From NCBI RefSeq assembly GCF_015265475.1, contig NZ_CP054493.1:62001-126000 (forward strand): a stretch of DNA of 64,000 nucleotides, read 5' to 3'. The position numbers and the translations under genes were made by a program. The DNA comes from Candidatus Sulfurimonas marisnigri (lineage in GTDB: Bacteria > Campylobacterota > Campylobacteria > Campylobacterales > Sulfurimonadaceae). Within the stretch, counting starts at the first letter, position 1; every line of letters starts with the position of its first letter. Under the pieces are notes generated by a model, which was not told the origin of the DNA, did no database searches, and saw only the letters and a list, made by a program, of their open reading frames with translations. This document shows positions 1-64,000 of the stretch, in pieces.

Positions 1-717
1 ATCAAAAGATGTTTTTAAATATCCGACGTATAAAGATGGTGCGGAAGCTCCTTGTATAATTGCTTCACCATCTGCATCTTTGTATGATTCGTTCCCGAAC
101 ATTTTTTCATTTTCACCTTGAAGCACCTCTAAACCTGCCATAAGATAAAAAGGTGTTGGAGCAGTCCATTGAAGCTGAGCACCGAGCTCATTTATGCCGT
201 GTGTACCTAAAAATGATTCAAAAACTAGCGGCATATCCCCAAAATCCCAATAGTGATGGTGTTGTGCGTTTTGGTATCCGAAATTTGATAGAAGTTTTCC
301 GCCTCTGGCTCTGAGCCCATTACCAAGAGCTGTACTCGTAAAGTAGGCTTCTTCTATATCTACGCCGTATTGGCTAAAATGCAAAACAGCGTCTACACTA
401 AAGAAAGGGTCGGCATTGCTAGAGAGAATCAACTCAACGTAATTTAGGTTGAATCCCTCTTTTGCATTGTAAGTAGAGTCGGTTTTATCCCCGTCTTTGT
501 GTTCGCCTAAAAGTCCATGGGCAATTCCCGGAAGTCCTAAATGCCCGATTTCATCATTATTTACACTGTTGTCTACGTAAGAGAAATCAACCACGGCTGA
601 AATATCTGGAATATACTTTGATTGGTTAAAAGTTCTTTTTTCTTCTGGCAGTAAAACTGCTACATCTGCGTACATAAATGTTGCACAAAGTGCACTCAAT
701 AGTAATATTTTTTTCAT
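1..717 (-). CDS. Outer-membrane beta-barrel protein, C-terminus cut by the window edge
   Basis: The first 239 residues are visible. They start with a signal peptide (MKKILLLSALCATFMYA) and continue as alternating barrel-like segments rich in Tyr, Phe and Gly with a His cluster (QNAQHHHYWDF). The phrases about a gain in GYQNAQHHHYWDFGDMPLVF and FLGTHG resemble proteins annotated as zinc-regulated TonB-dependent outer-membrane receptors, although no TonB plug is visible. The next gene upstream on the same strand encodes a small His/Cys protein, so a role in metal uptake is possible. The function is inferred; a general porin is the alternative. The reading frame runs off the left edge. Confidence 0.65.
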   Translation of the reverse strand, partial: MKKILLLSALCATFMYADVAVLLPEEKRTFNQSKYIPDISAVVDFSYVDNSVNNDEIGHLGLPGIAHGLLGEHKDGDKTDSTYNAKEGFNLNYVELILSSNADPFFSVDAVLHFSQYGVDIEEAYFTSTALGNGLRARGGKLLSNFGYQNAQHHHYWDFGDMPLVFESFLGTHGINELGAQLQWTAPTPFYLMAGLEVLQGENEKMFGNESYKDADGEAIIQGASAPSLYVGYLKTSFD

Positions 718-773
718 AATTATCCTAACTAAGATTGTATTTTTGTAAAGTTTTTTATTTTATTTTTGGGTAG

Positions 774-1040
774 TTAAGAAGTGAGAGGAGGTGCGCGGCT
801 TTGGTTATGGTTTGTTCTTACATGTAGAGTTGAAACTAGATTGTTTTGTGAAATCTTTTCAAAGTGGAAAATCTCTGTATATTGAGTTTTACTGATAATA
901 TCTGCTGAAACTGAATGGTTATCAACTATGCACACTTCACATGTATAACCATCAGCATGCATAATGTGCTCAATCTCGTGTATTACACTAAATGTTGTTG
1001 CAATAACAAAAAGTATTGATAAAATAACTCTAATTTTCAT
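774..1040 (-). CDS. Small secreted His/Cys-containing protein, possibly metal-linked
   Basis: 88 residues. The N-terminus is a signal-peptide-like hydrophobic stretch (residues 4-19), followed by HEIEHIMHADGYTCEVC with a His pair and a CxxC pair, then further His residues (DNHS, HFEK, HVRTNHN). This pattern recalls the short DUF2946-type proteins found beside metal-uptake receptors; that family link is tentative. It lies 56 bases upstream of the truncated outer-membrane protein in the same direction, so the two probably form one transcript. The AT-rich leader at 1041-1115 contains AATGATAATTA, which resembles a Fur/Zur half-site but is too weak to call. Confidence 0.6.
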   Translation of the reverse strand: MKIRVILSILFVIATTFSVIHEIEHIMHADGYTCEVCIVDNHSVSADIISKTQYTEIFHFEKISQNNLVSTLHVRTNHNQSRAPPLTS

Positions 1041-1115
1041 AAGTTTATTATAGTGGGTGGATGTTTAAATGATAATTACATAATTTTTCTAGTTTTATAA
1101 TACTTTGGTTAAATT

Positions 1116-2726
1116 TTACTTTCCAGCTACCAGTAGAGCCTCTTCATAGTGGAATGATATACGTAAAATATGCCAACTTACCCGCTTAAGCCATCGAACA
1201 CCTTCTAGGTAATCTGTGCCCTCTTGTACATCTATCTCTCCTCGTGCTATTTTTGCTACAATCATTCTCCTGTATGGCTTTAGCTGTTTGTAAAGTGCTG
1301 ACTTACTCATTTGTGCCTGTTTACTCATTTTATGCCACTGCTGCGACATCATAGTTTCTATGATTGATTTAATTGCCAATGTTATGATCTCACGCTCTTT
1401 AGTAAAGTGCTTGTTATATCTAAGTGTTTTTGCTCGATTCTCTTCCTCTTCACATCTCTCATGTAGTCTTTGCATATGATCTAGAGTATGTATCATCGCC
1501 ACCAGCCTTTCCCACTGTACCCCAGACTCACTTTCTAGCGAGATTTTATCAATATAGGTATGTGTTTTATCAAGAGCTTTTTGGAGTTGTACTAAATCAG
1601 CTCTTTTACTCTGTGTATCACCCAATATTGCATTTATATGGCTTAAGAGTGCTATTATTTCTGTATAAACAGTGTTTTGGACAGCGGTTAATGCCATGCT
1701 TGGTTGTTCAAGTAGCTGAGTGTCTAAAGTATTTGTGTATAGTGATTTTTTTTCTGGAATAAGTTTAGTCATAAGAGAAGCAAAATTGTTGGTAAATGGT
1801 AAAATAATCATTAGTCCTAATATATTAAAAGTAGTATGAAAAGCAACAAGTGAGATTTCTGCATTTTCGCTGATTGCAGTTGGAAAAAAGTTCCCAATTA
1901 CCATTGTAAAAGGTGTAATTAAAAATACAGCACCAACAGCCGTTAAAATATTATAAATGACATGTGAAAACCCGGTACGGCGAGCCTCTATAGATTGTCC
2001 AATTGTAGCAAGAGCTGCTGTCACCGTAGTCCCAACATCCATCCCTATTACTAGTGCTGCAGCTTGTTCAAAGTTGATTGTTCCAGCAAAAAGAGCACTT
2101 AGCGCTACTGCTACACCGGCGCTTGAAGCTTGAGTTATAATTGTGAAAATTATTCCAATACTAATAAGTTGCAGTCGTCCAATAAATGTGTCCGATGGGA
2201 GTTGTTCAGGAGTAATAAGGTTTGTAAAACCACTCATACCTTGCTGCATCGTTGCTATACCAATAAAAATTAGTGAGAAGCCAGCTAGTGCATATCCAAA
2301 AGTTGCCAGACGTTTTTTTGCAAAAAGACGTAGCAGTACTCCAATGAAGACAAATAACATCATTATGCTGCTTAGATTTAGTTTAAAACCCAGTAGCACA
2401 ACAATCCATCCTGTAACTGTTGAACCGATATTTGCACCAAAAATTATACCAAGTGATTCAGAATAAGTAATCAGACCGGCTCCAACAAAGCCAACGGCAG
2501 CAGCAGTTGTAGCGCTTGAAGATTGCAGAATTGTAGTTGTAATTGAACCAGTAAGCGCACCGCTAAGAGGAGAGTGTGTAAAACGCATCAGTGCTGAACG
2601 CATCGCAGCACCAGCCAAAATTCTCAGACTATCAGTCATAACAACTATACCCAATAGTAAGAGTCCCAACCCTCCTATAGCTTGAAGAACAGATTCATAA
2701 TTTTCTATCAAGAAGTTTATACTCAT
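1116..2726 (-). CDS. Na+/phosphate symporter family protein with PhoU-like C-terminus
   Basis: 536 residues, inner membrane. Two inverted NptA/YjbB-type membrane repeats are visible, each with the QSS-type motif that lines the substrate site in this family (QSSSAT near residues 68-73 and QASSAG near 199-204). The glycine-rich GANIGSTVTGW and GMDVGTTVTAA segments follow them. Residues from about 340 onward are helical and charged, like a PhoU domain. The family moves phosphate (YjbB exports it; NptA imports it with Na+), and direction cannot be read from sequence. Its start overlaps the stop of the upstream ThpR gene by 4 bases, so the two are probably translationally coupled. Confidence 0.9.
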   Translation of the reverse strand: MSINFLIENYESVLQAIGGLGLLLLGIVVMTDSLRILAGAAMRSALMRFTHSPLSGALTGSITTTILQSSSATTAAAVGFVGAGLITYSESLGIIFGANIGSTVTGWIVVLLGFKLNLSSIMMLFVFIGVLLRLFAKKRLATFGYALAGFSLIFIGIATMQQGMSGFTNLITPEQLPSDTFIGRLQLISIGIIFTIITQASSAGVAVALSALFAGTINFEQAAALVIGMDVGTTVTAALATIGQSIEARRTGFSHVIYNILTAVGAVFLITPFTMVIGNFFPTAISENAEISLVAFHTTFNILGLMIILPFTNNFASLMTKLIPEKKSLYTNTLDTQLLEQPSMALTAVQNTVYTEIIALLSHINAILGDTQSKRADLVQLQKALDKTHTYIDKISLESESGVQWERLVAMIHTLDHMQRLHERCEEEENRAKTLRYNKHFTKEREIITLAIKSIIETMMSQQWHKMSKQAQMSKSALYKQLKPYRRMIVAKIARGEIDVQEGTDYLEGVRWLKRVSWHILRISFHYEEALLVAGK

Positions 2727-3226
2727 AGTTTAAATCTCTTTATACACTTATATTTTGCACCGTCTGAAGAGAGATTGCTATCCATGAGTTGCATAGTAGT
2801 CTCAATCGTTCCAATACTCTTCCCTTCATACTTACTAAGCATATCATTGAAAGCTTTTTTATCTTTCATCTCTTTTATTCGCATCAATGTTACATGTAAA
2901 ATATATGGTTTTATTTGAGGCAGTGAAAAGGAAGAGCAAATGCAAGAGTTAAGTTTCTCAAGTTTAGGGCTTGTAGTTGTGGCATAAAGAATGTTGTTGT
3001 GAGAAAAGTATCCTAAAGATGTAAGCTCTAAAGGTTCAATCTCTTCAATAACTTCTGGCAATCTTTTAAGCAGTTCATTTACACCATATGTATTGCCAAA
3101 AAAACACACCGTTACATGTAGGTTTTCACTATCCACCCAACGTCCTTTTATAATTTCCGAAAAATCAGATTTAAGTGCGTCATAGTCATTAAGTTGCGCT
3201 TTTAGAGCTAAAAATATACGGTTCAT
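2723..3226 (-). CDS. thpR: RNA 2',3'-cyclic phosphodiesterase (2'-5' RNA ligase family)
   Basis: 167 residues from the chosen ATG at 3226. An upstream in-frame ATG at 3274 would add 16 residues, but family members begin MxRIFLAL as here. The two catalytic HxT motifs of the 2H phosphoesterase fold are present as LHVTVCF (His37) and LHVTLMR (His111). The enzyme opens 2',3'-cyclic phosphates on RNA and in vitro joins tRNA halves. The length is normal for ThpR. It sits directly upstream of the phosphate symporter with a 4-base overlap; the functional link is unclear. Confidence 0.88.
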   Translation of the reverse strand: MNRIFLALKAQLNDYDALKSDFSEIIKGRWVDSENLHVTVCFFGNTYGVNELLKRLPEVIEEIEPLELTSLGYFSHNNILYATTTSPKLEKLNSCICSSFSLPQIKPYILHVTLMRIKEMKDKKAFNDMLSKYEGKSIGTIETTMQLMDSNLSSDGAKYKCIKRFKL

Positions 3227-3351
3227 AGCATTGAGTATATCATAGTGGAGTTTAAAATTATTTATAAATTGCAAAATAAAATATTAAATAACATAGTTTA
3301 CTTTAAGCTATAGTGAACTATCATAATGAAATTATATTTAAAGGATATACA

Positions 3352-3498
3352 ATGTTAGATAAGAAACAAGTCAAGAAAATCGTAAAAAAAGAGTTGAAAG
3401 CTATGTTAAAAAAAGAGCTAAAACAAGATGTTAAAAAAGATGTTAAGGGGTTCAAGAAAAAAGATAGGTTAGAGAAAGAGTCTAAGAAAAAGAAGTAA
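3352..3498 (+). CDS. Small lysine-rich protein
   Basis: 48 residues if started at the ATG at 3352, which has AAAGGA eight bases upstream; a longer frame from 3313 lacks a ribosome-binding site. A -10 box (TATAGT, 3309-3314) lies at a suitable distance. The product is almost entirely Lys, Glu, Asp and Leu in heptad-like spacing (KKIVKKELKAMLKKELK), so it probably forms one basic amphipathic helix or coiled coil. I do not recognise a family. It could be a nucleic-acid-binding or ribosome-associated microprotein, but that is only a guess from its charge. Confidence 0.5.
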   Translation: MLDKKQVKKIVKKELKAMLKKELKQDVKKDVKGFKKKDRLEKESKKKK

Positions 3499-3526
3499 CA
3501 TATTTTAATATTTGGTATGGAAATAG

Positions 3527-3570
3527 AGAGTTGAGTTACAACTCTAGAATGACGATTTCTCGCCATTCTA
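3527..3570. repeat. Two adjacent hairpins downstream of the Lys-rich gene
   Basis: AGAGTTG at 3527-3533 pairs perfectly with CAACTCT at 3539-3545. Immediately after, TAGAATG at 3545-3551 pairs with CATTCTA at 3564-3570, with an inner CGA/TCG pair. They lie between the convergent genes ending at 3498 and 3577 and could serve as a bidirectional terminator, although no clear T-run follows. The second hairpin starts and ends TAGA/TCTA, as do the palindromic units at 6269-6377, and may be a degenerate relative. Confidence 0.5.
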
Positions 3571-3576
3571 AGTATA

Positions 3577-3777
3577 CTACTTAGCTAGTTCTTCCAAGGC
3601 TTTTTTTATAGCCAACGGAAGAGGTAACTCTACCTTATCACAATCATCTTCAAGGCAACATCCGCACGTGGTTCCTGCGTCAGTCTCTTCCATAATAGCA
3701 TCTAAGTTATCACCATGTTTTTTAACAGCCTCTTTAATAGCATCATATTCAATTTCATTACATTCGCATACTAACAT
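3577..3777 (-). CDS. Bfd-like [2Fe-2S] protein
   Basis: 66 residues from the ATG at 3777, which has AAGGAG just upstream; an in-frame extension to 3834 lacks support. The pattern CxC (Cys4, Cys6) then about 31 residues then CGCC (Cys38, Cys41), with AGTTCGCC, is the bacterioferritin-associated ferredoxin signature. In characterised systems Bfd reduces ferric iron in bacterioferritin; some relatives donate electrons elsewhere. The gene follows the rubrerythrin gene closely on the same strand, so a role in peroxide defence or iron handling is likely. The Asp/Glu-rich tail after the last cysteine is slightly longer than in short Bfd proteins. Confidence 0.82.
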   Translation of the reverse strand: MLVCECNEIEYDAIKEAVKKHGDNLDAIMEETDAGTTCGCCLEDDCDKVELPLPLAIKKALEELAK

Positions 3778-3788
3778 AATCTTTCTCC

Positions 3789-4286
3789 TTATATTTGAGT
3801 AAAAGTAGAGCCTGGAACTCCACATACTGGACATTTTTCAGGTAGTTCACCCAACTCTATATAACCACATGTAGGGCATAGATAGATATTTACTTCGTCT
3901 AAATCTTTTCCATCTCTTACAGCCTGAAGTGCTTTTTGGTAAAGCTCTGCATGTACTTTTTCAGCCTCAAGCGCATAGCCAAACATCTTTTTTGCTTTAT
4001 GGTTGTCTTTAACTGCTTGTTCATGCATTGGAGGGTACATGTCTTCAAATTCATAAGTCTCTCCGCCAATAGCAGCTTCGAGATTTTCTATGGTTGAACC
4101 AACTTTGTCCATCGCTTTTAAGTGACCCTCGGCATGTATCTTCTCGGCCTCCGCTGTTGTACGAAATAGCTTTGCAATATTTGCAAAACCATCTTTTTGT
4201 GCTTTTTTAGCAAAAGCACTATATTTTTGATACGCTTGGCTCTCTCCGCAAAATGCGGTATCTAAGTTCTCTTCTGTAGTTGGCAT
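3789..4286 (-). CDS. Rubrerythrin
   Basis: 165 residues. The N-terminal ferritin-like four-helix domain carries the paired Glu/His motifs of a diiron site (EENL, GESQAYQKY, EAEKIHAEGH, EAEKVHAELY). A C-terminal rubredoxin domain has CPTC (137-140) and CPVCG (152-156). Rubrerythrins reduce hydrogen peroxide in anaerobes and microaerophiles using electrons passed through the rubredoxin centre. The downstream Bfd-like gene is 11 bases away and probably co-transcribed. An AAAATAATTATTTT palindrome 75 bases upstream is a candidate Fur or PerR operator. Confidence 0.95.
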   Translation of the reverse strand: MPTTEENLDTAFCGESQAYQKYSAFAKKAQKDGFANIAKLFRTTAEAEKIHAEGHLKAMDKVGSTIENLEAAIGGETYEFEDMYPPMHEQAVKDNHKAKKMFGYALEAEKVHAELYQKALQAVRDGKDLDEVNIYLCPTCGYIELGELPEKCPVCGVPGSTFTQI

Positions 4287-4359
4287 AACACTTCCTTAAA
4301 ATAATTTATAAAAAAAAAGAATACTCTTTGAGTTATTGTATCTCTGTTGAACTTAAATG

Positions 4360-4373
4360 AAAATAATTATTTT
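4360..4373. promoter_or_regulatory. AT palindrome upstream of rubrerythrin, candidate Fur/PerR site
   Basis: AAAATAATTATTTT is a perfect 14-base palindrome in the 120-base gap upstream of the rubrerythrin gene. Fur-family operators in Campylobacterota are AT-rich palindromes of this type, and peroxide-defence genes are usual PerR targets. The assignment is inference from sequence shape and gene function; AT-rich DNA gives such palindromes by chance fairly often. Confidence 0.3.
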
Positions 4374-4406
4374 TTATTTTAATGTGTCATCTTTTTCTTG
4401 AGTAAA

Positions 4407-4991
4407 TTAGCTTGCTCTTGCTATAGCTTTTTCAAAAGCATCCAAGTGGCTCAAACTTCCATTTTTTAAGTTTTCGTAAGTATTTACAACATCAGACGGC
4501 ATTCCCTCTGCTGCTTTGTCAAGGTCTTCAATATCTGTAACCTCAATAAGACGACCAACTTTTAGTGCTTCAAGTAAAGAGACTTGGCCAAGCTCAATAC
4601 ACTGATTATACAACTCTTGCATACTGTGAAGTTCAAACTGCCCAACATAATTCTCATCAAGTGATAGGTTTACACTAGATGTGTCAATTCCATAACGCTC
4701 ACAAAGTACCTGTGCAGATAAGATATGCTCTTGTTCTGAAATCTGGATGTTTGCAAAAGTAGTCTCCTGCGTATATATTTTACCTAAAGTCATATAAACA
4801 TCTCTCGCCACTTTTTCTTCTTGAAAAATAAAGAAAAGTGTATCTTTTTGCTCATCAGTCAACTCAATAGTAGTACCACCACCCCGTTTTCTACCACCTG
4901 CCGCAAATGCAGAAGACGCAACAACTACGACACCTACACCTAAACTTCTCATAAATTTTCTACGTGTGAAATCTGTAATTTTAGTTTTCAT
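4407..4991 (-). CDS. Tat-exported ferritin-like DUF2202 protein
   Basis: 194 residues. The N-terminus TRRKFMRSLGVGVVVVASSAFA is a twin-arginine-type signal (RRKFMR), so the protein is probably exported folded. The mature part has the DUF2202 ferritin-like pattern: FIFQEEKVARDVY (EExxxRDxY), then EQEHI and paired Glu residues near LIEVTDIEDL, suggesting a diiron four-helix bundle. Export of a folded metalloprotein suits the Tat route. The biochemical function of DUF2202 is unknown; a role in oxidative stress or metal handling is inferred from fold and from the rubrerythrin gene downstream. The start has AAAGGG nine bases upstream. Confidence 0.8.
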   Translation of the reverse strand: MKTKITDFTRRKFMRSLGVGVVVVASSAFAAGGRKRGGGTTIELTDEQKDTLFFIFQEEKVARDVYMTLGKIYTQETTFANIQISEQEHILSAQVLCERYGIDTSSVNLSLDENYVGQFELHSMQELYNQCIELGQVSLLEALKVGRLIEVTDIEDLDKAAEGMPSDVVNTYENLKNGSLSHLDAFEKAIARAS

Positions 4992-5153
4992 AATACATCC
5001 CTTTTATTTACTGTCATAGTAAGTATAATATAAGAGAGTTAGTTAAGTATAAGCAAGGCGTGAAAGATAATTAATATTGTTTAATTTTATTTTATTTTAA
5101 TATTTATTACCTTATACTTCCTGACGTAGAATTTAAGTGTTGGTATTTTATTG

Positions 5154-5194
5154 TTTACCTTTACCTTTACCTTTACCTTTACCTTTACCTTTAC
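5154..5194 (+). repeat. TTTACC hexanucleotide tandem repeat
   Basis: Six perfect copies of TTTACC occupy 5154-5189, followed by a partial copy TTTAC (5190-5194). The array ends 31 bases before the hsp20 start codon and lies between the likely promoter region and the ribosome-binding site (GAGGAG). It is non-coding, so slippage would change the spacing or leader length in 6-bp steps rather than a reading frame. Confidence 0.9.
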
Positions 5195-5225
5195 TTTCTA
5201 CTAAATTTCTAGTGAGGAGTTAGCT

Positions 5226-5675
5226 ATGCTAATTACAAAATATGACCCGTTCCAAGATTTGAAAGAGATTAATAAAAGATTTTACAATCTTAGCAGTGCG
5301 TTTCCAAAGTTGGATTTAGATTTTGAGTCGTCAATTTCAGGTTTTGTCCCTGTAGTGAATACACGTGAGGGTGAGTTTGCATACCATGTTGACGTGGATC
5401 TTCCCGGTGTAGAAAAAGATGACATAAAAGTGGATGTTGAAGATAATGTATTAAAAATTTCCGGAGAGAGAAATTTTAAAAAAGAGGTAAAAGAGGAAGA
5501 TTATTACAAGGTAGAGACATCATTTGGGAAGTTTCAAAGAAATTTCACTTTGCCAAACAATGTAGATGCTGAAAATATCAGTGCATCATCAAAAGACGGG
5601 GTTCTTGAGGTGATTGTTCCTAAAGTTGATGTCAAAAAAAGTAAAAAAGATATTAAGAAAATAAAAGTAAAATAG
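5226..5675 (+). CDS. Small heat-shock protein, Hsp20 family
   Basis: 149 residues. The alpha-crystallin domain runs from about residue 45 to 140, with the usual VDLPGVEKDDIKVDVEDNVL beta-sandwich signature, the ERNFKKEV loop and the A-x-x-x-x-GVLEV motif (KDGVLEVIVPK). Hsp20 proteins are ATP-independent holdases that bind unfolding proteins in the cytoplasm. GAGGAG precedes the ATG. The next gene, also an Hsp20 protein, starts nine bases after its stop, so the two form an operon. The hexanucleotide repeat upstream may affect expression. Confidence 0.95.
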   Translation: MLITKYDPFQDLKEINKRFYNLSSAFPKLDLDFESSISGFVPVVNTREGEFAYHVDVDLPGVEKDDIKVDVEDNVLKISGERNFKKEVKEEDYYKVETSFGKFQRNFTLPNNVDAENISASSKDGVLEVIVPKVDVKKSKKDIKKIKVK

Positions 5676-5684
5676 GTTTTCATA

Positions 5685-6254
5685 ATGAACTCTATTAATG
5701 ATACTTTAAAAATTATAGGTTCTATACTTATTGTTGTGCTGTTGTGGCAGGGGTACATGATATATGAGCTCAAAAACACTATTGATGGCTCCAGCCACAG
5801 CAAAAGTTCAGTCGCAGTAGAGTTGTTGCAAAGTCCAGGTATTGTCAGGCTCGATCCTTTTAGGGAATTTCAAACAATGCAACAGGAGTTTGACAGGGCT
5901 TTTGGTAGATTCAACTCTTTTTTTGCTAACGATAACTCTTTTAAATTGGCTTTTGAGAACTTCTCATATAAGCCCTTGCTTGACATGTTCTCAAGCGGTG
6001 AAGAGTATGTTATTAAAACTGATATTCCAGGCGTTAAGAAAAGCAATATAGATATAAAAGTGGAAAATAACTTATTGACAATAAAAGCAGAGGTGAGTGA
6101 GTCTAAAGATAGCAACTCTACAAGTTTCATAAGTAAAGAGCGGTATGTGAAAAAGTTTGCGAGAACTATCTCTCTTGCAGATGATGCCGATGTTTCAAAG
6201 ATGAAAAGTGACTACATTGATGGTGTGCTAACTGTTACAATTCCAAAAAAGTAG
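5685..6254 (+). CDS. Membrane-anchored Hsp20-family protein
   Basis: 189 residues. The N-terminus has a single hydrophobic segment (about 9-27, IIGSILIVVLLWQGYMIYEL) with no signal-peptidase site, then a linker with DPFREFQTMQQEFDRAF. A full alpha-crystallin domain follows (about 95-188, with TDIPGVKKSNIDIKVENNLL and DGVLTVTIPKK). The domain would therefore be tethered to the inner membrane, probably on the periplasmic side with the N-terminus inside; topology is inferred. It resembles the preceding Hsp20 gene and probably arose by duplication followed by acquisition of the anchor. Anchored Hsp20 proteins are less usual than soluble ones. Confidence 0.88.
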   Translation: MNSINDTLKIIGSILIVVLLWQGYMIYELKNTIDGSSHSKSSVAVELLQSPGIVRLDPFREFQTMQQEFDRAFGRFNSFFANDNSFKLAFENFSYKPLLDMFSSGEEYVIKTDIPGVKKSNIDIKVENNLLTIKAEVSESKDSNSTSFISKERYVKKFARTISLADDADVSKMKSDYIDGVLTVTIPKK

Positions 6255-6268
6255 GGCACTATTTAAAT

Positions 6269-6377
6269 TAGACCCTGAATCGAGTTCAGGGTGACAAAAG
6301 GCTTAAGCAGGGTGACGAATAGACCGACATCACTGCAAACATAAGCCACCGTCATTCCAAACTTGATTTGGAATCTA
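6269..6377. repeat. Inverted pair of short palindromic units (REPIN-like)
   Basis: Unit 1 (6269-6295) reads TAGA, CCCTGAA, TCGAG, TTCAGGG, TGAC. Unit 2 (6351-6377) is the same design on the other strand: its reverse complement reads TAGA, TTCCAAA, TCAAG, TTTGGAA, TGAC. The flanks and loops are conserved while the 7-bp stems differ but pair perfectly. Between them, GGGTGAC and TAGACC fragments (6310-6325) look like remnants of further units. The array fills the gap between convergent hsp20 and ppsA, a normal position for REP-type sequences. Confidence 0.75.
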
Positions 6378-6412
6378 ATGCATTATAATATATGGCTCTG
6401 CCGTAAAACTAT

Positions 6413-8794
6413 CTAAGACCTAGTCTCCAAATCTGTAACCACTTTATGCATTTTGTAGAGTGAGTCAGGGTTTAGGGATATTGAGTCGATAGAGTTTTCT
6501 ACTAAAAACTCTGTAATCTCCGGGTAGTCTGATGGCGCTTGACCACAGATGCCAATGTACTTACCCTCTTTTTTGCAAGCATCAATAGCCATCTTTAGCA
6601 TTCTCTTGACAGCCTCATTCCTCTCATCAAATATATGGTCTATCTTTGAACTCTCACGGTCAATCCCGAGCGTTAGCTGCGTTAAGTCGTTTGAGCCAAT
6701 GGAGTAGCCGTTAAATATTTTTAAAAACTCATCTGCCAAGATAACATTAGCCGGTATTTCGCACATTGCATATATCTCAAGTCCATTTACCCCTTGAATA
6801 AGCCCTTTTGAGTTCATGATATCTATAACTTTTTTACCCTCATCCGGTGTGCGAACAAAAGGAATCATAATTTTAATATTTTTAAGACCCATATCGTCAC
6901 GTACCCGTTTTAATGCTTCACACTCCCACTCAAAAGCCTCTTTATAGCTTTTATCATAGTATCTGCTAGCCCCACGAAACCCTATCATAGGGTTCTCTTC
7001 AACTGCCTCATAAGCAAGACCTCCAAGCATGTTGCGGTACTCATTACTCTTAAAATCGCTGCATCTTATAATTACCGGTTTCGGGTAAAAAGCGGCCGCA
7101 ATTGTGCCGACACCTTCGCTTAATTTTTGCAAGAAGAACTCCTTTGAATCTCTAAATGGAGTCATAAAAGTGCGGATTTTGGCATCATCCTTAACCGGTT
7201 TTCCTTTGTGCATATCTACAAGCACCATTGGATGGGCGTTTATGGAATTAGTCATAATAAACTCCATGCGGGCAAGTCCGACACCATCATTAGGCATTTT
7301 GGCAAGGTTAAAAGCTTCTGCGGGATTGCCAACATTCATATAAAGTTTAGTTTTAGTGGGGGTAAGATTGCTGATATCAATTTTATTTACCGAGTATGGG
7401 AGTTCACCCTCATATATGTAACCCTCATCTCCCTGAGAACAGCTAACAGTAACGCTAACACCACTCTCTAACACATCTGTTGCGTTAGTACATCCAACAA
7501 CGGCAGGTACTCCAATTTCACGAGCAACTATTGCAGCATGACATGTACGGCTTCCGCGGTTGGTTACAACTGCTGATGCTTTTTTCATGATAGGTTCCCA
7601 ATCAGGGTTTGTAGTGTCGGCAACTAAAACTTCACCCTCATTAAAATAGGCAAATTCAGATGTATCATTTATGATTCTTATTTTCCCTCTGCCGATTTTA
7701 TCGCCAACAGCACGTCCGGATGCAAGTATCTTGGCATCTTCCGTCAGAGCAAGAGAATATTTCTCAATGCTTATGTCATTTTTTTGTTTGCTTTTTACGG
7801 TTTCAGGTCTTGCTTGAACAATATATAGTTTGCTATCGTTTGCATCTTTCGCCCACTCGATATCCATAGGACAATTGTAGTGATCTTCGATAATTATCGC
7901 CTGTTTGGCCAAGCTAATAACTTCACTATCATTAATTGAAAAACTGTTTTGCTCCTCTTTGCTTGTTTGGACGTTGTACGTTCTATCTCCATTATCAGCA
8001 TAAAGCATCTTCTCTTTTTTGCTCCCAAGAGAGTGTTTTAAGATAGTCTCTATGCCATTTTTCAGAGTAGGTTTAAAGATGAAAAATTCATCTGCATTTA
8101 CCCGTCCGCTGACTACATTTTCACCAAGTCCCCATATAGAGTTAATGAGCACTAAACTATCGCTGCCACTCTCTGTGTCAATTGTAAACATAATACCACT
8201 TGATGATTTATCACTACGAACCATCTTTTGCACACCTACTGAGAGGGCAACTTTAAGGTGGTTAAAACCACGACTTGTCCTGTAGCTTATAGCACGGTCT
8301 GTAAACAAAGATGCAAAGCACCTTTTAACACTCTCAAGTAACATATCAGTTGTGTTAACATTTAAAAAGGTCTCTTGCTGTCCTGCAAAACTTGCATCTG
8401 GCAAATCTTCTGCAGTGCCTGATGAACGTACAGCAACATCAATACTGTCTAGACCATACTCTTGGGAGAGAGTTTTATATGCCTCTTGAAGTTCATCAAT
8501 TAATTGTTTTGGAAGATGTGAATCAAGAATTAGTCTGCGAACAGCCAGACCTCTTTTTTGAAGGTTCTCAGTGTCAGAGATATCAAGGTCGCTCAATATC
8601 TCTGTAATTGAGTTTTTTATATTGTTTTCTTCTAATAGTAACCAGTAGGCCTCACTTGTTGTAGCAAAACCATTAGGAATGTTTATTCCCTTAACAGTTA
8701 GATTCTTATACATTTCCCCAAGTGATGCATTTTTGCCGCCAACCGTTGGAATATCATCTATTGTAAGTTCTTTAAAGAAGCGAATATATTGCAT
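6413..8794 (-). CDS. ppsA: Phosphoenolpyruvate synthase
   Basis: 793 residues from the ATG at 8794, which has AAAGGT upstream; an in-frame extension to 8887 has no family similarity. The N-terminal ATP-grasp-like domain begins VGGKNASLGEMY. The phospho-histidine swivelling domain contains SRTCHAAIVARE (His near 417), and the C-terminal TIM barrel has NMLGG, FRGASRYY, GSNDLTQLTLGIDR and GICGQAPSD. It converts pyruvate and ATP to PEP, AMP and phosphate, the entry to gluconeogenesis; this fits an autotroph fixing CO2 through acetyl-CoA and pyruvate. It is convergent with the hsp20 genes. Confidence 0.96.
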   Translation of the reverse strand: MQYIRFFKELTIDDIPTVGGKNASLGEMYKNLTVKGINIPNGFATTSEAYWLLLEENNIKNSITEILSDLDISDTENLQKRGLAVRRLILDSHLPKQLIDELQEAYKTLSQEYGLDSIDVAVRSSGTAEDLPDASFAGQQETFLNVNTTDMLLESVKRCFASLFTDRAISYRTSRGFNHLKVALSVGVQKMVRSDKSSSGIMFTIDTESGSDSLVLINSIWGLGENVVSGRVNADEFFIFKPTLKNGIETILKHSLGSKKEKMLYADNGDRTYNVQTSKEEQNSFSINDSEVISLAKQAIIIEDHYNCPMDIEWAKDANDSKLYIVQARPETVKSKQKNDISIEKYSLALTEDAKILASGRAVGDKIGRGKIRIINDTSEFAYFNEGEVLVADTTNPDWEPIMKKASAVVTNRGSRTCHAAIVAREIGVPAVVGCTNATDVLESGVSVTVSCSQGDEGYIYEGELPYSVNKIDISNLTPTKTKLYMNVGNPAEAFNLAKMPNDGVGLARMEFIMTNSINAHPMVLVDMHKGKPVKDDAKIRTFMTPFRDSKEFFLQKLSEGVGTIAAAFYPKPVIIRCSDFKSNEYRNMLGGLAYEAVEENPMIGFRGASRYYDKSYKEAFEWECEALKRVRDDMGLKNIKIMIPFVRTPDEGKKVIDIMNSKGLIQGVNGLEIYAMCEIPANVILADEFLKIFNGYSIGSNDLTQLTLGIDRESSKIDHIFDERNEAVKRMLKMAIDACKKEGKYIGICGQAPSDYPEITEFLVENSIDSISLNPDSLYKMHKVVTDLETRS

Positions 8795-8916
8795 AATATA
8801 ACCTTTAAAAATATTTAATACTATTTTATCATAATCAATGGTTACTATAAAGGCTAAAACAAAAATATAATAAAAAAAGTTAAGCACAGCTTGTCATAAA
8901 ACTTATGACTTTTGGC

Positions 8917-8922
8917 TACAAT
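8917..8922 (+). promoter_or_regulatory. -10 box five bases before the helicase ATG (leaderless candidate)
   Basis: TACAAT, preceded by TGGC, lies five bases before the ATG at 8928, and there is no Shine-Dalgarno sequence. Transcription starting seven bases after the box would begin at the start codon itself. Confidence 0.5.
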
Positions 8923-8927
8923 TTTAC

Positions 8928-11720
8928 ATGTCTAAAAAAAATAAAAAAAATAGTAAAATAAATCAGAAAATCAGAAAATACTTTGATGATGACCCTTTTG
9001 ATGTTGGAATCGAGAGGGTAAGTTCTGAGACCTTAAGTGAGCTTTTTCACACTCTTGGCATCTATGATATTGAGCATAATAGAGATTTATTAATAAAAAC
9101 AGCTAGAATGATATGGAGTGAAGCAGATGTTGAGTTCCGCGCTGATGTTTTAAACTTTTTTGCCTCAAATGGTACTGTCTACAGATCAAATGCTCCTAAA
9201 GAACCAAATCTCGATAGAGAAGAGAAAATAGATTTAATCCTGCAAGAGCTGAATGTATCTAATGATGAGGCAGCTCTGCTTCATGAGCTATATGCTGAAG
9301 TTAGAAGTAAGAAGATTACTACAAGCAAGGTGGAGTCAAAACTTCGTCACATTCGATTTAGCATCAAAAAGGAGAGACTTCAAAAAGCTCTTGATGGCGT
9401 TTTTGATATAGATGACTCTTTGGAGTTTAATGCCTCTTTGCACTATGTTCTTTATGCTCAAAGTTTTCATAAAATACTTACGTTAAACACTAAGCAATAT
9501 GATTACGAGTATCTTCAAGATACAGATGAGTCGGTGCTCATTAGTGAGATTAGCGAAGAGAAAGAGAGAGTTGTATCCCTTAAGCAAGATGAGATAAACA
9601 ACTTTATAAAAAATTTACCAGACCCTCATAAGCATTTAACGCAAAAAGAGATAGCAAGTGCCCTGCGTGCTTCACCTCCAAAAACGAAGCTATCTTACCC
9701 TATGATTAAAAACAGTGTACTTGAAGATATAATGAAAAAATCACTTGGAGTTGTTGAAATAGAAGTTCATGATGAAGAGCTTTTAGTCGGGCTAAAACAG
9801 ATTTTTAAACTTCCACATTCAGATAAAGAACATGAGTATAATTTAGAGTTACATGTAGCCCTGAATTCACTTTTAGAAGATATTTGGAAATCTGAAGAGC
9901 TGGACTTTAGTGAGGTTATTCAAGAATCAAAAAATGAATATGAAAATCAGTTTTTAAATGACTTAGAGAGCATAGTAGATGAGTGCAGAAAATATGCGAC
10001 ACTTCTGCACCTTAGTGAGCTGGAACTGCATTCAAGAGTTTATAGCCTTTTGCTTGACTTACTTCCACAATCTTTAAATATAACACCAAAAGTAATACGA
10101 AAAACAGTAAGAAGGTTTGTCCACAGCACTCATGACCAGATAATTAAAAAACAGAGACATGCTCTGCTTGCAAGAACGATTAGAGATTTTAAAAACCTCT
10201 TTCCTCAGGCTAGAAGTATGAGAAGAAAGCTCACACTTCACATAGGACCTACAAATAGCGGTAAAACTTACGAGGCGATGAAGAAGCTGGAGTATGCTGA
10301 TACAGGCTACTATCTTGCTCCTCTTAGGCTTCTTGCACTTGAAGGGTATGAGTCTCTCAAAGAGCGAGGCATATCAGCATCTCTTATAACAGGTGAAGAG
10401 CAGATTTTAGATGTAGATGCAACACATATAAGCTCAACCATAGAGATGATAAATTTTGATGTTGATGTCGATGTTTGTGTGATTGATGAGGTTCAAATGC
10501 TAGATGACCGTGACCGTGGATGGGCATGGGCAAATGCAATTATCGGAGCACCTGCCAAAGAGGTGATAATGACAGGCTCTGTAAATTCAAAAGATGCGAT
10601 TATTGCACTTGCGGAGTACCTTGGAGAAGAGCTTGAGATAGTTGAATTTGAGAGAAAAAATCCCCTTACACTTCTAGAGACTCCAACAAATGTAAAAGAT
10701 GTTGAAGAGGGGACAGCAATTATTGCCTTTAGTAGAAAAGATGTTTTAAGACTAAAGCAAAGTTTCGTGGCTTATTTTAGAGTAAGTGTTGTGTATGGAA
10801 ACCTCTCTCCTGAAGTGAGACGTGAAGAGGCTAGAAGATTTAGGGCAGGGGAGACAGAGATACTAATAGCTACAGACGCGATTGCCATGGGGATGAATCT
10901 ACCTATAAGAACTATACTTTTTTCTAAGGCTGAAAAGTTTGATGGAGTGACTCAAAGAAATCTATTGCCATCAGAAGTTCATCAAATTTCAGGTCGTGCG
11001 GGAAGGTTCGGATTGCATGAAGAAGGGTATGTTGGAGCTTTAACTTCAGACGTCTTGGGTATAGTTAAAAAGAACTTTGTTAAAGAGGCAAAAACTATCA
11101 CTATACCTTTTAAAGTTATGGCAAATCTAGAACACATAAAGCTTGTAGGAAGCATTTTAGAAGAAAATTCATTAAGTGAAATATTGCAGTTCTTTGCTAA
11201 AAACATGGAGTTTAACGGTCCATTTATAGCAGGTAATTTAGATGATATGTTAGAAGCTGCTTTAATAGTTGATACTTACGATTTAGATATAGCTACGAAA
11301 TACCATCTTGCATGTGCTCCTCTTACTTTAAAGTCTCCATATATTGTAGGAGCTTTTGAGAGATACTTAACAGCACTGGAAAAGAATATGCCTGTTTCAT
11401 ATGTAGAACCACACCTTGCTGGAAGTTTTGCTCAAACATCAGATGAACTTTTACGTGCAGAGGACATGGTAAAAGAGATTTCACTCTATCTTTGGCTTAG
11501 CTATAGATTTCAAGATTATTTCTTGGATGCACATAAAGCTCGTATATCTAGAGGTGTTATAAATAGGTACATAGAAGAATCCCTGCAACAAAGTCATTTA
11601 GCTTCAAGATGCAGAATGTGTCAGGTGCCTTTGCCTCTTAATACAAAGTACAGTATCTGCCAGTCGTGCTTTAAAAGACACTACACTACAATGGGAACCA
11701 GAGGTCGAAAGAGAAGCTAA
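8928..11720 (+). CDS. SUV3-like superfamily 2 RNA helicase
   Basis: 930 residues. The helicase core begins near residue 435 with LTLHIGPTNSGKTYEAM (Walker A). It continues through YLAPLRLLALEGYE (motif Ia), VCVIDEVQMLDDRDRGWAW (motif II near 518), TGSV (III) and IATDAIAMGMNL with HQISGRAGRFG (V/VI). The DEVQ box and the GPTNSGKT phrase are characteristic of SUV3, the mitochondrial degradosome helicase, and its bacterial homologues. A CxxC-N-CxxC zinc-finger-like tail (CRMC, CQSC) closes the protein. The first 430 residues are charged, helical and not recognised. The bacterial role is probably RNA turnover, by homology only. It overlaps the convergent GGDEF gene by 4 bases. Confidence 0.9.
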   Translation: MSKKNKKNSKINQKIRKYFDDDPFDVGIERVSSETLSELFHTLGIYDIEHNRDLLIKTARMIWSEADVEFRADVLNFFASNGTVYRSNAPKEPNLDREEKIDLILQELNVSNDEAALLHELYAEVRSKKITTSKVESKLRHIRFSIKKERLQKALDGVFDIDDSLEFNASLHYVLYAQSFHKILTLNTKQYDYEYLQDTDESVLISEISEEKERVVSLKQDEINNFIKNLPDPHKHLTQKEIASALRASPPKTKLSYPMIKNSVLEDIMKKSLGVVEIEVHDEELLVGLKQIFKLPHSDKEHEYNLELHVALNSLLEDIWKSEELDFSEVIQESKNEYENQFLNDLESIVDECRKYATLLHLSELELHSRVYSLLLDLLPQSLNITPKVIRKTVRRFVHSTHDQIIKKQRHALLARTIRDFKNLFPQARSMRRKLTLHIGPTNSGKTYEAMKKLEYADTGYYLAPLRLLALEGYESLKERGISASLITGEEQILDVDATHISSTIEMINFDVDVDVCVIDEVQMLDDRDRGWAWANAIIGAPAKEVIMTGSVNSKDAIIALAEYLGEELEIVEFERKNPLTLLETPTNVKDVEEGTAIIAFSRKDVLRLKQSFVAYFRVSVVYGNLSPEVRREEARRFRAGETEILIATDAIAMGMNLPIRTILFSKAEKFDGVTQRNLLPSEVHQISGRAGRFGLHEEGYVGALTSDVLGIVKKNFVKEAKTITIPFKVMANLEHIKLVGSILEENSLSEILQFFAKNMEFNGPFIAGNLDDMLEAALIVDTYDLDIATKYHLACAPLTLKSPYIVGAFERYLTALEKNMPVSYVEPHLAGSFAQTSDELLRAEDMVKEISLYLWLSYRFQDYFLDAHKARISRGVINRYIEESLQQSHLASRCRMCQVPLPLNTKYSICQSCFKRHYTTMGTRGRKRS

Positions 11721-13039
11721 AGTAAGTTTGAATAATTTATGACTTGGTTACGACCATTATTTTTTGCTCTGTAGAGTGCTTTATCGGCATTATCTAAAAT
11801 AGTTTTCGCATCAATCCCTTTTGTGCTGCTAGCAACTCCAAAGCTGGCAGTTTTGTGCCCTACGGTTGTGAAATCAAACTTTTCTATAGACGTTCTTAAC
11901 TTTTCAGCTACTGACATTGCACCATTAGCATCTGTCTCAATACAAATTATAATAAACTCTTCTCCACCCCATCTTCCAACATAATCTGTAGCTCTTGCAT
12001 TGTTCTTTAAAATTAATGCAAACTCTTCTAAAACAGTGTCCCCTACCAAGTGTCCATGAGTGTCATTAATGGATTTAAAGTGATCTATATCAATGATAAT
12101 TATAGAAAAGACACTATTATTTATATATCTGTTAATTCTTTGTATTTCAATGTCGATAATTTCATCAATTTTAACTCTATTGTAAAGTTTAGTTAGTGAG
12201 TCAAGAACGTATAAGCTCTTCAATTCCTCCTTTGTGGCAACCAACTCTTCATGCTCTTGATGAAGTTTATTTATAAATAGGTTGATAGATTTTGTGACAT
12301 CTCCTAGTTCATCATAGGATACAATGCAGAGTCTTTTATTAAAATCTGCATCACCAGATGCTATTTGTCTTGTCTCTTCTACAATTTGGTTTATCCTAAA
12401 CTTGAAATCTTGAGAGATGTAAACTGTAACAATAATGGAAACTGAAAGCCAAAGTATAAATATATAACTTCCGTTTGATATGACAGAATTAGAATTTTCA
12501 TATATTGAATTCATATTTTGTTCAATTTTATCTTTGAGCTTTAATTTTAAATTATTAAATAGCTCATAAATGTTATTATATTTTTTTACAAGTAACGCAG
12601 TATCACTGTTGATATTCTCATAGTTATAGTTACTGTTTATTAATTTGGTGGATACTTTTTTAGCAGTTATATAATAGTCCTGAAATGAATTCAAAACCCT
12701 TTTAATATCATCCCCATAATCAGTAGCAAAATGTTTTTCTAGATTGGTTTTAATTTCATTTGCGTAAATATCTGAATTAGCAATCCAATCTAACTCTTTT
12801 GCAACTACGGCACTGTTTAGCTCATTGAGTATTTGTTCTAAAAGTGATATATTATTAAAAGTACACTCATGCAGATGTATTAGTTCAGCATTGATCTCTT
12901 GCATATCAGAGTTCATTTTGAGTGTGTTTGAGAGAATAAAAAAATAAAAAGGTAAGATAGATATAATCCCTATTAAAGGGACTAGAAGATTTTTTTTCAA
13001 TAGCGATAATGAATTATAATATACAATTAGTTTTTTCAT
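11717..13039 (-). CDS. Membrane diguanylate cyclase with helical sensor and HAMP-like linker
   Basis: 440 residues. A first membrane segment (about 17-37) is followed by a roughly 150-residue helical periplasmic region, a second membrane segment (about 190-208), a HAMP-like linker and a coiled coil. A complete GGDEF domain follows, with active site GGEEF near residue 355. The inhibitory I-site RxxD (RATD) lies exactly five residues before GGEEF, so product inhibition by c-di-GMP is expected. The NSLT/DIDHFKSINDTHGH metal and substrate motifs are intact. The gene follows a PstS-like periplasmic protein gene by 7 bases, suggesting that the binding protein feeds the sensor. Confidence 0.92.
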   Translation of the reverse strand: MKKLIVYYNSLSLLKKNLLVPLIGIISILPFYFFILSNTLKMNSDMQEINAELIHLHECTFNNISLLEQILNELNSAVVAKELDWIANSDIYANEIKTNLEKHFATDYGDDIKRVLNSFQDYYITAKKVSTKLINSNYNYENINSDTALLVKKYNNIYELFNNLKLKLKDKIEQNMNSIYENSNSVISNGSYIFILWLSVSIIVTVYISQDFKFRINQIVEETRQIASGDADFNKRLCIVSYDELGDVTKSINLFINKLHQEHEELVATKEELKSLYVLDSLTKLYNRVKIDEIIDIEIQRINRYINNSVFSIIIIDIDHFKSINDTHGHLVGDTVLEEFALILKNNARATDYVGRWGGEEFIIICIETDANGAMSVAEKLRTSIEKFDFTTVGHKTASFGVASSTKGIDAKTILDNADKALYRAKNNGRNQVINYSNLL

Positions 13040-13046
13040 AATTTAG

Positions 13047-13442
13047 CTAATCTGCCTCATATATTACTTTCCAGTTCTCTTTTAAATCTTTTTTTTCAAT
13101 AAATGCTATAGTATTTAAATTATTAAGTTTTTTCACAATTTCATCGTTATTAAATTTTCGAGAGATTGCTTTTTTACCTTTAAAAACCAATCTAGTCCAG
13201 TAACTATTATATTGAGACATTGACTTGTTTAAGATTTTATTTACAAATTTTTCACATAATTTTTCATTTTTGCATAGTAAAGGTTCAATGGTTATATTAT
13301 TTATCTTATTGATTTTAGCTAAGTATATAGACTTTATTGACTCTTTGGATAAACTATTTATATTGGAGTCTTTATTGGTAACTATAACAATGTTTGCATG
13401 AAGAAGATAAGTAGTTATAAATAAAAGTAAAATGTATCTCAT
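13047..13442 (-). CDS. PstS-like periplasmic binding protein, single-lobe size
   Basis: 131 residues from the ATG at 13442, preceded by AAGGA; an in-frame ATG two codons earlier overlaps the ribosome-binding site. The signal peptide is followed by IVIVTNKDSNINSLSKESIKSIYLAK, YNSYWTRLVFKGK and NNLNTIAFIEKKDL, matching short phosphate-type substrate-binding proteins. The protein is about half the length of a full PstS and has no transporter genes beside it. It is directly upstream of a diguanylate cyclase. A paralogue occurs at 37833. The ligand is not known; phosphate is only the family annotation. Confidence 0.75.
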   Translation of the reverse strand: MRYILLLFITTYLLHANIVIVTNKDSNINSLSKESIKSIYLAKINKINNITIEPLLCKNEKLCEKFVNKILNKSMSQYNSYWTRLVFKGKKAISRKFNNDEIVKKLNNLNTIAFIEKKDLKENWKVIYEAD

Positions 13443-13538
13443 AATCATCCTTGCCTATATAATGTAATTAAAAGAAACTATTGTACCATAATTAATAAAA
13501 AATCACATTATATACCTATGTTATTTTGCAATTTGTGA

Positions 13539-14594
13539 TTACTGAGTGTATAAAATATACTCAATTGCTTCTAAAAGTTCTTCATTTGTGGTTTTATTTG
13601 CACAAGCGTAGCCAAGTGATGCTCCAGCTCCTACACCCTCTTTTGCTTCACCATCATCATATTTTTTTAGTATTGGTATGGCAGCTTTTTCAAATGAAAA
13701 GCTTGTATAAACGGCGTGAGGCTTATAACTTAGAAGAGAGAGGATATGAGCTATGTCTGAGTGCTCGTCATTTGCCACCCAAGAGGTAGTTGCTAGAGTG
13801 ATATTGTCACTTTTTACCCGCATTAAAACATCTTCTCTAAGGGCATCTGCTACAAGCAGACAGGCTGCCATTTGAGTTCCTCCTGCTAGAACTATATGGA
13901 ATCTTCTTGAAGCTTCAAGCAAAAAACCGGCACAAAAGATAAGCATATTATCACTTACATGTGAGAGTTTCTCAAATTTGTCCATATCTTCATTTATAAG
14001 TGAGAGGGCTTTTTGGATAGTTTCATCTTTGATGGAGTTTGGTACATTTAAAAAACTAGAAGAGAAGTCATTCTTGCATTCATATCCCAAAGCCAAGGCA
14101 GTTGCAGTGGCTGTGGTAGTTCCGCTTGGAGTACTCTCTGCAAGTATTAGGTAGCTACCCTTTAGTTCATAACTTTTTCCAGCTTTCATACCTTTGTGAA
14201 AAATATCTCTTGCATCTATATTTGCACCAGTGACGATGGAGTCTGATGGTGAAATGCCAAAACTTTGACATGTAGTATTTTGAGGAGATATATTAAGACC
14301 TAGATTTAAAATCTCTATGGAGCTAAAAGGTGTCAGGTTATGAACCGCTCTTGTAATAATAGCCGGAGTTGGAACACCTGTCGGAGTCTCCGCAAGCTCC
14401 CCTAAAGAGAAAACTTTTTGGCTTGTTATAAACTCTGCATCTAGTGTCGGCGTAAGAGGAATCATACCGGGGATTCCAGCCTGAGTTATCCCCTCTATCT
14501 CACATGTCCTTGTAACTGAGGCAGCTAAAAGAAAGTCTGCTTTGCCAACTGGCAGAGAATCCTCTTCATTTGTAAAAATATTATATGTTTTCAA
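13539..14594 (-). CDS. cobT: Nicotinate-nucleotide-dimethylbenzimidazole phosphoribosyltransferase, TIGR00303/archaeal type
   Basis: 351 residues. It matches the archaeal/cyanobacterial CobT variant (TIGR00303) more than enterobacterial CobT, with the stretches GITQAGIPGMIPLTPTLDAE, ETPTGVPTPAIITRA and LAESTPSGTTTATATALALG. The enzyme activates the lower-ligand base as its alpha-ribotide for the cobamide nucleotide loop. It overlaps the phosphatase gene upstream by 14 bases, and the phosphatase gene in turn abuts cobS, so the loop-assembly genes are one operon. Which base is used cannot be read from sequence; some Campylobacterota make adenine-type norcobamides. Confidence 0.88.
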   Translation of the reverse strand: MKTYNIFTNEEDSLPVGKADFLLAASVTRTCEIEGITQAGIPGMIPLTPTLDAEFITSQKVFSLGELAETPTGVPTPAIITRAVHNLTPFSSIEILNLGLNISPQNTTCQSFGISPSDSIVTGANIDARDIFHKGMKAGKSYELKGSYLILAESTPSGTTTATATALALGYECKNDFSSSFLNVPNSIKDETIQKALSLINEDMDKFEKLSHVSDNMLIFCAGFLLEASRRFHIVLAGGTQMAACLLVADALREDVLMRVKSDNITLATTSWVANDEHSDIAHILSLLSYKPHAVYTSFSFEKAAIPILKKYDDGEAKEGVGAGASLGYACANKTTNEELLEAIEYILYTQ

Positions 14595-15117
14595 TTATCA
14601 AATCTCCGTAATCTATTTTAATGCTAAATGCTTCTTCTAGTGTTATGTTTTTTATTATACTCAGAAGAACTCGTATAACGCCTGCGTGAGTTACAACCAA
14701 TATATGCTCTTTGTTTAGAGTTGGAAGATACTCTAAAAAAAACTTTCTCACCCTTTTGATATACTCTTCGTATGGCTCCCCGTCAAGGGCGTCAATCCAC
14801 TGCAAAAAATCTATATACTTTATCTCTTTTTGGGCAATAATATCATCAAACTTCATCCCCTCATGTTTTCCCCAAAACTTCTCTCTTAGTTTGTCGGTGT
14901 ATATAATATTTTCTTTATGCACAGAGTATTTGATACTCTCTTTGGCACGGAACAGGTCTGAACAAAACATAGCATCAAAGTTTATAGAGTCTAAGCTTTT
15001 TGCTAACTCTTTTGCCTGCTTATGACCTCTTACAGATAAACCTATGTTGTTATGTCCGTTATAGCAACTATGATATGCCTCATCCACCTCTGCATGTCGA
15101 ACTAAGGTTATTTGCAT
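14581..15117 (-). CDS. cobC: Histidine phosphatase, probable alpha-ribazole phosphatase
   Basis: 178 residues of the phosphoglycerate-mutase-like fold. The catalytic histidine sits in LVRHAEVDEAY (RHA in place of the common RHG), the second-site Arg region is RAKES, and the late histidine is in VVTHAGVIRVLL. Together with cobS (shared base at 15117) and cobT (14-base overlap), its job is most likely removal of the 5'-phosphate from alpha-ribazole phosphate or from adenosylcobalamin phosphate. General phosphoglycerate mutase activity is the alternative, but the operon makes it unlikely. Confidence 0.85.
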   Translation of the reverse strand: MQITLVRHAEVDEAYHSCYNGHNNIGLSVRGHKQAKELAKSLDSINFDAMFCSDLFRAKESIKYSVHKENIIYTDKLREKFWGKHEGMKFDDIIAQKEIKYIDFLQWIDALDGEPYEEYIKRVRKFFLEYLPTLNKEHILVVTHAGVIRVLLSIIKNITLEEAFSIKIDYGDLIIENI

Positions 15118-15860
15118 TAAGACAATATTCCAAAGAGTACAATGTTAAGCAGAACCAACTCTGTCACTTCGATTGTAAAACCATATGTGTCGCCTGTAAA
15201 ACCACCGTATCTCTTTATGAAAAATCTTTTTATAACAAACAAAACTAACAATGAGCCGAGAAGAAGTATAAAGCCCTTCCACATAAGGACTAAAACTAAA
15301 GAGTAAAACAGTGCTATAAACATTTGTGTTTTACTAAGTTCCTCTTTTGCCAATGTGCTCATACCGCTTGGAGTTACATAAGGGTAGTTGTAAATTGCTA
15401 AAACAGCATTAAGTCTTGAGAGCATTAAAATTGCCGGTAAAAGATAGAGCAGCTCCTCATAGTCTGTAAGAAACAAAGAGAGAGATGAGGCTTTTAGTAT
15501 AAGAAAAGTTACTGTTAAAATCATCCCCATACCGCCTACATGTGGCTCTTTCATAACTTCTAAAGCCTTGCTTTTGTCTACATAAAGCCCATCTATCGTA
15601 TCACTAAAACCATCAAGATGAAGAGCTCCCGTGAGAACTACCCATAGAGCAAAAATGAGAATTCCCAAGTGGGTTGATGATATGTATGGAGACAAAAGTA
15701 AATAAGCCGCCCACAAGATTGAACCTAGTAAAACCCCAATAAGAGGGTAAAACATAGCCGCATGACCGTTTATACCTTTGTGGAAATTGTGAACTTTGAA
15801 AAAAGGGAGAGTAGTTAACATTGAGAGTGCGAGTGCGAAACCTCTGAAAATATTTTTCAT
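15117..15860 (-). CDS. cobS: Adenosylcobinamide-GDP ribazoletransferase
   Basis: 247 residues with six or so membrane helices. The conserved acidic motifs of CobS are present: GALHLDGFSDTIDGLYVDKSK near residues 80-100 and GGFTGDTYGFTIEVTE near 218-233. It joins adenosylcobinamide-GDP to alpha-ribazole (phosphate) at the inner membrane, the last step of cobamide assembly. Its start overlaps the cobU stop by 4 bases, and its stop shares a base with the cobC start. Confidence 0.95.
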   Translation of the reverse strand: MKNIFRGFALALSMLTTLPFFKVHNFHKGINGHAAMFYPLIGVLLGSILWAAYLLLSPYISSTHLGILIFALWVVLTGALHLDGFSDTIDGLYVDKSKALEVMKEPHVGGMGMILTVTFLILKASSLSLFLTDYEELLYLLPAILMLSRLNAVLAIYNYPYVTPSGMSTLAKEELSKTQMFIALFYSLVLVLMWKGFILLLGSLLVLFVIKRFFIKRYGGFTGDTYGFTIEVTELVLLNIVLFGILS

Positions 15861-16357
15861 TTAATCCTCGTTGATATGCCGGCGATGGTGTGGTAGACTT
15901 CATCACAATCAGAAGCTATCAGTTGAGATAGTTTCCCGCTGATGTCTACAAACTCACGTGCTAGTTTATTGTCAGGTATTATGCCACAACCAACATCATT
16001 TAAAACAAAAACTATCGTTTTATCAAGCTTTAAAACAGACTCTAACTCTCTAACCATATCTTCAAAACTTCTTTTATGATGTAGCATATTATTAATCCAC
16101 ATGCTGACACACTCAACTAAAACAGAACTCTTACATGTAGAGACAATTTTTAGTATTTCTAGCGGCTCTTCAATGGTCTCAAACTCATCTGCTCTACTTA
16201 GTTTATGAGCTTCTACCCTTGTTCGCATCTCTTCATCTATAAACTCAGTTGTTGCCAAATAGACGGGCTTAGGAAAATGGCTGTTTTGCAATATGTATTT
16301 TTGCGCATTAAGTGATTTTCCGCTTTTTATACCACCTATAAAAAGAGTTTTTTTCAC
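15857..16357 (-). CDS. cobU: Adenosylcobinamide kinase/guanylyltransferase (GTG start)
   Basis: 166 residues from a GTG at 16357, which has GAGGAG about ten bases upstream. A longer frame to 16426 lies entirely within the preceding GGDEF gene and adds no family sequence. The start is therefore two bases after that gene's stop. The P-loop reads FIGGIKSGKS, and the C-terminal half has NDVGCGIIPDNKLAREF with SGKLSQLIA, both CobU signatures. The enzyme phosphorylates adenosylcobinamide and adds GMP. The gene overlaps cobS by 4 bases. Confidence 0.92.
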   Translation of the reverse strand: MKKTLFIGGIKSGKSLNAQKYILQNSHFPKPVYLATTEFIDEEMRTRVEAHKLSRADEFETIEEPLEILKIVSTCKSSVLVECVSMWINNMLHHKRSFEDMVRELESVLKLDKTIVFVLNDVGCGIIPDNKLAREFVDISGKLSQLIASDCDEVYHTIAGISTRIK

Positions 16358-16358
16358 T

Positions 16359-18293
16359 CTAGCACTCCTCGGATACAAGTTGATTCCGTCCGGCCTTTTT
16401 TGCAATGTAGAGAAGTTCATCAACACGTTTTAAAATTGCGCTCTCATCCATTTTGCAATCTGGTGTTACATTTAAAAGTCCCAAAGATATGGTGAGAACA
16501 TCGTCGGTTAGGCTCGAAGTGTGCTCTATATTAAGGTTTTTTACCGACATCAGTATCTCTGAAGAAAATATTTTTGCCTCATCAAAGCTTTGCTCATCGG
16601 AATAGATGACAATAAACTCCTCTCCCCCGATTCTAAAAAGGTAGTCACTTGGGCGTTGCAGTTTAAGAGAGACCTGAGCAACCACTTTTTGCAATGCTTC
16701 ATCCCCTTTTATATGTCCGTAGGTGTCATTATATTTTTTAAAATAGTCTATATCAAACATTGCCACACAAAACATTTTGCCGTTACGTCTTGCACGTCTG
16801 AGCTCTTTGTGGAACATCTGGTTAAAGAAACGGCGATTATAAGCTTGTGTCAGTTCATCTTTTATAGAGATCTCTTCGATGAGTTTTTGACTGGTTATAT
16901 TTTCTATAATTGAGGTAAAGCCGGTTATTTTTTCATTCTCGATTATCGGGGTAATATTGTTTCTTATCCAATACTCATCTCCGTTTTTGCGTATATTTTT
17001 TAAAATGCCCGTCCAATTTTTGCCATGCAAAATAGTACGCCACATATTTTGATGAAATGATACAGGAGTCTCTTCACTCTTTAAAATACGGTGGTTTTTT
17101 CCAATAAGCTCATCTCTGCTGTAGCCTGTTAGCTTTGCAAAGGCTGTGCTGACTTCAATGATATTTCCGTCAATATCGGTTCTAGACATGCATACAAACT
17201 TGTCTATAATATCTATTTTATTCACTAAATTGTTTTTAAACTTCTCCAGCTTTTCATGAAGCCTTAGCGGATATCGCGATAGTATTATGGCAATTGGAAA
17301 AGATATGCCGAAAACTATTATACTCATAACTAAAATATAATCTATTATATCTTTTGTGTGCTCAATAAGCTTTTGAGTTTTCTCTTCTAGTACGATTTTT
17401 AACCCTTCACCATTCTCAATTATGTCAGATATTTCAATATAAGACTCTTTTGTCTGAAAAAACAAATTTAAAAAAAAGTTATTCTTGTATTCTTTTATTG
17501 AACAACTGATGCCTTTATCGTTATAAAGGTATCTTGTCCATTTTCTTTTGCTTTCATCGCATCCATTATGGTTGTTGTACAGGGTATAAGAGTCTTTGTC
17601 AATTATAGCCATATTGAAAAGTTCTGACGCAGTAGCTTCTTCTAAAATCTTTTTCATGAAAATATTAATGATTAAAATACCTTTGAACTCATTGTTGACA
17701 TAGTATGCTTTAGCTACTCGCAGTGTTGGAACAATTGGCTGCACAATTTTGCCATGTTCAATATTTAGGTCTACATTTGAAAACCAAACTCTATCTTTTT
17801 CAATATTTTTTGTCTCTTTAAAGTAATAGCGCTCTGCTTTATTTTGAAGATTTTTTTTATCTATTTCATAAGGCACACTACCAGATGAGTCTCTCTCAAT
17901 TCTGATTGACTCATATCCATTATTGTCAATAAATCTAAACTGCATTATTATTGGGTTTGAGTGGGTAATAGCCATCATAATACTGGTAATATGCTCTTTT
18001 GTCTGGTTTATATCTTGTAAATCATTACGTATAAAAGCTTCAAACTCTGAAGTTTGTTCCACCGCAGTAAGATAGTTTTTAAAGTTATTAGTCTGTGAGC
18101 GTATAAACTCTTTCTTATAAAAAAGAGTATTTTTTGCAGAAGTTTCAAACTCTTTATGAATTGCGTTTAGTTGGTAATAACCACTTACAAATATAGAGAC
18201 AGCTGAGATAATAAAACCAACAAAAACAAATAGTAAGATAAGAATAAAACGGTAGTGGTATTTACTTGTTTTAGGAATAAGTTTTGATATCAA
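16359..18293 (-). CDS. Membrane PAS-GGDEF diguanylate cyclase
   Basis: 644 residues. Two membrane segments (about 15-37 and 318-338) flank a large periplasmic Cache/LuxQ-like domain (MQFRFIDNNGYESIRIER is typical). A PAS/PAC pair spans about 360-475 (TGYSRDELIGKNHRILKS, GFTSIIENIT). The GGDEF domain has active site GGEEF near 556 and an intact I-site RPSD five residues before it, so c-di-GMP synthesis with product inhibition is predicted. The gene sits inside the cobamide block, and its stop is two bases from the cobU GTG start. This placement suggests co-transcription; a functional link to cobamide is unproven. Confidence 0.9.
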   Translation of the reverse strand: MISKLIPKTSKYHYRFILILLFVFVGFIISAVSIFVSGYYQLNAIHKEFETSAKNTLFYKKEFIRSQTNNFKNYLTAVEQTSEFEAFIRNDLQDINQTKEHITSIMMAITHSNPIIMQFRFIDNNGYESIRIERDSSGSVPYEIDKKNLQNKAERYYFKETKNIEKDRVWFSNVDLNIEHGKIVQPIVPTLRVAKAYYVNNEFKGILIINIFMKKILEEATASELFNMAIIDKDSYTLYNNHNGCDESKRKWTRYLYNDKGISCSIKEYKNNFFLNLFFQTKESYIEISDIIENGEGLKIVLEEKTQKLIEHTKDIIDYILVMSIIVFGISFPIAIILSRYPLRLHEKLEKFKNNLVNKIDIIDKFVCMSRTDIDGNIIEVSTAFAKLTGYSRDELIGKNHRILKSEETPVSFHQNMWRTILHGKNWTGILKNIRKNGDEYWIRNNITPIIENEKITGFTSIIENITSQKLIEEISIKDELTQAYNRRFFNQMFHKELRRARRNGKMFCVAMFDIDYFKKYNDTYGHIKGDEALQKVVAQVSLKLQRPSDYLFRIGGEEFIVIYSDEQSFDEAKIFSSEILMSVKNLNIEHTSSLTDDVLTISLGLLNVTPDCKMDESAILKRVDELLYIAKKAGRNQLVSEEC

Positions 18294-18351
18294 AATTGCT
18301 CCTTATTAACTAATATTATTAAAAAATGTTTCTTTATATAATATCATAATA

Positions 18352-19758
18352 TTATTTATATAACTCTTTTTGAATAAAATCCAAATCTACATGTAGCTCT
18401 ATATGCTCTGAAAACTCCTTAATGGCTCGTTCTTTGTACTCTATAAAGTTGTAGCCCTTGTAGTTTTGATTTATATTAAAAAATAGTTTATGGCGAAACT
18501 CATCACTATCAAAAAGCCCGTGCACAAAAGTTCCATAGAGGCTCTTTCTCTTTTTTGCTCTTTTTTTTGCAACCCCGTTGTGTATCTCGTACCCGTCAAC
18601 CATACACCCAAAAAGATGGTAGCAACCCTTTTTAACTATTTTCTCTTTGGCAAATATTACTTCACCTTTTATACGTCCAAAACCTGAGACCTCTTGTTGC
18701 TCTGACTCTATCGCGAGCGGATCTAAAATCTTTTCAAACATCATTTCGTAACCGCCGCAAATGGCAACCACTTTTTGTTCTTTTGAGCTTAGAAGTGTAG
18801 AAAACCCTCGCTCTCTTAGCCACTCTAAATCATCCACAACTCTTTTGCTCCCAGGGAGAACCACAACGTCACATGTAAGTATATCGCCAGGCTTTGAGAT
18901 AAAAACTAACTCCACCTCTTTGTCTGATACTAGAGGCTCAAAATCTGTAAAATTGCTGATGTGTGGAAGTTTTATAACACCAACTTTTATAATCGCTTTT
19001 GTAGTATCTTGAACATAGTTCATAATAGATTCACTGTCTTCAAAACCGAGGTTAAAAGGCTTAAACGGGACAACACCTAAAACTTTGATACCAAACTTTT
19101 TTTCTATGATAATTCTGCCCTCATCAAAAAGAGACATATCTCCTTGAAACTTGTTTACGATTACACCTATAACATTCTTTCTTAATTTTTTAGGCAGTAG
19201 TTTATAGACGCCATAGATGGAAGCAAAAACTCCGCCTTTTTGAATGTCAGCCACTATAATTATTTTTGTGTTAAATGTGTTTGCAATATAGATGTTAGAT
19301 AAATCTTTATCCATTAAGTTTAGCTCAACAGGACTTCCAGCTCCCTCTGCTACTATACACTCATACTCATCTTGGAGTTTTAAAAATGCTTTTTTCACAT
19401 GTGGCTTTAATATGTTGATGTCCCTATAATACTCAAGCACATCTTTGTTTGCGACACTTTTACCGTTAACTATTACATGTGCTCTAGATTTTCCGCCTGA
19501 CTTTAGCAAAATAGGGTTCATGTTCGTAGTTGTCTTAAGTCCAATAGCCTCCGCCGCAAAAAACTGAGGAATTGCTATCTCTCCGCCATCATCAGTAACC
19601 TGAGAGTTATTTGAAACATTTTGAGCCTTAAACGGTGCAACTTTTATGCCTCTATGATTAAGTAGGTAAGTTATAGCAAAGCTAAGTGTAGACTTCCCAG
19701 CGTTAGAGCTTGTGCCAAATATACTAAGTGAGTTTAATTTAGTATTTTGTTTAATCAA
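18352..19758 (-). CDS. cobQ: Cobyric acid synthase
   Basis: 468 residues. The N-terminal ATP-dependent amidoligase domain begins SIFGTSSNAGKSTLSFAI and contains FKAQNVSNNS, VAEGAGSPVELNL and DIQKGGVFASIYG. The C-terminal class I glutamine amidotransferase-like domain has ICGGYEMMF (nucleophile Cys) and GTFVHGLFDS (His). It amidates four carboxyl groups of adenosylcobyrinic a,c-diamide. The start overlaps the upstream RHH-like gene by 8 bases. A full corrin-ring pathway is not in this window, so whether synthesis is de novo or by salvage cannot be judged here. Confidence 0.95.
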   Translation of the reverse strand: MIKQNTKLNSLSIFGTSSNAGKSTLSFAITYLLNHRGIKVAPFKAQNVSNNSQVTDDGGEIAIPQFFAAEAIGLKTTTNMNPILLKSGGKSRAHVIVNGKSVANKDVLEYYRDINILKPHVKKAFLKLQDEYECIVAEGAGSPVELNLMDKDLSNIYIANTFNTKIIIVADIQKGGVFASIYGVYKLLPKKLRKNVIGVIVNKFQGDMSLFDEGRIIIEKKFGIKVLGVVPFKPFNLGFEDSESIMNYVQDTTKAIIKVGVIKLPHISNFTDFEPLVSDKEVELVFISKPGDILTCDVVVLPGSKRVVDDLEWLRERGFSTLLSSKEQKVVAICGGYEMMFEKILDPLAIESEQQEVSGFGRIKGEVIFAKEKIVKKGCYHLFGCMVDGYEIHNGVAKKRAKKRKSLYGTFVHGLFDSDEFRHKLFFNINQNYKGYNFIEYKERAIKEFSEHIELHVDLDFIQKELYK

Positions 19759-19969
19759 TTTCTACATCATCCCAAAATTCATCATAGTCTAGATTTGTCA
19801 TTGCATTATCATCTTCTATACTTTTTTCTAGTAACTTTTTTTGTGCATTTATAAAGTACTCTTCAAGTGCTTCGTTCATAATGGTGCTAGTGTCTTTGTT
19901 TAGAATACTGCTAAAGTTTTCGAGATTCTCAATGTTGTCACTGCTTAGTTTAAAGTTTAGTTTTTCCAT
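19751..19969 (-). CDS. Small RHH-like protein in the cobamide operon
   Basis: 72 residues. The segment KLNFKLSSDNIENLENFSSILNKDTSTIMNEALEEYF has the beta-strand, helix, helix spacing of ribbon-helix-helix antitoxins or repressors, followed by an acidic tail. No toxin gene is adjacent. The gene overlaps both neighbours (13 bases with the Cys-rich gene, 8 with cobQ), so it is translated as part of the operon. It could be an autoregulator or a stray antitoxin-like protein; neither is shown. Confidence 0.6.
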   Translation of the reverse strand: MEKLNFKLSSDNIENLENFSSILNKDTSTIMNEALEEYFINAQKKLLEKSIEDDNAMTNLDYDEFWDDVEID

Positions 19970-20388
19970 TCACACTCTTTCATTGTTTTTTTCCAATCAA
20001 GGTCGAAGTTTTTTTCAACATAGCTTTTGTGATGTGGTACTGTGCATTTTGAGCAGTCTTGATGGATTTTGTCGCCGTAGATACCTTGATTCCCATCCTT
20101 TGAGTCGATTGAACAGAAACTATATTGAGTTTTATCTTCTTGTTTTTCTATTCCATCATCCTTAAAGCGGAAATTAGGACATGCGCAGAGGTAGCAGTTT
20201 AGTTTTGACATATCATGGCACTTTTTATTATCTTCATAGAGCGGACAAAAATCACTCTCATGTTGAACCATATTGTCAAAATCAAAGTACTCTATAATCT
20301 GCTCTTTACTAAATCCTTTTGCAACAAGTTTATCTACAATCTTTTTATGTTTGTCAGCGTGAGCGTCAAACCAAGATTTGTAACTCAT
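19957..20388 (-). CDS. Cysteine-rich small-domain protein (PF04071-like), cobamide-associated
   Basis: 143 residues. The pattern FCPLYEDNKKCH, LNCYLCACPNF and KIHQDCSKCTVPHHKSY matches the cysteine-rich small domain recorded near cobalamin genes in archaea and bacteria (PF04071, typical core FNCLFCYCPLY ... DCSNC..PH). The many Cys and His residues suggest a bound metal or Fe-S centre. The N-terminal 40 residues are helical (SWFDAHADKHKKIVDKLVAKG). Its ATG overlaps the YcaO stop by 4 bases, and cobQ lies one gene downstream. A metal-chaperone or reductase-accessory role is a guess from composition and position. Confidence 0.75.
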   Translation of the reverse strand: MSYKSWFDAHADKHKKIVDKLVAKGFSKEQIIEYFDFDNMVQHESDFCPLYEDNKKCHDMSKLNCYLCACPNFRFKDDGIEKQEDKTQYSFCSIDSKDGNQGIYGDKIHQDCSKCTVPHHKSYVEKNFDLDWKKTMKECEWKN

Positions 20389-22007
20389 AAAACCATTCCT
20401 TGTTTTTTGCTCTCAAGTCTGTCGTACATCGCTAACATGTTATTGTAATCGTTATGAAGTGTTATATCTATTAGAGCTTCATCCTCTTCCAATATGTGCT
20501 GAGCTTTTTGAACTCTCTTTTTTGTGAAAACATTAAAAAGAGCCTCTTTGTAGTCCACGTAATCAAGCCCCTCTTCATCCATTCTAATCAGCTCGGCAAC
20601 TACATGTCCAAGTTTGTTTGTCCCAAATTCTAAGAGTTCAAGAGCGCTCTCTTTGCTTCCTAGCTGTAGGTACATCTGCGCTTTGAACTCTCCCATTGTG
20701 AAGTTGTTTTTAAATATAACACCGATATATTTTTCAATGTTTAGAGTATCTTCAAGCTGTTCAATCTCATCTAAAATATCTTCGGCGTCATACTCAGCAA
20801 AATTTAGAACCATATCACGAAGCAGTTTGCCTCTGTTTTTATTGTTATAAACCAAGTCCTCTATCGGGTAGACTTCTGACATGCCGGGAATTATCATCTG
20901 ACATGAGTAAAAACCAAGGTAGTCATACTCTCTTAGGTAAATCTCTTTGCCGGTTTTATCTAAAATATTTAGTAGAAAGTTGTACTCATCCTCACTTGAA
21001 TTGCCTTTGTAACTCCAAGGTGTGTACTCAAAACTTTTTTTAGAGCTTAAAAAATTAAACCCCAGTTTGCCGTTTGAATCTAGAAAATGAGACTCAAGGT
21101 TGAAGCTGTCGGCTACTAAACTCATGTCAAAGGTTGGAACTTCAAAAGCATCAAGATTATCAAGTCCGCGACCTTGCATAAGCTCTGTCATTGTTCGCTC
21201 TAAGCAAACCTCTAAAATCGGGTGGGCTCCAAAGGAGACAAAAAGGGTAGAGTTTTTTGGGTTTATAAGAGAGATTGCAGTAACTGGAAACTCACCGCCG
21301 AGTGATGCGTCAAGAACTTCTACAATGTATCCAGCCTCACGAAGTGCTGTAACATCTCTGTGAACTCTCTCGAATGTTTGTACTACTTCTTCCGGAAATG
21401 CTGGAAGTGAATACCCATTTTTAATAATCTCTATTTTTGCATAACGCTCATAAATCTCACTAAGGGCTTGTACTTGAGCCTCCAGCGGCGTGTTCCCTGT
21501 TGCCAAACCGTTACTCACATAGAGGTTGTTTAAAATATTGAGAGGAATGTAGACCCTCTCTTTGTTAGAGTGTTTTATAAATGGCAGGGTTACTATCTTG
21601 TCTGTGTAGTCGCTGTTAAAATCAACTAAATCTTCATCACTTAGTTCGCCATCGGGGTTGTAAATATCATTTAGCTCGTCACTTAGATACTCTCCTCCAA
21701 ATTCAAATGCCACTTCATCCGGGTAATATTTTCTCTTTGGAAGATAAAAGTCTGTAAAGAAGTTATTTGTCTGCAGTCTCTCGATATACTCACCAAAAGC
21801 ACTTGCCATGGAAGCATCCGAGAGTATCCCTTTTCCATTTGAGTAGATATGGTTAGGTGCTTCAACCGAAGTTAGATTAACAGAGAAGCAGTACTCAAGC
21901 GGATGTTTCTCTTGTGAAAATGTGGTCTCACACCCGACATCTGCTAAGACAGCTCTCATTTTTTTGATTGACTCTTCAAGTGGAGCGTTTTTGGATAATA
22001 AGTTCAT
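20385..22007 (-). CDS. ycaO: YcaO-family protein, E. coli YcaO type
   Basis: 540 residues, close in length and layout to E. coli YcaO (about 586). It has SNGKGILSDASMASAFGEYIERL, GLATGNTPLEAQVQALSEIYERYAK and EVCLERTMTELMQGR, the ATP/Mg-binding Glu-rich motifs of the YcaO fold, and a long helical C-terminal extension. YcaO enzymes activate backbone amides with ATP; the E. coli protein assists methylthiolation of ribosomal protein S12. The unusual point is its site between btuC-like (13 bases away) and the Cys-rich cobamide gene (4-base overlap). No RiPP precursor or dehydrogenase is adjacent, so the S12-type role is the conservative reading. Confidence 0.9.
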   Translation of the reverse strand: MNLLSKNAPLEESIKKMRAVLADVGCETTFSQEKHPLEYCFSVNLTSVEAPNHIYSNGKGILSDASMASAFGEYIERLQTNNFFTDFYLPKRKYYPDEVAFEFGGEYLSDELNDIYNPDGELSDEDLVDFNSDYTDKIVTLPFIKHSNKERVYIPLNILNNLYVSNGLATGNTPLEAQVQALSEIYERYAKIEIIKNGYSLPAFPEEVVQTFERVHRDVTALREAGYIVEVLDASLGGEFPVTAISLINPKNSTLFVSFGAHPILEVCLERTMTELMQGRGLDNLDAFEVPTFDMSLVADSFNLESHFLDSNGKLGFNFLSSKKSFEYTPWSYKGNSSEDEYNFLLNILDKTGKEIYLREYDYLGFYSCQMIIPGMSEVYPIEDLVYNNKNRGKLLRDMVLNFAEYDAEDILDEIEQLEDTLNIEKYIGVIFKNNFTMGEFKAQMYLQLGSKESALELLEFGTNKLGHVVAELIRMDEEGLDYVDYKEALFNVFTKKRVQKAQHILEEDEALIDITLHNDYNNMLAMYDRLESKKQGMVL

Positions 22008-22020
22008 GGAGTTTCTCTCT

Positions 22021-22986
22021 TTACTTTTTACTTTTACTAATAATCAAATATATAAAAAACGGACCGCCGATAAGTGCTGTAACTATGCCGATTGGTAGCT
22101 CACTTTGAGTCTGTAAACTTCTTGTTATGGTATCGCAAAAAACTAAAAAAAGTCCACCAAAAATAGCCGTTTTTAATATGCGTCTGTTTATTGTGCTTGG
22201 GTACATTTTTGAGATAATATGAGGAACTATAAGCCCCACAAAACCAATAGGTCCGCTAATACTAACAAGCGTGCCAATTCCAAAAGAGGAGATTATTAGA
22301 AGTATAAGGGTAGTCTTTTTTGTATTGACACCCTTAAGAGAGGCAGACTCGTCTGATATTGCTAAAAGCTGAAGCTCAAAGCGGTACATGTAGATAATTG
22401 CTGTGAGTAAAAAGGCGATAACTCCAAGAGTAATAGGATGACTCCAGCCTATAACAGAGAGCGAACCCATGGTATAACGAATAAGCATATCGTTTTGCAT
22501 AGCGTCACCAAGATAAAAAACAATCATCAGAGCTGAGGTGTAAAAAAGAGAAAGGGCAATACCTAAAAGAAGGAGCGACTCTTGATGAGAACTCTTTAAA
22601 AATTGTGAGAGATAGATAAGCAGAAGAAGTGTAAATATAGCCCCTAAAAATCCAAACAAACTAATGGCTGTTATACCAAACAACAAGCTTCCAAGCCCTA
22701 GTTTTATGGCAATTCCAGCGCCTAACACCGCACCACTTGAAATACCTAAAGTGTAAGGAGTCATAAGAGCATTACGAAAAATAGTTTGAAACAAAAGTCC
22801 GCTGAGAGAGAGGATAACTCCAGCAAAAAATGCAAACAAAACTCTCGGCACTCGTAAGTCAAAAAATATAGTAGAACTTAGATGATTAGGATCAAATATA
22901 TTCTCTACATGTAGAGATACTGCGCCTATAAAAGGGGAGAGGATTAAGATGCCAAAAAGCAGAAGCCAGAGAATAAACTTAGTCAT
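22021..22986 (-). CDS. FecCD-family ABC permease, probable cobamide importer
   Basis: 321 residues from the ATG at 22986, which overlaps the ATPase stop by 8 bases; a start at 23013 would overlap further with no better ribosome-binding site. About ten membrane helices are visible, with the family motifs FFAGVILSLSGLLFQ, LGISSGAVLGAG and GPIGFVGLIVPHI. The protein would form the BtuC-like channel. The substrate is assigned from the surrounding cobamide genes; ferric-siderophore permeases have the same fold, so substrate identity is moderate. Confidence 0.88.
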   Translation of the reverse strand: MTKFILWLLLFGILILSPFIGAVSLHVENIFDPNHLSSTIFFDLRVPRVLFAFFAGVILSLSGLLFQTIFRNALMTPYTLGISSGAVLGAGIAIKLGLGSLLFGITAISLFGFLGAIFTLLLLIYLSQFLKSSHQESLLLLGIALSLFYTSALMIVFYLGDAMQNDMLIRYTMGSLSVIGWSHPITLGVIAFLLTAIIYMYRFELQLLAISDESASLKGVNTKKTTLILLIISSFGIGTLVSISGPIGFVGLIVPHIISKMYPSTINRRILKTAIFGGLFLVFCDTITRSLQTQSELPIGIVTALIGGPFFIYLIISKSKK

Positions 22987-23704
22987 ACTTAACCGCCAAA
23001 GACTCAAACTCAACTCCGTATAACTCTTCTAAAGTGGAGTTGTTGAAAAACCCATCTTCATATAGCTTCGCCTCTGCATCTTTTATAAAAAGAACAGGAC
23101 TCTCTACGTAAGAAGCAAGGTTTAAATCGTGTGTAATAAGTATGACTTGATGGTAATCTTTTAGCCCCTTAATATGTTCGGCAATAACTTTAGAGTTATG
23201 CGGGTCAAGGTTTGCGGTCGGCTCATCAAAGATGATAATCTTACTCTGTTGCGCAAGCGCCTGAGCCACTAAGACGAGTTGCTGTTCTCCTGAGCTGAGC
23301 GAGCTGACGGTGTGCTCTTTTAGATGCTCTATTTTTAAAAACTCAAAAGTCTCTTTTGTAATATTTTTGTCTTTAGCAGAATACTCAAAAAAGCTTTTTT
23401 TATAAGCAAATCGCCCAAGCAGAACAAACTCCTCTACGGTTATAAACATGTCATAAACTTCAAGTTTTGCAGGAATGTAAGAGATGGTTTTAGCTTTGTC
23501 TAAAAGTGAGAACTCTTTTATGCTTGTAGACTCTACCTCTACTAAACCATCAAAATCTATGAGATTGCATATTGCTTTTGCAAGAGTGCTTTTGCCAGAG
23601 CCATTCGCTCCTAGAATACTCAGATGATTAGTGATTTTTATATTTATGTCATCTAAAATTAGTTTAGAGTCATAGCTACATGTAAGGTTTTTTAACTCAA
23701 TCAT
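22979..23704 (-). CDS. ABC transporter ATPase, probable cobamide importer
   Basis: 241 residues. Walker A is GANGSGKST, the signature is LSSGEQQLV, Walker B is IIFDEPTANLD and the H-loop is LITHDLNLAS. It matches BtuD/FepC-type ATPases that power FecCD permeases. Its start overlaps the binding-protein stop by 8 bases, and its stop overlaps the permease. The substrate is assigned by operon context. Confidence 0.92.
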   Translation of the reverse strand: MIELKNLTCSYDSKLILDDINIKITNHLSILGANGSGKSTLAKAICNLIDFDGLVEVESTSIKEFSLLDKAKTISYIPAKLEVYDMFITVEEFVLLGRFAYKKSFFEYSAKDKNITKETFEFLKIEHLKEHTVSSLSSGEQQLVLVAQALAQQSKIIIFDEPTANLDPHNSKVIAEHIKGLKDYHQVILITHDLNLASYVESPVLFIKDAEAKLYEDGFFNNSTLEELYGVEFESLAVKYD

Positions 23705-24512
23705 TCATCTCCTTGCAAAGCCTTGATATAGTCAAAGCAACCCTGTGCGAAGGGATATGTGTATAGCTCTCATCAACTATAGATATTCGTTTGTTTTTTG
23801 AAGCATTTGTTGGAAGTAAGTGCCAAGCTTGTAGAGCTTTTTGCACATCTACATGTAGATCTGTAGCTTTAGAATAAAGTATTATTATCTGCTCGGGATT
23901 AAGTGCAATTAAATTTTCATAATTTAAAACAGGCTGGGAAGTTGTGTCGCTTGTGTATGCGTTTGTATTTCTACATGTAGAAATTATATCGTCAAAAAAT
24001 ATGTCGTGACCAGCGATATAAATTCCCGTTCTTAAGTCTTCATGAAGTCCGTAAACTATCATCACGCTGTGAGGGTTTTTATTTTTAGGTGCATTTTTTA
24101 TGGCGTCATCTATATCTGCAATTAGTTTTGTATCATAGTTAGATGCAATCTCTTTAGAGAGAATTTTTATAGATTTTTTTATAGACTCTATAGTTTTTAG
24201 GTTTAATTTTAGTGTTTTAATTTTAAAGTATTTAAGCTTTTGCATCGTAGCTTCATTATGCTCTTGACCAACAACAAGAGTAGGTGAAAAAGAAAGAATC
24301 TTTTCTATATTTGGATTGCTGTAACCACCAATAATCGGAAGTTTTTTTGCCTCCTCCGGGTAGAGAGAGTAGTCACTCGTAGCAACAAGTTTGTCACCTT
24401 TTTCAAGAGCATAAACTATCTCAGTTATTGATGGACTAAGAGAGACTATCCTCTCATTAGCACCAAGAGAGAGTACAAAAAGCAGTGTAATAAATATTGT
24501 TTTTATACTCAC
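23697..24512 (-). CDS. BtuF-like periplasmic substrate-binding protein
   Basis: 271 residues. The signal peptide (about 1-18) is followed by ERIVSLSPSITEIVYALEKGDKLVATSDYSLYPEEAKKLPIIGGYSNPNIEKI, the N-terminal lobe of the BtuF/FhuD helical-backbone family. A long central helix and LNYENLIALNPEQIIILYS follow in the second lobe. It delivers the ligand to the FecCD permease. The cobamide setting and the LPIIGGYSNPNIE stretch favour B12 over siderophores, but key ligand residues were not verified. Confidence 0.85.
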   Translation of the reverse strand: MSIKTIFITLLFVLSLGANERIVSLSPSITEIVYALEKGDKLVATSDYSLYPEEAKKLPIIGGYSNPNIEKILSFSPTLVVGQEHNEATMQKLKYFKIKTLKLNLKTIESIKKSIKILSKEIASNYDTKLIADIDDAIKNAPKNKNPHSVMIVYGLHEDLRTGIYIAGHDIFFDDIISTCRNTNAYTSDTTSQPVLNYENLIALNPEQIIILYSKATDLHVDVQKALQAWHLLPTNASKNKRISIVDESYTHIPSHRVALTISRLCKEMND

Positions 24513-24520
24513 GTTATTCC

Positions 24521-26443
24521 TTAGAATTTTAGTTTAAACCCTGCGATTGCAGTTGTTGTGAAGTTTACAGGATAGATAGCATCATCTTGTACCCATAAAC
24601 CATTCTTTTGATTAAACAAGTTGTTTATTTTAGCGAAAACTTCCCAAGTATCTTTGGTATAAGATGCTGATATATTTGTAGAGTTGTAAGCATCTTGTTT
24701 TTGAGAAAAGTTGTTGTTAAAATCATCTGCTGAGTAAGCTTGTGAACGGTAAACTTGAGTTATTGCAAGAGTTGTATTTTTGTTTGGCAGAAACTCAAGC
24801 GTTGCTTTTATATTGTGGTCTGAAACACCAGGTAAATCGTTGTTAGCGTAGTTATCAGTATTTTCTATCTCTTCATCAATTACAGCTTGAACATAGTTAT
24901 AGTTTATAACCACATCAAACTTATCTGTTATCAGCCACTTGTTATACAAATCAAGACCATACTTGTGTGATTTATCTATATTTGTATTTCTTGAATTCAT
25001 AAAAGTTGGATCAGAGTAGTAGTATATTTCATTCTGTAAATCTATATAGTAGGCAGTTGCTTTAAACTTATTTGACTTAGTTATATAATTAAACCCAATA
25101 TTGAAATTATCTGCCTCAGATGGTTTTACATAGCCGGTAAATGCACCAGTTGAGTAACTAAAAAGTCTATCTAAATCGGCAGATTGATAAGTGTGAGCAT
25201 AGTTTACAAACAGAGATATATCATTAGTGATAGTTTTGTTGTATCCGAGTTCAGCACCCCAAAGTGTATCGCTCTGATTATCTCCGCCTCTGCTTTTAAA
25301 TGCTATAGCCTCATACCTAAGACCAGCTTTAATGGAGTCGCTACCAAGTTTGTACTCTCCTATAATATACCCTGCATTGCTATCTTTTGTAACTTCATTA
25401 CTTGAAGTAGTCCTTTTGCTGTTGCAGTAGTCATAACCTGCCTTTAACCTTAGGTTTTGAGTATCATAGGTTATATTTGTCTTAGCCGATTGGTAGTCAT
25501 AGTCGGCAGCTGATAAAAAGCTCCATGTGACATAATTATATAAAGACTCTTTTTTCTCAGTGTAAGTATCTATATTAATAGAAGTTTCATCATTCACGTA
25601 GTAGCTAAGACCTAAGTCAATAGAGTGAGTGTTATACTCTTGGATAGTTGTTGAGCCTCCCTCTTGTTTAGGGTTATCCTCATATTGAGCTTTAGAGAGA
25701 TAACCAGAGTAAACAACATCAGTATTAGTAGCAGAGAAGCCAAGTCTTAGTTCTAACTGCTCAGTTGCTAAGTAGCTTAGATTAAATGTACCAGTTGAGA
25801 GTTTATTTTCATCTTTTGGGCTACTGTTATCTATGTCTCTAATAACATCGCTTTTTTGAAGTTCTGCACTAAGTGCGAGTGATAACTTCTCATCGTTGTG
25901 CCCAAGATAGATAGAAGCATCTACTAAGCCATTGGTTCCAGCATAAAGTGAAATCTCTTTGTCGCTATTTTTTTTCGTAGTGATATTGATAACACCAGCA
26001 TTTGCACCGTCTCCTTCAACGACTATGCCAGAAGATTTTATAATCTCAATTTTCTCAATTGAAGATGGAGATATAGAGCCTAAAAGTTGTGGAACCATAT
26101 CTACATTATTCATTCTTCTGCCATTTATTGTTATTACAATATTTTGGTATCCATTGCCAATGCCATAACCACGCATATCTATTTTTTGCATAAATTGATT
26201 TCCGTAGCCAGGAGTTGCAATAACAGATGTTTGTTGATTTAAAAACTCATAAACATTTTGTACATTCGCTTTTTCAATATCCTCTGCTGTATAGACCTCG
26301 ACCGCCTCAGTTGCTCTCAACTCATCTGTTTTGATTGCAGTTGATGTAATAGTAAGAGGCTTTAGCTCTATAATGTTTTCTTGTGCTTGAAGCGAACTAA
26401 CTAACGCAATAACCATTAGTGATAATTTGATTGTTTTATTCAT
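24521..26443 (-). CDS. TonB-dependent outer-membrane receptor, probable cobamide receptor (BtuB-like)
   Basis: 640 residues. The signal peptide (about 1-20) is followed by a TonB-box region (ITSTAIKTDELRATEAVEVY), a plug domain to about residue 150 (NVYEFLNQQTSVIATPGYG, IVITINGRRMNNVDM, IEKIEIIKSSG) and a 22-strand-type barrel ending in Phe (AIAGFKLKF). It is the first gene of the importer set btuF-D-C, 8 bases from btuF. Cobamide is the most likely ligand by context; heme or siderophore cannot be excluded. I looked for a cobalamin riboswitch in the leader and found no B12 box. Confidence 0.88.
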   Translation of the reverse strand: MNKTIKLSLMVIALVSSLQAQENIIELKPLTITSTAIKTDELRATEAVEVYTAEDIEKANVQNVYEFLNQQTSVIATPGYGNQFMQKIDMRGYGIGNGYQNIVITINGRRMNNVDMVPQLLGSISPSSIEKIEIIKSSGIVVEGDGANAGVINITTKKNSDKEISLYAGTNGLVDASIYLGHNDEKLSLALSAELQKSDVIRDIDNSSPKDENKLSTGTFNLSYLATEQLELRLGFSATNTDVVYSGYLSKAQYEDNPKQEGGSTTIQEYNTHSIDLGLSYYVNDETSINIDTYTEKKESLYNYVTWSFLSAADYDYQSAKTNITYDTQNLRLKAGYDYCNSKRTTSSNEVTKDSNAGYIIGEYKLGSDSIKAGLRYEAIAFKSRGGDNQSDTLWGAELGYNKTITNDISLFVNYAHTYQSADLDRLFSYSTGAFTGYVKPSEADNFNIGFNYITKSNKFKATAYYIDLQNEIYYYSDPTFMNSRNTNIDKSHKYGLDLYNKWLITDKFDVVINYNYVQAVIDEEIENTDNYANNDLPGVSDHNIKATLEFLPNKNTTLAITQVYRSQAYSADDFNNNFSQKQDAYNSTNISASYTKDTWEVFAKINNLFNQKNGLWVQDDAIYPVNFTTTAIAGFKLKF

Positions 26444-26481
26444 GTAATTTTCCTGTATAAGTCGTAATCTTGTAATAAATT

Positions 26482-26555
26482 TAGCTCTTAAGAGCTAGAC
26501 TTTAGTGACCATAGCGGTCCAAGCGAAGTGAAAGGGACTTTGTTCCTTTCACGAA
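26482..26555 (+). repeat. Multi-hairpin dispersed element, copy A
   Basis: A 16-base perfect palindrome TAGCTCTTAAGAGCTA (26482-26497) is followed by the core GACTTTAGTGACC. The hairpin GACC/GGTC has loop ATAGC (26507-26519). A third hairpin pairs GTGAAAGG (26528-26535) with CCTTTCAC (26545-26552) around loop GACTTTGTT. The same design recurs at 28113 and 52207. The copy lies between the TonB receptor start and the 60-residue reading frame upstream. Confidence 0.75.
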
Positions 26556-26708
26556 CTAATTAACAGGAGGAGAGTTGTTTTTTACTTTAAGTGGTTTTCC
26601 ATCAAGAGTGCAAACTGACACACTTAAGGCAGAGATTTTTAGTAATGATATATAGGCTTGAATGGCAGCTAGACAGAAGTATTTTCTACCAAACCCTTTA
26701 GGAATCAT
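26556..26708 (-). CDS. Possible small protein upstream of the TonB receptor
   Basis: 50 residues from the ATG at 26708, which has AAAAAGG ten bases upstream; an in-frame start at 26738 is also possible. The product has a hydrophobic middle (YFCLAAIQAYISLLKISALSVSVC) and ends VKNNSPPVN. No family is recognised. It may be a real small membrane protein or a leader frame. If it is not real, the non-coding gap upstream of the receptor spans 26444-26769 and holds repeat copy A plus the NFACT promoter. Confidence 0.3.
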   Translation of the reverse strand: MIPKGFGRKYFCLAAIQAYISLLKISALSVSVCTLDGKPLKVKNNSPPVN

Positions 26709-26757
26709 TTTGTTCAAACCTTTTTTATTTTTTCGCAATTATAACTGAAAACTAGGA

Positions 26758-26763
26758 TAAAAT
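26758..26763 (+). promoter_or_regulatory. -10 box six bases before the NFACT ATG (leaderless candidate)
   Basis: TAAAAT ends six bases before the ATG at 26770. No Shine-Dalgarno sequence is present (the interval is CTTTTT). A transcript starting seven bases after the box begins at the initiation codon. Confidence 0.45.
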
Positions 26764-26769
26764 CTTTTT

Positions 26770-28104
26770 ATGAAACTATCACATTTAAAACAGATAATTA
26801 CCTATTTGCAAAAATTCCAAAAAATATCCGCAATCTTCAGAGTAAGCGACAGTGTCATTAAGGTTGCTTTTGACAGGGACGATGAAATCTACTTTGATAT
26901 GCAGCGCTCAAACTCCAAAATGTTCAGATGCTCTTCTTATGCACGTTCAAAAGTTTACAATGCCCCGTTTGACGTACTTTTGGCAAAGCGATTTAACCGC
27001 TCAAATATTCTACATGTAGAGCTTTTAAACGGCGATAAAATAGTGAGGTTTAAAACCTCTGTGGCATCTGCATACAAAGAGGAGATTACCTATTTGCAGT
27101 TTGAGTTTACTGGAAAATATACTAATGTTATTATCTTGGATGAAAATGATGTTGTTCTTGAAGCACTTCGACATGTAGATTTGTTTTCATCTTTTCGAGA
27201 GGTTAGGGTAGGACAGAAACTTTTAGATGTCCCTGTTGCCCCTTTTATTGCAAAAGAGTATCCACTTGATGATGTAGAGCAGTTTTTATATGATGAGTAT
27301 GCCCAAGATATTGAGGAGAAACTCTCCTCTCTCAAAAAGCAGAAAGTCTCATTTTTAAATAAAAAACTCAAAAAACTAGAGAAACTATATGCCTCGTTGG
27401 ATGATGAAGCGAAACTTCAGGCAGAGGTTGAAAATTGCCAGCATTATGGAAATTTGGTTTTGGCAAATATGCATAATATTAATCCATATCAGAGAGTTCT
27501 ACATGTAGATGATTATGACGGCAAAAGTGTTGAGATAGAGTTGCACAAAGAGTTCTCTTCAGTCTCTCAAATGGCAAACTCACTCTTTACAAGAAGTAAA
27601 AAAGCAAAACAGAAAGTTTTACATCTTTACATTGAAAAAGAGTCGCTCAGCTCAAAAATAGAGCATATAAAACTTTTTATTCACACAGTTCAAGAGGCAA
27701 AAGATATAGCAAAAATTCAGCTTCTGTTTCCAAAAAATGTACAAGCCAAAAAAGTAAAAGTAAACGAAAGTATTGAAGTTTTCTGGATAGAGGGGTATAA
27801 AGTCCAGCTTGGAAAAAATGAAAAAGGAAATGTAGAACTGCTACAAAATGCAAGAGCAAAAGATATTTGGATTCATCTCAAAGATAGACCATCTGCACAT
27901 GTGATTATCACAACTGATAAGCAAAACCTCCCAATGCACATTATTGAGAGTGCCGCAAGACTCTGTGTTGATTTTACAACAATTCAAAAAGATAGATTTT
28001 TGGTCGATTATACTCCTAGAAGAGAAGTGACTATTCAAAACGGTGCTAACGTGCTTTACAATAAGTACAAAACCATAGAGATAGACACTAGAAGTGAATT
28101 GTAA
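26770..28104 (+). CDS. NFACT/RqcH-family ribosome-quality-control protein, short form
   Basis: 444 residues, shorter than Bacillus RqcH (about 570). The N-terminal NFACT-N domain (about 1-160) binds tRNA and the ribosome in characterised members. A long coiled coil follows (about 170-320), and the C-terminal NFACT-R domain has DIWIHLKDRPSAHVIITT and ESAARLCVDFTT. In bacteria RqcH drives alanine tailing of stalled chains on split 50S subunits. Where Bacillus RqcH has the Asp-Arg pair important for activity, this protein appears to have Asp-Lys (NGDKIVRF); my alignment by eye is uncertain. Confidence 0.85.
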   Translation: MKLSHLKQIITYLQKFQKISAIFRVSDSVIKVAFDRDDEIYFDMQRSNSKMFRCSSYARSKVYNAPFDVLLAKRFNRSNILHVELLNGDKIVRFKTSVASAYKEEITYLQFEFTGKYTNVIILDENDVVLEALRHVDLFSSFREVRVGQKLLDVPVAPFIAKEYPLDDVEQFLYDEYAQDIEEKLSSLKKQKVSFLNKKLKKLEKLYASLDDEAKLQAEVENCQHYGNLVLANMHNINPYQRVLHVDDYDGKSVEIELHKEFSSVSQMANSLFTRSKKAKQKVLHLYIEKESLSSKIEHIKLFIHTVQEAKDIAKIQLLFPKNVQAKKVKVNESIEVFWIEGYKVQLGKNEKGNVELLQNARAKDIWIHLKDRPSAHVIITTDKQNLPMHIIESAARLCVDFTTIQKDRFLVDYTPRREVTIQNGANVLYNKYKTIEIDTRSEL

Positions 28105-28112
28105 TCTAATCT

Positions 28113-28213
28113 GACACTTAAAAAGTGTCTAACTTCAGTCGCTACAGCGGCGCCAGCGAAGCAAACGGGACTTGTTCCTTTTGCGGACAAACAAATGAAG
28201 GCATCCTTCATTT
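28113..28213 (+). repeat. Multi-hairpin dispersed element, copy B, with extra 3' hairpin
   Basis: Hairpin 1 pairs GACACTT (28113-28119) with AAGTGTC (28123-28129). The core AACTTCAGTC follows, then CAGCGG and AGCGAAGC. Hairpin 3 pairs GCAAA (28161-28165) with TTTGC (28180-28184), with one internal mismatch. An additional perfect 9-bp hairpin, AAATGAAGG/CCTTCATTT (28193-28213, loop CAT), ends in TTTT and could terminate the NFACT transcript. The copy starts 8 bases after the NFACT stop. Confidence 0.7.
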
Positions 28214-28237
28214 TAGAATAAAATTAAGGAGTTAGTT

Positions 28238-28549
28238 GTGGCTATTGGTCCTATCGGAAATGCAATCTATGTCAACCAGCAGATGGCCAGCGTTGCTTCT
28301 GTGGCTAATGCCCATAGTAACCGTGTTGATTTTCAAAATATGGCAGCTCAAGTAGCAATTCAAGAAAAAGAGGCAAAAGTTTTGGAAGTTCGTCCAGCAG
28401 AGGCGAACCACGAAGTTGACCCTGACCGTGAACACCAACAAAATGAAGCCGACCAAGAGAGTGCAAGAAATAAAAAACAAGAAAAATCAGAAAAAGATGA
28501 AGAAGAGGAGAAGGAGTTTCATCCTTATCACTTAGATATTAAAGTCTGA
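28238..28549 (+). CDS. Conserved small acidic protein of unknown function (GTG start)
   Basis: 103 residues, GTG start with AAGGAG at 28225-28230. The N-terminal part (MAIGPIGNAIYVNQQMASVASVANAHSNRVDFQNMAAQ) looks ordered. The second half is a highly charged Glu/Lys coiled-coil-like tail (KKQEKSEKDEEEEKEF) ending HPYHLDIKV. No enzyme motif is seen. I recall similar proteins upstream of cdsA-dxr in Campylobacterota but cannot name a family with confidence. Confidence 0.7.
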   Translation: MAIGPIGNAIYVNQQMASVASVANAHSNRVDFQNMAAQVAIQEKEAKVLEVRPAEANHEVDPDREHQQNEADQESARNKKQEKSEKDEEEEKEFHPYHLDIKV

Positions 28550-28554
28550 CTTGC

Positions 28555-28560
28555 TATAAT
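28555..28560 (+). promoter_or_regulatory. Extended -10 box for cdsA-dxr
   Basis: TGCTATAAT (TATAAT at 28555-28560) gives a predicted start near 28567 and a 24-base leader with AGGA before the cdsA ATG. No -35 element is evident. Confidence 0.55.
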
Positions 28561-28590
28561 TGTACCAATATTATATTTAGGATTTTTCTG

Positions 28591-29346
28591 ATGAGTATAT
28601 TTTCAAGTTCAAAAGAGAGAATTGTCACTGGTCTGGCACTTGTAGCAGCTGTTTTAGTTATTGGTTTTATAGATAACTTTTTTCTTATGTGGTTAGTTCT
28701 TGGTGCAATCTATATCTTGGCCTTTAAAGAGGCGATGAGACTTTTTGAAGTTGAGAGCGGCTCTTTGCTTACATATGCTGCGGGTATCTGGGCTATAGCC
28801 GGAATCTACCCATACGGTGATGATTTGTTTGTTCTTGCTGGTATTATTTATGCAAGTGCTGCAGCATACAACAGAGATATAACTTGGAAAAACTTTCTCC
28901 CTTTCATCTATCCAACAGCTGGAATGCTGTTTATCTTCACAATGTATCAAGAGTATGGAGTAGTATCGCTTCTATGGCTTTTAGTTGTTGTTGCTATGAC
29001 AGATATTGGAGCGTATGCAGTCGGCAAAAGCATTGGTAAAACACCTTTTAGCGAAACTTCTCCAAACAAAACTATGGAAGGTGTTGTCGGCGGAATTGTT
29101 GTCGCAACTCTTGGCGGTATGTTTGTGGGACTAAGTATAGTTGATTTGGGCATCTCATTTATTATCTCATTTATGGTTGCAACAAGCTCTATCTTCGGCG
29201 ATTTGTTTGAGAGCTCCTTAAAGAGAAGTGCGGGCGTAAAAGACAGTGGAGATTTACTTCCAGGTCATGGCGGTGTTCTTGACAGAATTGACGGCTATCT
29301 ATTTGGAGCTATAGTAATGTTAGTTCTATTGAGAGGTTTAGTGTAA
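28591..29346 (+). CDS. cdsA: Phosphatidate cytidylyltransferase
   Basis: 251 residues with about seven membrane helices. The C-terminal signature SSLKRSAGVKDSGDLLPGHGGVLDRIDG is diagnostic of CdsA. It makes CDP-diacylglycerol from phosphatidic acid and CTP in the inner membrane. The dxr start (TTG) begins two bases after the last base of the stop, so the genes are coupled; the cdsA-dxr pair is common in Campylobacterota and other bacteria. Confidence 0.96.
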   Translation: MSIFSSSKERIVTGLALVAAVLVIGFIDNFFLMWLVLGAIYILAFKEAMRLFEVESGSLLTYAAGIWAIAGIYPYGDDLFVLAGIIYASAAAYNRDITWKNFLPFIYPTAGMLFIFTMYQEYGVVSLLWLLVVVAMTDIGAYAVGKSIGKTPFSETSPNKTMEGVVGGIVVATLGGMFVGLSIVDLGISFIISFMVATSSIFGDLFESSLKRSAGVKDSGDLLPGHGGVLDRIDGYLFGAIVMLVLLRGLV

Positions 29347-29347
29347 T

Positions 29348-30418
29348 TTGATAGTACTTGGCTCAACTGGTTCTATAGGTGTAAATACACTTGAAATTGC
29401 CAAGAAATTTTCTCTACATGTAGAAGTTTTAGTGTGCGGAAAAAACATAGAACTTCTCAACAAGCAGATTGCCTTACATAATCCGAAAGTAGTTGTTGTT
29501 GCGTATAAAGAAGATATGACAAAAGTAAACCATAAGAGTGTTTTTTATGGACAAGAGTCTATTTTAAAAGTTATAGAAGATTCACAAAGTGAGATAGTCG
29601 TAAATGCCCTTGTTGGTTTCTTGGGGCTTCGTCCAACTCTGACTGCCCTTTCATGTGGAAAAAAAGTTGCTCTTGCAAACAAAGAATCACTAGTTGCATG
29701 TGGAGCTTTTATAGACGTAAGTAAAATCCAGCCGATAGATAGTGAACACTTCGGTCTTTGGTACCTAATGCAAGATAGACCTGTGAGTAAAATGATTATC
29801 ACAGCGAGTGGTGGAGCATTTAGAGACTGGGATTTAAACAAACTTCAAAACGCCACATTAGCAGATACTCAAAAACATCCAAACTGGTCAATGGGGCAAA
29901 AGATAACCATAGATAGTGCGACCATGGTAAATAAGATGTTTGAGCTCCTTGAGGCTAGATGGCTTTTTGGAGAGGGTGAATATGACGCAATAATTGAGAC
30001 AAAATCACTTATACACGCACTTATAGATTTCAAAGACGGTTCAACCACTGCTCACTTCGCTCATGCAAGTATGCAGCTCCCTATAGCTTTTGCCCTAAAC
30101 CAAAATATGCAGGAGAATATACTCACACATGTAGATTTACTAAAAGTAGGCTCATTGGTGTTTAGAGAGATTACAACCGATAGATACCCTGTTTGGCAGA
30201 TAAGAGAAGAATTACTAAAAAATCCTGCTCGTGGTGCTGTTGTAAACGCTGCAAATGAAGTAGCAATAAAGAAATTTATAAACAAAGATATAGGTTTTAT
30301 GGACATTAGCAAGACTATAATAAATGCTTTTGAAAAATTTACCGAGTTACCAAAAAGTATTGATGATGTTTTTGCTATTGACGCGGAAGTTAGAAAATAT
30401 TCGAGTGGATTATTATAA
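29348..30418 (+). CDS. dxr: 1-deoxy-D-xylulose 5-phosphate reductoisomerase (TTG start)
   Basis: 356 residues from a TTG at 29348, directly after cdsA. The first residues MIVLGSTGSIGVNTLEI form the NADPH-binding loop, so there is no room for a later start. Catalytic-domain motifs are present: ALANKESLVACG, IDSEHFGLW, ASGGAFRDW, HPNWSMGQKITIDSATMVNK and EARWLF. It commits DXP to the MEP isoprenoid pathway. The length is somewhat below the usual 380-400, as in other members of this phylum. Confidence 0.96.
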   Translation: MIVLGSTGSIGVNTLEIAKKFSLHVEVLVCGKNIELLNKQIALHNPKVVVVAYKEDMTKVNHKSVFYGQESILKVIEDSQSEIVVNALVGFLGLRPTLTALSCGKKVALANKESLVACGAFIDVSKIQPIDSEHFGLWYLMQDRPVSKMIITASGGAFRDWDLNKLQNATLADTQKHPNWSMGQKITIDSATMVNKMFELLEARWLFGEGEYDAIIETKSLIHALIDFKDGSTTAHFAHASMQLPIAFALNQNMQENILTHVDLLKVGSLVFREITTDRYPVWQIREELLKNPARGAVVNAANEVAIKKFINKDIGFMDISKTIINAFEKFTELPKSIDDVFAIDAEVRKYSSGLL

Positions 30419-30456
30419 AAAGAGTGCAGCGTATAACTATTTTGGAGAGAGTATAA

Positions 30457-30585
30457 ATGACTGAAAGTATTGATAAAGCAACTAGTGGTGGAGACTTTTT
30501 TATTTGGAGCGTAACTTTTTGTTTGCTTTTACTTGCAGTAGGTTTTTTAGCTTACTGGGATATGAAAAGTCGCAAGGAGAAGTAG
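30457..30585 (+). CDS. 42-residue single-helix membrane microprotein
   Basis: ATG at 30457 with TTTGGAGAG upstream, stop TAG at 30583-30585. The product has a short polar N-terminus (MTESIDKATSGGDFF), one hydrophobic helix of about 20 residues (residues 14-34, including CLLLLAVGFLAYW) and a basic tail (MKSRKEK), so an Nout-Cin single-span topology is predicted. It lies between dxr (38-base gap) and tsaD (3-base gap) on the same strand and is probably in that operon. The spacing, ribosome-binding site and clean membrane profile support it as a real gene. No function is recognised. Confidence 0.7.
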   Translation: MTESIDKATSGGDFFIWSVTFCLLLLAVGFLAYWDMKSRKEK

Positions 30586-30588
30586 AGA

Positions 30589-31566
30589 ATGATACTAAGT
30601 ATAGAAAGCTCATGTGATGACAGCGCTATTGCAATTACAGAGATAGCAACAAAAAAACTTCTTTTTCATAAAAAAATATCCCAAGAGTTAGAGCACTCTG
30701 TATACGGTGGTGTTGTTCCAGAACTAGCAGCACGTCTTCATGCAGAAGCACTCCCAAAGATTTTAGAGGAGTGTAAACCTTACTTTAAAGATTTAAAAGC
30801 TGTAGCGGTTACTTCAACTCCAGGTCTTGCTGTAACTTTAGTCGAGGGTGTGACAATGGCAAAAGCAATCTCTGTTGCACTTGGCATACCTCTTATAGGT
30901 GTAAATCATCTTGTGGGGCATATATACTCACTTTTTATAGAGAAAGAAGCACACTTTCCGCTAACAGTTCTTTTAGTCTCTGGTGGACATACACAGGTGA
31001 TGGAAGTTAAAAGTCTTGAGCAAATAGAGACAGTTGCAAAAAGTATGGATGACAGTTTTGGTGAGAGTTTTGACAAGTGTGCGAAAATGATGGGACTTGG
31101 TTACCCGGGTGGCCCACTTATTCAGGAGTTGGCAAAGGACGGGGATAGAAAAAAGTATAACTTTACTATTCCCCTCTCTCAGTCAAAACTAATAGCATTT
31201 TCATACTCAGGATTGAAAAACGCTGTAAGACTTGCAATTGAAAAAGAAGATGAGAGTGAATATAAAAATATAGCCGCTAGCTTTGAGCACATAGCAGCTG
31301 CACATCTTACTCAGAAGTTAAAGAAGTACTTTAAAGAGGTAAAACCTGAAATATTTGCAATAGTAGGAGGGGCGAGCGCTAACCTTTACTTGCGTTCACA
31401 GATAGAGGAGTTGTTAAAACCTCATAAAGCCACTCTGCTTTTAAGTGAACTGAAATATTGCTCAGACAATGCGGCGATGATAGGAAGAGTTGCTATAGAG
31501 ATGTATGAAAAAGGTATGTTTAGTTCGATGGATGAACTAGACATATCTCCTAGAAGTAAATTATAA
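30589..31566 (+). CDS. tsaD: tRNA N6-adenosine threonylcarbamoyltransferase
   Basis: 325 residues of the ASKHA fold. [16 protein letters not shown] opens the ATPase domain. The metal ligands His107 and His111 lie in [11 protein letters not shown], and VSGGHTQVM and [10 protein letters not shown] are the nucleotide motifs. With TsaB and TsaE it installs t6A at position 37 of ANN-decoding tRNAs. The spacing to the upstream microprotein is 3 bases. Confidence 0.96.
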
Positions 31567-31726
31567 CCTTAAGTTAAACTTATTATAAATTACTCAAAAG
31601 TTTAAATAAGAGCATTATTAACCGATTTAACATATACTTCTATTAACAAAACAAGTTAGAAACTTTTAAATACAATTGAAGGTTTATTTTGTTAACATAA
31701 ATTAAATTTAAACATAAGGAGCTGGA

Positions 31727-32230
31727 ATGGCAACTACAAAATTTAAAGGTACAGACGTAGAATTATTAGGAAACGAGGTAAATGTTGGCGATAAAGCACC
31801 AGAGATTACAGTTGTAAACTCAGATGGTTTAGGCGATGTAGTAGTTGGTGGTGCACAAGGTCATAAACAACTTATTATTGTTGTTCCATCACTAGATACA
31901 GGTGTATGTGCTACTGAGACTCGTAATTTTAATGCAAAAGCTTCTTCTTTAGCAGGCGTTAAACCAACAATAGTTTCTTTAGACTTACCATTTGCAGCTG
32001 GTCGTTTTTGTTCAACAGAAGGTATCACAAACTTAACTGTGACTTCAGATTTCAGAAACAAAGATTTTGCTAATGCTTACGGTGTATTACTTGGTGGTTC
32101 TGTTCTTGCTGGTGTAACTTGTAGAGCAATCTTCGCAATAAACGAAGATGGTATTGTAACTTATAAAGAAATCGTTCCAGAAATCACTGAAGAGCCAAAC
32201 TACGACGCTGCAATCGCTGCTGTTAGTTAA
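31727..32230 (+). CDS. tpx: Thiol peroxidase, Tpx type
   Basis: 167 residues. The peroxidatic Cys is in SLDTGVCATETRNFN and the resolving Cys in RFCSTEGI, an atypical 2-Cys peroxiredoxin arrangement. The N-terminal KFKGTDVELLGNEVNVGDKAPE segment is typical of Tpx. It reduces peroxides using thioredoxin. It stands alone behind a 160-base AT-rich gap with AAGGAG before the ATG. Its codon use (GTT, GGT, GCT and ACT rich) suggests high expression. A clear terminator follows. Confidence 0.96.
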   Translation: MATTKFKGTDVELLGNEVNVGDKAPEITVVNSDGLGDVVVGGAQGHKQLIIVVPSLDTGVCATETRNFNAKASSLAGVKPTIVSLDLPFAAGRFCSTEGITNLTVTSDFRNKDFANAYGVLLGGSVLAGVTCRAIFAINEDGIVTYKEIVPEITEEPNYDAAIAAVS

Positions 32231-32296
32231 TATATAAATTTAAGATAACCAAAAGATAATTTCGCGAAGCTATTTAATTCCTTTTTTAGCTTCACT

Positions 32297-32319
32297 GGGG
32301 CATTATTGATGCCCCTTTT
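32297..32319 (+). terminator. Rho-independent terminator of tpx
   Basis: GGGGCAT (32297-32303) pairs with ATGCCCC (32309-32315) around a 5-base loop and is followed by TTTTCCCTTTTTT. Confidence 0.85.
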
Positions 32320-32397
32320 CCCTTTTTTAGAGTTTATATCTCTAAATATTTTCATAATCACTTTTTAAAATTAAGACGGCTGAACAAACCAATTTGC

Positions 32398-32403
32398 TAT
32401 AAT
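32398..32403 (+). promoter_or_regulatory. -10 box for the TIGR04219-type barrel gene
   Basis: TTTGCTATAAT (TATAAT at 32398-32403) lies 26 bases before the ATG at 32430, with AAGGA between. Confidence 0.5.
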
Positions 32404-32429
32404 TCATCAAAATATATTAAGGATTTTAA

Positions 32430-33182
32430 ATGAAAAAAATATTAACAGCATTGACATGCGCAGCAATAGTAACAACAACTGCAATGGCTGATATAACAAG
32501 AGTTGAGCTAGGTGCTGGAGCTTGGATGCAAACTCCTGAAGGCACTGCAACCTACACTGACGGTGGTGCAGACGGTAGTTATCTCTCTAGTAAGAACGAT
32601 AATACAGAAAGTTATGTTTGGGCACTAATAAAACACCCAATTCCTGTTCTTCCTAACCTTAGATTAGAGTATACATCTCTTACTGATGAGGGAGTTGTGA
32701 GTGGTAAGTTTAAAGACTTTGATGTTGCTATAGGCAGTACGACAATGTCTTATGATATGAAGCAGTATGATATTATCCCATATTATAACATTCTAGATAA
32801 CACGGCTTGGATTACATTAGATTTAGGTCTCGATATTAAAGTGATTGATATATCTTATGATGTTACCCCTATTGCTGGTATTACAGGTGATTTAATTGGT
32901 AGCGAAACGATAGCAATTCCACTTTTATATGCTAGAGCAAGAGTAGAAATTCCAGCAACTGATATCGGTATTGAGGCAGATGTAAAATATATTTCATTTG
33001 ATTCTAATACTATGTATGATGTAAGAGTAAAAGCAGATTATACGTTAGATTTTGTTCCAATAATTCAACCTGCTTTAGAAGTTGGATACAGAGTGCAAAA
33101 AATTGAAACAGATGATTCAGTAGATTCAAATTTAAACATTGAGTTTTCAGGAGTTTACGCAGGTCTTATTTTTCGTTTCTAA
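32430..33182 (+). CDS. Outer-membrane beta-barrel protein, TIGR04219-like
   Basis: 250 residues. The signal peptide (MKKILTALTCAAIVTTTAMA) is followed by a barrel-like pattern with DITRVELGAGAWMQTPEG, PNLRLEYTSL and a terminal aromatic strand ending GLIFRF. The start and the WMQ-PEG phrase match the TIGR04219 family, whose function is not established. It is monocistronic and convergent with the PAS gene, overlapping it by 4 bases. Confidence 0.8.
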   Translation: MKKILTALTCAAIVTTTAMADITRVELGAGAWMQTPEGTATYTDGGADGSYLSSKNDNTESYVWALIKHPIPVLPNLRLEYTSLTDEGVVSGKFKDFDVAIGSTTMSYDMKQYDIIPYYNILDNTAWITLDLGLDIKVIDISYDVTPIAGITGDLIGSETIAIPLLYARARVEIPATDIGIEADVKYISFDSNTMYDVRVKADYTLDFVPIIQPALEVGYRVQKIETDDSVDSNLNIEFSGVYAGLIFRF

Positions 33183-33568
33183 GAGCTCTTTTTATTAGTA
33201 ATATCTCGATGGAAACCTGCAATTCTTATAGGTGTTTTGTCGTCATTAAAAAAAATATCTCCAATATCTTCAATTAAAAGCTCTTCTCCACTTTTGGTTG
33301 TAAGAGGATATTGGATAGTGAAGTGAACATATTCAAGTTCTCCAGTGTGTTTTTCTAGCACATCATGCATTGCGTTATGATGGTCAAATCTATTCTCATC
33401 TGGGATAAGTCCTAAATAATCAAAATACCCCAACTTCTCTTCTTGAGCAAACCCTAGCCTTTTTTTCCACTCTTTACTAAGATTAAACTCTTGTTTAAGA
33501 ATATCATAGCTCCAGATTCCATCTCTTGAAGAGTTTGCAGAAAATTCAAAATGATTATCCTGTTCCAT
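33179..33568 (-). CDS. Stand-alone PAS domain protein
   Basis: 129 residues, nearly all one PAS_3/PAC fold: NSSRDGIWSYDILKQEFNLSKEWKKRLGFAQEE opens it, and TPIRIAGFHRDITNKK closes it. It has no membrane segment and no output domain. It lies 69 bases downstream of the histidine kinase on the same strand, so it may act as a cytoplasmic sensory partner of that kinase; this is inferred from position only. Confidence 0.8.
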   Translation of the reverse strand: MEQDNHFEFSANSSRDGIWSYDILKQEFNLSKEWKKRLGFAQEEKLGYFDYLGLIPDENRFDHHNAMHDVLEKHTGELEYVHFTIQYPLTTKSGEELLIEDIGDIFFNDDKTPIRIAGFHRDITNKKSS

Positions 33569-33637
33569 TTATAGCCTTTAAAATACACTGTTTATTTTAG
33601 ATTGAAGTATTTTACAAGATAATTAATATAATATAGC

Positions 33638-34780
33638 TTAGTGAAATCTTACATTAACAGTTGTTCCTACATTCTCTGTAGATGTTACATCAATACCAAA
33701 GTTGTACTCTTTGACAATAGAGTCAACAATATTAAGACCTACACCAAAGCCGCCGGCATAGCTATTTGCCCTTGTAAATCTTTTGAAGATTGTATCAAGT
33801 TTATCTTTGGCAATGCCAATGCCTTCATCTTGTATGGCAAAGCTGTTCTCAAGTACACTTATATATATTTTTTTGTTTGGAGGAGAGTATTTTATTGCAT
33901 TACTTAGCAGGTTATTAATAAGCATTTTTGCTTTAGTTGGGGCAATAGTGAGAGTACAAGTGGTTTTTTTAAACTCTACAATTATATTTTTTTTCTCCAA
34001 GAGCTCATTAAAATATTTAATACTTTCATTTACAACAGAAGCAAAATTTAATTCTACTGCTTCTTCACTTTTTGCATCAAAACTTAAAAAACTTAATGAT
34101 GAGTATATGTCATAGAGCTGTTTTGTACTAATTGATATATTTTGTATAATTTTTTCATCATAAATTTTTTTATTTTTTGCTCTTGAAGTACTCATCATAA
34201 GGGCAGTGATTGGTGTGTTTAGCTCATGTGTTGTATCTTTTACAAACTCCTCTATCTCTTGCATTTTATCTTTTATGGGGCGCAAAAATATATATGAGAG
34301 TATTACAGAAATAATTATAATGATAATACCGACAAAAATGGAAGTGATAATAACTTTATTTCTTAATTTTGTGACACTTTGTGTGAACTCATTGCTCTGT
34401 ACAGCAACATAATCAATGCCAAGGTGTCCTGCTGTCCTTTTTGATACTAAAGTAAATGTATCACCTTCCATGTAGTACTCTTTTGACAAATCTACTTTTT
34501 GTATGTTTTGCCCATCAATCAATTTATATTTATTATCATATAGAGCTACTGTTGCATTCTCAAAGCTATCAAGAACAAACTTATTATCCATCATATGGGC
34601 TTTAATAATAGATGAGCTTACTCTATCGGAAATGTGGTTCATCTTGTAGTAGTTGTTTTGCATCTCTATTGTTTTTTGTGAAGTGTAGAACCAGTAGCTT
34701 GCAAAAAGTAAAAATATAAATGAAGAGAGAAGGTAGAGGGTTAAAAAAGAGTAAAATGATTTTTTTGTTATATTATTCAT
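33638..34780 (-). CDS. Sensor histidine kinase of the OmpR-type pair
   Basis: 380 residues from the ATG at 34780; a TTG four codons earlier is inside the regulator gene. Two membrane segments (about 14-32 and 143-166) enclose a 110-residue periplasmic domain. The HisKA motif is DTTHELNTPITAL with the phospho-acceptor His185. N-box NNLLSNAIKYSP, G1 DEGIGIAKDKL and G2 GGFGVGLNI are present. The start overlaps the response-regulator stop. The stimulus is not evident; the possible link to copper is discussed under findings. Confidence 0.93.
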   Translation of the reverse strand: MNNITKKSFYSFLTLYLLSSFIFLLFASYWFYTSQKTIEMQNNYYKMNHISDRVSSSIIKAHMMDNKFVLDSFENATVALYDNKYKLIDGQNIQKVDLSKEYYMEGDTFTLVSKRTAGHLGIDYVAVQSNEFTQSVTKLRNKVIITSIFVGIIIIIISVILSYIFLRPIKDKMQEIEEFVKDTTHELNTPITALMMSTSRAKNKKIYDEKIIQNISISTKQLYDIYSSLSFLSFDAKSEEAVELNFASVVNESIKYFNELLEKKNIIVEFKKTTCTLTIAPTKAKMLINNLLSNAIKYSPPNKKIYISVLENSFAIQDEGIGIAKDKLDTIFKRFTRANSYAGGFGVGLNIVDSIVKEYNFGIDVTSTENVGTTVNVRFH

Positions 34781-35426
34781 AAGTGTACCCAACCCCTCTT
34801 ACTGTTTGTATTTTATCTTTTCCTATCATTTCGCGCAGAGTTCTTATGTGAGAGCGTATAGTTGCATCACTTGGTATATGGTCAAAATCCCAAATATTTT
34901 GAATTAACTCATCATTGGTAATTACTCGTTTTTGATTTTTTAAAAAGTAAAACAACATCTCACCGTCTTTTTGACCCAAGGAGAAGATATTTGAGTTTTT
35001 ATTTACTTGTCGTAGCTCTGGCAAATAGAAGGTGCTCTCAGAGATGAAAATTTGAGTTTTATTGTCAATGTTAAAAAGTTTTTTTGTGTTTAGTATGCGG
35101 GCATTTAGCTCTTCAAGCTCAAAAGGCTTTTTTATGTAGTCGTGAGCTCCAAGCTCAAAGGCCTTTTTCAAGTAAGCAGTATCTGTGTATGCAGTTATAA
35201 ATATAGTTGGGGTTGTGTCATTGAACTCTCTTAGTTCGGCTAAAAGCTCAAGTCCATTTTTTCCAGCCACATTAATATCAAATATAAAAAGATCATACTT
35301 TATGGAGTCTAATTTTTTATATACCTCTTCGGAATTATAAGCATAATCCACATCCCATGACTCAGATAAATAATCTAGTAAAATATCAGATAAAACAGCA
35401 TCATCTTCCATCAAAAGTATTTTCAT
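34773..35426 (-). CDS. OmpR-family response regulator
   Basis: 217 residues from the ATG at 35426, chosen because receiver domains begin MKILLMEDD; an upstream ATG at 35441 lies in the GNAT stop region. The receiver domain has phospho-acceptor Asp50 (LFIFDIN), Thr (FITAYTD) and Lys (YIKKPF). The C-terminal winged helix is complete (KRVITNDELIQNIW, ATIRSHIRTLREMIG, VRGVGYTYE). Such regulators bind direct repeats with an 11-bp period. Repeats of that kind occur upstream of 36298, 43796 and the Cus operon. The kinase gene follows with overlapping codons. Confidence 0.94.
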   Translation of the reverse strand: MKILLMEDDAVLSDILLDYLSESWDVDYAYNSEEVYKKLDSIKYDLFIFDINVAGKNGLELLAELREFNDTTPTIFITAYTDTAYLKKAFELGAHDYIKKPFELEELNARILNTKKLFNIDNKTQIFISESTFYLPELRQVNKNSNIFSLGQKDGEMLFYFLKNQKRVITNDELIQNIWDFDHIPSDATIRSHIRTLREMIGKDKIQTVRGVGYTYE

Positions 35427-35428
35427 AT

Positions 35429-35980
35429 TTAGTCCATCCATTTCCTAGGGTCATAGCCGTCACTAGGTCGTTTTACTGACTCTTTAGATATTTGTTTTAT
35501 CATAGTTATGACTTCAGATCCATCAGTTGGACTTTTAGCGCGTGACTCTTCTATCTTGCAAAAACCAAATTTTTCAAAGTAACTAACTGTTTTGTTATTG
35601 TTCAAAACACTTACGCTTATATTTTCATATAGTGAGCCTGCTTCCAAGATGAGTTGCTCAAGCATTGAAGAACCTATCCCTTCTCCTCTAAACTCTGGCT
35701 TAACTCCGATGGTCAATATGGGGGTATTATCATTTATATATCCGTTAGAATTATCATCTTTGTTCAGCAGACGCAGCCAGATTGCCCCGGCAATTTTATT
35801 CTCTTTGAGGGCATATAGTCCCAAGTCCCTGTTTGTTAGTCCATAGTTTTGGGTATATTTTTCAAGTTCACAAAAATCATCTACAGTTTTTGCAACTTCA
35901 TCTAAGCGATAAGCAAAGTGGAGCATATCCTCTGCAATTTTTTGTTCTGTTGAACGGAGAAAATATAGTGCTATGCTCAA
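35429..35980 (-). CDS. GNAT-family N-acetyltransferase
   Basis: 183 residues. The acetyl-CoA loop is in LTIGVKPEFRGEGIGSSMLEQLI (R/Q-x-x-G-x-G/A type). NNNKTVSYFEKFGFCKIEESR provides the last motif. The substrate is unknown. The stop lies 2 bases from the chosen regulator start, and the 66-residue gene ends 2 bases before its start, so it is in the same transcript as the two-component pair. Confidence 0.85.
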   Translation of the reverse strand: MSIALYFLRSTEQKIAEDMLHFAYRLDEVAKTVDDFCELEKYTQNYGLTNRDLGLYALKENKIAGAIWLRLLNKDDNSNGYINDNTPILTIGVKPEFRGEGIGSSMLEQLILEAGSLYENISVSVLNNNKTVSYFEKFGFCKIEESRAKSPTDGSEVITMIKQISKESVKRPSDGYDPRKWMD

Positions 35981-35982
35981 AA

Positions 35983-36183
35983 CTACTCAGTTCTTGTAGT
36001 TATATCAATACCTACTTCTTTAAGCTTATACCCAATCTCCACTATGACATCTCTATATTTTTCAGTCTCCATGAAACCTTCATACGCATCCATCTTTTTA
36101 TCAGCAACCTTTTCAGCAATGTTCTCTATACTTAGTAATGCTCTCTCAAGTCTTGATTCTAACTCTTCTACGGGCTCTCTCAT
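35983..36183 (-). CDS. Small helical protein upstream of the GNAT/two-component genes
   Basis: 66 residues, predicted all-helical and charged (EELESRLERALLSIENIAEKV, YRDVIVEIGYKLKEVGIDI). No motif or family is recognised. It is the first gene of the minus-strand unit that continues with GNAT, regulator, kinase and PAS, two bases from the GNAT start. The gap to the divergent gene at 36298 contains the promoter with the TACACA direct repeat. Confidence 0.65.
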   Translation of the reverse strand: MREPVEELESRLERALLSIENIAEKVADKKMDAYEGFMETEKYRDVIVEIGYKLKEVGIDITTRTE

Positions 36184-36238
36184 AATTGTCCTTAATGATT
36201 ATTGTTGATGTTATTATACTACAAAACTATTTGCTCTT

Positions 36239-36270
36239 TACACAAACACTACACACTTATAATATATAAT
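36239..36270 (+). promoter_or_regulatory. TACACA direct repeat plus -10 box, site 1
   Basis: TACACA at 36239-36244 and again at 36250-36255 (five bases between, 11-bp period), then nine bases to TATAAT at 36265-36270. A second possible -10 (TATAAT, 36258-36263) overlaps the spacing. Site geometry is the same upstream of 43796 and of the Cus operon, fitting an OmpR/PhoB-type activator that replaces the -35 contact. Confidence 0.7.
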
Positions 36271-36297
36271 TTTTATACCAAAATATAAGGAAAAATA

Positions 36298-36591
36298 ATG
36301 AAGACTCTAAAACTATCGGCACTATTGCTAGGTGCAGTTCTATTTACAGGCGTTGGCGTTACAACCCTAAGTGCTAAGTGTGGTGGAGCAGAAAAACAAG
36401 CTCCTAAGGAATCAATGAAATGTGGTGCGGGCAAGTGTGGCGACTCAATGAAAGCTGCAAATAAGTGTGCTGATAAGAACTGTGACATTAAAGACTGTGA
36501 TGGAACTAAGTGCGAAGATGGTAAAAAAGGGACAATGAAATGCGGCGGTGAAAAAGGCGCAATGAAATGCGGCACAGGTAAGTGCGGTTGA
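36298..36591 (+). CDS. Secreted Cys-rich protein with KCGxGKCG motifs, candidate copper-binding (bufferin/HvfA-like)
   Basis: 97 residues with a signal peptide (about 1-25, ending LSA). The mature part has MKCGAGKCGDS and MKCGTGKCG, plus KCADKNCDIKDCDGTKCEDG, giving about 13 cysteines with Met and Lys around them. The xGKCG core resembles the EGKCG repeats of HvfA/bufferin-type peptides that bind copper after modification by a DUF692 (MNIO) enzyme, but the Glu is replaced by Ala or Thr and no MNIO gene is in this window. A lipoprotein with the same motif is in the copper efflux operon at 48432. Metal binding in the periplasm is inferred. Confidence 0.8.
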   Translation: MKTLKLSALLLGAVLFTGVGVTTLSAKCGGAEKQAPKESMKCGAGKCGDSMKAANKCADKNCDIKDCDGTKCEDGKKGTMKCGGEKGAMKCGTGKCG

Positions 36592-36662
36592 GTCAATAAA
36601 TTTAGTTATATATGGTTAGTAATATAATGTAATGTTTGCTTTATAATAAATCTTTGATATAA

Positions 36663-36696
36663 TTCCCCTTGTATAATATTAAAATTACAAGGGGAA
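36663..36696. promoter_or_regulatory. 11-bp perfect inverted repeat over the porin ribosome-binding site
   Basis: TTCCCCTTGTA (36663-36673) and TACAAGGGGAA (36686-36696) are exact inverted repeats separated by 12 AT bases. The right arm contains the AAGGGGAA Shine-Dalgarno sequence of the porin whose ATG is at 36700. A -10-like TATAAT ends at 36663. As RNA it would hide the ribosome-binding site; as DNA it is a strong operator candidate. Confidence 0.65.
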
Positions 36697-36699
36697 AGT

Positions 36700-37821
36700 A
36701 TGAAAAAGAAAATAGCACTTTCGATGAGTGCCGCACTTCTGTCTACATCAGCTTACGCAGTTGATGTTTCAGTAAGTGGTTTCGGTACAATCGCAGCTGG
36801 AAAAAGTAGCAGAAAAGATACAAATGTTGCCGGATACAAAAACACTAAAAAAAATGCTGAAAGTAACGGTGACAAAATAAAATTTCAGCCAGATTCAGTT
36901 TTTGGTGTTCAGTTTAATTCTAAAATAGATAGTAAAATGACTGCTGCAGTTCAAATTATAAGTCGTTTTAACGATGTTGATGACCAAGTAGTTAATTTAG
37001 AGTGGGCATATATCAACTATAGCCTAAGTGATCATCTAACAGTTCAAGCTGGACGTTTTAGACCAGCAATCTACCTCTATTCAAACACTCAAGATATTGG
37101 TTACAGTTATGTTTGGACAAGACCACCATTAGAAATCTACAGTATGATTCCAATTAACTACATAGACGGTGTAAATGTTGATTACCAATATGAAATCACA
37201 GATGAGATTACACTTGGAGCAAATATCTACTACGGTAACTTAACAACTGATATTTTTACTAAAGCTGGCTTTACATTGGATTTTCAATTTGACAACCGTT
37301 ATGGTATAGATGTTTCTCTTGGAAGTGATGACTTTAAAATCCGTGCAGGGTACTTAAGAAGTAATCAAAGTGTTGTTGATAGCACTAATGGAAATCCAAA
37401 ATTTTTAATAAGTAATGCAATTAATACATTTATTAGTGCTGGTGTCTTTGTTGATTACAATAACTATCTATTTGTTGCTGAATTTGCAAATAGAGATATT
37501 GGTGCAGATCAAACTGGCAAACAATCTCCATTCGCTGATAATGTAGATGGTTGGTATGCAACTGCCGGTTATAGATTTGGTGATTACACCCCAACTATTA
37601 CTTATGCTGCTCAAGAAGCTACTTCTGATAAAACTGGAAACAATTATATTCCAACTTTTGAGCGTGATTTAACAAGTACATCTGTTGGACTTCGTTATGA
37701 GATTAATGATCATTCAGCACTTAAGGGTGAGTGGTTAAGACAAGACGAAAAAGCAAAAACAAGTGCTGATGGATATGGTGTAACAAATCTTTACACTGTT
37801 GCATGGAATATTATATTTTAA
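36700..37821 (+). CDS. Outer-membrane porin
   Basis: 373 residues. The signal peptide (MKKKIALSMSAALLSTSAYA) is followed by VDVSVSGFGTIAAGKSS and a beta-barrel pattern with EWAYINYSLSDHLTVQAGRFR, characteristic of general/phosphate-type porins. The last residues (YTVAWNIIF) give the aromatic C-terminal strand needed for Bam insertion. The PstS-like gene follows 11 bases later, so this is a porin plus binding-protein pair; phosphate or another anion is the expected ligand. Expression may be controlled by the inverted repeat over its ribosome-binding site. Confidence 0.88.
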   Translation: MKKKIALSMSAALLSTSAYAVDVSVSGFGTIAAGKSSRKDTNVAGYKNTKKNAESNGDKIKFQPDSVFGVQFNSKIDSKMTAAVQIISRFNDVDDQVVNLEWAYINYSLSDHLTVQAGRFRPAIYLYSNTQDIGYSYVWTRPPLEIYSMIPINYIDGVNVDYQYEITDEITLGANIYYGNLTTDIFTKAGFTLDFQFDNRYGIDVSLGSDDFKIRAGYLRSNQSVVDSTNGNPKFLISNAINTFISAGVFVDYNNYLFVAEFANRDIGADQTGKQSPFADNVDGWYATAGYRFGDYTPTITYAAQEATSDKTGNNYIPTFERDLTSTSVGLRYEINDHSALKGEWLRQDEKAKTSADGYGVTNLYTVAWNIIF

Positions 37822-37832
37822 GGAAATAAAAA

Positions 37833-38246
37833 ATGTTTATAAAAAGTATTATTACAACAGCAGTTTTAGCTTCTTCAGTTTTAGCTTCAACTGTTGTTAT
37901 CGTTAACCCTGGCTCAGGTGTTGATAGTTTAGATGTAAGTCAAGTGAAAAAAATCTTCTTAGCAAAGACAAAAAGCTTTCCAAATGGAGAGAGTGCTGTT
38001 CCAGTTGATCAAGATTCAAAGAATCCAGCTTACGAAGCATTTTATAAAGCAGTTGCTGGTAAAAGTGCTGTTAAGATGAATAAGTACTGGGTAAAACTTA
38101 CTTTTACAGGTAAAGCAGAAGCTCCTAAAAAAGTTGGTTCAAGCTCAGATGTAGTAGGTCTAATCAAAAACAATAAAAATATGATTGGCTATGCTGATAG
38201 TGCTGATGTTACAGCTGACGTTAAAGTTGTTTACACAGTTAAATAA
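37833..38246 (+). CDS. PstS-like periplasmic binding protein, single-lobe size, porin partner
   Basis: 137 residues. After the signal peptide (about 1-18) it reads STVVIVNPGSGVDSLDVSQVKKIFLAKTKSFPNG, ends the phosphate-type fold early, and has MNKYWVKLTFTGKAEAPKKVGSS. It is a clear paralogue of the protein at 13047 (shared IYLAK/IFLAK, YW-L-FTGK and late IGY/IAF segments). No ABC permease is nearby. Its partners are the porin upstream and, convergently, an MCP. A sensory or scavenging role is inferred. Confidence 0.8.
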   Translation: MFIKSIITTAVLASSVLASTVVIVNPGSGVDSLDVSQVKKIFLAKTKSFPNGESAVPVDQDSKNPAYEAFYKAVAGKSAVKMNKYWVKLTFTGKAEAPKKVGSSSDVVGLIKNNKNMIGYADSADVTADVKVVYTVK

Positions 38247-38252
38247 TTAAAT

Positions 38253-38282
38253 ACTAACACATCATTAGTTTGGTGTGTTAGT
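38253..38282 (+). terminator. Terminator-like hairpin after the PstS-like gene
   Basis: ACTAACACA (38253-38261) pairs perfectly with TGTGTTAGT (38274-38282) around a 12-base loop, followed by a T/C-rich run (TCTCTTTCTCTTCTC). Confidence 0.65.
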
Positions 38283-38381
38283 TCTCTTTCTCTTCTCAAT
38301 CCTTCAACTAAAATTACAAAATATAGCTTATTCTAGATAGAAAATAAAGAGTATTTCTACCAACATATCAGAGATGATGTA

Positions 38382-39920
38382 TTAGTCAGTTTTAAATGCA
38401 GAAAGTTTATCTTTCAAGTCTTGGCTTAGTTTATCTAGTGTATCCGCTGCATTTGAAACTTCTGATATATTATGTGAGGTTTGCGAAACAGACTCGTTAG
38501 CTTGTGTTATTTCTGTTACAACACTACCGGTATCTTCTTTCATTTGTACAATATCTTTTAGAGATGATTCCGCTGTTACAATCGCATTTTGCATAATATG
38601 TGAAGTTTCATTAATCATCTGCTCAACATTAATTGAGACATTGCTAAGTTCATCTACCTGTTTTGAATTTAGACTAATAGTTGCACTTGTATCTGTGATT
38701 GACTGCACTATAACATTAATTGTAGAGTGAATATCAACTAAACTTTTTTGAGTTCTCTCTGCTAGTTTTCTAACTTCATCTGCAACAACTGCAAATCCAC
38801 GTCCATGTTCACCTGCTCTTGCTGCTTCAATGGCTGCATTAAGTGCCAAAAGATTTGTTTGGTCTGCAATATCAGAAATCACTGATAGAACCTCCTTAAC
38901 CTGAGTTGCTTCTGAGCTAAGTTCTTGTAGACGCCCAACCATCTCTGTTTCTACTTCTGCTGAGTGCTGTACTCGTGTAATCATGTCCAGTACTCCGCCT
39001 CTGGCTTCTTCAAGTTTTTTTCCAACTTCTATAGCCTCATCTCTAGCTTCTTGAGACGCTAAAACGGAGTCTTGAAGTTTAGATTGAATAATTGACCCAT
39101 TAGTTGCAGCAGTTTCAACTAAAGTAGCAGATTTAAGAGTCAGTTTTTTCATAATATCAGATGTATTTGAAAGGTTTGATGAAACAGAGTTGTTCTCATC
39201 ACTTAGAGATTTAGCATCGTTTACCATAGTGCTAAGATTATGCATAGCAGTATTGAAATAGTCAGATAATTGTGCAAACTCATCATTGCCTTTTATATTA
39301 CTTTGAGTTGCAAGATCTCCTTCTGAAATAAGCTTAACTCTCTCAAGAATAATATTTAATGGATTTGAAATTGTATGGCGTATGATGTAAATTAACACAG
39401 CTACATTAATTATAAGTAGAATTGAGATAAGTATTACAGCACTAAGGATAGTAGAGCGCACACTTCCTCCACGACTGTCTGTCTTATAGGCAATAAAACT
39501 TGTACCTAAAAATTCTTTATCGTACTCCATACGAGAACGTTTTATAATTACCCCATTTATCTCAGCAATAGCATTGTCTTTAAGTTCTAGAAGTTTTTTT
39601 TCGTCTATCCCTTCAGGTAAATCATTGATTTTTGTGAAAAATTCATTTTCTTCGTCAAGAATATAGATAAAAGCCAACTCTTCATCTTCTTTATAGTAGT
39701 CTGTTGTTCGTTTTGCTCCAAGCATATTGCCTGTTCCCAGTGATAAGCTTAATCCTAGGTTTAGGTAAGCAGAACTTTTCTCAACTCGCTCTACGAACGT
39801 TTTATCTATCTGCTCAATCTGTTTGGATGAGAAATAGTATATATTTACTATGGCTGCTAATATACTGATAAATATAAAAGGTGCTAGTATTTTTGAACGA
39901 ACAGTTATAATCTTTTTCAT
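38382..39920 (-). CDS. Methyl-accepting chemotaxis protein with single-Cache-type sensor
   Basis: 512 residues from the ATG at 39920, which has AAGGA upstream; an ATG seven codons earlier lacks a ribosome-binding site. Membrane segments near 8-27 and 165-187 enclose a 135-residue periplasmic domain ([22 protein letters not shown] resembles sCache). A HAMP domain and the MCP signalling tip follow ([42 protein letters not shown]). It signals to CheW/CheA. The ligand is unknown; it is convergent with the PstS-like gene, which might supply it. Confidence 0.95.
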
Positions 39921-40165
39921 GATTGTCCTTATATATAACATAAATAATATGCATAATTATATTATATTCTTACTTAAGTAGTATTGCAATCTAGATATAT
40001 TTTGGTGTATTTATTATAAGTATTTAAAATATGTTAATTTTATTTATATTCAGTTTATTATAGTTATTATTTTTTAAACTTAGCTCAGTAAAAGTTTAAT
40101 TATAAAGTTCTTTTGAATTTACAATGATACAGTTAATATATAAGTTTAAATTTATATAATTCTTG

Positions 40166-40191
40166 TTCATTGGTAAATCTTCGCCAATGAA
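40166..40191. terminator. Hairpin downstream of the second MCP
   Basis: TTCATTGG (40166-40173) and CCAATGAA (40184-40191) form a perfect 8-bp stem with a 10-base loop, 22 bases past the stop of the MCP gene on the minus strand. The T-run is poor, so terminator function is uncertain. The rest of the 39921-40213 gap is AT-rich with nothing recognisable beyond probable promoter sequence for the MCP downstream. Confidence 0.4.
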
Positions 40192-40213
40192 TAAAATATG
40201 ATAGAAATTGAAA

Positions 40214-41860
40214 TTAAGTTTTAAATTGAGATAGTTTTTGAGTTAATGCTTTTGCATTATTATCAAGAACTTTCATCTCATCAGAGATTACCTTAGTTGT
40301 ATTAACATTATTGTTAACCTCCACACTGATTTCACCAATTTTATTGATAATATAATTCGTACTGTCCCCAGTTTTAGTAAGAGCATCAAGCGATGTATTC
40401 ATTGCAACTGTTGTTTCATTCATGGTCGTAACAGTATTTTCTATTTGATCTTTCGCAGTTGATGAGATATCTGTTATATTTTGGATGTTTTCACTGTTTG
40501 AGCTCATTTTCTCACTTGCTTCATTAATAGCTTGAACTATAACGCTAACAGTAGAGTTAATCTCTACTAAACTTTTTTGTGTTCTTTCTGCTAGTTTTCT
40601 AACTTCATCAGCAACAACAGCAAAGCCACGTCCATGCTCACCAGCACGTGCAGCTTCTATAGCTGCATTTAAAGCAAGAAGGTTAGTTTGATCAGCAATA
40701 TCACTTATAATGCTAAGTACTTCGGTGATTTGCTGTGCATCATTACTTAAGGCTGAGAGGTCATCTACTAAGCTCATTTCAATTTCTGCACTTTTATGTA
40801 CTTCTTCTATCATCTTTACAATATTTTTACTCGCATCGCTTAAAATTCGGCTTACTTTAGCAATATCATCTCTTACAGCATCCGCATCATCCGTTGCCTC
40901 TTTAATCATTACAACAGTTTGTTCACCAAATTGAGTTGTTTCTTTTATTATGCTTGCCGTGTTGTCCATGCTTGTAGTCATTTCAACAAAATGAGCATCA
41001 ATTCCATCAACAACTCTTCTGTTGTCATCAGCACTACCTTTAGAATCGTTTATCGCTTCTTGAGTAGATGAAATCAGGCTATTTAATTTTGAATAAACAT
41101 TTGAAATTTCATTGTTATTTAGTAAATCTTTAATAAATGTAAAATCTTTATCTCTCTCTATGCCTTCTACATCTACTTGCAAGCCATCCAGTGATTTTTG
41201 AATTAGTAGACCAAATACCGTACTAATAGAGATATGTAATATAAAGGCTATTAATGCAATAAGAAGAATTTCTGTTTGAGTGCTACTTAAGTATTCTCCA
41301 AACATTTTTATCTGCCCATTTAAGGAATCATTTGAAAATCTAATAAGATGGCATAACTCTTCTTTTGTTTTTAGAGCAACAGAGTTATAAGAACTAATAG
41401 CATCAACTCTATCCTCAGAATCTGCCTCTGGATCTGTAAATTCTTCAACCATCCCTATACCTATAGTGCCTAGTGCCTTTGTTCTAAGCTCTATATTCTT
41501 GATTATCTTTTTTAACTCAGAAAATTCATTTTCTGCTGAAAGCTCTTTAAGTAGTGAAATAGAGTTTGTTATATCTTTTTGAGTTTTATCATTTTTAGTT
41601 CTGTAGTCACTTTGAAGTGCCAGCTGTGATGAAGCAGCTGTTAAAAAGATATTTTGCAATGATGCGATAGAATCACTTACATTGTTAGTTATACTAATAA
41701 GACGTAGTTGCTTTGATTTCAAGTGTTCAAAATTCTCTTTAGTAGTGCTAAAAGCATTATAGCTCACAGCAGTAGTAACAGCAAGAAAAAATAAGCCCCA
41801 AAAAACTATATTTTGAATTCTAAATTTAATAGTTAGCCTATTTATTAATTCCATCAACAT
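40214..41860 (-). CDS. Methyl-accepting chemotaxis protein with helical-bundle sensor
   Basis: 548 residues; the ATG at 41860 has AGGAG eight bases upstream. Membrane segments near 16-35 and 198-218 surround a roughly 160-residue helical periplasmic domain, like the 4HB/HBM sensor class. The cytoplasmic tip is standard ([41 protein letters not shown]). The gene is 22 bases downstream of the DUF3373-type porin gene on the same strand, so the porin and the receptor may be co-expressed. The ligand is unknown. Confidence 0.94.
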
Positions 41861-41882
41861 CTTTTGCTCCTATTGCGTTTTA

Positions 41883-43313
41883 TTAATAAGCTACATTAAA
41901 TAATAAGTAGTAATTATTTAATTTATCTGTAGCCATAGCACCCATACTAGAAACTTCCATTGGAGCCCCTATTTGGTAACCAGTTCCAGTGTATTCATAA
42001 TCAATCATCTCCGCACCTAGACGAATATGTGCATAACGGTTGATAGGTTGAATATAGTAAACTTCAACAGCACTACCGCGAGTTGCAAGCTTGTTTGTTA
42101 CAGAGTTTGAACCTTGAGTAAAGCTAAACCAGTTTTTACTCCCTTGATTATATTCAAGACCAATACGAGGGTTGTTCATAGACTCTATAGGCATAGTGTA
42201 TCTAGTACCTAACCAAAAAGCGTTACCGGTTTTTTTATCAGTACCAATTACGCCATGACTTAAAAGTCCCATCGGTACATTCGTGTCAGGAATACCATTA
42301 TTGTCCGTATCTGTAGCCATTAAGCCAGAGTCGCCATTTGGTTTACTTTGTGAAATAGCATAGTGGGCAAAAATATCAAAACCGCTTTTAGCGATATCTG
42401 TTAACTCTACCATTGCTGTGTAGAGTGCAACATCACCGATATTAGTATTAGTATCTTCACCTGCTATATTGGTAGTGTTAGATACAACATCAGTAGCTTG
42501 TACGGCACTAAGTTGCAGAAGTGAACCCTCTATACCTAAGCCTGTATCTAAGAAAATACCAAGAACGTTAGTATCGTTAGTTCCTCCAGGATTTCCTACA
42601 TAACTCATCTCCGAGCTATCTTGATAACCTTTTCCGTAACCGACTCTAAGTGCCATTCCGTCAATGCCACTTACTTTTTGCAGATTAACAGTTGCAACAA
42701 TTCCATCTGCTGCTCCATCAAAACTAAGTGCTGAGTATGTTGACTTACGAACAGTATTGTCTTTAAACTGATGAGAAGGTCCATCTGAACTTGGCTGACG
42801 ACCTATTGTTAAAGTTACAGGAACTGCACCTTCTGCAACAGTCCAGTCAATATATGCTCTCTCAACAAAAACACCACTGTCTGAAGGTCTTCTCCCCTGC
42901 ATTGGATCCATTCCGGAGAATAGATTAATATTTGAATCAGACCAGTTTTTATACATACTAAGACGGCCTGTAAACTTCATATCATCTGTAATATCAGAAC
43001 CCATATTCAGTCTTAAACGGTTTGACCATATGTTGCTATCTGATGAACTAGTACCTGCAGCATCTTCTATGTCAAAATTATTTACTTGTGTACGAAATTC
43101 AATACCAAACTTTATCTTATCAGTTAATGTGGCAGTTTCAACCTCATCAATACGCTCTTCAAGTGCATCACTAGTGTCAAGTTGAGAGTTTTTTAGTTCA
43201 TTTATCTGCTTTTGAAGACTATCTATTTTTGAATTTATATCGTCTGAAGCATTTGCATTCATTGCTAAAGCTAACATAGATGCTGCTAAACTTAATTTTA
43301 TTACTTTTTTCAT
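41883..43313 (-). CDS. DUF3373-type outer-membrane porin
   Basis: 476 residues from the ATG at 43313, which has GGAG seven bases upstream; the frame extends to 43325 without a better site. The signal peptide (to about residue 22) is followed by a coiled-coil stretch (IDSLQKQINELKNSQLDTSDALEERIDEVE) and a barrel with KIKFGIEFRTQVNNF, NRLRLNMGSDITDDMKFTGRLSMYKNW and AYIDWTV, the DUF3373 pattern frequent in Campylobacterota. The N-terminal coiled coil may trimerise or reach the cell wall. The small secreted protein gene lies upstream. Confidence 0.88.
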   Translation of the reverse strand: MKKVIKLSLAASMLALAMNANASDDINSKIDSLQKQINELKNSQLDTSDALEERIDEVETATLTDKIKFGIEFRTQVNNFDIEDAAGTSSSDSNIWSNRLRLNMGSDITDDMKFTGRLSMYKNWSDSNINLFSGMDPMQGRRPSDSGVFVERAYIDWTVAEGAVPVTLTIGRQPSSDGPSHQFKDNTVRKSTYSALSFDGAADGIVATVNLQKVSGIDGMALRVGYGKGYQDSSEMSYVGNPGGTNDTNVLGIFLDTGLGIEGSLLQLSAVQATDVVSNTTNIAGEDTNTNIGDVALYTAMVELTDIAKSGFDIFAHYAISQSKPNGDSGLMATDTDNNGIPDTNVPMGLLSHGVIGTDKKTGNAFWLGTRYTMPIESMNNPRIGLEYNQGSKNWFSFTQGSNSVTNKLATRGSAVEVYYIQPINRYAHIRLGAEMIDYEYTGTGYQIGAPMEVSSMGAMATDKLNNYYLLFNVAY

Positions 43314-43327
43314 TTTATACTCCATGA

Positions 43328-43585
43328 TTACATTCCCGCCGCTTCTGGATGATCAGAATCTGCCGCATGACTTGTTAAATACTTTTTTAAAGCATTTTTA
43401 TCTGCATCAGACAATTTGTCTATGCCTAGTTTTTTCATCTTTCTATCTTTTGTAAAGATTTTTTCCCACTGTTTTATTGCCTTTGAACTAGGGTTTAAAC
43501 CAAGTTGAACTGCAAGTTCTTTGCCACCTGCAAAAGCTAAAGAAGCAATAACAGATAGGGCTAATAATAAACGAAAAATTTTCAT
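43328..43585 (-). CDS. Small secreted protein of unknown function
   Basis: 85 residues from the second ATG (43585); the first is at 43591. A signal peptide (to AFA, about residue 19) is followed by a mature helical protein (GKELAVQLGLNPSSKAIKQWEKIFTKDRKMKKLGIDKLSDADKNALKKYL) that resembles a cytochrome c fold but lacks a CxxCH heme site. It is the first gene of the unit with the DUF3373-type porin and MCP. It may be a degenerate c-type cytochrome domain; no function is assigned. Confidence 0.7.
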   Translation of the reverse strand: MKIFRLLLALSVIASLAFAGGKELAVQLGLNPSSKAIKQWEKIFTKDRKMKKLGIDKLSDADKNALKKYLTSHAADSDHPEAAGM

Positions 43586-43734
43586 TCGCACTCCCTTTGT
43601 AATTATATTATTACATTATATATAGAATAACTAAAAAGAACCTTACTTTTAAGGCATTAAGGTATATTTCAGGTACACTCAACTTAAAGTATTATATTCA
43701 GTTGTTTAATATAAATAAAACTTATCACACTAAC

Positions 43735-43766
43735 TACACAGAGAGTACACACGCTAGTAGTATAAT
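43735..43766 (+). promoter_or_regulatory. TACACA direct repeat plus -10 box, site 2
   Basis: TACACA at 43735-43740 and 43746-43751 (five bases GAGAG between), nine bases, then TATAAT at 43761-43766. It is upstream of the DoxX gene and has the same geometry as the sites at 36239 and 54867. Confidence 0.7.
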
Positions 43767-43795
43767 TTTACAGATATTAAAAATAGGAGTTTATT

Positions 43796-44236
43796 ATGAA
43801 ACTCAAAGAATTATATATGAATTTTTCACATGTTGGCGATTTATTTAAACCACTTTCTTTGCTTATAGCAAGGCTAATAGTTGCTTACGGATTTTATGAG
43901 CCGGCTATGATGAAATGGGGAAGTATTGAAAAAATTGCTGAGTGGTTTGGTTCAATGGGGATTCCTCTTCCTCTTTTAAATGCTTACATGGCAGCTACAA
44001 CAGAGATTGTCGGGGTAGTGTTACTTACTTTAGGCCTCTTTACTAGAGCCATTTCTTTACCACTTATCGTTGTTATGATTGTAGCAATAGTAACAGTACA
44101 TCTACCGCATGGATTTGCAGCAGGAGAGAATGGATTTGAGATACCACTCTACTATATGATATTTTTATTTATCTTTGTTTCCAATGGAGCGGGGAAATAT
44201 AGTTTAGATAGATTGATATTTGGTGAGAAAAATTAG
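43796..44236 (+). CDS. DoxX-family membrane protein
   Basis: 146 residues with four membrane helices and the DoxX pattern LIVAYGFYEPAMMKWGSIEKIAEWFGSMGIPLP and ATTEIVGVVLLTLGLFTR, including the Glu in the second helix. The family is poorly characterised; members accompany quinone/thiosulfate oxidoreductases, and DoxX genes also occur in HvfA/bufferin-type copper-peptide operons. The gene heads a unit with the GMC dehydrogenase subunits and carries the same promoter element as the Cys-rich protein at 36298. Confidence 0.88.
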   Translation: MKLKELYMNFSHVGDLFKPLSLLIARLIVAYGFYEPAMMKWGSIEKIAEWFGSMGIPLPLLNAYMAATTEIVGVVLLTLGLFTRAISLPLIVVMIVAIVTVHLPHGFAAGENGFEIPLYYMIFLFIFVSNGAGKYSLDRLIFGEKN

Positions 44237-44242
44237 TATAAT
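44237..44242 (+). promoter_or_regulatory. -10-like box five bases before the GMC small-subunit ATG
   Basis: TATAAT begins right after the doxX stop and ends five bases before the ATG at 44248, which has no Shine-Dalgarno sequence. It could give a leaderless internal transcript, or the gene could be read by coupling to doxX. Confidence 0.4.
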
Positions 44243-44247
44243 AAACA

Positions 44248-44751
44248 ATGATTTTTAATTCACGCAGACTATTTTTAAAAAATAGCTTTCTTAGCTCAAT
44301 TGTATTTGTTACTTATGGGAGTGAACTCTTTGGCGTGGTTACTCCCATGCAAACCATTTCTTTGGTACAGCGTGACTTATTTCCGTCAACTCCATTGTTC
44401 CCACATGTAAAAGATATAAACGCAACGTATTGCTTAACTAAGATACTATCTCACTCCCGTGTAACAGACGAAGATAAAGCTTTTATAAAAGATGGAGTTA
44501 AGTGGCTCAATGAAGAGGCAGTTACTAAATATAAAAAACTATACTCAGCACTCTCATGGCAACAACGGCAAGAGACACTTCAAGATATAGCAGATACAGA
44601 TTGGGGAGAGAGTTGGATTAAAACAATTATGGGTTATATCTTTGAAGCTATGCTTGGCGATCCAATTTATGGCGGCAACAAAGGTGAGATAGGCTGGAAA
44701 TGGCTAAATCACAAATCTGGATTACCAAGACCAAAAAAGGAACTTTTGTGA
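44248..44751 (+). CDS. GMC oxidoreductase small subunit (gluconate 2-dehydrogenase subunit 3-like)
   Basis: 167 residues. The N-terminus NSRRLFLKNSFLSSIVFVTYG is a Tat-like twin-arginine signal that would carry the folded complex to the periplasm. The body matches the gluconate 2-dehydrogenase subunit 3 family (VKWLNEEAVTKYKKLYSALSWQQRQETLQDIA, MGYIFEAMLGDPIYGGNKGEIGWKWLNHKSG). It acts as chaperone and partner for the FAD subunit encoded next. Its stop TGA overlaps the GTG start of that gene. Confidence 0.88.
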   Translation: MIFNSRRLFLKNSFLSSIVFVTYGSELFGVVTPMQTISLVQRDLFPSTPLFPHVKDINATYCLTKILSHSRVTDEDKAFIKDGVKWLNEEAVTKYKKLYSALSWQQRQETLQDIADTDWGESWIKTIMGYIFEAMLGDPIYGGNKGEIGWKWLNHKSGLPRPKKELL

Positions 44752-46406
44752 AGTTTGACATATGTATAGTAGGTAGTGGCGCTGGTGGTTCACCAATAGC
44801 ATATGAGCTGTCTAATGCCGGTTATAAAGTAATAGTTTTGGAAAAAGGTTCTAATTATAAAGAAGAAGATTTCTCTAAAGATGAGATAGCTGTTAGTAGA
44901 AGGTCTCTCTTCACTCCACTTTTAAAAGATGAACAACATGTAATAAACGACAGAGAAAAAGATGGCTCTGTTACGAGATATGTGGGGAGTGAATATAACT
45001 GGAATTTTTGGAACGGATCAATGGTTGGCGGTTCCTCAAATCTGATGAGCGGTTATTTCCATAGGATGAAACCAAATGATTTTCGTCTAAGAAGCAAGTT
45101 TGGTGAGATAGATGGAGCAAATGTTGTTGATTGGCCTATAAGCTATGAAGATTTAGAACCATACTATACAAAGGTTGAAGAGATTATTGGAGTATCTGGA
45201 GATGCTAAAAAACATAAATTTCTTGAGCCTCGCTCAACAAAAAATTTTCCATATCCAATGCTGGAGGTCAATGGTGCTACTAAATGGTTTGATCATACAT
45301 GTAGAAGGTTGGGATATGAAAGTATACCAACGCCAAGAGCTGTTTTACCACATAATGCACTAGGTAGAAATGGTTGTTCATATTCTAACTTTTGCGGAAG
45401 TTATGGTTGTGCAACTGGAGCTAAGGGGAGTGCTAGGGCTGCACTACTTCAAAAATGCAGTGCAAAAATAGTTACAGATGCGTTTGTGTATAAACTTGAT
45501 AGCAATAAAAGTAAAATAACTAAAGCACACTATTATGACAAAAATCTTAAGAGTCACACCGTTGAGGCGAAAATATTTGTAGTTGCTGCGCAGGCAATAG
45601 AGACATCAAGACTTCTTTTAAACTCTAAAAATGTCTACTTTCCAAAAGGATTGGCAAACAACAGTGGAGAGGTTGGAAAAAATCTTATTTTTTCTGCAGG
45701 TGGAAGCGGAACAGGTAGAATAAGATTCGAATCACTTACAGCTGAACAACGCAAAGAGTTAATGGAACCAGGACTCTTTTTTAACCGTTCTTTGCAGGAT
45801 TGGTACGAGTACGAACACAGAGAGAAAAAGTACAAAGGCGGGACTATAGACTTTTTATTTGAACATGCAAATATTATAAGTCGTGCCAGCAGAGAGATGT
45901 ATGGTGACAACGGACATCTTTTATGGGGCAGGGAACTTCAAGAAAAGATACACAAAAATCTTACAACTTCAAGAGTTTTGACGTTTGAAGTTTTTAACGA
46001 TTGGTTGCCAACTGATTACTGCAATGTAACCATAGATGATAAAGTAAAAGACAAGTATGGTGTAAAAGTTGGAGCTATAAATCTCTACTCACATCCTAGG
46101 GATATCGAGGTAGGTGAGTATTTAGCAAAAAAAGCAAAAATTGTTTTACAGATGATGGGGGCAGAAGATATATCCGTAAATATTTCAGCATCTCCCCCTC
46201 CAAATCTGGTGGCTGGCGGATGCAGGTTTGGAATAAATCCTAAAACATCAGTTTTGGATTTAAACTGTAAGGCTCATGAGCTGAATAATCTTTATGTGAC
46301 AGATGCTAGTTTTATGCCAACAGGTGGGAGTGTCCCATATACATGGACTATTTATGCAAACTCTTTTAGAGTTGCAGATGCTATACTTGGCTCTCTGGAA
46401 GGCTAA
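44748..46406 (+). CDS. GMC-family FAD dehydrogenase, large subunit (GTG start)
   Basis: 552 residues from the GTG at 44748, which has AAAAGGAA upstream and overlaps the small-subunit stop (GTGA); a start at 44700 would lie deep inside that gene. The FAD-binding motif CIVGSGAGGSPIAYELSN is at the N-terminus, with GGSSNLMSG and the C-terminal LYVTDASFMPTGGSVPYTWTIYANSFRVAD. Relatives oxidise sugars, gluconate or alcohols in the periplasm and pass electrons to a cytochrome c subunit. No such subunit is adjacent, so the electron acceptor and substrate are unknown. Confidence 0.9.
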   Translation: MKFDICIVGSGAGGSPIAYELSNAGYKVIVLEKGSNYKEEDFSKDEIAVSRRSLFTPLLKDEQHVINDREKDGSVTRYVGSEYNWNFWNGSMVGGSSNLMSGYFHRMKPNDFRLRSKFGEIDGANVVDWPISYEDLEPYYTKVEEIIGVSGDAKKHKFLEPRSTKNFPYPMLEVNGATKWFDHTCRRLGYESIPTPRAVLPHNALGRNGCSYSNFCGSYGCATGAKGSARAALLQKCSAKIVTDAFVYKLDSNKSKITKAHYYDKNLKSHTVEAKIFVVAAQAIETSRLLLNSKNVYFPKGLANNSGEVGKNLIFSAGGSGTGRIRFESLTAEQRKELMEPGLFFNRSLQDWYEYEHREKKYKGGTIDFLFEHANIISRASREMYGDNGHLLWGRELQEKIHKNLTTSRVLTFEVFNDWLPTDYCNVTIDDKVKDKYGVKVGAINLYSHPRDIEVGEYLAKKAKIVLQMMGAEDISVNISASPPPNLVAGGCRFGINPKTSVLDLNCKAHELNNLYVTDASFMPTGGSVPYTWTIYANSFRVADAILGSLEG

Positions 46407-46411
46407 GAGGG

Positions 46412-47638
46412 CTACTCCTCTTCTGCCATTTTGCTTACATGTGCAGGTAACTCTTTGCTTGCAGCAGCTCCAAGTTTTTCCAGCTTTTGAAATTGGCTTG
46501 TAATGCTTCCTGCACCTAGATGCATTTTTGAGTAAGCCTCATCATAAGTTTTTTGCACAGTCATTATCTGTTTTCCAAGCCTCTCAATGCTCTCCACAAA
46601 CCCTGCAAACTTATCAAATAAAAGACCGGCTCTCTTTGCTATCTCTTGGGCATTTCTCTGCTGATGCTCATACTTCCAACTATTTTCAACTGCACGAAGG
46701 GAGACCATAAGTGTAGTTGGACCAACTAAGATGATATTTTTTTTAAAGGCGTGGTCAAAAAGTGTGCTGTCATACTCCATAGCCATCAGCAAAGCAGACT
46801 CAATTGGGACAAACATAAAGATAAAGTCTAGTGTTTCAACACCTTTAAGAGAGGTGTAATCTTTGTCGCTTAACTCCTTGATATGCTTTTTCATAGATGC
46901 TACATGTAGATTGGAAAAAGTCTCTTTATCCTTGTCATTATCACATGACGTATACTGCTCATATGCAGTTAGTGAAGTTTTTGCGTCAATTATAATATCT
47001 CTAGTGTCTGGCAGGTGAACTATTACGTCAGGTCTATAACGACTTCCATCACTCTCATGTTCTAAGCTTACTTCACGCTTATACTCTTTTCCAAGCCTTA
47101 AGCCGGAGTTTTCAAGAACACTCTCTAGAATCATCTCACCCCATACACCTTGAGTCTTACTCTCTCCTTTTAATGCTTTGGTGAGGTTTTTAGCATCTTG
47201 ACTCATTTGATGGTTAATCTCTTTGATACTTTTTATCTCTGCTTGAAGCATAGAGCGGTCTTTCGCCTCTTTTATATAAACATCATCAATCTGCTTTTTA
47301 AACTCGTTGAACTGCTCTCTCATCGGGTTTATCATCTTATTTATATTTTCTTGGTTTTGTGTAGAGAACTTTTGTGAATTAGACTCGAGTATTTTGTCTG
47401 CTAAATCTTTGAACTCTAGTTTCATCTGCTCTTTATTTCTCTCAAGTAAATCTATTTTCTCTTGACTCATCTGGTTTATTCCACTTATTCGCTCGTGTAA
47501 AACAGCATTTTCACTTGAGAGTGCTGCAACTTTTTTAGTCTCTTCATTAAGAGAGTTTTTTATACTTTTTACTGCTACAAGCCAAGTAGCAAGTGTTCCA
47601 AAAATCATTCCAATAAGTAAGTAAAGTGTTTCTATCAT
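46412..47638 (-). CDS. rmuC: RmuC-family protein
   Basis: 408 residues. One N-terminal membrane segment (about 4-24) is followed by a long coiled coil (about 30-150) and the RmuC nuclease-like domain (GVWGEMILESVLENSGL, SRYRPDVIVHLPDTRDIIIDAKTSLTAYEQY, LDFIFMFVPIE). The family limits recombination at inverted repeats and is thought to act at the membrane. It is convergent with the GMC gene and follows a GNAT gene on its own strand. Confidence 0.93.
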   Translation of the reverse strand: MIETLYLLIGMIFGTLATWLVAVKSIKNSLNEETKKVAALSSENAVLHERISGINQMSQEKIDLLERNKEQMKLEFKDLADKILESNSQKFSTQNQENINKMINPMREQFNEFKKQIDDVYIKEAKDRSMLQAEIKSIKEINHQMSQDAKNLTKALKGESKTQGVWGEMILESVLENSGLRLGKEYKREVSLEHESDGSRYRPDVIVHLPDTRDIIIDAKTSLTAYEQYTSCDNDKDKETFSNLHVASMKKHIKELSDKDYTSLKGVETLDFIFMFVPIESALLMAMEYDSTLFDHAFKKNIILVGPTTLMVSLRAVENSWKYEHQQRNAQEIAKRAGLLFDKFAGFVESIERLGKQIMTVQKTYDEAYSKMHLGAGSITSQFQKLEKLGAAASKELPAHVSKMAEEE

Positions 47639-47647
47639 ATATATATC

Positions 47648-48454
47648 CTAATTTAAAATCTTATTATACATATTTGTTGTTGTAGAAACTATTTCCATGT
47701 CATGTAGCTTAACTATTCTAAGGAGAAGTTGTTCTGTTTGTGGAACTTCTATATAGATAGAAGTTGCTTTGTTTAAATCTTTAGAGAGGTGATATATAAG
47801 AGCAAGTGCTTCATTTATTTCATTTGAGGATAAAACAATCTGATACCCATCTTTGTAGGGCAGTAAAATTGCATAGGATGAAAGGGAGTCTTCATTATAG
47901 ACCCCTTTGCATAGAGTGCTTTTTTTAAATAAACAAGATGTATAAGACTGTTTTTTTAAATAGTTTAGTTTTAGATTGTGCTCTAAAAAAGAGCTTTCAC
48001 TAACATTGCTAACGGTTATATTTGATTTAGGTGCTTGTGTTTGTCCTGAATTAAAAGAGAAAAGAGATGTTTCAAAGTAGGCTTTAAAACCAACAGCTTC
48101 ATAGATTTGTTCTTTGCCTTGAATGCAGTCAATAGCAATCTGGCATCCATCTAAATGTTTTTTTGCAAAATTTAGAAGCTCCTTGCCAAACCCTTGTGAG
48201 CGAAATTTTTTTAGAATAAGGAGATTACTCAGTCTTCCAAATTTTTCACTCTCTTTTATAGCTAAGACAAAACCAACCAATTCTTTATCTTTGTAAGCTA
48301 TAAAAAAATCATTTGGATAAGATTTGTTAAGACACTTTATGTGACTAACATTATTAGTAAATCCTTCAAGTTTAAAAGAGTTGAAAAAAGATACAAGTTC
48401 ACTCTGCCTTAGCTCTCTTATGTTTAGCAAACTACATTGCACCACACTTGCCAA
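47648..48454 (-). CDS. GNAT-family acetyltransferase
   Basis: 268 residues. The first half is a GNAT domain with KEKELVGFVLAIKES..LKKFRSQGFGKELLNFAKKHL, the acetyl-CoA loop being RSQGFG. The second half looks like a second, degenerate GNAT-type domain (ILLPYKDGYQIVLSSNEINEALALIYHLS). Its start overlaps the Cys-rich lipoprotein stop by 23 bases, so it is probably translated from the copper operon transcript. The substrate is unknown. Confidence 0.78.
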   Translation of the reverse strand: MASVVQCSLLNIRELRQSELVSFFNSFKLEGFTNNVSHIKCLNKSYPNDFFIAYKDKELVGFVLAIKESEKFGRLSNLLILKKFRSQGFGKELLNFAKKHLDGCQIAIDCIQGKEQIYEAVGFKAYFETSLFSFNSGQTQAPKSNITVSNVSESSFLEHNLKLNYLKKQSYTSCLFKKSTLCKGVYNEDSLSSYAILLPYKDGYQIVLSSNEINEALALIYHLSKDLNKATSIYIEVPQTEQLLLRIVKLHDMEIVSTTTNMYNKILN

Positions 48455-49046
48455 CAGCGCATTTCATGGCAGGTTCTTTCGGAGCCTCTTTTGGAACTTC
48501 TTTTGGAACTTCTTTTTTAGATTTAGGTTCATTCATAGAAGCACCGCATTTGCCAACAGCACATTTCATTGCAGCCTCTTTTGGAGCTTCCTTCTTAGGT
48601 TTAGGCTCATTCATTGAAGCACCGCATTTACCAGCAGCGCATTTCATGGCAGCTTCTTTTGGAGCCTCTTTTTTAGGCTTAGGCTCGTTCATAGAAGCAC
48701 CACACTTGCCAGCAGCACATTTCATGACAGGGGCTGCTCCACATTTGCCTGTGCCACATTTTAAAATAAGCTTCTTACCGTTAGGATCTCGGACACAATC
48801 GTATGCTTCTTTTGTTGTTTTTGCTTTCATTACACAATCTTTTCGTGAATCTTTTTCACGCATTTGAGAGAGTATATTATTTTTCTTTTTAGCTAAAGCG
48901 GAGTTTCCATCAAACATATTTGCGCCACATTTTCCAGCACCACATTTCATGCCAGGAGCAGCTTTGCTCTCTTCTTTTTTCTCACCACACCCGCTTAATA
49001 CAAGCAGTGTTAGTGTAATCAATAAAAGTATTTTAATTTTTATCAT
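48432..49046 (-). CDS. Cys-rich lipoprotein with six KCxxGKCG repeats, in the copper efflux operon
   Basis: 204 residues. The lipobox LVLSGCGEK (Cys20) predicts a lipoprotein. Six copies of the motif follow: MKCGAGKCGA near 33, LKCGTGKCGA near 95, and four of the MKCA(A/V)GKCGA form near 108, 134, 160 and 194. The last part is a tandem repeat of 26-residue units joined by Pro/Lys/Glu linkers. The motif is shared with the secreted protein at 36298. The protein starts 3 bases after cusA on the same strand, so a periplasmic or outer-membrane copper buffer that feeds the pump is the natural reading. No EGKCG Glu is present. Confidence 0.88.
   Translation of the reverse strand: MIKIKILLLITLTLLVLSGCGEKKEESKAAPGMKCGAGKCGANMFDGNSALAKKKNNILSQMREKDSRKDCVMKAKTTKEAYDCVRDPNGKKLILKCGTGKCGAAPVMKCAAGKCGASMNEPKPKKEAPKEAAMKCAAGKCGASMNEPKPKKEAPKEAAMKCAVGKCGASMNEPKSKKEVPKEVPKEAPKEPAMKCAVGKCGAM
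48468..48725 (-). repeat. In-frame tandem repeat inside the Cys-rich lipoprotein gene
   Basis: Two 78-base units (48648-48725 and 48570-48647) encode nearly identical 26-residue blocks of form MKCAAGKCGASMNEPKPKKE plus APKEAA. A third, expanded unit (48468-48569, 34 codons) adds VPKE/APKE repeats. The near-identity suggests recent expansion and possible length variation among strains. Confidence 0.85.
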
Positions 49047-49048
49047 TC

Positions 49049-52000
49049 TTACTCCTCGATATTTTCAAGTTCATTTTTTTTATTTGAGAGTTCTTTTCTT
49101 GCATATAGCTCATATAAAATAGGGATAATTATCAAGCTCAGTATAGCAGAAGAGATGGCTCCGCCTAACATTGGTGCAGCTATTCTCTGCATAACTTCAC
49201 TCCCTACTCCATGTGAGTACATGATTGGGGCAAGTCCGGCAAGAAGTGAAAATACTGTCATCAGTTTAGGTCTGACTCTTTGTACCGCCCCCTCGTATAT
49301 CGCTTTGTTTAGGTGTATAAGATTAAATTCAATGCCATACTTCTCTTTAGACTCATGGACGCTCTCTTGCAGGTAAACAATCATAACAATAGCAGTTTCA
49401 GCCGCCACACCAAGGAGTGCTAAAAAGCCGACAATTACGGCTATACTCATGGCAAAGTTCAACATGTCTATATATATTAAGCCACCTAAAAGAGCAAAAG
49501 GAAGGGTTAAAAATACAATAAGTGTCGGAACCATCTCTTTAAGCGCGAAATATATAAGAACTAAAATACTAAGTAAAACAGCAGGTATAATCCAAACTAT
49601 TTTAGCCATAGCTGACTCTAGATACTCAGACTGCCCAGCCCACTCTACATAATAGCCAGAATCAAAATTAATCTCATCGATTAGTTTTTGAGCTTCTGCT
49701 TTGTACTCTGATGCGGTAATACCATCATTTGGTGTGATATACACAAATGTAACAGGGGTTGCCATCTCAGACTTAATAACAGAAGCACTTTGCCTGTATC
49801 CAATCTCTGCAAAAGTTGATAGTGGAACAAAGCCCAGTTTAGTTTTAATCTGAATATCTTTAATGCTATCAACCCCTCGTCTCTCACTCTCATCCAAACG
49901 AAGAGTAATAGGGTAACGTTCTAGACCTTTATACATGGTGGAAATTTTCATACCGCCAATAGCTAGAGATGTGTATTCAAGTAGTGCATCTTTTGCTAAA
50001 CCATAACGTTGAAGAGCCTCTTCGTCTATCTCTATATCTACATAGTATCCAGCACTTGCCTGATCAGCAAAAACCGATAGAGTTTTATTGAAACCGCGAA
50101 GCTTTTCCTCAATTATTTTTCCATATTTTTGAAGTCCGTCTGGAGTTTGACCGTATAGTTTAATCCCAAGAGGTGTACGAATGCCACTTAAAAGCATATC
50201 TATACGCCCACGAATAGGGTAAGTCCACGAGTTGATAAGTCCCGGAATTTGGAGAGCCGCTTCCATCTCTTCTCTTAATTTTGTATAGGTCATTCCCTCT
50301 CGCCACTCACTCTGTGGTTTAAGAGTTATAATAGTCTCCAGCATTCCTAAAGGTGCTGGATCAGTTGCCGTACTCGCACGTCCACCTTTACCAAAAACAG
50401 TCTCAACTTCTGGAAAAGACTTGATTATTTTATCTGTTTTTTGTGTTAAAGCTTTAGACTGGTCTATAGAGATTCCATAGGGAGTTACAGGCATATACAT
50501 AAAGCTTTGCTCATTAAGCATAGGCATAAATTCCCATTTTAAATTTTTGTAAAGCGGGTACATGTAACCAAGTGAAGCGACAACAAGAATAATAACAAGA
50601 TATTTGAGCTTCAGTCCATAAACAATTATAGGGTGGTATAGCCAGATAAAAAATCTATTTAAAGGGTTTTTGTTTTCTGGTAAGATTTTCCCCTTTACAA
50701 AATAGATCATAAGCACAGGCACAAGAGTGATGCTTAAAATTGCTCCTGCCCCCATTGTAAAAGTTTTTGTAAATGCAAGAGGAGTAAAAAGTAGACCCTC
50801 TTGACCTGAGAGAGCAAAGATGGGAAAAAATGAGACAACAATAAGTGCCAAAGCAAAAAATATTGGGCGACCAACAAGTTGAGAAGACTTTAAGATGATG
50901 TCAATTCTCTCCTGATTTGTTGGCAATCTGCCCTGTTTTGTCTCAAACTTATGTAACATTTTATGAGCATTTTCTATCATAACAATAGAGGCATCTACCA
51001 TCGCTCCTATGGCAATAGCAATTCCGCCTAAAGACATAATATTTGAGCCAATATTAAATAAGTACATCAGTAAGAAAGTTGCACCGACAGTTAGAGGGAG
51101 TATTATTAAAACAATTAGAGATGAGCGAAAGTGCATCAAAAATAGTCCAATAATAACTACAACAATAATAGACTCTTCGATAAGTGTTGTTGTAAGTGTA
51201 TCTACTGCTTTTTCTATTAAAGATGAACGGTCATAAGTTGTTATAACATCAACATCATCAATCTTTAGCTCTTTCATCTTTTTATCTATACGCTTTATGG
51301 CAGAGTAAACATCTTCACCATAGCGGAGCAGTACAATACCTCCAACAACTTCACCATCACCGTTTAAGTCTGCTACACCACGCCTAGCTGCAGGTGTTAG
51401 TTCAACTCGTGCAATATCTCCAATAGTAATGGCAACGCCACCTTTTTGAGTTACAACAAGCTTTCTAATATCATCTAAATCTTGAACGTAACCCTTTGCT
51501 TGAACCATCCACTCAAAACCATTTTCAATAACTATCCGTCCACCAGTATCGTTATTATTTGACTTCAGAACCCTTGCAACATCGTTTATGCTTAAGTTAT
51601 ATCTGACAAGGTTGTCATTGTTTACACTTACTTGATATGTAGGTACAAAACCACCAATCGAAGCAACTTCAGAGACTCCGTCTACCCCCATAAGTGCATA
51701 TTTGTAATAGTAATCTTGCAGGCTTCTAAGCTCGGCTAAATTTTTTGTTTTTGAAGTTAGTGCATACTCGTAGGCCCAGCCAACGCCTGAAGCATCAGGA
51801 CCAAGTGAAACGGCCATTGAAGCAGGTAGTTGGGACTGTATGGAAGATAGTTGTTCAAGCACACGGCTTCTTGCCCAGTACAGATCTGTCCCCTCTTTAA
51901 AAATAATATATATAAGACCATTTTCATAAGTAGAGTATCCACGTACTGTGTCAATATCAGCAATTGCCAAAAATTGAGAGACCAACGGGTATGTTCCCTG

Positions 52001-52189
52001 ATCTTCAATAATCTCAGGAGATTGACCTGGCCAATTTATCTGCACAATTGCTTGCGGAGGAGATAAGTCAGGGAGTGCGTCAAGCGGAGTGTTTTTTAAA
52101 GAATAGTATGACCCCATCGAAAGGAACAGTGTCATCATTAGTATTAAAAATTTATTTCTAATACTAAATTCTATTAATTTTTCAATCAT
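49049..52189 (-). CDS. cusA: Cu/Ag efflux RND pump, CusA type
   Basis: 1046 residues, a full heavy-metal RND transporter with twelve membrane helices. The helix-4 motif GAMVDASIVMIENAHK is the monovalent-metal (HME4) form. The three methionines that bind Cu(I)/Ag(I) in E. coli CusA have counterparts here: SFMYMPVT, DPAPLGMLETI and GRIDMLLSG. It exports Cu(I)/Ag(I) with CusB and CusC by proton antiport. The gene is downstream of cusB across an 87-base gap that contains repeat copy C, and the Cys-rich lipoprotein gene follows 3 bases later. Confidence 0.95.
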   Translation of the reverse strand: MIEKLIEFSIRNKFLILMMTLFLSMGSYYSLKNTPLDALPDLSPPQAIVQINWPGQSPEIIEDQGTYPLVSQFLAIADIDTVRGYSTYENGLIYIIFKEGTDLYWARSRVLEQLSSIQSQLPASMAVSLGPDASGVGWAYEYALTSKTKNLAELRSLQDYYYKYALMGVDGVSEVASIGGFVPTYQVSVNNDNLVRYNLSINDVARVLKSNNNDTGGRIVIENGFEWMVQAKGYVQDLDDIRKLVVTQKGGVAITIGDIARVELTPAARRGVADLNGDGEVVGGIVLLRYGEDVYSAIKRIDKKMKELKIDDVDVITTYDRSSLIEKAVDTLTTTLIEESIIVVVIIGLFLMHFRSSLIVLIILPLTVGATFLLMYLFNIGSNIMSLGGIAIAIGAMVDASIVMIENAHKMLHKFETKQGRLPTNQERIDIILKSSQLVGRPIFFALALIVVSFFPIFALSGQEGLLFTPLAFTKTFTMGAGAILSITLVPVLMIYFVKGKILPENKNPLNRFFIWLYHPIIVYGLKLKYLVIILVVASLGYMYPLYKNLKWEFMPMLNEQSFMYMPVTPYGISIDQSKALTQKTDKIIKSFPEVETVFGKGGRASTATDPAPLGMLETIITLKPQSEWREGMTYTKLREEMEAALQIPGLINSWTYPIRGRIDMLLSGIRTPLGIKLYGQTPDGLQKYGKIIEEKLRGFNKTLSVFADQASAGYYVDIEIDEEALQRYGLAKDALLEYTSLAIGGMKISTMYKGLERYPITLRLDESERRGVDSIKDIQIKTKLGFVPLSTFAEIGYRQSASVIKSEMATPVTFVYITPNDGITASEYKAEAQKLIDEINFDSGYYVEWAGQSEYLESAMAKIVWIIPAVLLSILVLIYFALKEMVPTLIVFLTLPFALLGGLIYIDMLNFAMSIAVIVGFLALLGVAAETAIVMIVYLQESVHESKEKYGIEFNLIHLNKAIYEGAVQRVRPKLMTVFSLLAGLAPIMYSHGVGSEVMQRIAAPMLGGAISSAILSLIIIPILYELYARKELSNKKNELENIEE

Positions 52190-52206
52190 CTTTTTTTCTC
52201 TTTTCT

Positions 52207-52280
52207 ACTCCGTTAGGAGTTAGCTTTAGTGCCTCAGCGGCTAGCGTAGTAAAATGGACTTTGTTCATTTTGCGTACTAA
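52207..52280 (+). repeat. Multi-hairpin dispersed element, copy C
   Basis: Hairpin 1 pairs ACTCC (52207-52211) with GGAGT (52216-52220). The core CTTTAGTG follows, then GCC/GGC around loop TCAGC (52231-52241). Hairpin 3 pairs AAAATG (52251-52256) with CATTTT (52266-52271) around the same GACTTTGTT loop as copy A. The terminal ACTAA supplies the TAG stop codon of cusB on the minus strand (52277-52279). Confidence 0.75.
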
Positions 52281-53278
52281 TATAACGAGTTTATCTGTGC
52301 ATCTGAATCCATCATAAACAGAGCATTGTTGACAACTTCATCACCCTCATTAAGACCACTTATAATTGCGTATGTATTCGCATCAATGATCTTTGCAGTA
52401 ACTTCAAGAGGCTCATATTCTCCCTCGTACTCGCCAACCATAAAGACATAGTGAGTTCCGCTTTTACGAATAACTGCTGTTGTTGGTAAGACAAGCTGTG
52501 ATTTTTCATCTTTGAGTGAAATAACGTTGGCGTACATTCCAGGAAATAGGTTGTGATCTTGGTTGTCTACTCTCAAGCGTAGAGTCAGCGTAGCTACTTT
52601 TGGGTCAAGTTGCGGATAGAGAAGTTTATTATTAGTTTTGTAAACCTTATCTAACCCTTTAAAAGTAAGCTCATAGCTAGAAGTTGTTGAAAGCCTTGCT
52701 CTTTCTTCTTCAAATAGCTTTGTCTCCACCCAAACTTCATCAAGGTTAACTATCTGAAAAAGTTTTTGCTTTGCATTAAAAGCAGCCCCTTTGTCAACAC
52801 TTTTAACAAATACATAACCATCTATAGGGGAATAGATAGTAGTATTTGGTGAGACTTTTGTCCCGTCAATAACCTCGTTTATCTCTTCATTGCTTATTCC
52901 AAGGAGTTGTAGTTTGAGTTTTGCACTCTCTAACATCCCTTTATTTGGACGTTGTTTTATATACTTAAATGTATTTAGATATTCATCCTTTGCCTTGAAT
53001 ACTTCAGGAGAATATACAGTGGCTAGTGCCTCGCCTTTTTTCACTTTTTTATATATTTTATCTGCATGTAATTCAACAATATAGCCACCAAAACGTGGAG
53101 AGATATCGTATTTGCGGCTCTCATCCGTCATTACATAACCATAGTTTTTAATACGTTGGCTTTTAGTCTCTTTTTTCACTTTTATTGTTTGTACGCTGAA
53201 AAGTTGTTTTACGGTTGCTTCTTTTGCAACAAGTATCAATGGTAATACCAGTAAAAACAGTTTTATTTTTGTCTTCAT
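52277..53278 (-). CDS. cusB: Cu/Ag efflux periplasmic adaptor, CusB type
   Basis: 333 residues, shorter than E. coli CusB (407), with signal peptide (to about 19). Membrane-fusion motifs are present: RFGGYIVELHADKIYKKVKKGEALATVYSPEV (lipoyl half), helical hairpin, IYSPIDGYVFVKSVDKGAAFNAKQKLFQI (second lipoyl half) and barrel VWVETKLFEEERARL. It links CusA to the outer-membrane channel. It overlaps cusC by 4 bases. The C-terminus lies on the conserved end of repeat copy C. Confidence 0.93.
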   Translation of the reverse strand: MKTKIKLFLLVLPLILVAKEATVKQLFSVQTIKVKKETKSQRIKNYGYVMTDESRKYDISPRFGGYIVELHADKIYKKVKKGEALATVYSPEVFKAKDEYLNTFKYIKQRPNKGMLESAKLKLQLLGISNEEINEVIDGTKVSPNTTIYSPIDGYVFVKSVDKGAAFNAKQKLFQIVNLDEVWVETKLFEEERARLSTTSSYELTFKGLDKVYKTNNKLLYPQLDPKVATLTLRLRVDNQDHNLFPGMYANVISLKDEKSQLVLPTTAVIRKSGTHYVFMVGEYEGEYEPLEVTAKIIDANTYAIISGLNEGDEVVNNALFMMDSDAQINSLY

Positions 53279-54453
53279 TTTAACTCTCCTGAAAGTGATG
53301 AAATATTTGCAATATAACGGTTGTAAGAGGCTATAGCAGCTATACTTTTTTGCTCTAGTTTTAGTTTTTTTATTAATATATCTATGTATTTAAACAAATC
53401 TCCACCTGTAGCAATAGATGATGAAGTTAATTCAAACATATGCTCTATCTGAGGAAGAGCCTCATCGTGAACAATATGATAAATTTCGTAAGCAGACTTC
53501 ATCTGTGAGTAAGCATTTTTAAACTCAGAATCAACAGCTATTTGTGTGTCTTCTTTTAAGCTTTTAGCAACTAGTGTTGATTTTCTTGCTTTTTCTTCTT
53601 TGTAATCTTCGGTTGAGTATATTGGGAGGTTTATCCCTACCCCAAAAGTCATAAAGTCATCAAAATTATTTCTAGATGAGTATGCAGCTAAAACATTTAC
53701 ATCTGGATAGTTATTTGTTTTTGCACTCTCTAAAACCGCTTTACTCTTATCAATCTGCTTATCTCTTAGAGAAATGCTATTATTGTTTACTAAACCAGCT
53801 TCTAAACTCTGTATACCCGGCATATTTCCAACACTAAGTTCCAGGTCTATTTTTTTTACTTCAAAAGAAGAAAGATAAGACAGTTTTGCATACGATGAAT
53901 ATATTTTTGCATTTAAAGTACTCTTTTGAATACGAAGATCAGATAGAGTTAATTCAGCTGACATTATCCCCATATGTTGGTTGTCAGAAGTGGCTGTGTA
54001 AGATTGGAAAAGTTCAATATTTTGTTTTGTTAGTTCTTCATATGAGTTGATTATTTTATAAAGATTCTCAAGCTCCCATATTGTGTAAACTTGATTTTTT
54101 ATCTTATTTACTAGGTTTACTTTGGCTTGTTCTAGAGAAGTAGTTAAGACTTCTTTTTCTGCTAAAGAGATTTTTTTTAAATTTTCTCTTTTCCCATAGA
54201 ATGGAAGTTTTTGTTGCAGTGTTAAAATCTTTTGACTCATCGCTTGAGCATCATCTAAAGTATTTTGTGCATAAGATAAAGTAGGGTTGGAAAACTGGTT
54301 TGAAATATCTATGATTGAGTCATTTACCTCGATACGGTGTATTATAGATTCTAGCGATGGGTTTTTGTCTAAGGCTCTTGTTATTATCTCATCAAGAGTT
54401 AAGCCGTAAAGACTTGAAGCAAGAACAAAGATGGTTAAAAATATGTTTTTCAT
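53275..54453 (-). CDS. cusC: TolC-family outer-membrane efflux protein, CusC type
   Basis: 392 residues. The signal peptide (to about 18) is followed by two TolC-like repeats: LDEIITRALDKNPSLESI, LPFYGKRE, NQVYTIWELENLYKI and, in the second half, GVGINLPIYSTEDYKEEKARKS. Long helices predict a periplasmic tunnel on an outer-membrane barrel. No lipobox cysteine is seen. It is the second gene of the Cus unit after the Met-rich protein (9-base gap) and overlaps cusB. Confidence 0.92.
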   Translation of the reverse strand: MKNIFLTIFVLASSLYGLTLDEIITRALDKNPSLESIIHRIEVNDSIIDISNQFSNPTLSYAQNTLDDAQAMSQKILTLQQKLPFYGKRENLKKISLAEKEVLTTSLEQAKVNLVNKIKNQVYTIWELENLYKIINSYEELTKQNIELFQSYTATSDNQHMGIMSAELTLSDLRIQKSTLNAKIYSSYAKLSYLSSFEVKKIDLELSVGNMPGIQSLEAGLVNNNSISLRDKQIDKSKAVLESAKTNNYPDVNVLAAYSSRNNFDDFMTFGVGINLPIYSTEDYKEEKARKSTLVAKSLKEDTQIAVDSEFKNAYSQMKSAYEIYHIVHDEALPQIEHMFELTSSSIATGGDLFKYIDILIKKLKLEQKSIAAIASYNRYIANISSLSGELK

Positions 54454-54462
54454 TTACTTTCC

Positions 54463-54840
54463 TTAAAAGTTCAAAGAGGTTTTAACACGTGATTTCTTAC
54501 CAACTGTAGGCGTTATAAAGATATGCAACTGCCATGTACCGCCCATAGAGAGGTTTACAGTAGTTTCAAATTTTCCATTTCCCAAATCTTTTGCATCAGC
54601 TTTTGATTCCATCGCCGGCATTCCAGGCATCGCAGGCATAAAAGCTTTTACGCTTACTTTTGCATCTTTATATTTTGGTGTAATATCAAGAATAATAGTA
54701 TTTGAGCCTGTAGTAAGTGGTTTGTCAGAACTGATAATTACTTCAGTCGTTCTACTTTTTGCAGATTTTTCAAAAGCTGCAGCTTGCAAGAAACTAAGAC
54801 TAAGTAATAAAGTCAGTAAAATAGTTGAAATATTTTTCAT
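54463..54840 (-). CDS. Met-rich FixH/YtkA-like periplasmic protein of the Cus operon
   Basis: 125 residues from the ATG at 54840; AAGGA sits about seven bases upstream, and an adjacent ATG at 54843 is too close. A signal peptide is followed by an immunoglobulin-like YtkA/FixH fold (TGSNTIILDITPKYKDAKVSVKAFMPAMPGMPAMESK ... GGTWQLHIFITP). The run MPAMPGMPAM is a likely Cu(I) ligand set. It is the first gene of the copper efflux operon and is controlled by the TACACA-repeat promoter. A CusF-like metallochaperone role is inferred. Confidence 0.85.
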   Translation of the reverse strand: MKNISTILLTLLLSLSFLQAAAFEKSAKSRTTEVIISSDKPLTTGSNTIILDITPKYKDAKVSVKAFMPAMPGMPAMESKADAKDLGNGKFETTVNLSMGGTWQLHIFITPTVGKKSRVKTSLNF

Positions 54841-54866
54841 CATGTATCCTTTTTTAAGTATTTTGA

Positions 54867-54899
54867 ATTGTACCATACTGTATGTGCAGAGAGTGTGTA
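54867..54899 (-). promoter_or_regulatory. TACACA/TGCACA direct repeat plus -10 box, site 3 (Cus operon)
   Basis: Reading the minus strand, TACACA (54899-54894), five bases CTCTC, TGCACA (54888-54883), ten bases, then TACAAT (54872-54867), about 27 bases before the Cus operon ATG. The geometry is that of the sites at 36239 and 43735. Confidence 0.7.
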
Positions 54900-54918
54900 G
54901 AGTTCAGTGTGTGTTGTG

Positions 54919-54924
54919 TATAAT
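54919..54924 (+). promoter_or_regulatory. -10 box six bases before the RNA methyltransferase ATG (leaderless candidate)
   Basis: TATAAT ends six bases before the ATG at 54931, with no Shine-Dalgarno sequence. Transcription seven bases after the box would begin at the start codon. Confidence 0.5.
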
Positions 54925-54930
54925 TGCACT

Positions 54931-55728
54931 ATGGATAAGATTAAACTAATTGCAATCAATGACTCAAATAGAGAATCCTTAGAGATTTACCACAAACTAA
55001 GGGAGAACGCTTTTACAAAGGACAACAGCTTTATAGCAGACTCTCCTAAGGTGGTAAATATACTCTTAAAGACAGAGATAGAGGTTAAGAGTATACTTGC
55101 CACACAGGAGTATTATGATGAGTTTGAAGAGTTGATATCTTTAAAAAAAATCCCTAAACTTTTTGTTATAAAAAAAGAGGAGATGGAGAAAATAATCGGA
55201 CACAAAATACACCATAACTGTATGATGCACGGAATTCGTCCAGATGACACTTCGCTTGAGAATATGGGTCAGAATATAATAATGCTAGACGAGATAACTT
55301 CAACTGAAAATGTCGGCTCAATTGCTAGAAGTGCAGCCGCACTCGGAGTTACTTCATATATGCTTCCAAAACAGGCTCCACACCCTTATTCACGCAGAGC
55401 ACTTAGAGTTTCAATGGGGCATATTAGTAAGCTACATGTACATATTTATGATGATATATTTTCCGCACTAAACTCTTTAAAAGCTGATGGGTATAAAATA
55501 TTTGGAGCTGAAGTAACAGAAAATTCCACTTCACTTAAGGACGTGAAAATTCCTAAAAAATGGGTACTTTTGATGGGTCATGAGGGAAAAGGGCTGAGCG
55601 AAGAGGTTATCGAGATGTGTGATGAAATTGTAGAAATTGAGATGATGGATGATGTAAGAAGTTTCAATGTCGGTATTGCAGCATCAATACTAATGTATCA
55701 GTTTAAAAATAGCACAAATCTAATATAA
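54931..55728 (+). CDS. SpoU/TrmH-family RNA 2'-O-methyltransferase
   Basis: 265 residues from the ATG at 54931; an upstream frame to 54907 lies over the promoter. The N-terminal substrate-binding part is short. The SPOUT knot has LDEITSTENVGSIARSAAALGV (motif 1), LLMGHEGKGLSEEVIEMCDEIVEIEM (motif 2) and DVRSFNVGIAASILMYQF (motif 3). It methylates a ribose in rRNA or tRNA, but the target cannot be told from sequence. It is divergent from the Cus operon. Confidence 0.9.
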   Translation: MDKIKLIAINDSNRESLEIYHKLRENAFTKDNSFIADSPKVVNILLKTEIEVKSILATQEYYDEFEELISLKKIPKLFVIKKEEMEKIIGHKIHHNCMMHGIRPDDTSLENMGQNIIMLDEITSTENVGSIARSAAALGVTSYMLPKQAPHPYSRRALRVSMGHISKLHVHIYDDIFSALNSLKADGYKIFGAEVTENSTSLKDVKIPKKWVLLMGHEGKGLSEEVIEMCDEIVEIEMMDDVRSFNVGIAASILMYQFKNSTNLI

Positions 55729-55761
55729 TCTGTTGAAGCTACTAATGTATAGGATGGTATT

Positions 55762-57012
55762 ATGCAAAATGTATATTTAGGACGTCAGCCAATTCTTGAT
55801 TCAAAGGGCACTCTAGACTCTTACGAAATTTTATATAGAGAAGAGTGTGAATCAAAAGAGGGTGTCAGCAATCGCTTTGTAAGTGCTGCTGTAATCAGTA
55901 GTGTATTAAATAAATTTGGAACACATGCAGTACTTGGAAACCGTAAAGCATTTGCAAAAGTAGATGCAAAATTTTTAATGAGTGATATGATCTTCACAAT
56001 CCCAAAAGAATTTTTCATATTTTCTATAGTTGAAGCTGATGTTAATGAGAGAGTTATTGAGAGGTGTGAACAGTTACAAAAGAAGGGTTATGAACTTGCA
56101 ATAAATGATGTAACATTCAATGAAGATAATTTAAATAATTATTTAAGAATACTATCTACACTCTCTTTTGTTAAAATGAATTTTGATAAGACATTTAAAG
56201 ACGATGAGTATGTTAAAAATATAATAATAGGTCTTAAAGATAATAATATAAAAGTTGTTGCTACAAAAATAGAAAACGAAGAAGAGTATGAACTAGCTAA
56301 AAGTTTAGGGTGTGAACTATTCCAGGGCTACTTTTTCGCAAAACCAAAAATTTTTGAAAGTGCAAAGTATGATTCTTCACAGATGAATGTATTAAAACTC
56401 TATAGCTTACTTATGGATGACACAAATATAGACGAAATCACATCAGAGTTTGAAAAAAATCATGCCCTTACTATTCAGTTACTTCGGTACATAAACTCAG
56501 GTGCATTTCATTTTAGAACTAGAATCTCTTCAATTCACCATATATTGACTCTTGTTGGCAGAACTCCTCTTGCTCAGTGGTTAATGCTTATGATTTATTC
56601 GAAGTCTGTTGCTAAAAAAGGTGAAGTATCACCTTTACTGTTAATGGTGAAGCACCGCACAGAGTTGATGCAGACTATTTTAAAAAAAATAGAACCAGAT
56701 GTTAGAAGTAATGTTCTAGGACAAGCATATTTTGTCGGAGTATTGTCTCTTATAGATACTATATTCGGCGTTAAGCTAGATAAAATTTTAGATGATATGA
56801 ATGTGGATGCAGCTGTAGGAGAGGCTCTTATTAGTGATAATGGTCTCTTAGGTGAGATATATGCTTTAGTGCTAGATGTTGAGCAATTTAATACAAAAAG
56901 CATATCTCTCTTTGAGAAAAAACATAATTTAGAAAATAATACAATTGAGTGCTTAATGTTTGATAGCATGAGAGAAGTAACAGCATTTGAAAATGCATTT
57001 TGTTCAATATAA
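55762..57012 (+). CDS. EAL-HDOD signalling protein (degenerate EAL)
   Basis: 416 residues. The N-terminal YuxH-type EAL domain has GRQPILDSKGTLDSYEILYREE, where the EAL catalytic motif reads EIL, plus INDVTF and CELFQGYFFAKP. A C-terminal HDOD domain follows (LTIQLLRYINSGAFHFRTRISSIHHILTLVGRTPLAQWLMLM). Loss of the canonical EAL residues suggests c-di-GMP binding or regulation without hydrolysis. It stands alone between the methyltransferase and YwbE genes; its partners are unknown. Confidence 0.88.
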   Translation: MQNVYLGRQPILDSKGTLDSYEILYREECESKEGVSNRFVSAAVISSVLNKFGTHAVLGNRKAFAKVDAKFLMSDMIFTIPKEFFIFSIVEADVNERVIERCEQLQKKGYELAINDVTFNEDNLNNYLRILSTLSFVKMNFDKTFKDDEYVKNIIIGLKDNNIKVVATKIENEEEYELAKSLGCELFQGYFFAKPKIFESAKYDSSQMNVLKLYSLLMDDTNIDEITSEFEKNHALTIQLLRYINSGAFHFRTRISSIHHILTLVGRTPLAQWLMLMIYSKSVAKKGEVSPLLLMVKHRTELMQTILKKIEPDVRSNVLGQAYFVGVLSLIDTIFGVKLDKILDDMNVDAAVGEALISDNGLLGEIYALVLDVEQFNTKSISLFEKKHNLENNTIECLMFDSMREVTAFENAFCSI

Positions 57013-57021
57013 AGGTTAAAT

Positions 57022-57213
57022 ATGGACGGTACAAAACGGGTAAATATTAGAAGCGGAATGAGTGTGGCAATTGTTCTTAAAGAGGACCAAGAGAGCGGAC
57101 GTCTTACAGATGGTATTGTCCGTGATATTTTAACAAAATCTTCAACTCACCCTCATGGGATTAAAGTCCGTCTTATGAGTCGTGAAGTTGGAAGAGTAAA
57201 GGTAATACACTAA
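57022..57213 (+). CDS. YwbE-family small protein
   Basis: 63 residues, matching the YwbE family (DGTKRVNIRSGMSVAIVLKEDQESGRLTDGIVRDILTKSSTHPHGIKVRL). It forms a small beta-rich RNA-binding-like fold of unknown function. Its stop codon shares a base with the dbpA ATG (57213), so the two are coupled; association with an RNA helicase fits a role in RNA biology. Confidence 0.9.
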   Translation: MDGTKRVNIRSGMSVAIVLKEDQESGRLTDGIVRDILTKSSTHPHGIKVRLMSREVGRVKVIH

Positions 57214-58583
57214 TGAACAAAACAGATTTTTCAAACCTTCCTTTATCGAAAGAGATGCTTAATAACCTTAACGAAATAGGGTACACAGAGATGACTCCTG
57301 TTCAAGCGGAGAGTTTGCCTTTTATTTTAGAAGGGAGAGATGTGATTGCCCAAGCTAAAACAGGAAGCGGAAAAACAGCTGCTTTTGGGATTGGTTTGCT
57401 TCACAAACTTCAAGTAAAAAAGTTTAGAGTTCAGACTCTTATACTCTGTCCGACTCGAGAGCTAGCTGATCAGGTTGCAAAAGAGCTTCGTACATTGGCG
57501 AGATTTGCTCACAATGTAAAGATTTTAACATTATGTGGCGGAAGTGCTTTTGGACCGCAGCTTGGTTCACTTCGTCATGGCGCACACATAGTTGTAGGAA
57601 CTCCTGGGAGAATTTTAAAGCATCTAAAAAAAGAGACACTTTCCCTTGAAAATATGGATACGCTTGTTCTTGATGAAGCTGACAGAATGTTAGACATGGG
57701 CTTTAGTGAAGAGATAAATGAAGTTTTAGGGTTTGCTCCAAAAGAGAAACAGACTCTTCTTTTTTCAGCTACTTATACAGATGAAATTATGAACATAAGT
57801 GCAACTTTACAAAAAGATGCTGTAAATGTTAAAACTATCTCTACAGAAATTGCAAACAGTATAGTTGAGAGATTTTATGAGGTTCAAAATTCTCAAAAAC
57901 TAGATACTTTAGTAAATATTTTCAGCACTTTTAAACCTGAAAACGTTATAGTCTTTGCAAATACAAAAGTAGAAGTTCAAGAGATCGCAGAGACTCTGCA
58001 GAAAAAGAAAATTGATGCACTTGCAATTCACGGCGATTTAGAACAGTATGAGCGAAATGATGTGTTAGTTCAGTTTGCTAACAAAAGCTGTCCTGTGTTA
58101 GTAGCAACTGATGTAGCAGCAAGAGGACTTGATATAAAAGAGCTCTCAATGGTTGTAAACTATGATGTTCCTCATGGGGAAGAGACTTATACTCACCGTA
58201 TTGGTCGAACAGGACGAGCTGGAAAAGAGGGCTTGGCTTTTACGCTCTTCACGGCGTATGAGGCAGACAAAGCATATGAGTATAAAAATGAGACTCGTCT
58301 TTTTGAGGATGCGGGTGAGCTAAAAGCTGCTGTTGGCTTTACAATGAAACCACCATATATAACACTTGTTATAGAGGGCGGTAAAAAAGACAAAGTTCGT
58401 GCCGGAGATTTACTGGGTGCTTTAACAGGAGACGCCGGACTTGATGGTAGCTCAATCGGTAAGATAGATATTTATGAGAGACAAAGCTACGTAGCAATTG
58501 AAAGTAAAAAAATAGACGAGGCTCATGATAAGCTGAAAAATGGAAAAATCAAAGGTAAAAAGTTTTCGGTTTGGATTCTCTAA
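57213..58583 (+). CDS. dbpA: DEAD-box RNA helicase, DbpA type
   Basis: 456 residues. Q motif MTPVQAESLPFILEGRD, motif I AKTGSGKT, II VLDEADRM, III SAT, V ATDVAARGLDI and VI HRIGRTGRAG are all intact. The C-terminal domain (PPYITLVIEGGKKDKVRAGDLLGALTGDAGLDG ... KKFSVWIL) is the DbpA RNA-binding module that recognises hairpin 92 of 23S rRNA. It acts in 50S assembly. YwbE precedes it, and the metallopeptidase gene begins 13 bases before its stop. Confidence 0.95.
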   Translation: MNKTDFSNLPLSKEMLNNLNEIGYTEMTPVQAESLPFILEGRDVIAQAKTGSGKTAAFGIGLLHKLQVKKFRVQTLILCPTRELADQVAKELRTLARFAHNVKILTLCGGSAFGPQLGSLRHGAHIVVGTPGRILKHLKKETLSLENMDTLVLDEADRMLDMGFSEEINEVLGFAPKEKQTLLFSATYTDEIMNISATLQKDAVNVKTISTEIANSIVERFYEVQNSQKLDTLVNIFSTFKPENVIVFANTKVEVQEIAETLQKKKIDALAIHGDLEQYERNDVLVQFANKSCPVLVATDVAARGLDIKELSMVVNYDVPHGEETYTHRIGRTGRAGKEGLAFTLFTAYEADKAYEYKNETRLFEDAGELKAAVGFTMKPPYITLVIEGGKKDKVRAGDLLGALTGDAGLDGSSIGKIDIYERQSYVAIESKKIDEAHDKLKNGKIKGKKFSVWIL

Positions 58584-59083
58584 AATATATAAATCACTAC
58601 TCTGAAGATACAAAGAAGCAGGTGCATGAGCTAATTAAACAAGATAAGTTAACTCACCATCTTTTAAAAAAATATCCAAATTCACATGTTAAAAAAACAG
58701 ACAAAGCACTCTTTTCCTATTTGAATGATTTAAAAAACACTCATATGAAAAAAGTAGCTCCTCTTAGCAAAGTTCTTTATGATGGGAAGATAAATGTTAT
58801 TCACAACGCTTTGGGTACTCATCACTTTGTCTCCAGAGTGCAGGGTTCGAAGCTAAAATCTAAAAATGAGATTCGCATAGCTTCGATGTTTAAAAGTGTG
58901 CCTGAAGAGTTTTTACAAATGATAGCTGTTCATGAGTTAGCACATTTTAAAGAGAAAGAGCACAACAAGGCATTTTATAAACTGTGTGAGTATATGCAAC
59001 CTAATTATCATCAGGTAGAGTTTGATTTAAGACTCTATTTAACGCAAATTGATATAAAAGGTAAAATAGAGGCGTGGTCCTAA
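58571..59083 (+). CDS. YgjP/DUF45-like metallopeptidase (TTG start)
   Basis: 170 residues from a TTG at 58571, overlapping dbpA by 13 bases; no ATG near the start is better, so the start is moderate. The zinc motif HELAHFKEKEHNKAFYKLC gives HExxH and the third ligand region typical of the YgjP/SprT-like family. The N-terminal half is helical and basic. The function in bacteria is unclear. It overlaps the convergent ABC-F gene by 4 bases. Confidence 0.8.
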   Translation: MDSLKYINHYSEDTKKQVHELIKQDKLTHHLLKKYPNSHVKKTDKALFSYLNDLKNTHMKKVAPLSKVLYDGKINVIHNALGTHHFVSRVQGSKLKSKNEIRIASMFKSVPEEFLQMIAVHELAHFKEKEHNKAFYKLCEYMQPNYHQVEFDLRLYLTQIDIKGKIEAWS

Positions 59084-60915
59084 GATTCTAGCTTTTCTAT
59101 TTTTTGTTCATAATCTAGAGTTATCTCATCAAGCTCAGATTGCACAGTTTCTAAAAGCTCAAACTTCTCTTCTACTTCGCTCTCCTGCGTTGAGACAAGT
59201 TTTGAAAGATCAATAAGCTTAGAACTTTCACCGCTGTTTGAGACCTCAATGAGCTTTTTATGGTTAATATCCAAAAGCTCCTCTATCTTTATAATTTCGC
59301 TCTCTAGCTTTTTAACCTTTTTTTTCAAAGGCGATGTTATGGCATTTCTCTCACGAACAAGTTCAGCCTTTATTTTTTTGTTATCTTTGTTGTTCGCTTT
59401 TGGCTTTTGTTTTGCACTCTCTACGGCTTCCTCTTCTTCCCATCCTATTTTCTCTAAAAAGAGTTCGTAGCCGCCGTCAAAATACTCTGCACCATCTTTT
59501 GCAAAGATAATAAGTCTATCACAAACACGTCGAAGCAGCTCTTCTGAGTGAGTGACAATAATAACCGACCCTTTAAAGTTTTTAATTGCATTTGTCAGTG
59601 CCTCGATAGAGTCCATGTCTAAGTGGTTTGTAGGTTCATCAAGAAAGAGGAGGTTTACGTCACGAGCCAATATCTGCCCTAGCATTACACGGCTTTTCTC
59701 CCCGCCCGAGAGAAGTGAGATTTTTTTGTCTGCGGCATCTCCGCTAAACATCATTGCGCCGCTAATACTTCTTATCACCTGCGTTGAGAGCTTGGTATTT
59801 GCTGAGTGAATCTCATCCATGACCGTGCTCTCTGGGTGGAGACGGGAGATATTTGTTTGACCGAAATGGGCAAAAGTTGTGCTGGTGTGCATATTGATTT
59901 CGCCGTGAAGCTGTTTTAGCTCACCGGCAATCGTATTTAAAAGGGTAGATTTTCCCTTGCCATTTTTTCCGATAATTCCAAGACACTCACCTTTTTCAAG
60001 GGTAAAAGAGATGTCTTTAAAAAGAATGTTATCGGGCGTATAGCCAAAGCTCAGATTTTTTACATCAAGGAGAACTTTAGCAGGAGTCTCTTTAAAGTTA
60101 AAATCAAATTTCAAACTTGCATCAAATCCCAAGTCATCGAGTAGCTCCATCTTCTCCAATTGCTTTACTTTAGACTGGGCAAGCGCAGCTGTTGATGCAC
60201 GTGCTTTATTACGAGCGATAAAATCTTCGAGCTCTTTTACTTTTTTATCCTGAGCTATTTTTTGTTTTTCATACAGCTCGTCGTTGGCTTGGAGTTGCTC
60301 GTAGTATTTGTGGGTGTCGCCGGGTATAACTCTTAGAGTCTTGCGTACTATCCCCATAGTGTGTGTAGTAACAGCATCCATAAAATTGCGGTCGTGTGTT
60401 ATCAATATGACTTCACCCTCAAAAGCTCGTAAAAATGCTTTCAACCATCTCAAAGAGAGAATATCAAGGTAGTTGGTAGGCTCATCAAGGAGTAGCAGAT
60501 TCGGCTCTGTTACTAGAAGCTTTGCGAGGTTTATCCGTATCTGAAATCCGCCCGAAAAAGAGAGAGGGTTTTTCTCTAAATCTTCCTGAATGAAACCTAG
60601 TCCGAACAGAATTTTCTCAACCCTGTAAACATCATACTTCATATCCTCTTCAAGCGCCAATGCAGCCTCTTCTCTTAGAGTACTCTCGCTAAACTCTAAA
60701 TGCTGTTTAAGCGCACCTATTTTGTAACCCTTAGGTATTACAACCTCACCGCTGTCAGGGCTCTCTTCTCCTAATATAATTTTGAACAGTGTAGATTTTC
60801 CGCTGCCGTTTCGACCTACCAATCCAACTCTGTTGCCGGAGTTAAGTTTAAAGTTCAGGTTGCTGAAAAGCTCTTGAGAAGAGAAGCTTTTTGAGATATT
60901 GATTAGTTGTATCAT
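59080..60915 (-). CDS. ABC-F ATPase (Uup/YheS-like)
   Basis: 611 residues. Two ABC domains in tandem: Walker A GRNGSGKST and GKNGKGKST, signatures LSFSGGFQIRI and LLSGGEKSRVM, Walker B DEPTNYLD and DEPTNHLD. A Pro/charged linker (KQKIAQDKKVKELEDFIARNKARA) separates them, and a C-terminal coiled coil (about 520-611) follows. No membrane segment is present. ABC-F proteins act on ribosomes rather than in transport. Which subclass cannot be settled by eye. Confidence 0.93.
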   Translation of the reverse strand: MIQLINISKSFSSQELFSNLNFKLNSGNRVGLVGRNGSGKSTLFKIILGEESPDSGEVVIPKGYKIGALKQHLEFSESTLREEAALALEEDMKYDVYRVEKILFGLGFIQEDLEKNPLSFSGGFQIRINLAKLLVTEPNLLLLDEPTNYLDILSLRWLKAFLRAFEGEVILITHDRNFMDAVTTHTMGIVRKTLRVIPGDTHKYYEQLQANDELYEKQKIAQDKKVKELEDFIARNKARASTAALAQSKVKQLEKMELLDDLGFDASLKFDFNFKETPAKVLLDVKNLSFGYTPDNILFKDISFTLEKGECLGIIGKNGKGKSTLLNTIAGELKQLHGEINMHTSTTFAHFGQTNISRLHPESTVMDEIHSANTKLSTQVIRSISGAMMFSGDAADKKISLLSGGEKSRVMLGQILARDVNLLFLDEPTNHLDMDSIEALTNAIKNFKGSVIIVTHSEELLRRVCDRLIIFAKDGAEYFDGGYELFLEKIGWEEEEAVESAKQKPKANNKDNKKIKAELVRERNAITSPLKKKVKKLESEIIKIEELLDINHKKLIEVSNSGESSKLIDLSKLVSTQESEVEEKFELLETVQSELDEITLDYEQKIEKLES

Positions 60916-61068
60916 AATGTTCTTTTGCTATTTAAAATTTTTTGTATTATATCAGGTTGTTTTTATAAACAAAGTATATTTGGTATTTGAAATTAATTAA
61001 GTTAAGTTTTCATATAATTCAATCCTTATTTTTATTTGTTAAGAAAATTATGATTAATAGGACAATTA

Positions 61069-62505
61069 ATGAACACTTCAACTCTTCAAAATGTTGCACT
61101 CTCTAACTTATGGCAACTTGTTATTTTTGTAGCATCATTTGCTATAGAGACCTTTTTCCTCGGCTTTTCAATAGTTGTTGTTGCACTAACAGCAGTACAT
61201 ATTTCACTGGCACTCTATTTAAGGTCTCAGCTGATGATAGTAAAGAGTGCTATTGGTGAATTAAATAAAACAATCACGAAGGCATCTTTAGGCGACTTTG
61301 ATGTTGCAGCACAAATCGTTGGTGAAGGCGAAATTAAAGAACTATCGACTGAGTTCAACTCACTTTTGGCACAATTTACGTTTTATATGAAAGAAACAAT
61401 GAAAGCTATTGATGTAGCAGTAGACATAAATGCCTCTTATTATGCAAAAACTGACGGTTTAAATCCAGCTCTTGTTAATGCTGTAAAGTCTATAAATAAA
61501 TCAGTTGTAGATATTGAAAAAAGTTATAAACTTCAAGTACGTGGTGAATTCACACAAAAACTTCATAGCTTAGGCGGTGGTTTGTCACAAAGTTTAAAAG
61601 TTATTCAAGATAGTATTTTGCGTAATCTAGAAGAAGTTAAAAAGATAACTGACATGTCCAAAGAGACATCAAATAAAGCAAGTAATAGTAGTAGTTCTAT
61701 GGAGGATGTATCAGCCCTTTTTAGAGAGTTGATTGAAAAAATTGATTCATCCCATGACAGCATAGGGGCATTGACTGCACGTTCTAATGAGATTTCCACT
61801 ATCGCCGACCTTATCAAAGATATTGCCGAGCAGACAAACCTGCTTGCACTAAATGCTGCTATTGAGGCTGCACGTGCAGGTGAGCATGGTCGAGGTTTCG
61901 CAGTAGTTGCTGATGAGGTCAGAAAGCTTGCAGAGCGAACTCAAAAAGCTACACAAGAGATATCTATTACTATTTCAACTCTTCAACAAGAGACACAAGA
62001 GATTCAATCAAATTCAGAGGAGATGTCAACAATTGCTCAAAATGCAACCAACAGTATAGATGATTTTTCTACTACATTGGATGGTTTTGAAGTTGATGCT
62101 AAAGAGTCCGCTGACTACACAGGATACATAGGTGGTTCACTGTTTATGGTACTTATAAAAATCGATCATATTTTATTTAAATCAAATGCTTATGCAACAA
62201 TTGTTGCAGGCAATAGTGATGCAAAATTTGTTGATCACCATAATTGTCGCCTTGGAAAGTGGTACGAAAATGATGGTAAAAAACAGTATGGCAATACAAA
62301 TGGTTACGCTCTGATTGATACTCCTCATTCTAAAGTTCATCAAAATGTACTAAAGAATATGGAGTTTGTTAAGCATGGTACGGCACTGAATCAAGTAAAT
62401 GAAGATGCAATCATTAATAATTTTATAGAGATGGAAAAAGAGAGTGAAAAACTTTTTGGTATTCTTGATGGTATTGTTCATGAGTTAGACCCTTCTTTAA
62501 AATAG
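61069..62505 (+). CDS. MCP with C-terminal CZB zinc-binding domain
   Basis: 478 residues. Two close N-terminal membrane helices (about 13-55) with no periplasmic domain, a HAMP-like segment and coiled coil, then the signalling tip ([46 protein letters not shown]). A chemoreceptor zinc-binding (CZB) domain follows ([12 protein letters not shown] ... [15 protein letters not shown] ... [11 protein letters not shown]) with the conserved His/Cys ligands. CZB proteins sense zinc and, in Helicobacter, oxidants such as hypochlorite. The sensor is therefore cytoplasmic. Confidence 0.93.
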
Positions 62506-62530
62506 ACTTTATTATTAGTTAGACATATAA

Positions 62531-62551
62531 GAGCGAGAAATATTTTCGCTC
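62531..62551. terminator. Hairpin downstream of the CZB MCP
   Basis: GAGCGA (62531-62536) and TCGCTC (62546-62551) form a stem with inner A-T pairs, 25 bases past the MCP stop. There is no T-run, so a transcript 3' end is possible but not clear. Confidence 0.35.
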
Positions 62552-62648
62552 GTCTGCAACATACTTTAAATCCGCCTACTTCTGCATTGATAATTTAACC
62601 TTTGTATATGTTTTATCAAGAGAGTAAAATAAATTAGAGCAATTGCTC

Positions 62649-62678
62649 TTGACATTAAATATCTTTCTTAGCTATACT
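62649..62678 (+). promoter_or_regulatory. Sigma70-type promoter of the YceI gene
   Basis: TTGACA at 62649-62654 and TATACT at 62673-62678 with an 18-base spacer, ahead of the ATG at 62717 with AAAGGA. It is one of the few places here with a good -35 element. Confidence 0.55.
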
Positions 62679-62716
62679 TTTAGAGTAATTACACTAATTA
62701 AATAAAAGGATAGAAA

Positions 62717-63289
62717 ATGAAAGTATTAACTTCATTGGTAGTAGCAAGTATTGTAGGTGTTTCAGGTTTGTTCGGTTCAAGTTTTAATGTAGATCCGTCA
62801 CACACAAATGTAGGCTTTAAAGTAAAACATATGATGATTTCAAATGTTAACGGTAAGTTTAATAATTTTGAGGGGACATTTTCTATAGACGACTCAACAA
62901 AGAAGTTCACAAAGCTTGATGGCATTGTAAAAGTTGCTTCTATAACAACAGAAAATGAAAATAGAGATAAACATTTAAAAAGTGCAGATTTTTTTGATGT
63001 TGAAAAATACCCCCAGATGAAACTAAAATTAGTGGAGCATAACGGCGATACTGCATTGGTTGAACTATCTATTAAAGATGTTACAAAAACAATCAAGATG
63101 GATGTTGAAGATATAAGCGGTATGGTTAAAGACCCATGGGGAAATGTTCGTACAGCTTTCGTTTTAGAGGGTAAAATAGATAGACAAGAGTTTAATATTA
63201 AGTTTAGTAAAGTAATTGAAACTGGTGCCCTTATGGTTGGAAATGAGGTTAAAATCATCATTGAAGCTGAGGGAATTTTAACTAAATAA
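62717..63289 (+). CDS. YceI-family periplasmic protein
   Basis: 190 residues. The signal peptide (to about 21) is followed by the lipocalin-like YceI fold: FNVDPSHTNVGFKVKHMMISNVNGKFNNFEGTF, a HLKSADFFDVEKYPQMKLKL stretch and DRQEFNIKFSKVIETGALMVGNEVKI. Family members bind long isoprenoids such as quinone precursors in the periplasm. It is monocistronic with its own promoter, and a hairpin follows the stop. Confidence 0.92.
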   Translation: MKVLTSLVVASIVGVSGLFGSSFNVDPSHTNVGFKVKHMMISNVNGKFNNFEGTFSIDDSTKKFTKLDGIVKVASITTENENRDKHLKSADFFDVEKYPQMKLKLVEHNGDTALVELSIKDVTKTIKMDVEDISGMVKDPWGNVRTAFVLEGKIDRQEFNIKFSKVIETGALMVGNEVKIIIEAEGILTK

Positions 63290-63298
63290 TATGTATAA

Positions 63299-63319
63299 TA
63301 GCCCTCCTAAAGAGGGCTA
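63299..63319. terminator. Hairpin between YceI and the next gene
   Basis: TAGCCCTC (63299-63306) pairs with GAGGGCTA (63312-63319) around CTAAA. It is followed by AAAAAA on the plus strand, so as a terminator it would work best on the opposite strand; as an attenuator for the TTG gene starting 14 bases on it could also act. Confidence 0.5.
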
Positions 63320-63332
63320 AAAAAGGATTTTT

Positions 63333-63776
63333 TTGAAAATTATAAAAGCAGTTTTATTTGTATCGGCGCTAACAACACTCTTATACTCCAAATCACCATT
63401 TACCCTCACCGGCGTTAAATCTTACTATCCTGTGGTTGAGCTTCATAGCGATAGAATAGATAAAAAATATAAAAAAATTATTTTAGACTCGTTGATAGAG
63501 ATGTCAAATGAGCTGGGTATTGAGACAAAAAACTTTTCTTCCCGCTCTTTAACTTTTTTAATAAACTATATAAGTGTCGGAGATATTCTTGCTTTAAAAG
63601 TATCTCTTGTTTTGGGCGAAGACGTAATGCGTTTAGATACAAAAGATGAAATTTTTGTTCTCGCATATGCAAAGAGTCGTATATTTGTTGTAGAAAATCT
63701 AGAAGAAGACTTGATGGATAACGTAGAAGAGTTGCTAGAAGAGTTTGCTGAACAATACAAAGAGGATCAGCTATGA
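63333..63776 (+). CDS. Secreted protein of unknown function (TTG start)
   Basis: 147 residues, TTG start with AAAAGGA four bases upstream. The signal peptide (KIIKAVLFVSALTTLLYS) is followed by a mixed alpha/beta domain (YYPVVELHSDRIDKKYKKIILDSLIEMSNELGIETKNFSSR) and an acidic C-terminus (EEDLMDNVEELLEEFAEQYKEDQL). No family is recognised. Its stop overlaps the ATG of the thioredoxin-fold gene (ATGA), so the two may act together in the periplasm. Confidence 0.7.
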   Translation: MKIIKAVLFVSALTTLLYSKSPFTLTGVKSYYPVVELHSDRIDKKYKKIILDSLIEMSNELGIETKNFSSRSLTFLINYISVGDILALKVSLVLGEDVMRLDTKDEIFVLAYAKSRIFVVENLEEDLMDNVEELLEEFAEQYKEDQL

Positions 63777-64000
63777 AGAATCTAGTTTTACTATTACTAT
63801 TTACAACAATATTATCTGCACAGGGGTATAGGGAGTTTGCTCAAAAAATGGGTTACGAAACATCATATGAGACAGCTGTGGAAAAAGCAAAAAAAGAGAA
63901 TAAAAATATAATGTTTTTCATGATAACAAACTATTGCCCGTGGTGTAGTAAGATGGAAAAAAGAATACTTTCAAATTTAGATGTAGATAAAACTTTAAAA
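63773..64000 (+). CDS. Periplasmic thioredoxin-fold protein, C-terminus cut by the window edge
   Basis: 76 visible residues. The signal peptide MKNLVLLLLFTTILSA is followed by YETAVEKAKKENKNIMFFMITNYCPWCSKMEKRIL, a thioredoxin-like domain with the active-site pair CPWC as in SoxW/DsbD-C-type periplasmic reductases. The reading frame runs off the right edge. A redox role is inferred from the CxxC. Confidence 0.85.
   Translation, partial: MKNLVLLLLFTTILSAQGYREFAQKMGYETSYETAVEKAKKENKNIMFFMITNYCPWCSKMEKRILSNLDVDKTLK

Follow-up and report, generated by a model that had tools for sequence, protein, structure and literature searches.

Three promoters in the window, that is, in the whole 64,000-nucleotide stretch of DNA analysed here, carry the same pair of short direct repeats in front of a -10 box. 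This locus raises the question of whether the repeats are a shared operator, which regulator reads them and what is switched on behind them. In the sequences analysed, two TRCACA copies lie 11 bp apart, with 9 and sometimes 10 bp between them and the -10 box downstream. Copper and thiol-redox genes throughout the order keep this layout. We infer that the box is bound, that copper is the signal and that the effect is activation. The box is probably the operator of a copper-responsive two-component system which works like CrdRS/CusRS and drives the pump, the KCG and the DoxX/GMC units. It is a widely conserved on-switch that most likely lets one sensor–regulator pair co-activate genes for copper binding, export and damage repair, Helicobacter relatives included. 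With this, what was a hint from three sites becomes an operator and a regulon that can be tested throughout a bacterial order. The features discussed are listed in Table 1.

Table 1. Features of the window, with strand and supporting sequence or domain match
Feature	Position	Strand	Sequence or match
Sensor histidine kinase, overlaps the regulator gene	33638-34792	-	PF02518, E 1.1e-20
OmpR/PhoB-family response regulator, proposed box reader	34773-35441	-	PF00072 82.7 bits, PF00486 61.4 bits, both over cut-off
Box and -10, KCG1 promoter	36239-36270	+	TACACA-N5-TACACA-N9-TATAAT
KCG-repeat exported protein 1 (KCG1), 97 aa, Cys-rich	36298-36591	+	Signal peptide by eye
Box and -10, DoxX unit promoter	43735-43766	+	TACACA-N5-TACACA-N9-TATAAT
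DoxX family membrane protein	43796-44236	+	PF07681, E 9e-19
Gluconate 2-dehydrogenase subunit 3 family protein	44248-44751	+	PF13618, E 2.2e-11
GMC-family flavin oxidoreductase	44700-46406	+	PF05199 and PF00732
Second KCG-repeat protein (KCG2), behind the crd pump genes	48432-49046	-	NCBIfam NF050137
CusA/CzcA heavy-metal RND pump	49049-52189	-	NCBIfam TIGR00914, 979.6 bits vs cut-off 701.45
Membrane-fusion protein, CzcB/CusB-like	52277-53278	-	PF16576, E 2.1e-51
Outer-membrane efflux protein, CrdB/CusC-like	53275-54453	-	PF02321
CrdA-like periplasmic copper protein, YtkA family	54463-54840	-	PF13115, E 4.6e-19 (run on 54463-54876)
Box and -10, crd/cus efflux operon promoter	54867-54899	-	TACACA-N5-TGCACA-N10-TACAAT

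The repeat element in the window and in the genome

All three TACACA-N5-T(A/G)CACA-N9/10 elements of the original prediction were confirmed at the positions given in Table 1. Given the distance of 9 or 10 bp to the -10 box, the repeats cover the -35 region. Operators of the PhoB/OmpR type are direct repeats with an 11-bp period over the -35 region. The element found here has the same layout, and its distance from the -10 box is fixed. The half-site is a different one and nothing in the element is structurally new; the operator sequence of the E. coli CusR box also differs from the TRCACA element.

The window contains three exact matches, against a mean of 0.01 and a maximum of one in dinucleotide shuffles (n = 100). 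A scan of the genome, which had been proposed as a check, found the strict box exactly only at the three named promoters and once more with a single mismatch. When up to three mismatches were accepted in the repeat pair with N9 and the -10 box, the genome gave nine matches and the control also nine, and this equality favours the reading that the matches are due to chance or to a generic promoter feature of AT-rich genomes. Two of the nine are window sites with no mismatch, one (G000:C1:1264308) has one and the other six have three; the crdA site is missed by the fixed N9 pattern because its spacer is N10. The site with one mismatch, at G000:C1:1264308-1264339 (L061, L185), is a fourth candidate box. 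The gene behind it encodes a 795-aa protein resembling an HAE3/MMPL-type RND exporter, with scores below the family cut-offs, and the site with its exporter is a possible further member of the regulon.

The repeat pair alone, with up to one mismatch, has 32 forward matches genome-wide against 22 for the reversed control and is therefore uninformative in this loose form. As an exact pair it has five matches in the 2,488,728-base genome, the three window sites and two others (G000:C1:731103 and G000:C1:745328; L004 and L005). The latter two are without a -10 box and are near-identical copies 14 kb apart, which indicates a local duplication.

Concerning the origin of the three window elements, duplication of a single promoter was rejected, since their flanks are unlike. 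The earlier statement that the match is not a simple duplication holds also between species, where the flanks of the KCG and DoxX promoters differ, with the exception of the KCG promoter in the near relative G140.

Distribution of the box across genomes

The pattern TRCACA-N5-TRCACA-N8-11-TAYAAT was searched in 200 genomes of the family and gave 113 sites in 55 of them, against none for the reversed pattern. In a sample of 298 genomes of the order, the strict pattern is found in 42, with one match of the reversed control (G339); seven families other than the window's own have it. Both genome sets are samples in which many genomes are related, so that the counts of sites and genomes are not independent. 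From the 113 family sites, 107 were fetched again and two were added later (G149:C97 and G173:C46); three are those of the window and one (G147:C59) was left out. Outside the family, 65 of the 66 sites were fetched again and G340:C168 was left out.

The distance from the box to the -10 hexamer is narrowly fixed. In the family it is 9 at 104 of 110 sites and 10 at the other 6, never 8 or 11 in a search that allowed 8-11; at 67 further sites it is 9 in 51 and 10 in 16. Also, an A is present at the expected start point, 7 bases past the -10 box, in 82% of 101 aligned sites. The strict-pattern counts against the reversed controls, the fixed spacer and the recurring target genes all argue against chance matches or a generic promoter feature. 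That explanation, which we consider to have next to no probability, was rejected on the reversed-pattern controls in the family and order samples; the strict pattern is not a random one.

The individual promoters are conserved as well. The KCG1 promoter element is kept in five relatives, with identical or nearly identical flanks in G140 and different ones in the other four. In the close relative G140, the DoxX promoter keeps the box with one mismatch in changed surroundings, and the crd promoter element is the same. Orthologues and related genes carry the box across families; the possibility that it would lack conservation or stand before unrelated genes was not borne out.

In several genomes, two or three boxes are found in tandem within about 10 kb (L079, L117, L121, L138, L142, L260, L263 and L264), those of L260 being divergent rather than tandem. 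Such stretches form copper gene clusters.

Genes downstream of the box

The first genes were read at 108 sites (one of them, L046, being the window's first site) and at 67 more, 175 in all; three have no called ORF, which leaves 172. These were labelled by keyword, with an ORF-choice rule of our own. Labels of copper or of thiol/methionine redox were given to 96 of the 172 first genes: KCG-repeat exported proteins (43), CrdA (18), Cu-type P-ATPases (9), the DsbD family (9), thioredoxin-like proteins (4), multicopper oxidases (3), CrdB (3), CzcA (2), MsrA (2), MsrP (2) and MsrB (1). A further 43 encode DoxX (21), the small MCIPHG protein (19) or Gluconate_2-dh3 (3), and at three sites the first gene is the regulator itself. 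The label 'other' was given to 30, at least three of which are DsbD-like (L115, L124, L266). Pfam backs single representatives with matches to PMSR, SelR, Oxidored_molyb, Cu-oxidase, E1-E2 ATPase with HMBD, DsbD, MbnB_TglH_ChrH and DUF2063. For crdA in the window, the ATG at 54840 is the likely start codon, since the one further upstream, at 54876, falls inside the -10 region. The Gluconate_2-dh3 protein has an N-terminal SRRLFLKN, which looks like a Tat signal by eye.

The original prediction of a copper-buffering and efflux set finds support for the most part, and the KCG and crd pump genes do carry the box. It was too narrow, since relatives add genes of thiol and methionine-sulfoxide repair. 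Through shared control, copper and thiol damage would be connected with the KCG-repeat and MCIPHG proteins and with the DoxX/Gluconate_2-dh3/GMC unit.

The box-bearing MsrA, MsrB, MsrP and DsbD units of relatives also suit a different signal, in which stress in the periplasm (oxidative, HOCl, nitrosative or thiol) is the main cue for the regulon and copper is one trigger among several. Excerpts of PMC9696931 point the same way, reporting that H. pylori crdS is up under NO stress and suggesting an NO regulon governed by CrdRS. We regard this as unlikely: the KCG, efflux pump, CrdA, CopA-type ATPase and multicopper oxidase targets outnumber the repair genes, and the copper induction of MsrPQ in E. 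coli, which protects the Cus system, goes through CusSR (PMC9302797, in excerpt). With copper as the preferred signal, the regulon would bring together the export of metal and the repair of methionine sulfoxides and disulfides, and would parallel E. coli CusSR–MsrPQ in a distant phylum. The likeness to E. coli CusSR (and HprSR) with cusCFBA and msrPQ consists of a copper two-component system, an RND pump and MsrPQ repair.

The adjacent two-component pair as candidate reader

Based on its sequence and surroundings, the OmpR-family regulator encoded next to the first site is the best candidate for the reader of the box. It had been placed at 34773-35426, 0.9 kb from that site; its family and adjacency stand, while the ORF extends to 35441 and the distance is about 0.8 kb. 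The regulator stays below the cut-offs of the NCBIfam models for copper/silver regulators (NF007346, 89.1 vs 420 bits) and heavy-metal regulators (TIGR01387, 94.8 vs 279.2 bits). In the kinase, PF00512 is just below its cut-off (26.1 vs 26.9).

Orthologues of the regulator were defined by a near-complete match of at least 61% identity, and the same-genus counts (box in 43 of 107 genomes, regulator in 39 of 107) were read by hand. The box is found in 36 of the 39 genomes with an orthologue and in 7 of the 68 without (Fisher 6e-18, a value which overstates independence because the genomes are related); the latter group includes G175, whose match is a fragment (76% identity, residues 6-95). Three genomes (G163, G181 and G157) have the regulator and no strict box. 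Among the seven with a box and no orthologue, G047 has another regulator with the recognition-helix signature described below close to its crd operon, G195 has a partial one some 2.5 kb away from its sites, and in G175 there is the N-terminal fragment. The remaining four, G138 (a single contig), G150, G170 and G197, have boxes, yet none of the regulators read there carries the signature (16 of 17 matches read in G138, 4 of 14 in G150, 6 of 18 in G170 and 7 of 16 in G197).

Regulators are also found near boxes elsewhere: one of at least 50% identity lies within 9 of 80 box loci in a first set, and one of at least 38% within 14 of 55 in a second. At three loci the box is directly followed by a gene for a regulator of 46-48% identity, after 27 bp in L236, 33 bp in L238 and 73 bp in L241. 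Concerning autoregulation in the window, a minus-strand scan of 35901-36260 with a loosened repeat found no box.

The recognition helix of the window regulator is PSDATIRSHIRTLRE, with the signature T[ILV]R[STV][HY][IV][RK], which was defined after the sequences had been seen. The signature is present in one of the genome's 14 own OmpR-family regulators (the window's), in 30 of 30 orthologues read and in all 15 regulators close to boxes elsewhere. Of 18 class-B paralogues, one has it (L275 of G172, with the crd box of this genome about 3 kb away). A scan of genome contigs for the GMC gene gave four loci, from three Sulfurimonas sp. and one Helicobacteraceae bacterium, which were used solely in the comparison of regulators with the first set of box loci and in the kinase alignment. 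In that alignment, some rows of which are duplicates, the periplasmic residue Met67 is present in 49 of 49 rows and the periplasmic His123 in 43 of 49. Both are also found in all 18 class-B kinases read, and this metal site was therefore rejected as proof of copper specificity.

Adjacency, co-occurrence, boxes before related regulator genes in three genomes and the recognition helix all speak for the adjacent regulator as reader, as had been suggested. Four genomes do not fit, and in overall similarity a paralogue is closer to the regulators of distant crdA genomes. The box may instead be a copper operator read by another OmpR-family paralogue (L297 here, class B in relatives), alone or together with the adjacent regulator. 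In E. coli, one box is common to HprR and CusR. G138, G150, G170 and G197 keep boxes while the nearest relatives found there are class-B pairs only, the regulators of distant crdA genomes mostly match L297 best, and the class-B regulator L275 has the signature and lies near a crd box. We consider such a reader quite improbable, as class B occurs also in genomes without a strict box (e.g. G085, G099 and G107), and L297 and 17 of the 18 class-B regulators are without the helix signature common to all of the near-box regulators elsewhere.

Relation to the Helicobacter CrdRS system

In H. pylori, copper acts on crdAB-czcBA via CrdRS, as given in excerpts of PMC12319023 and of the reviews PMC4557348 and PMC9696931. 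The system of the window resembles it in having an OmpR-family pair and, as putative target, CrdA with an RND pump. Of 43 genomes chosen from four distant families, 16 have a CrdA relative. The element T[AC]CACA-N5-T[AC]CACA-N9/10 with a -10-like hexamer is present at 15 of the 16 crdA promoters (families f14 and f9, one of which is Helicobacter-like), beginning 57-82 bp before the start codon chosen. The repeat at the Helicobacter-like promoters is a similar one, also of 11 bp, and its spacing to the -10 hexamer is the same. No match was found in 500 shuffles of each distant crdA upstream region with a pattern slightly looser than this one and chosen after the sequences had been read. In the exception, G454, the element is absent and the best regulator match is also without the helix signature. 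L338 has a perfect match to the published hp1326 forward primer and three mismatches to the reverse primer, as given in an excerpt of PMC9182242, and by this match L338 belongs to H. pylori itself or to a closely related group.

The best regulator match lies on the crdA strand in three genomes of f9 and in G383, G256 and G268 of f14; in these six, crdA and the regulator are 3.0 kb apart in G225 and 1.2-1.3 kb apart in the other five. Also, the end of a kinase-like frame stands directly before crdA in L342, L343 and L346. When the regulators of the 16 distant crdA genomes were compared with those of the window genome, the best match was L297 in 14, the window regulator in one (L355) and another in one. 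This argues against simple orthology of the window regulator. The seven H. pylori-type regulators have 41-43% identity to L297 and 38-39% to the window regulator; the window regulator differs from H. pylori CrdR, with an identity of only about 40% and L297 slightly closer. The helix signature of the distant regulators is common to them and the window regulator and absent from L297. A further difference from H. pylori CrdRS is that the box here also stands before the KCG proteins and the DoxX/GMC unit, and in relatives before repair genes.

A published CrdR operator was not found in the literature searched, which was available in part and did not include the 2005 primary paper. The element at the Helicobacter-like crdA promoters is offered as a candidate CrdR binding sequence.

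Proposed mechanism

We propose that the sensor kinase would detect periplasmic copper and phosphorylate the adjacent OmpR-family regulator. Two regulator molecules would then bind the repeats head to tail and bring in RNA polymerase by class II activation. Three units may be switched on in this way: the crdAB-czcBA RND pump together with KCG2, the exported and Cys-rich KCG1, which could soak up copper like a sponge, and the DoxX/Gluconate_2-dh3/GMC genes. The switch would in relatives also reach CopA-type ATPases, a multicopper oxidase, DsbD and methionine sulfoxide reductases. As a net effect, copper would be exported and buffered, and the damage it does in the periplasm repaired. Against this proposal stands an observation in Nitratiruptor, where Cu did not induce cusA and cusB (PMC10092412); this copper transcriptome is not informative for the present regulon.

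KCG-repeat proteins and other genes of the regulon

The KCG2 protein matches the HvfA-type KCG-x-KCG domain (NF050137, 28.6 bits vs cut-off 19.5) and remains far below the HvfA equivalog NF050188 (20.9 vs 95 bits). Its sole Pfam match over the cut-off is DHODB_Fe-S_bind (36.3 vs 23.9), an assignment which was rejected as a look-alike in Cys spacing. For KCG1, searches of Pfam and NCBIfam gave no match. In f7 genomes, CrdA-like proteins have, by eye, a KCG-type N-terminal extension (L229, L251, L252, L253), which ties the KCG and CrdA families together.

HvfA and the bufferins (Buf_EGKCG) share with these proteins the repeated KCG motifs, the export signal and a DoxX in the regulon. They differ in their sequence context, AGKCG/TGKCG here against EGKCG, and in MNIO (PF05114), the modifying enzyme for precursors of this kind, which elsewhere makes thiooxazole metallophores; it has no match in the window genome and matches in 2 of 14 control genomes. 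Among the 200 family genomes, 184 have no MNIO match. A box-driven KCG gene is present in 28 same-genus genomes, read by hand, of which four have MNIO (G155, G173, G175 and G191) and the other 24, some of them incomplete, gave no match. Buf_EGKCG precursors are described in PMC12452194 as accompanied by MNIO, DUF2063 and DoxX and as found mostly in Pseudomonadota; according to the same paper, precursors without a nearby MNIO are perhaps modified from elsewhere or unmodified. A bolder reading, which we hold to be very doubtful, is that the box marks an ancient order-wide copper regulon in which HvfA-like KCG proteins mostly work without MNIO, and the DoxX/Gluconate_2-dh3/GMC unit replaces it as a periplasmic Cys- or copper-processing oxidoreductase. 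In G155 and G173 (L125, L130), the genes for MNIO and DUF2063 come directly after a small Cys-rich precursor with the box in front of it, so that the same box stands at the head of a canonical metallophore cluster.

The MCIPHG protein is conserved, 61-64 aa long, mostly starts with MCIPHG and contains FEKGDPDFVDER; it is the first box-driven gene at 19 sites (L078, L079, L081, L083, L091, L100, L113, L117, L119, L121, L129, L132, L136, L138, L139, L142, L218 and L271). A representative (L107) has no Pfam match, and no MCIPHG protein was found in the window. The MCIPHG gene often precedes the Gluconate_2-dh3 and GMC genes. Also, the gene after DoxX in the regulon often encodes a 583-aa protein with a glutamate-synthase domain (PF01645) and hydrophobic N-terminal segments (L081:2995-4743 and similar).
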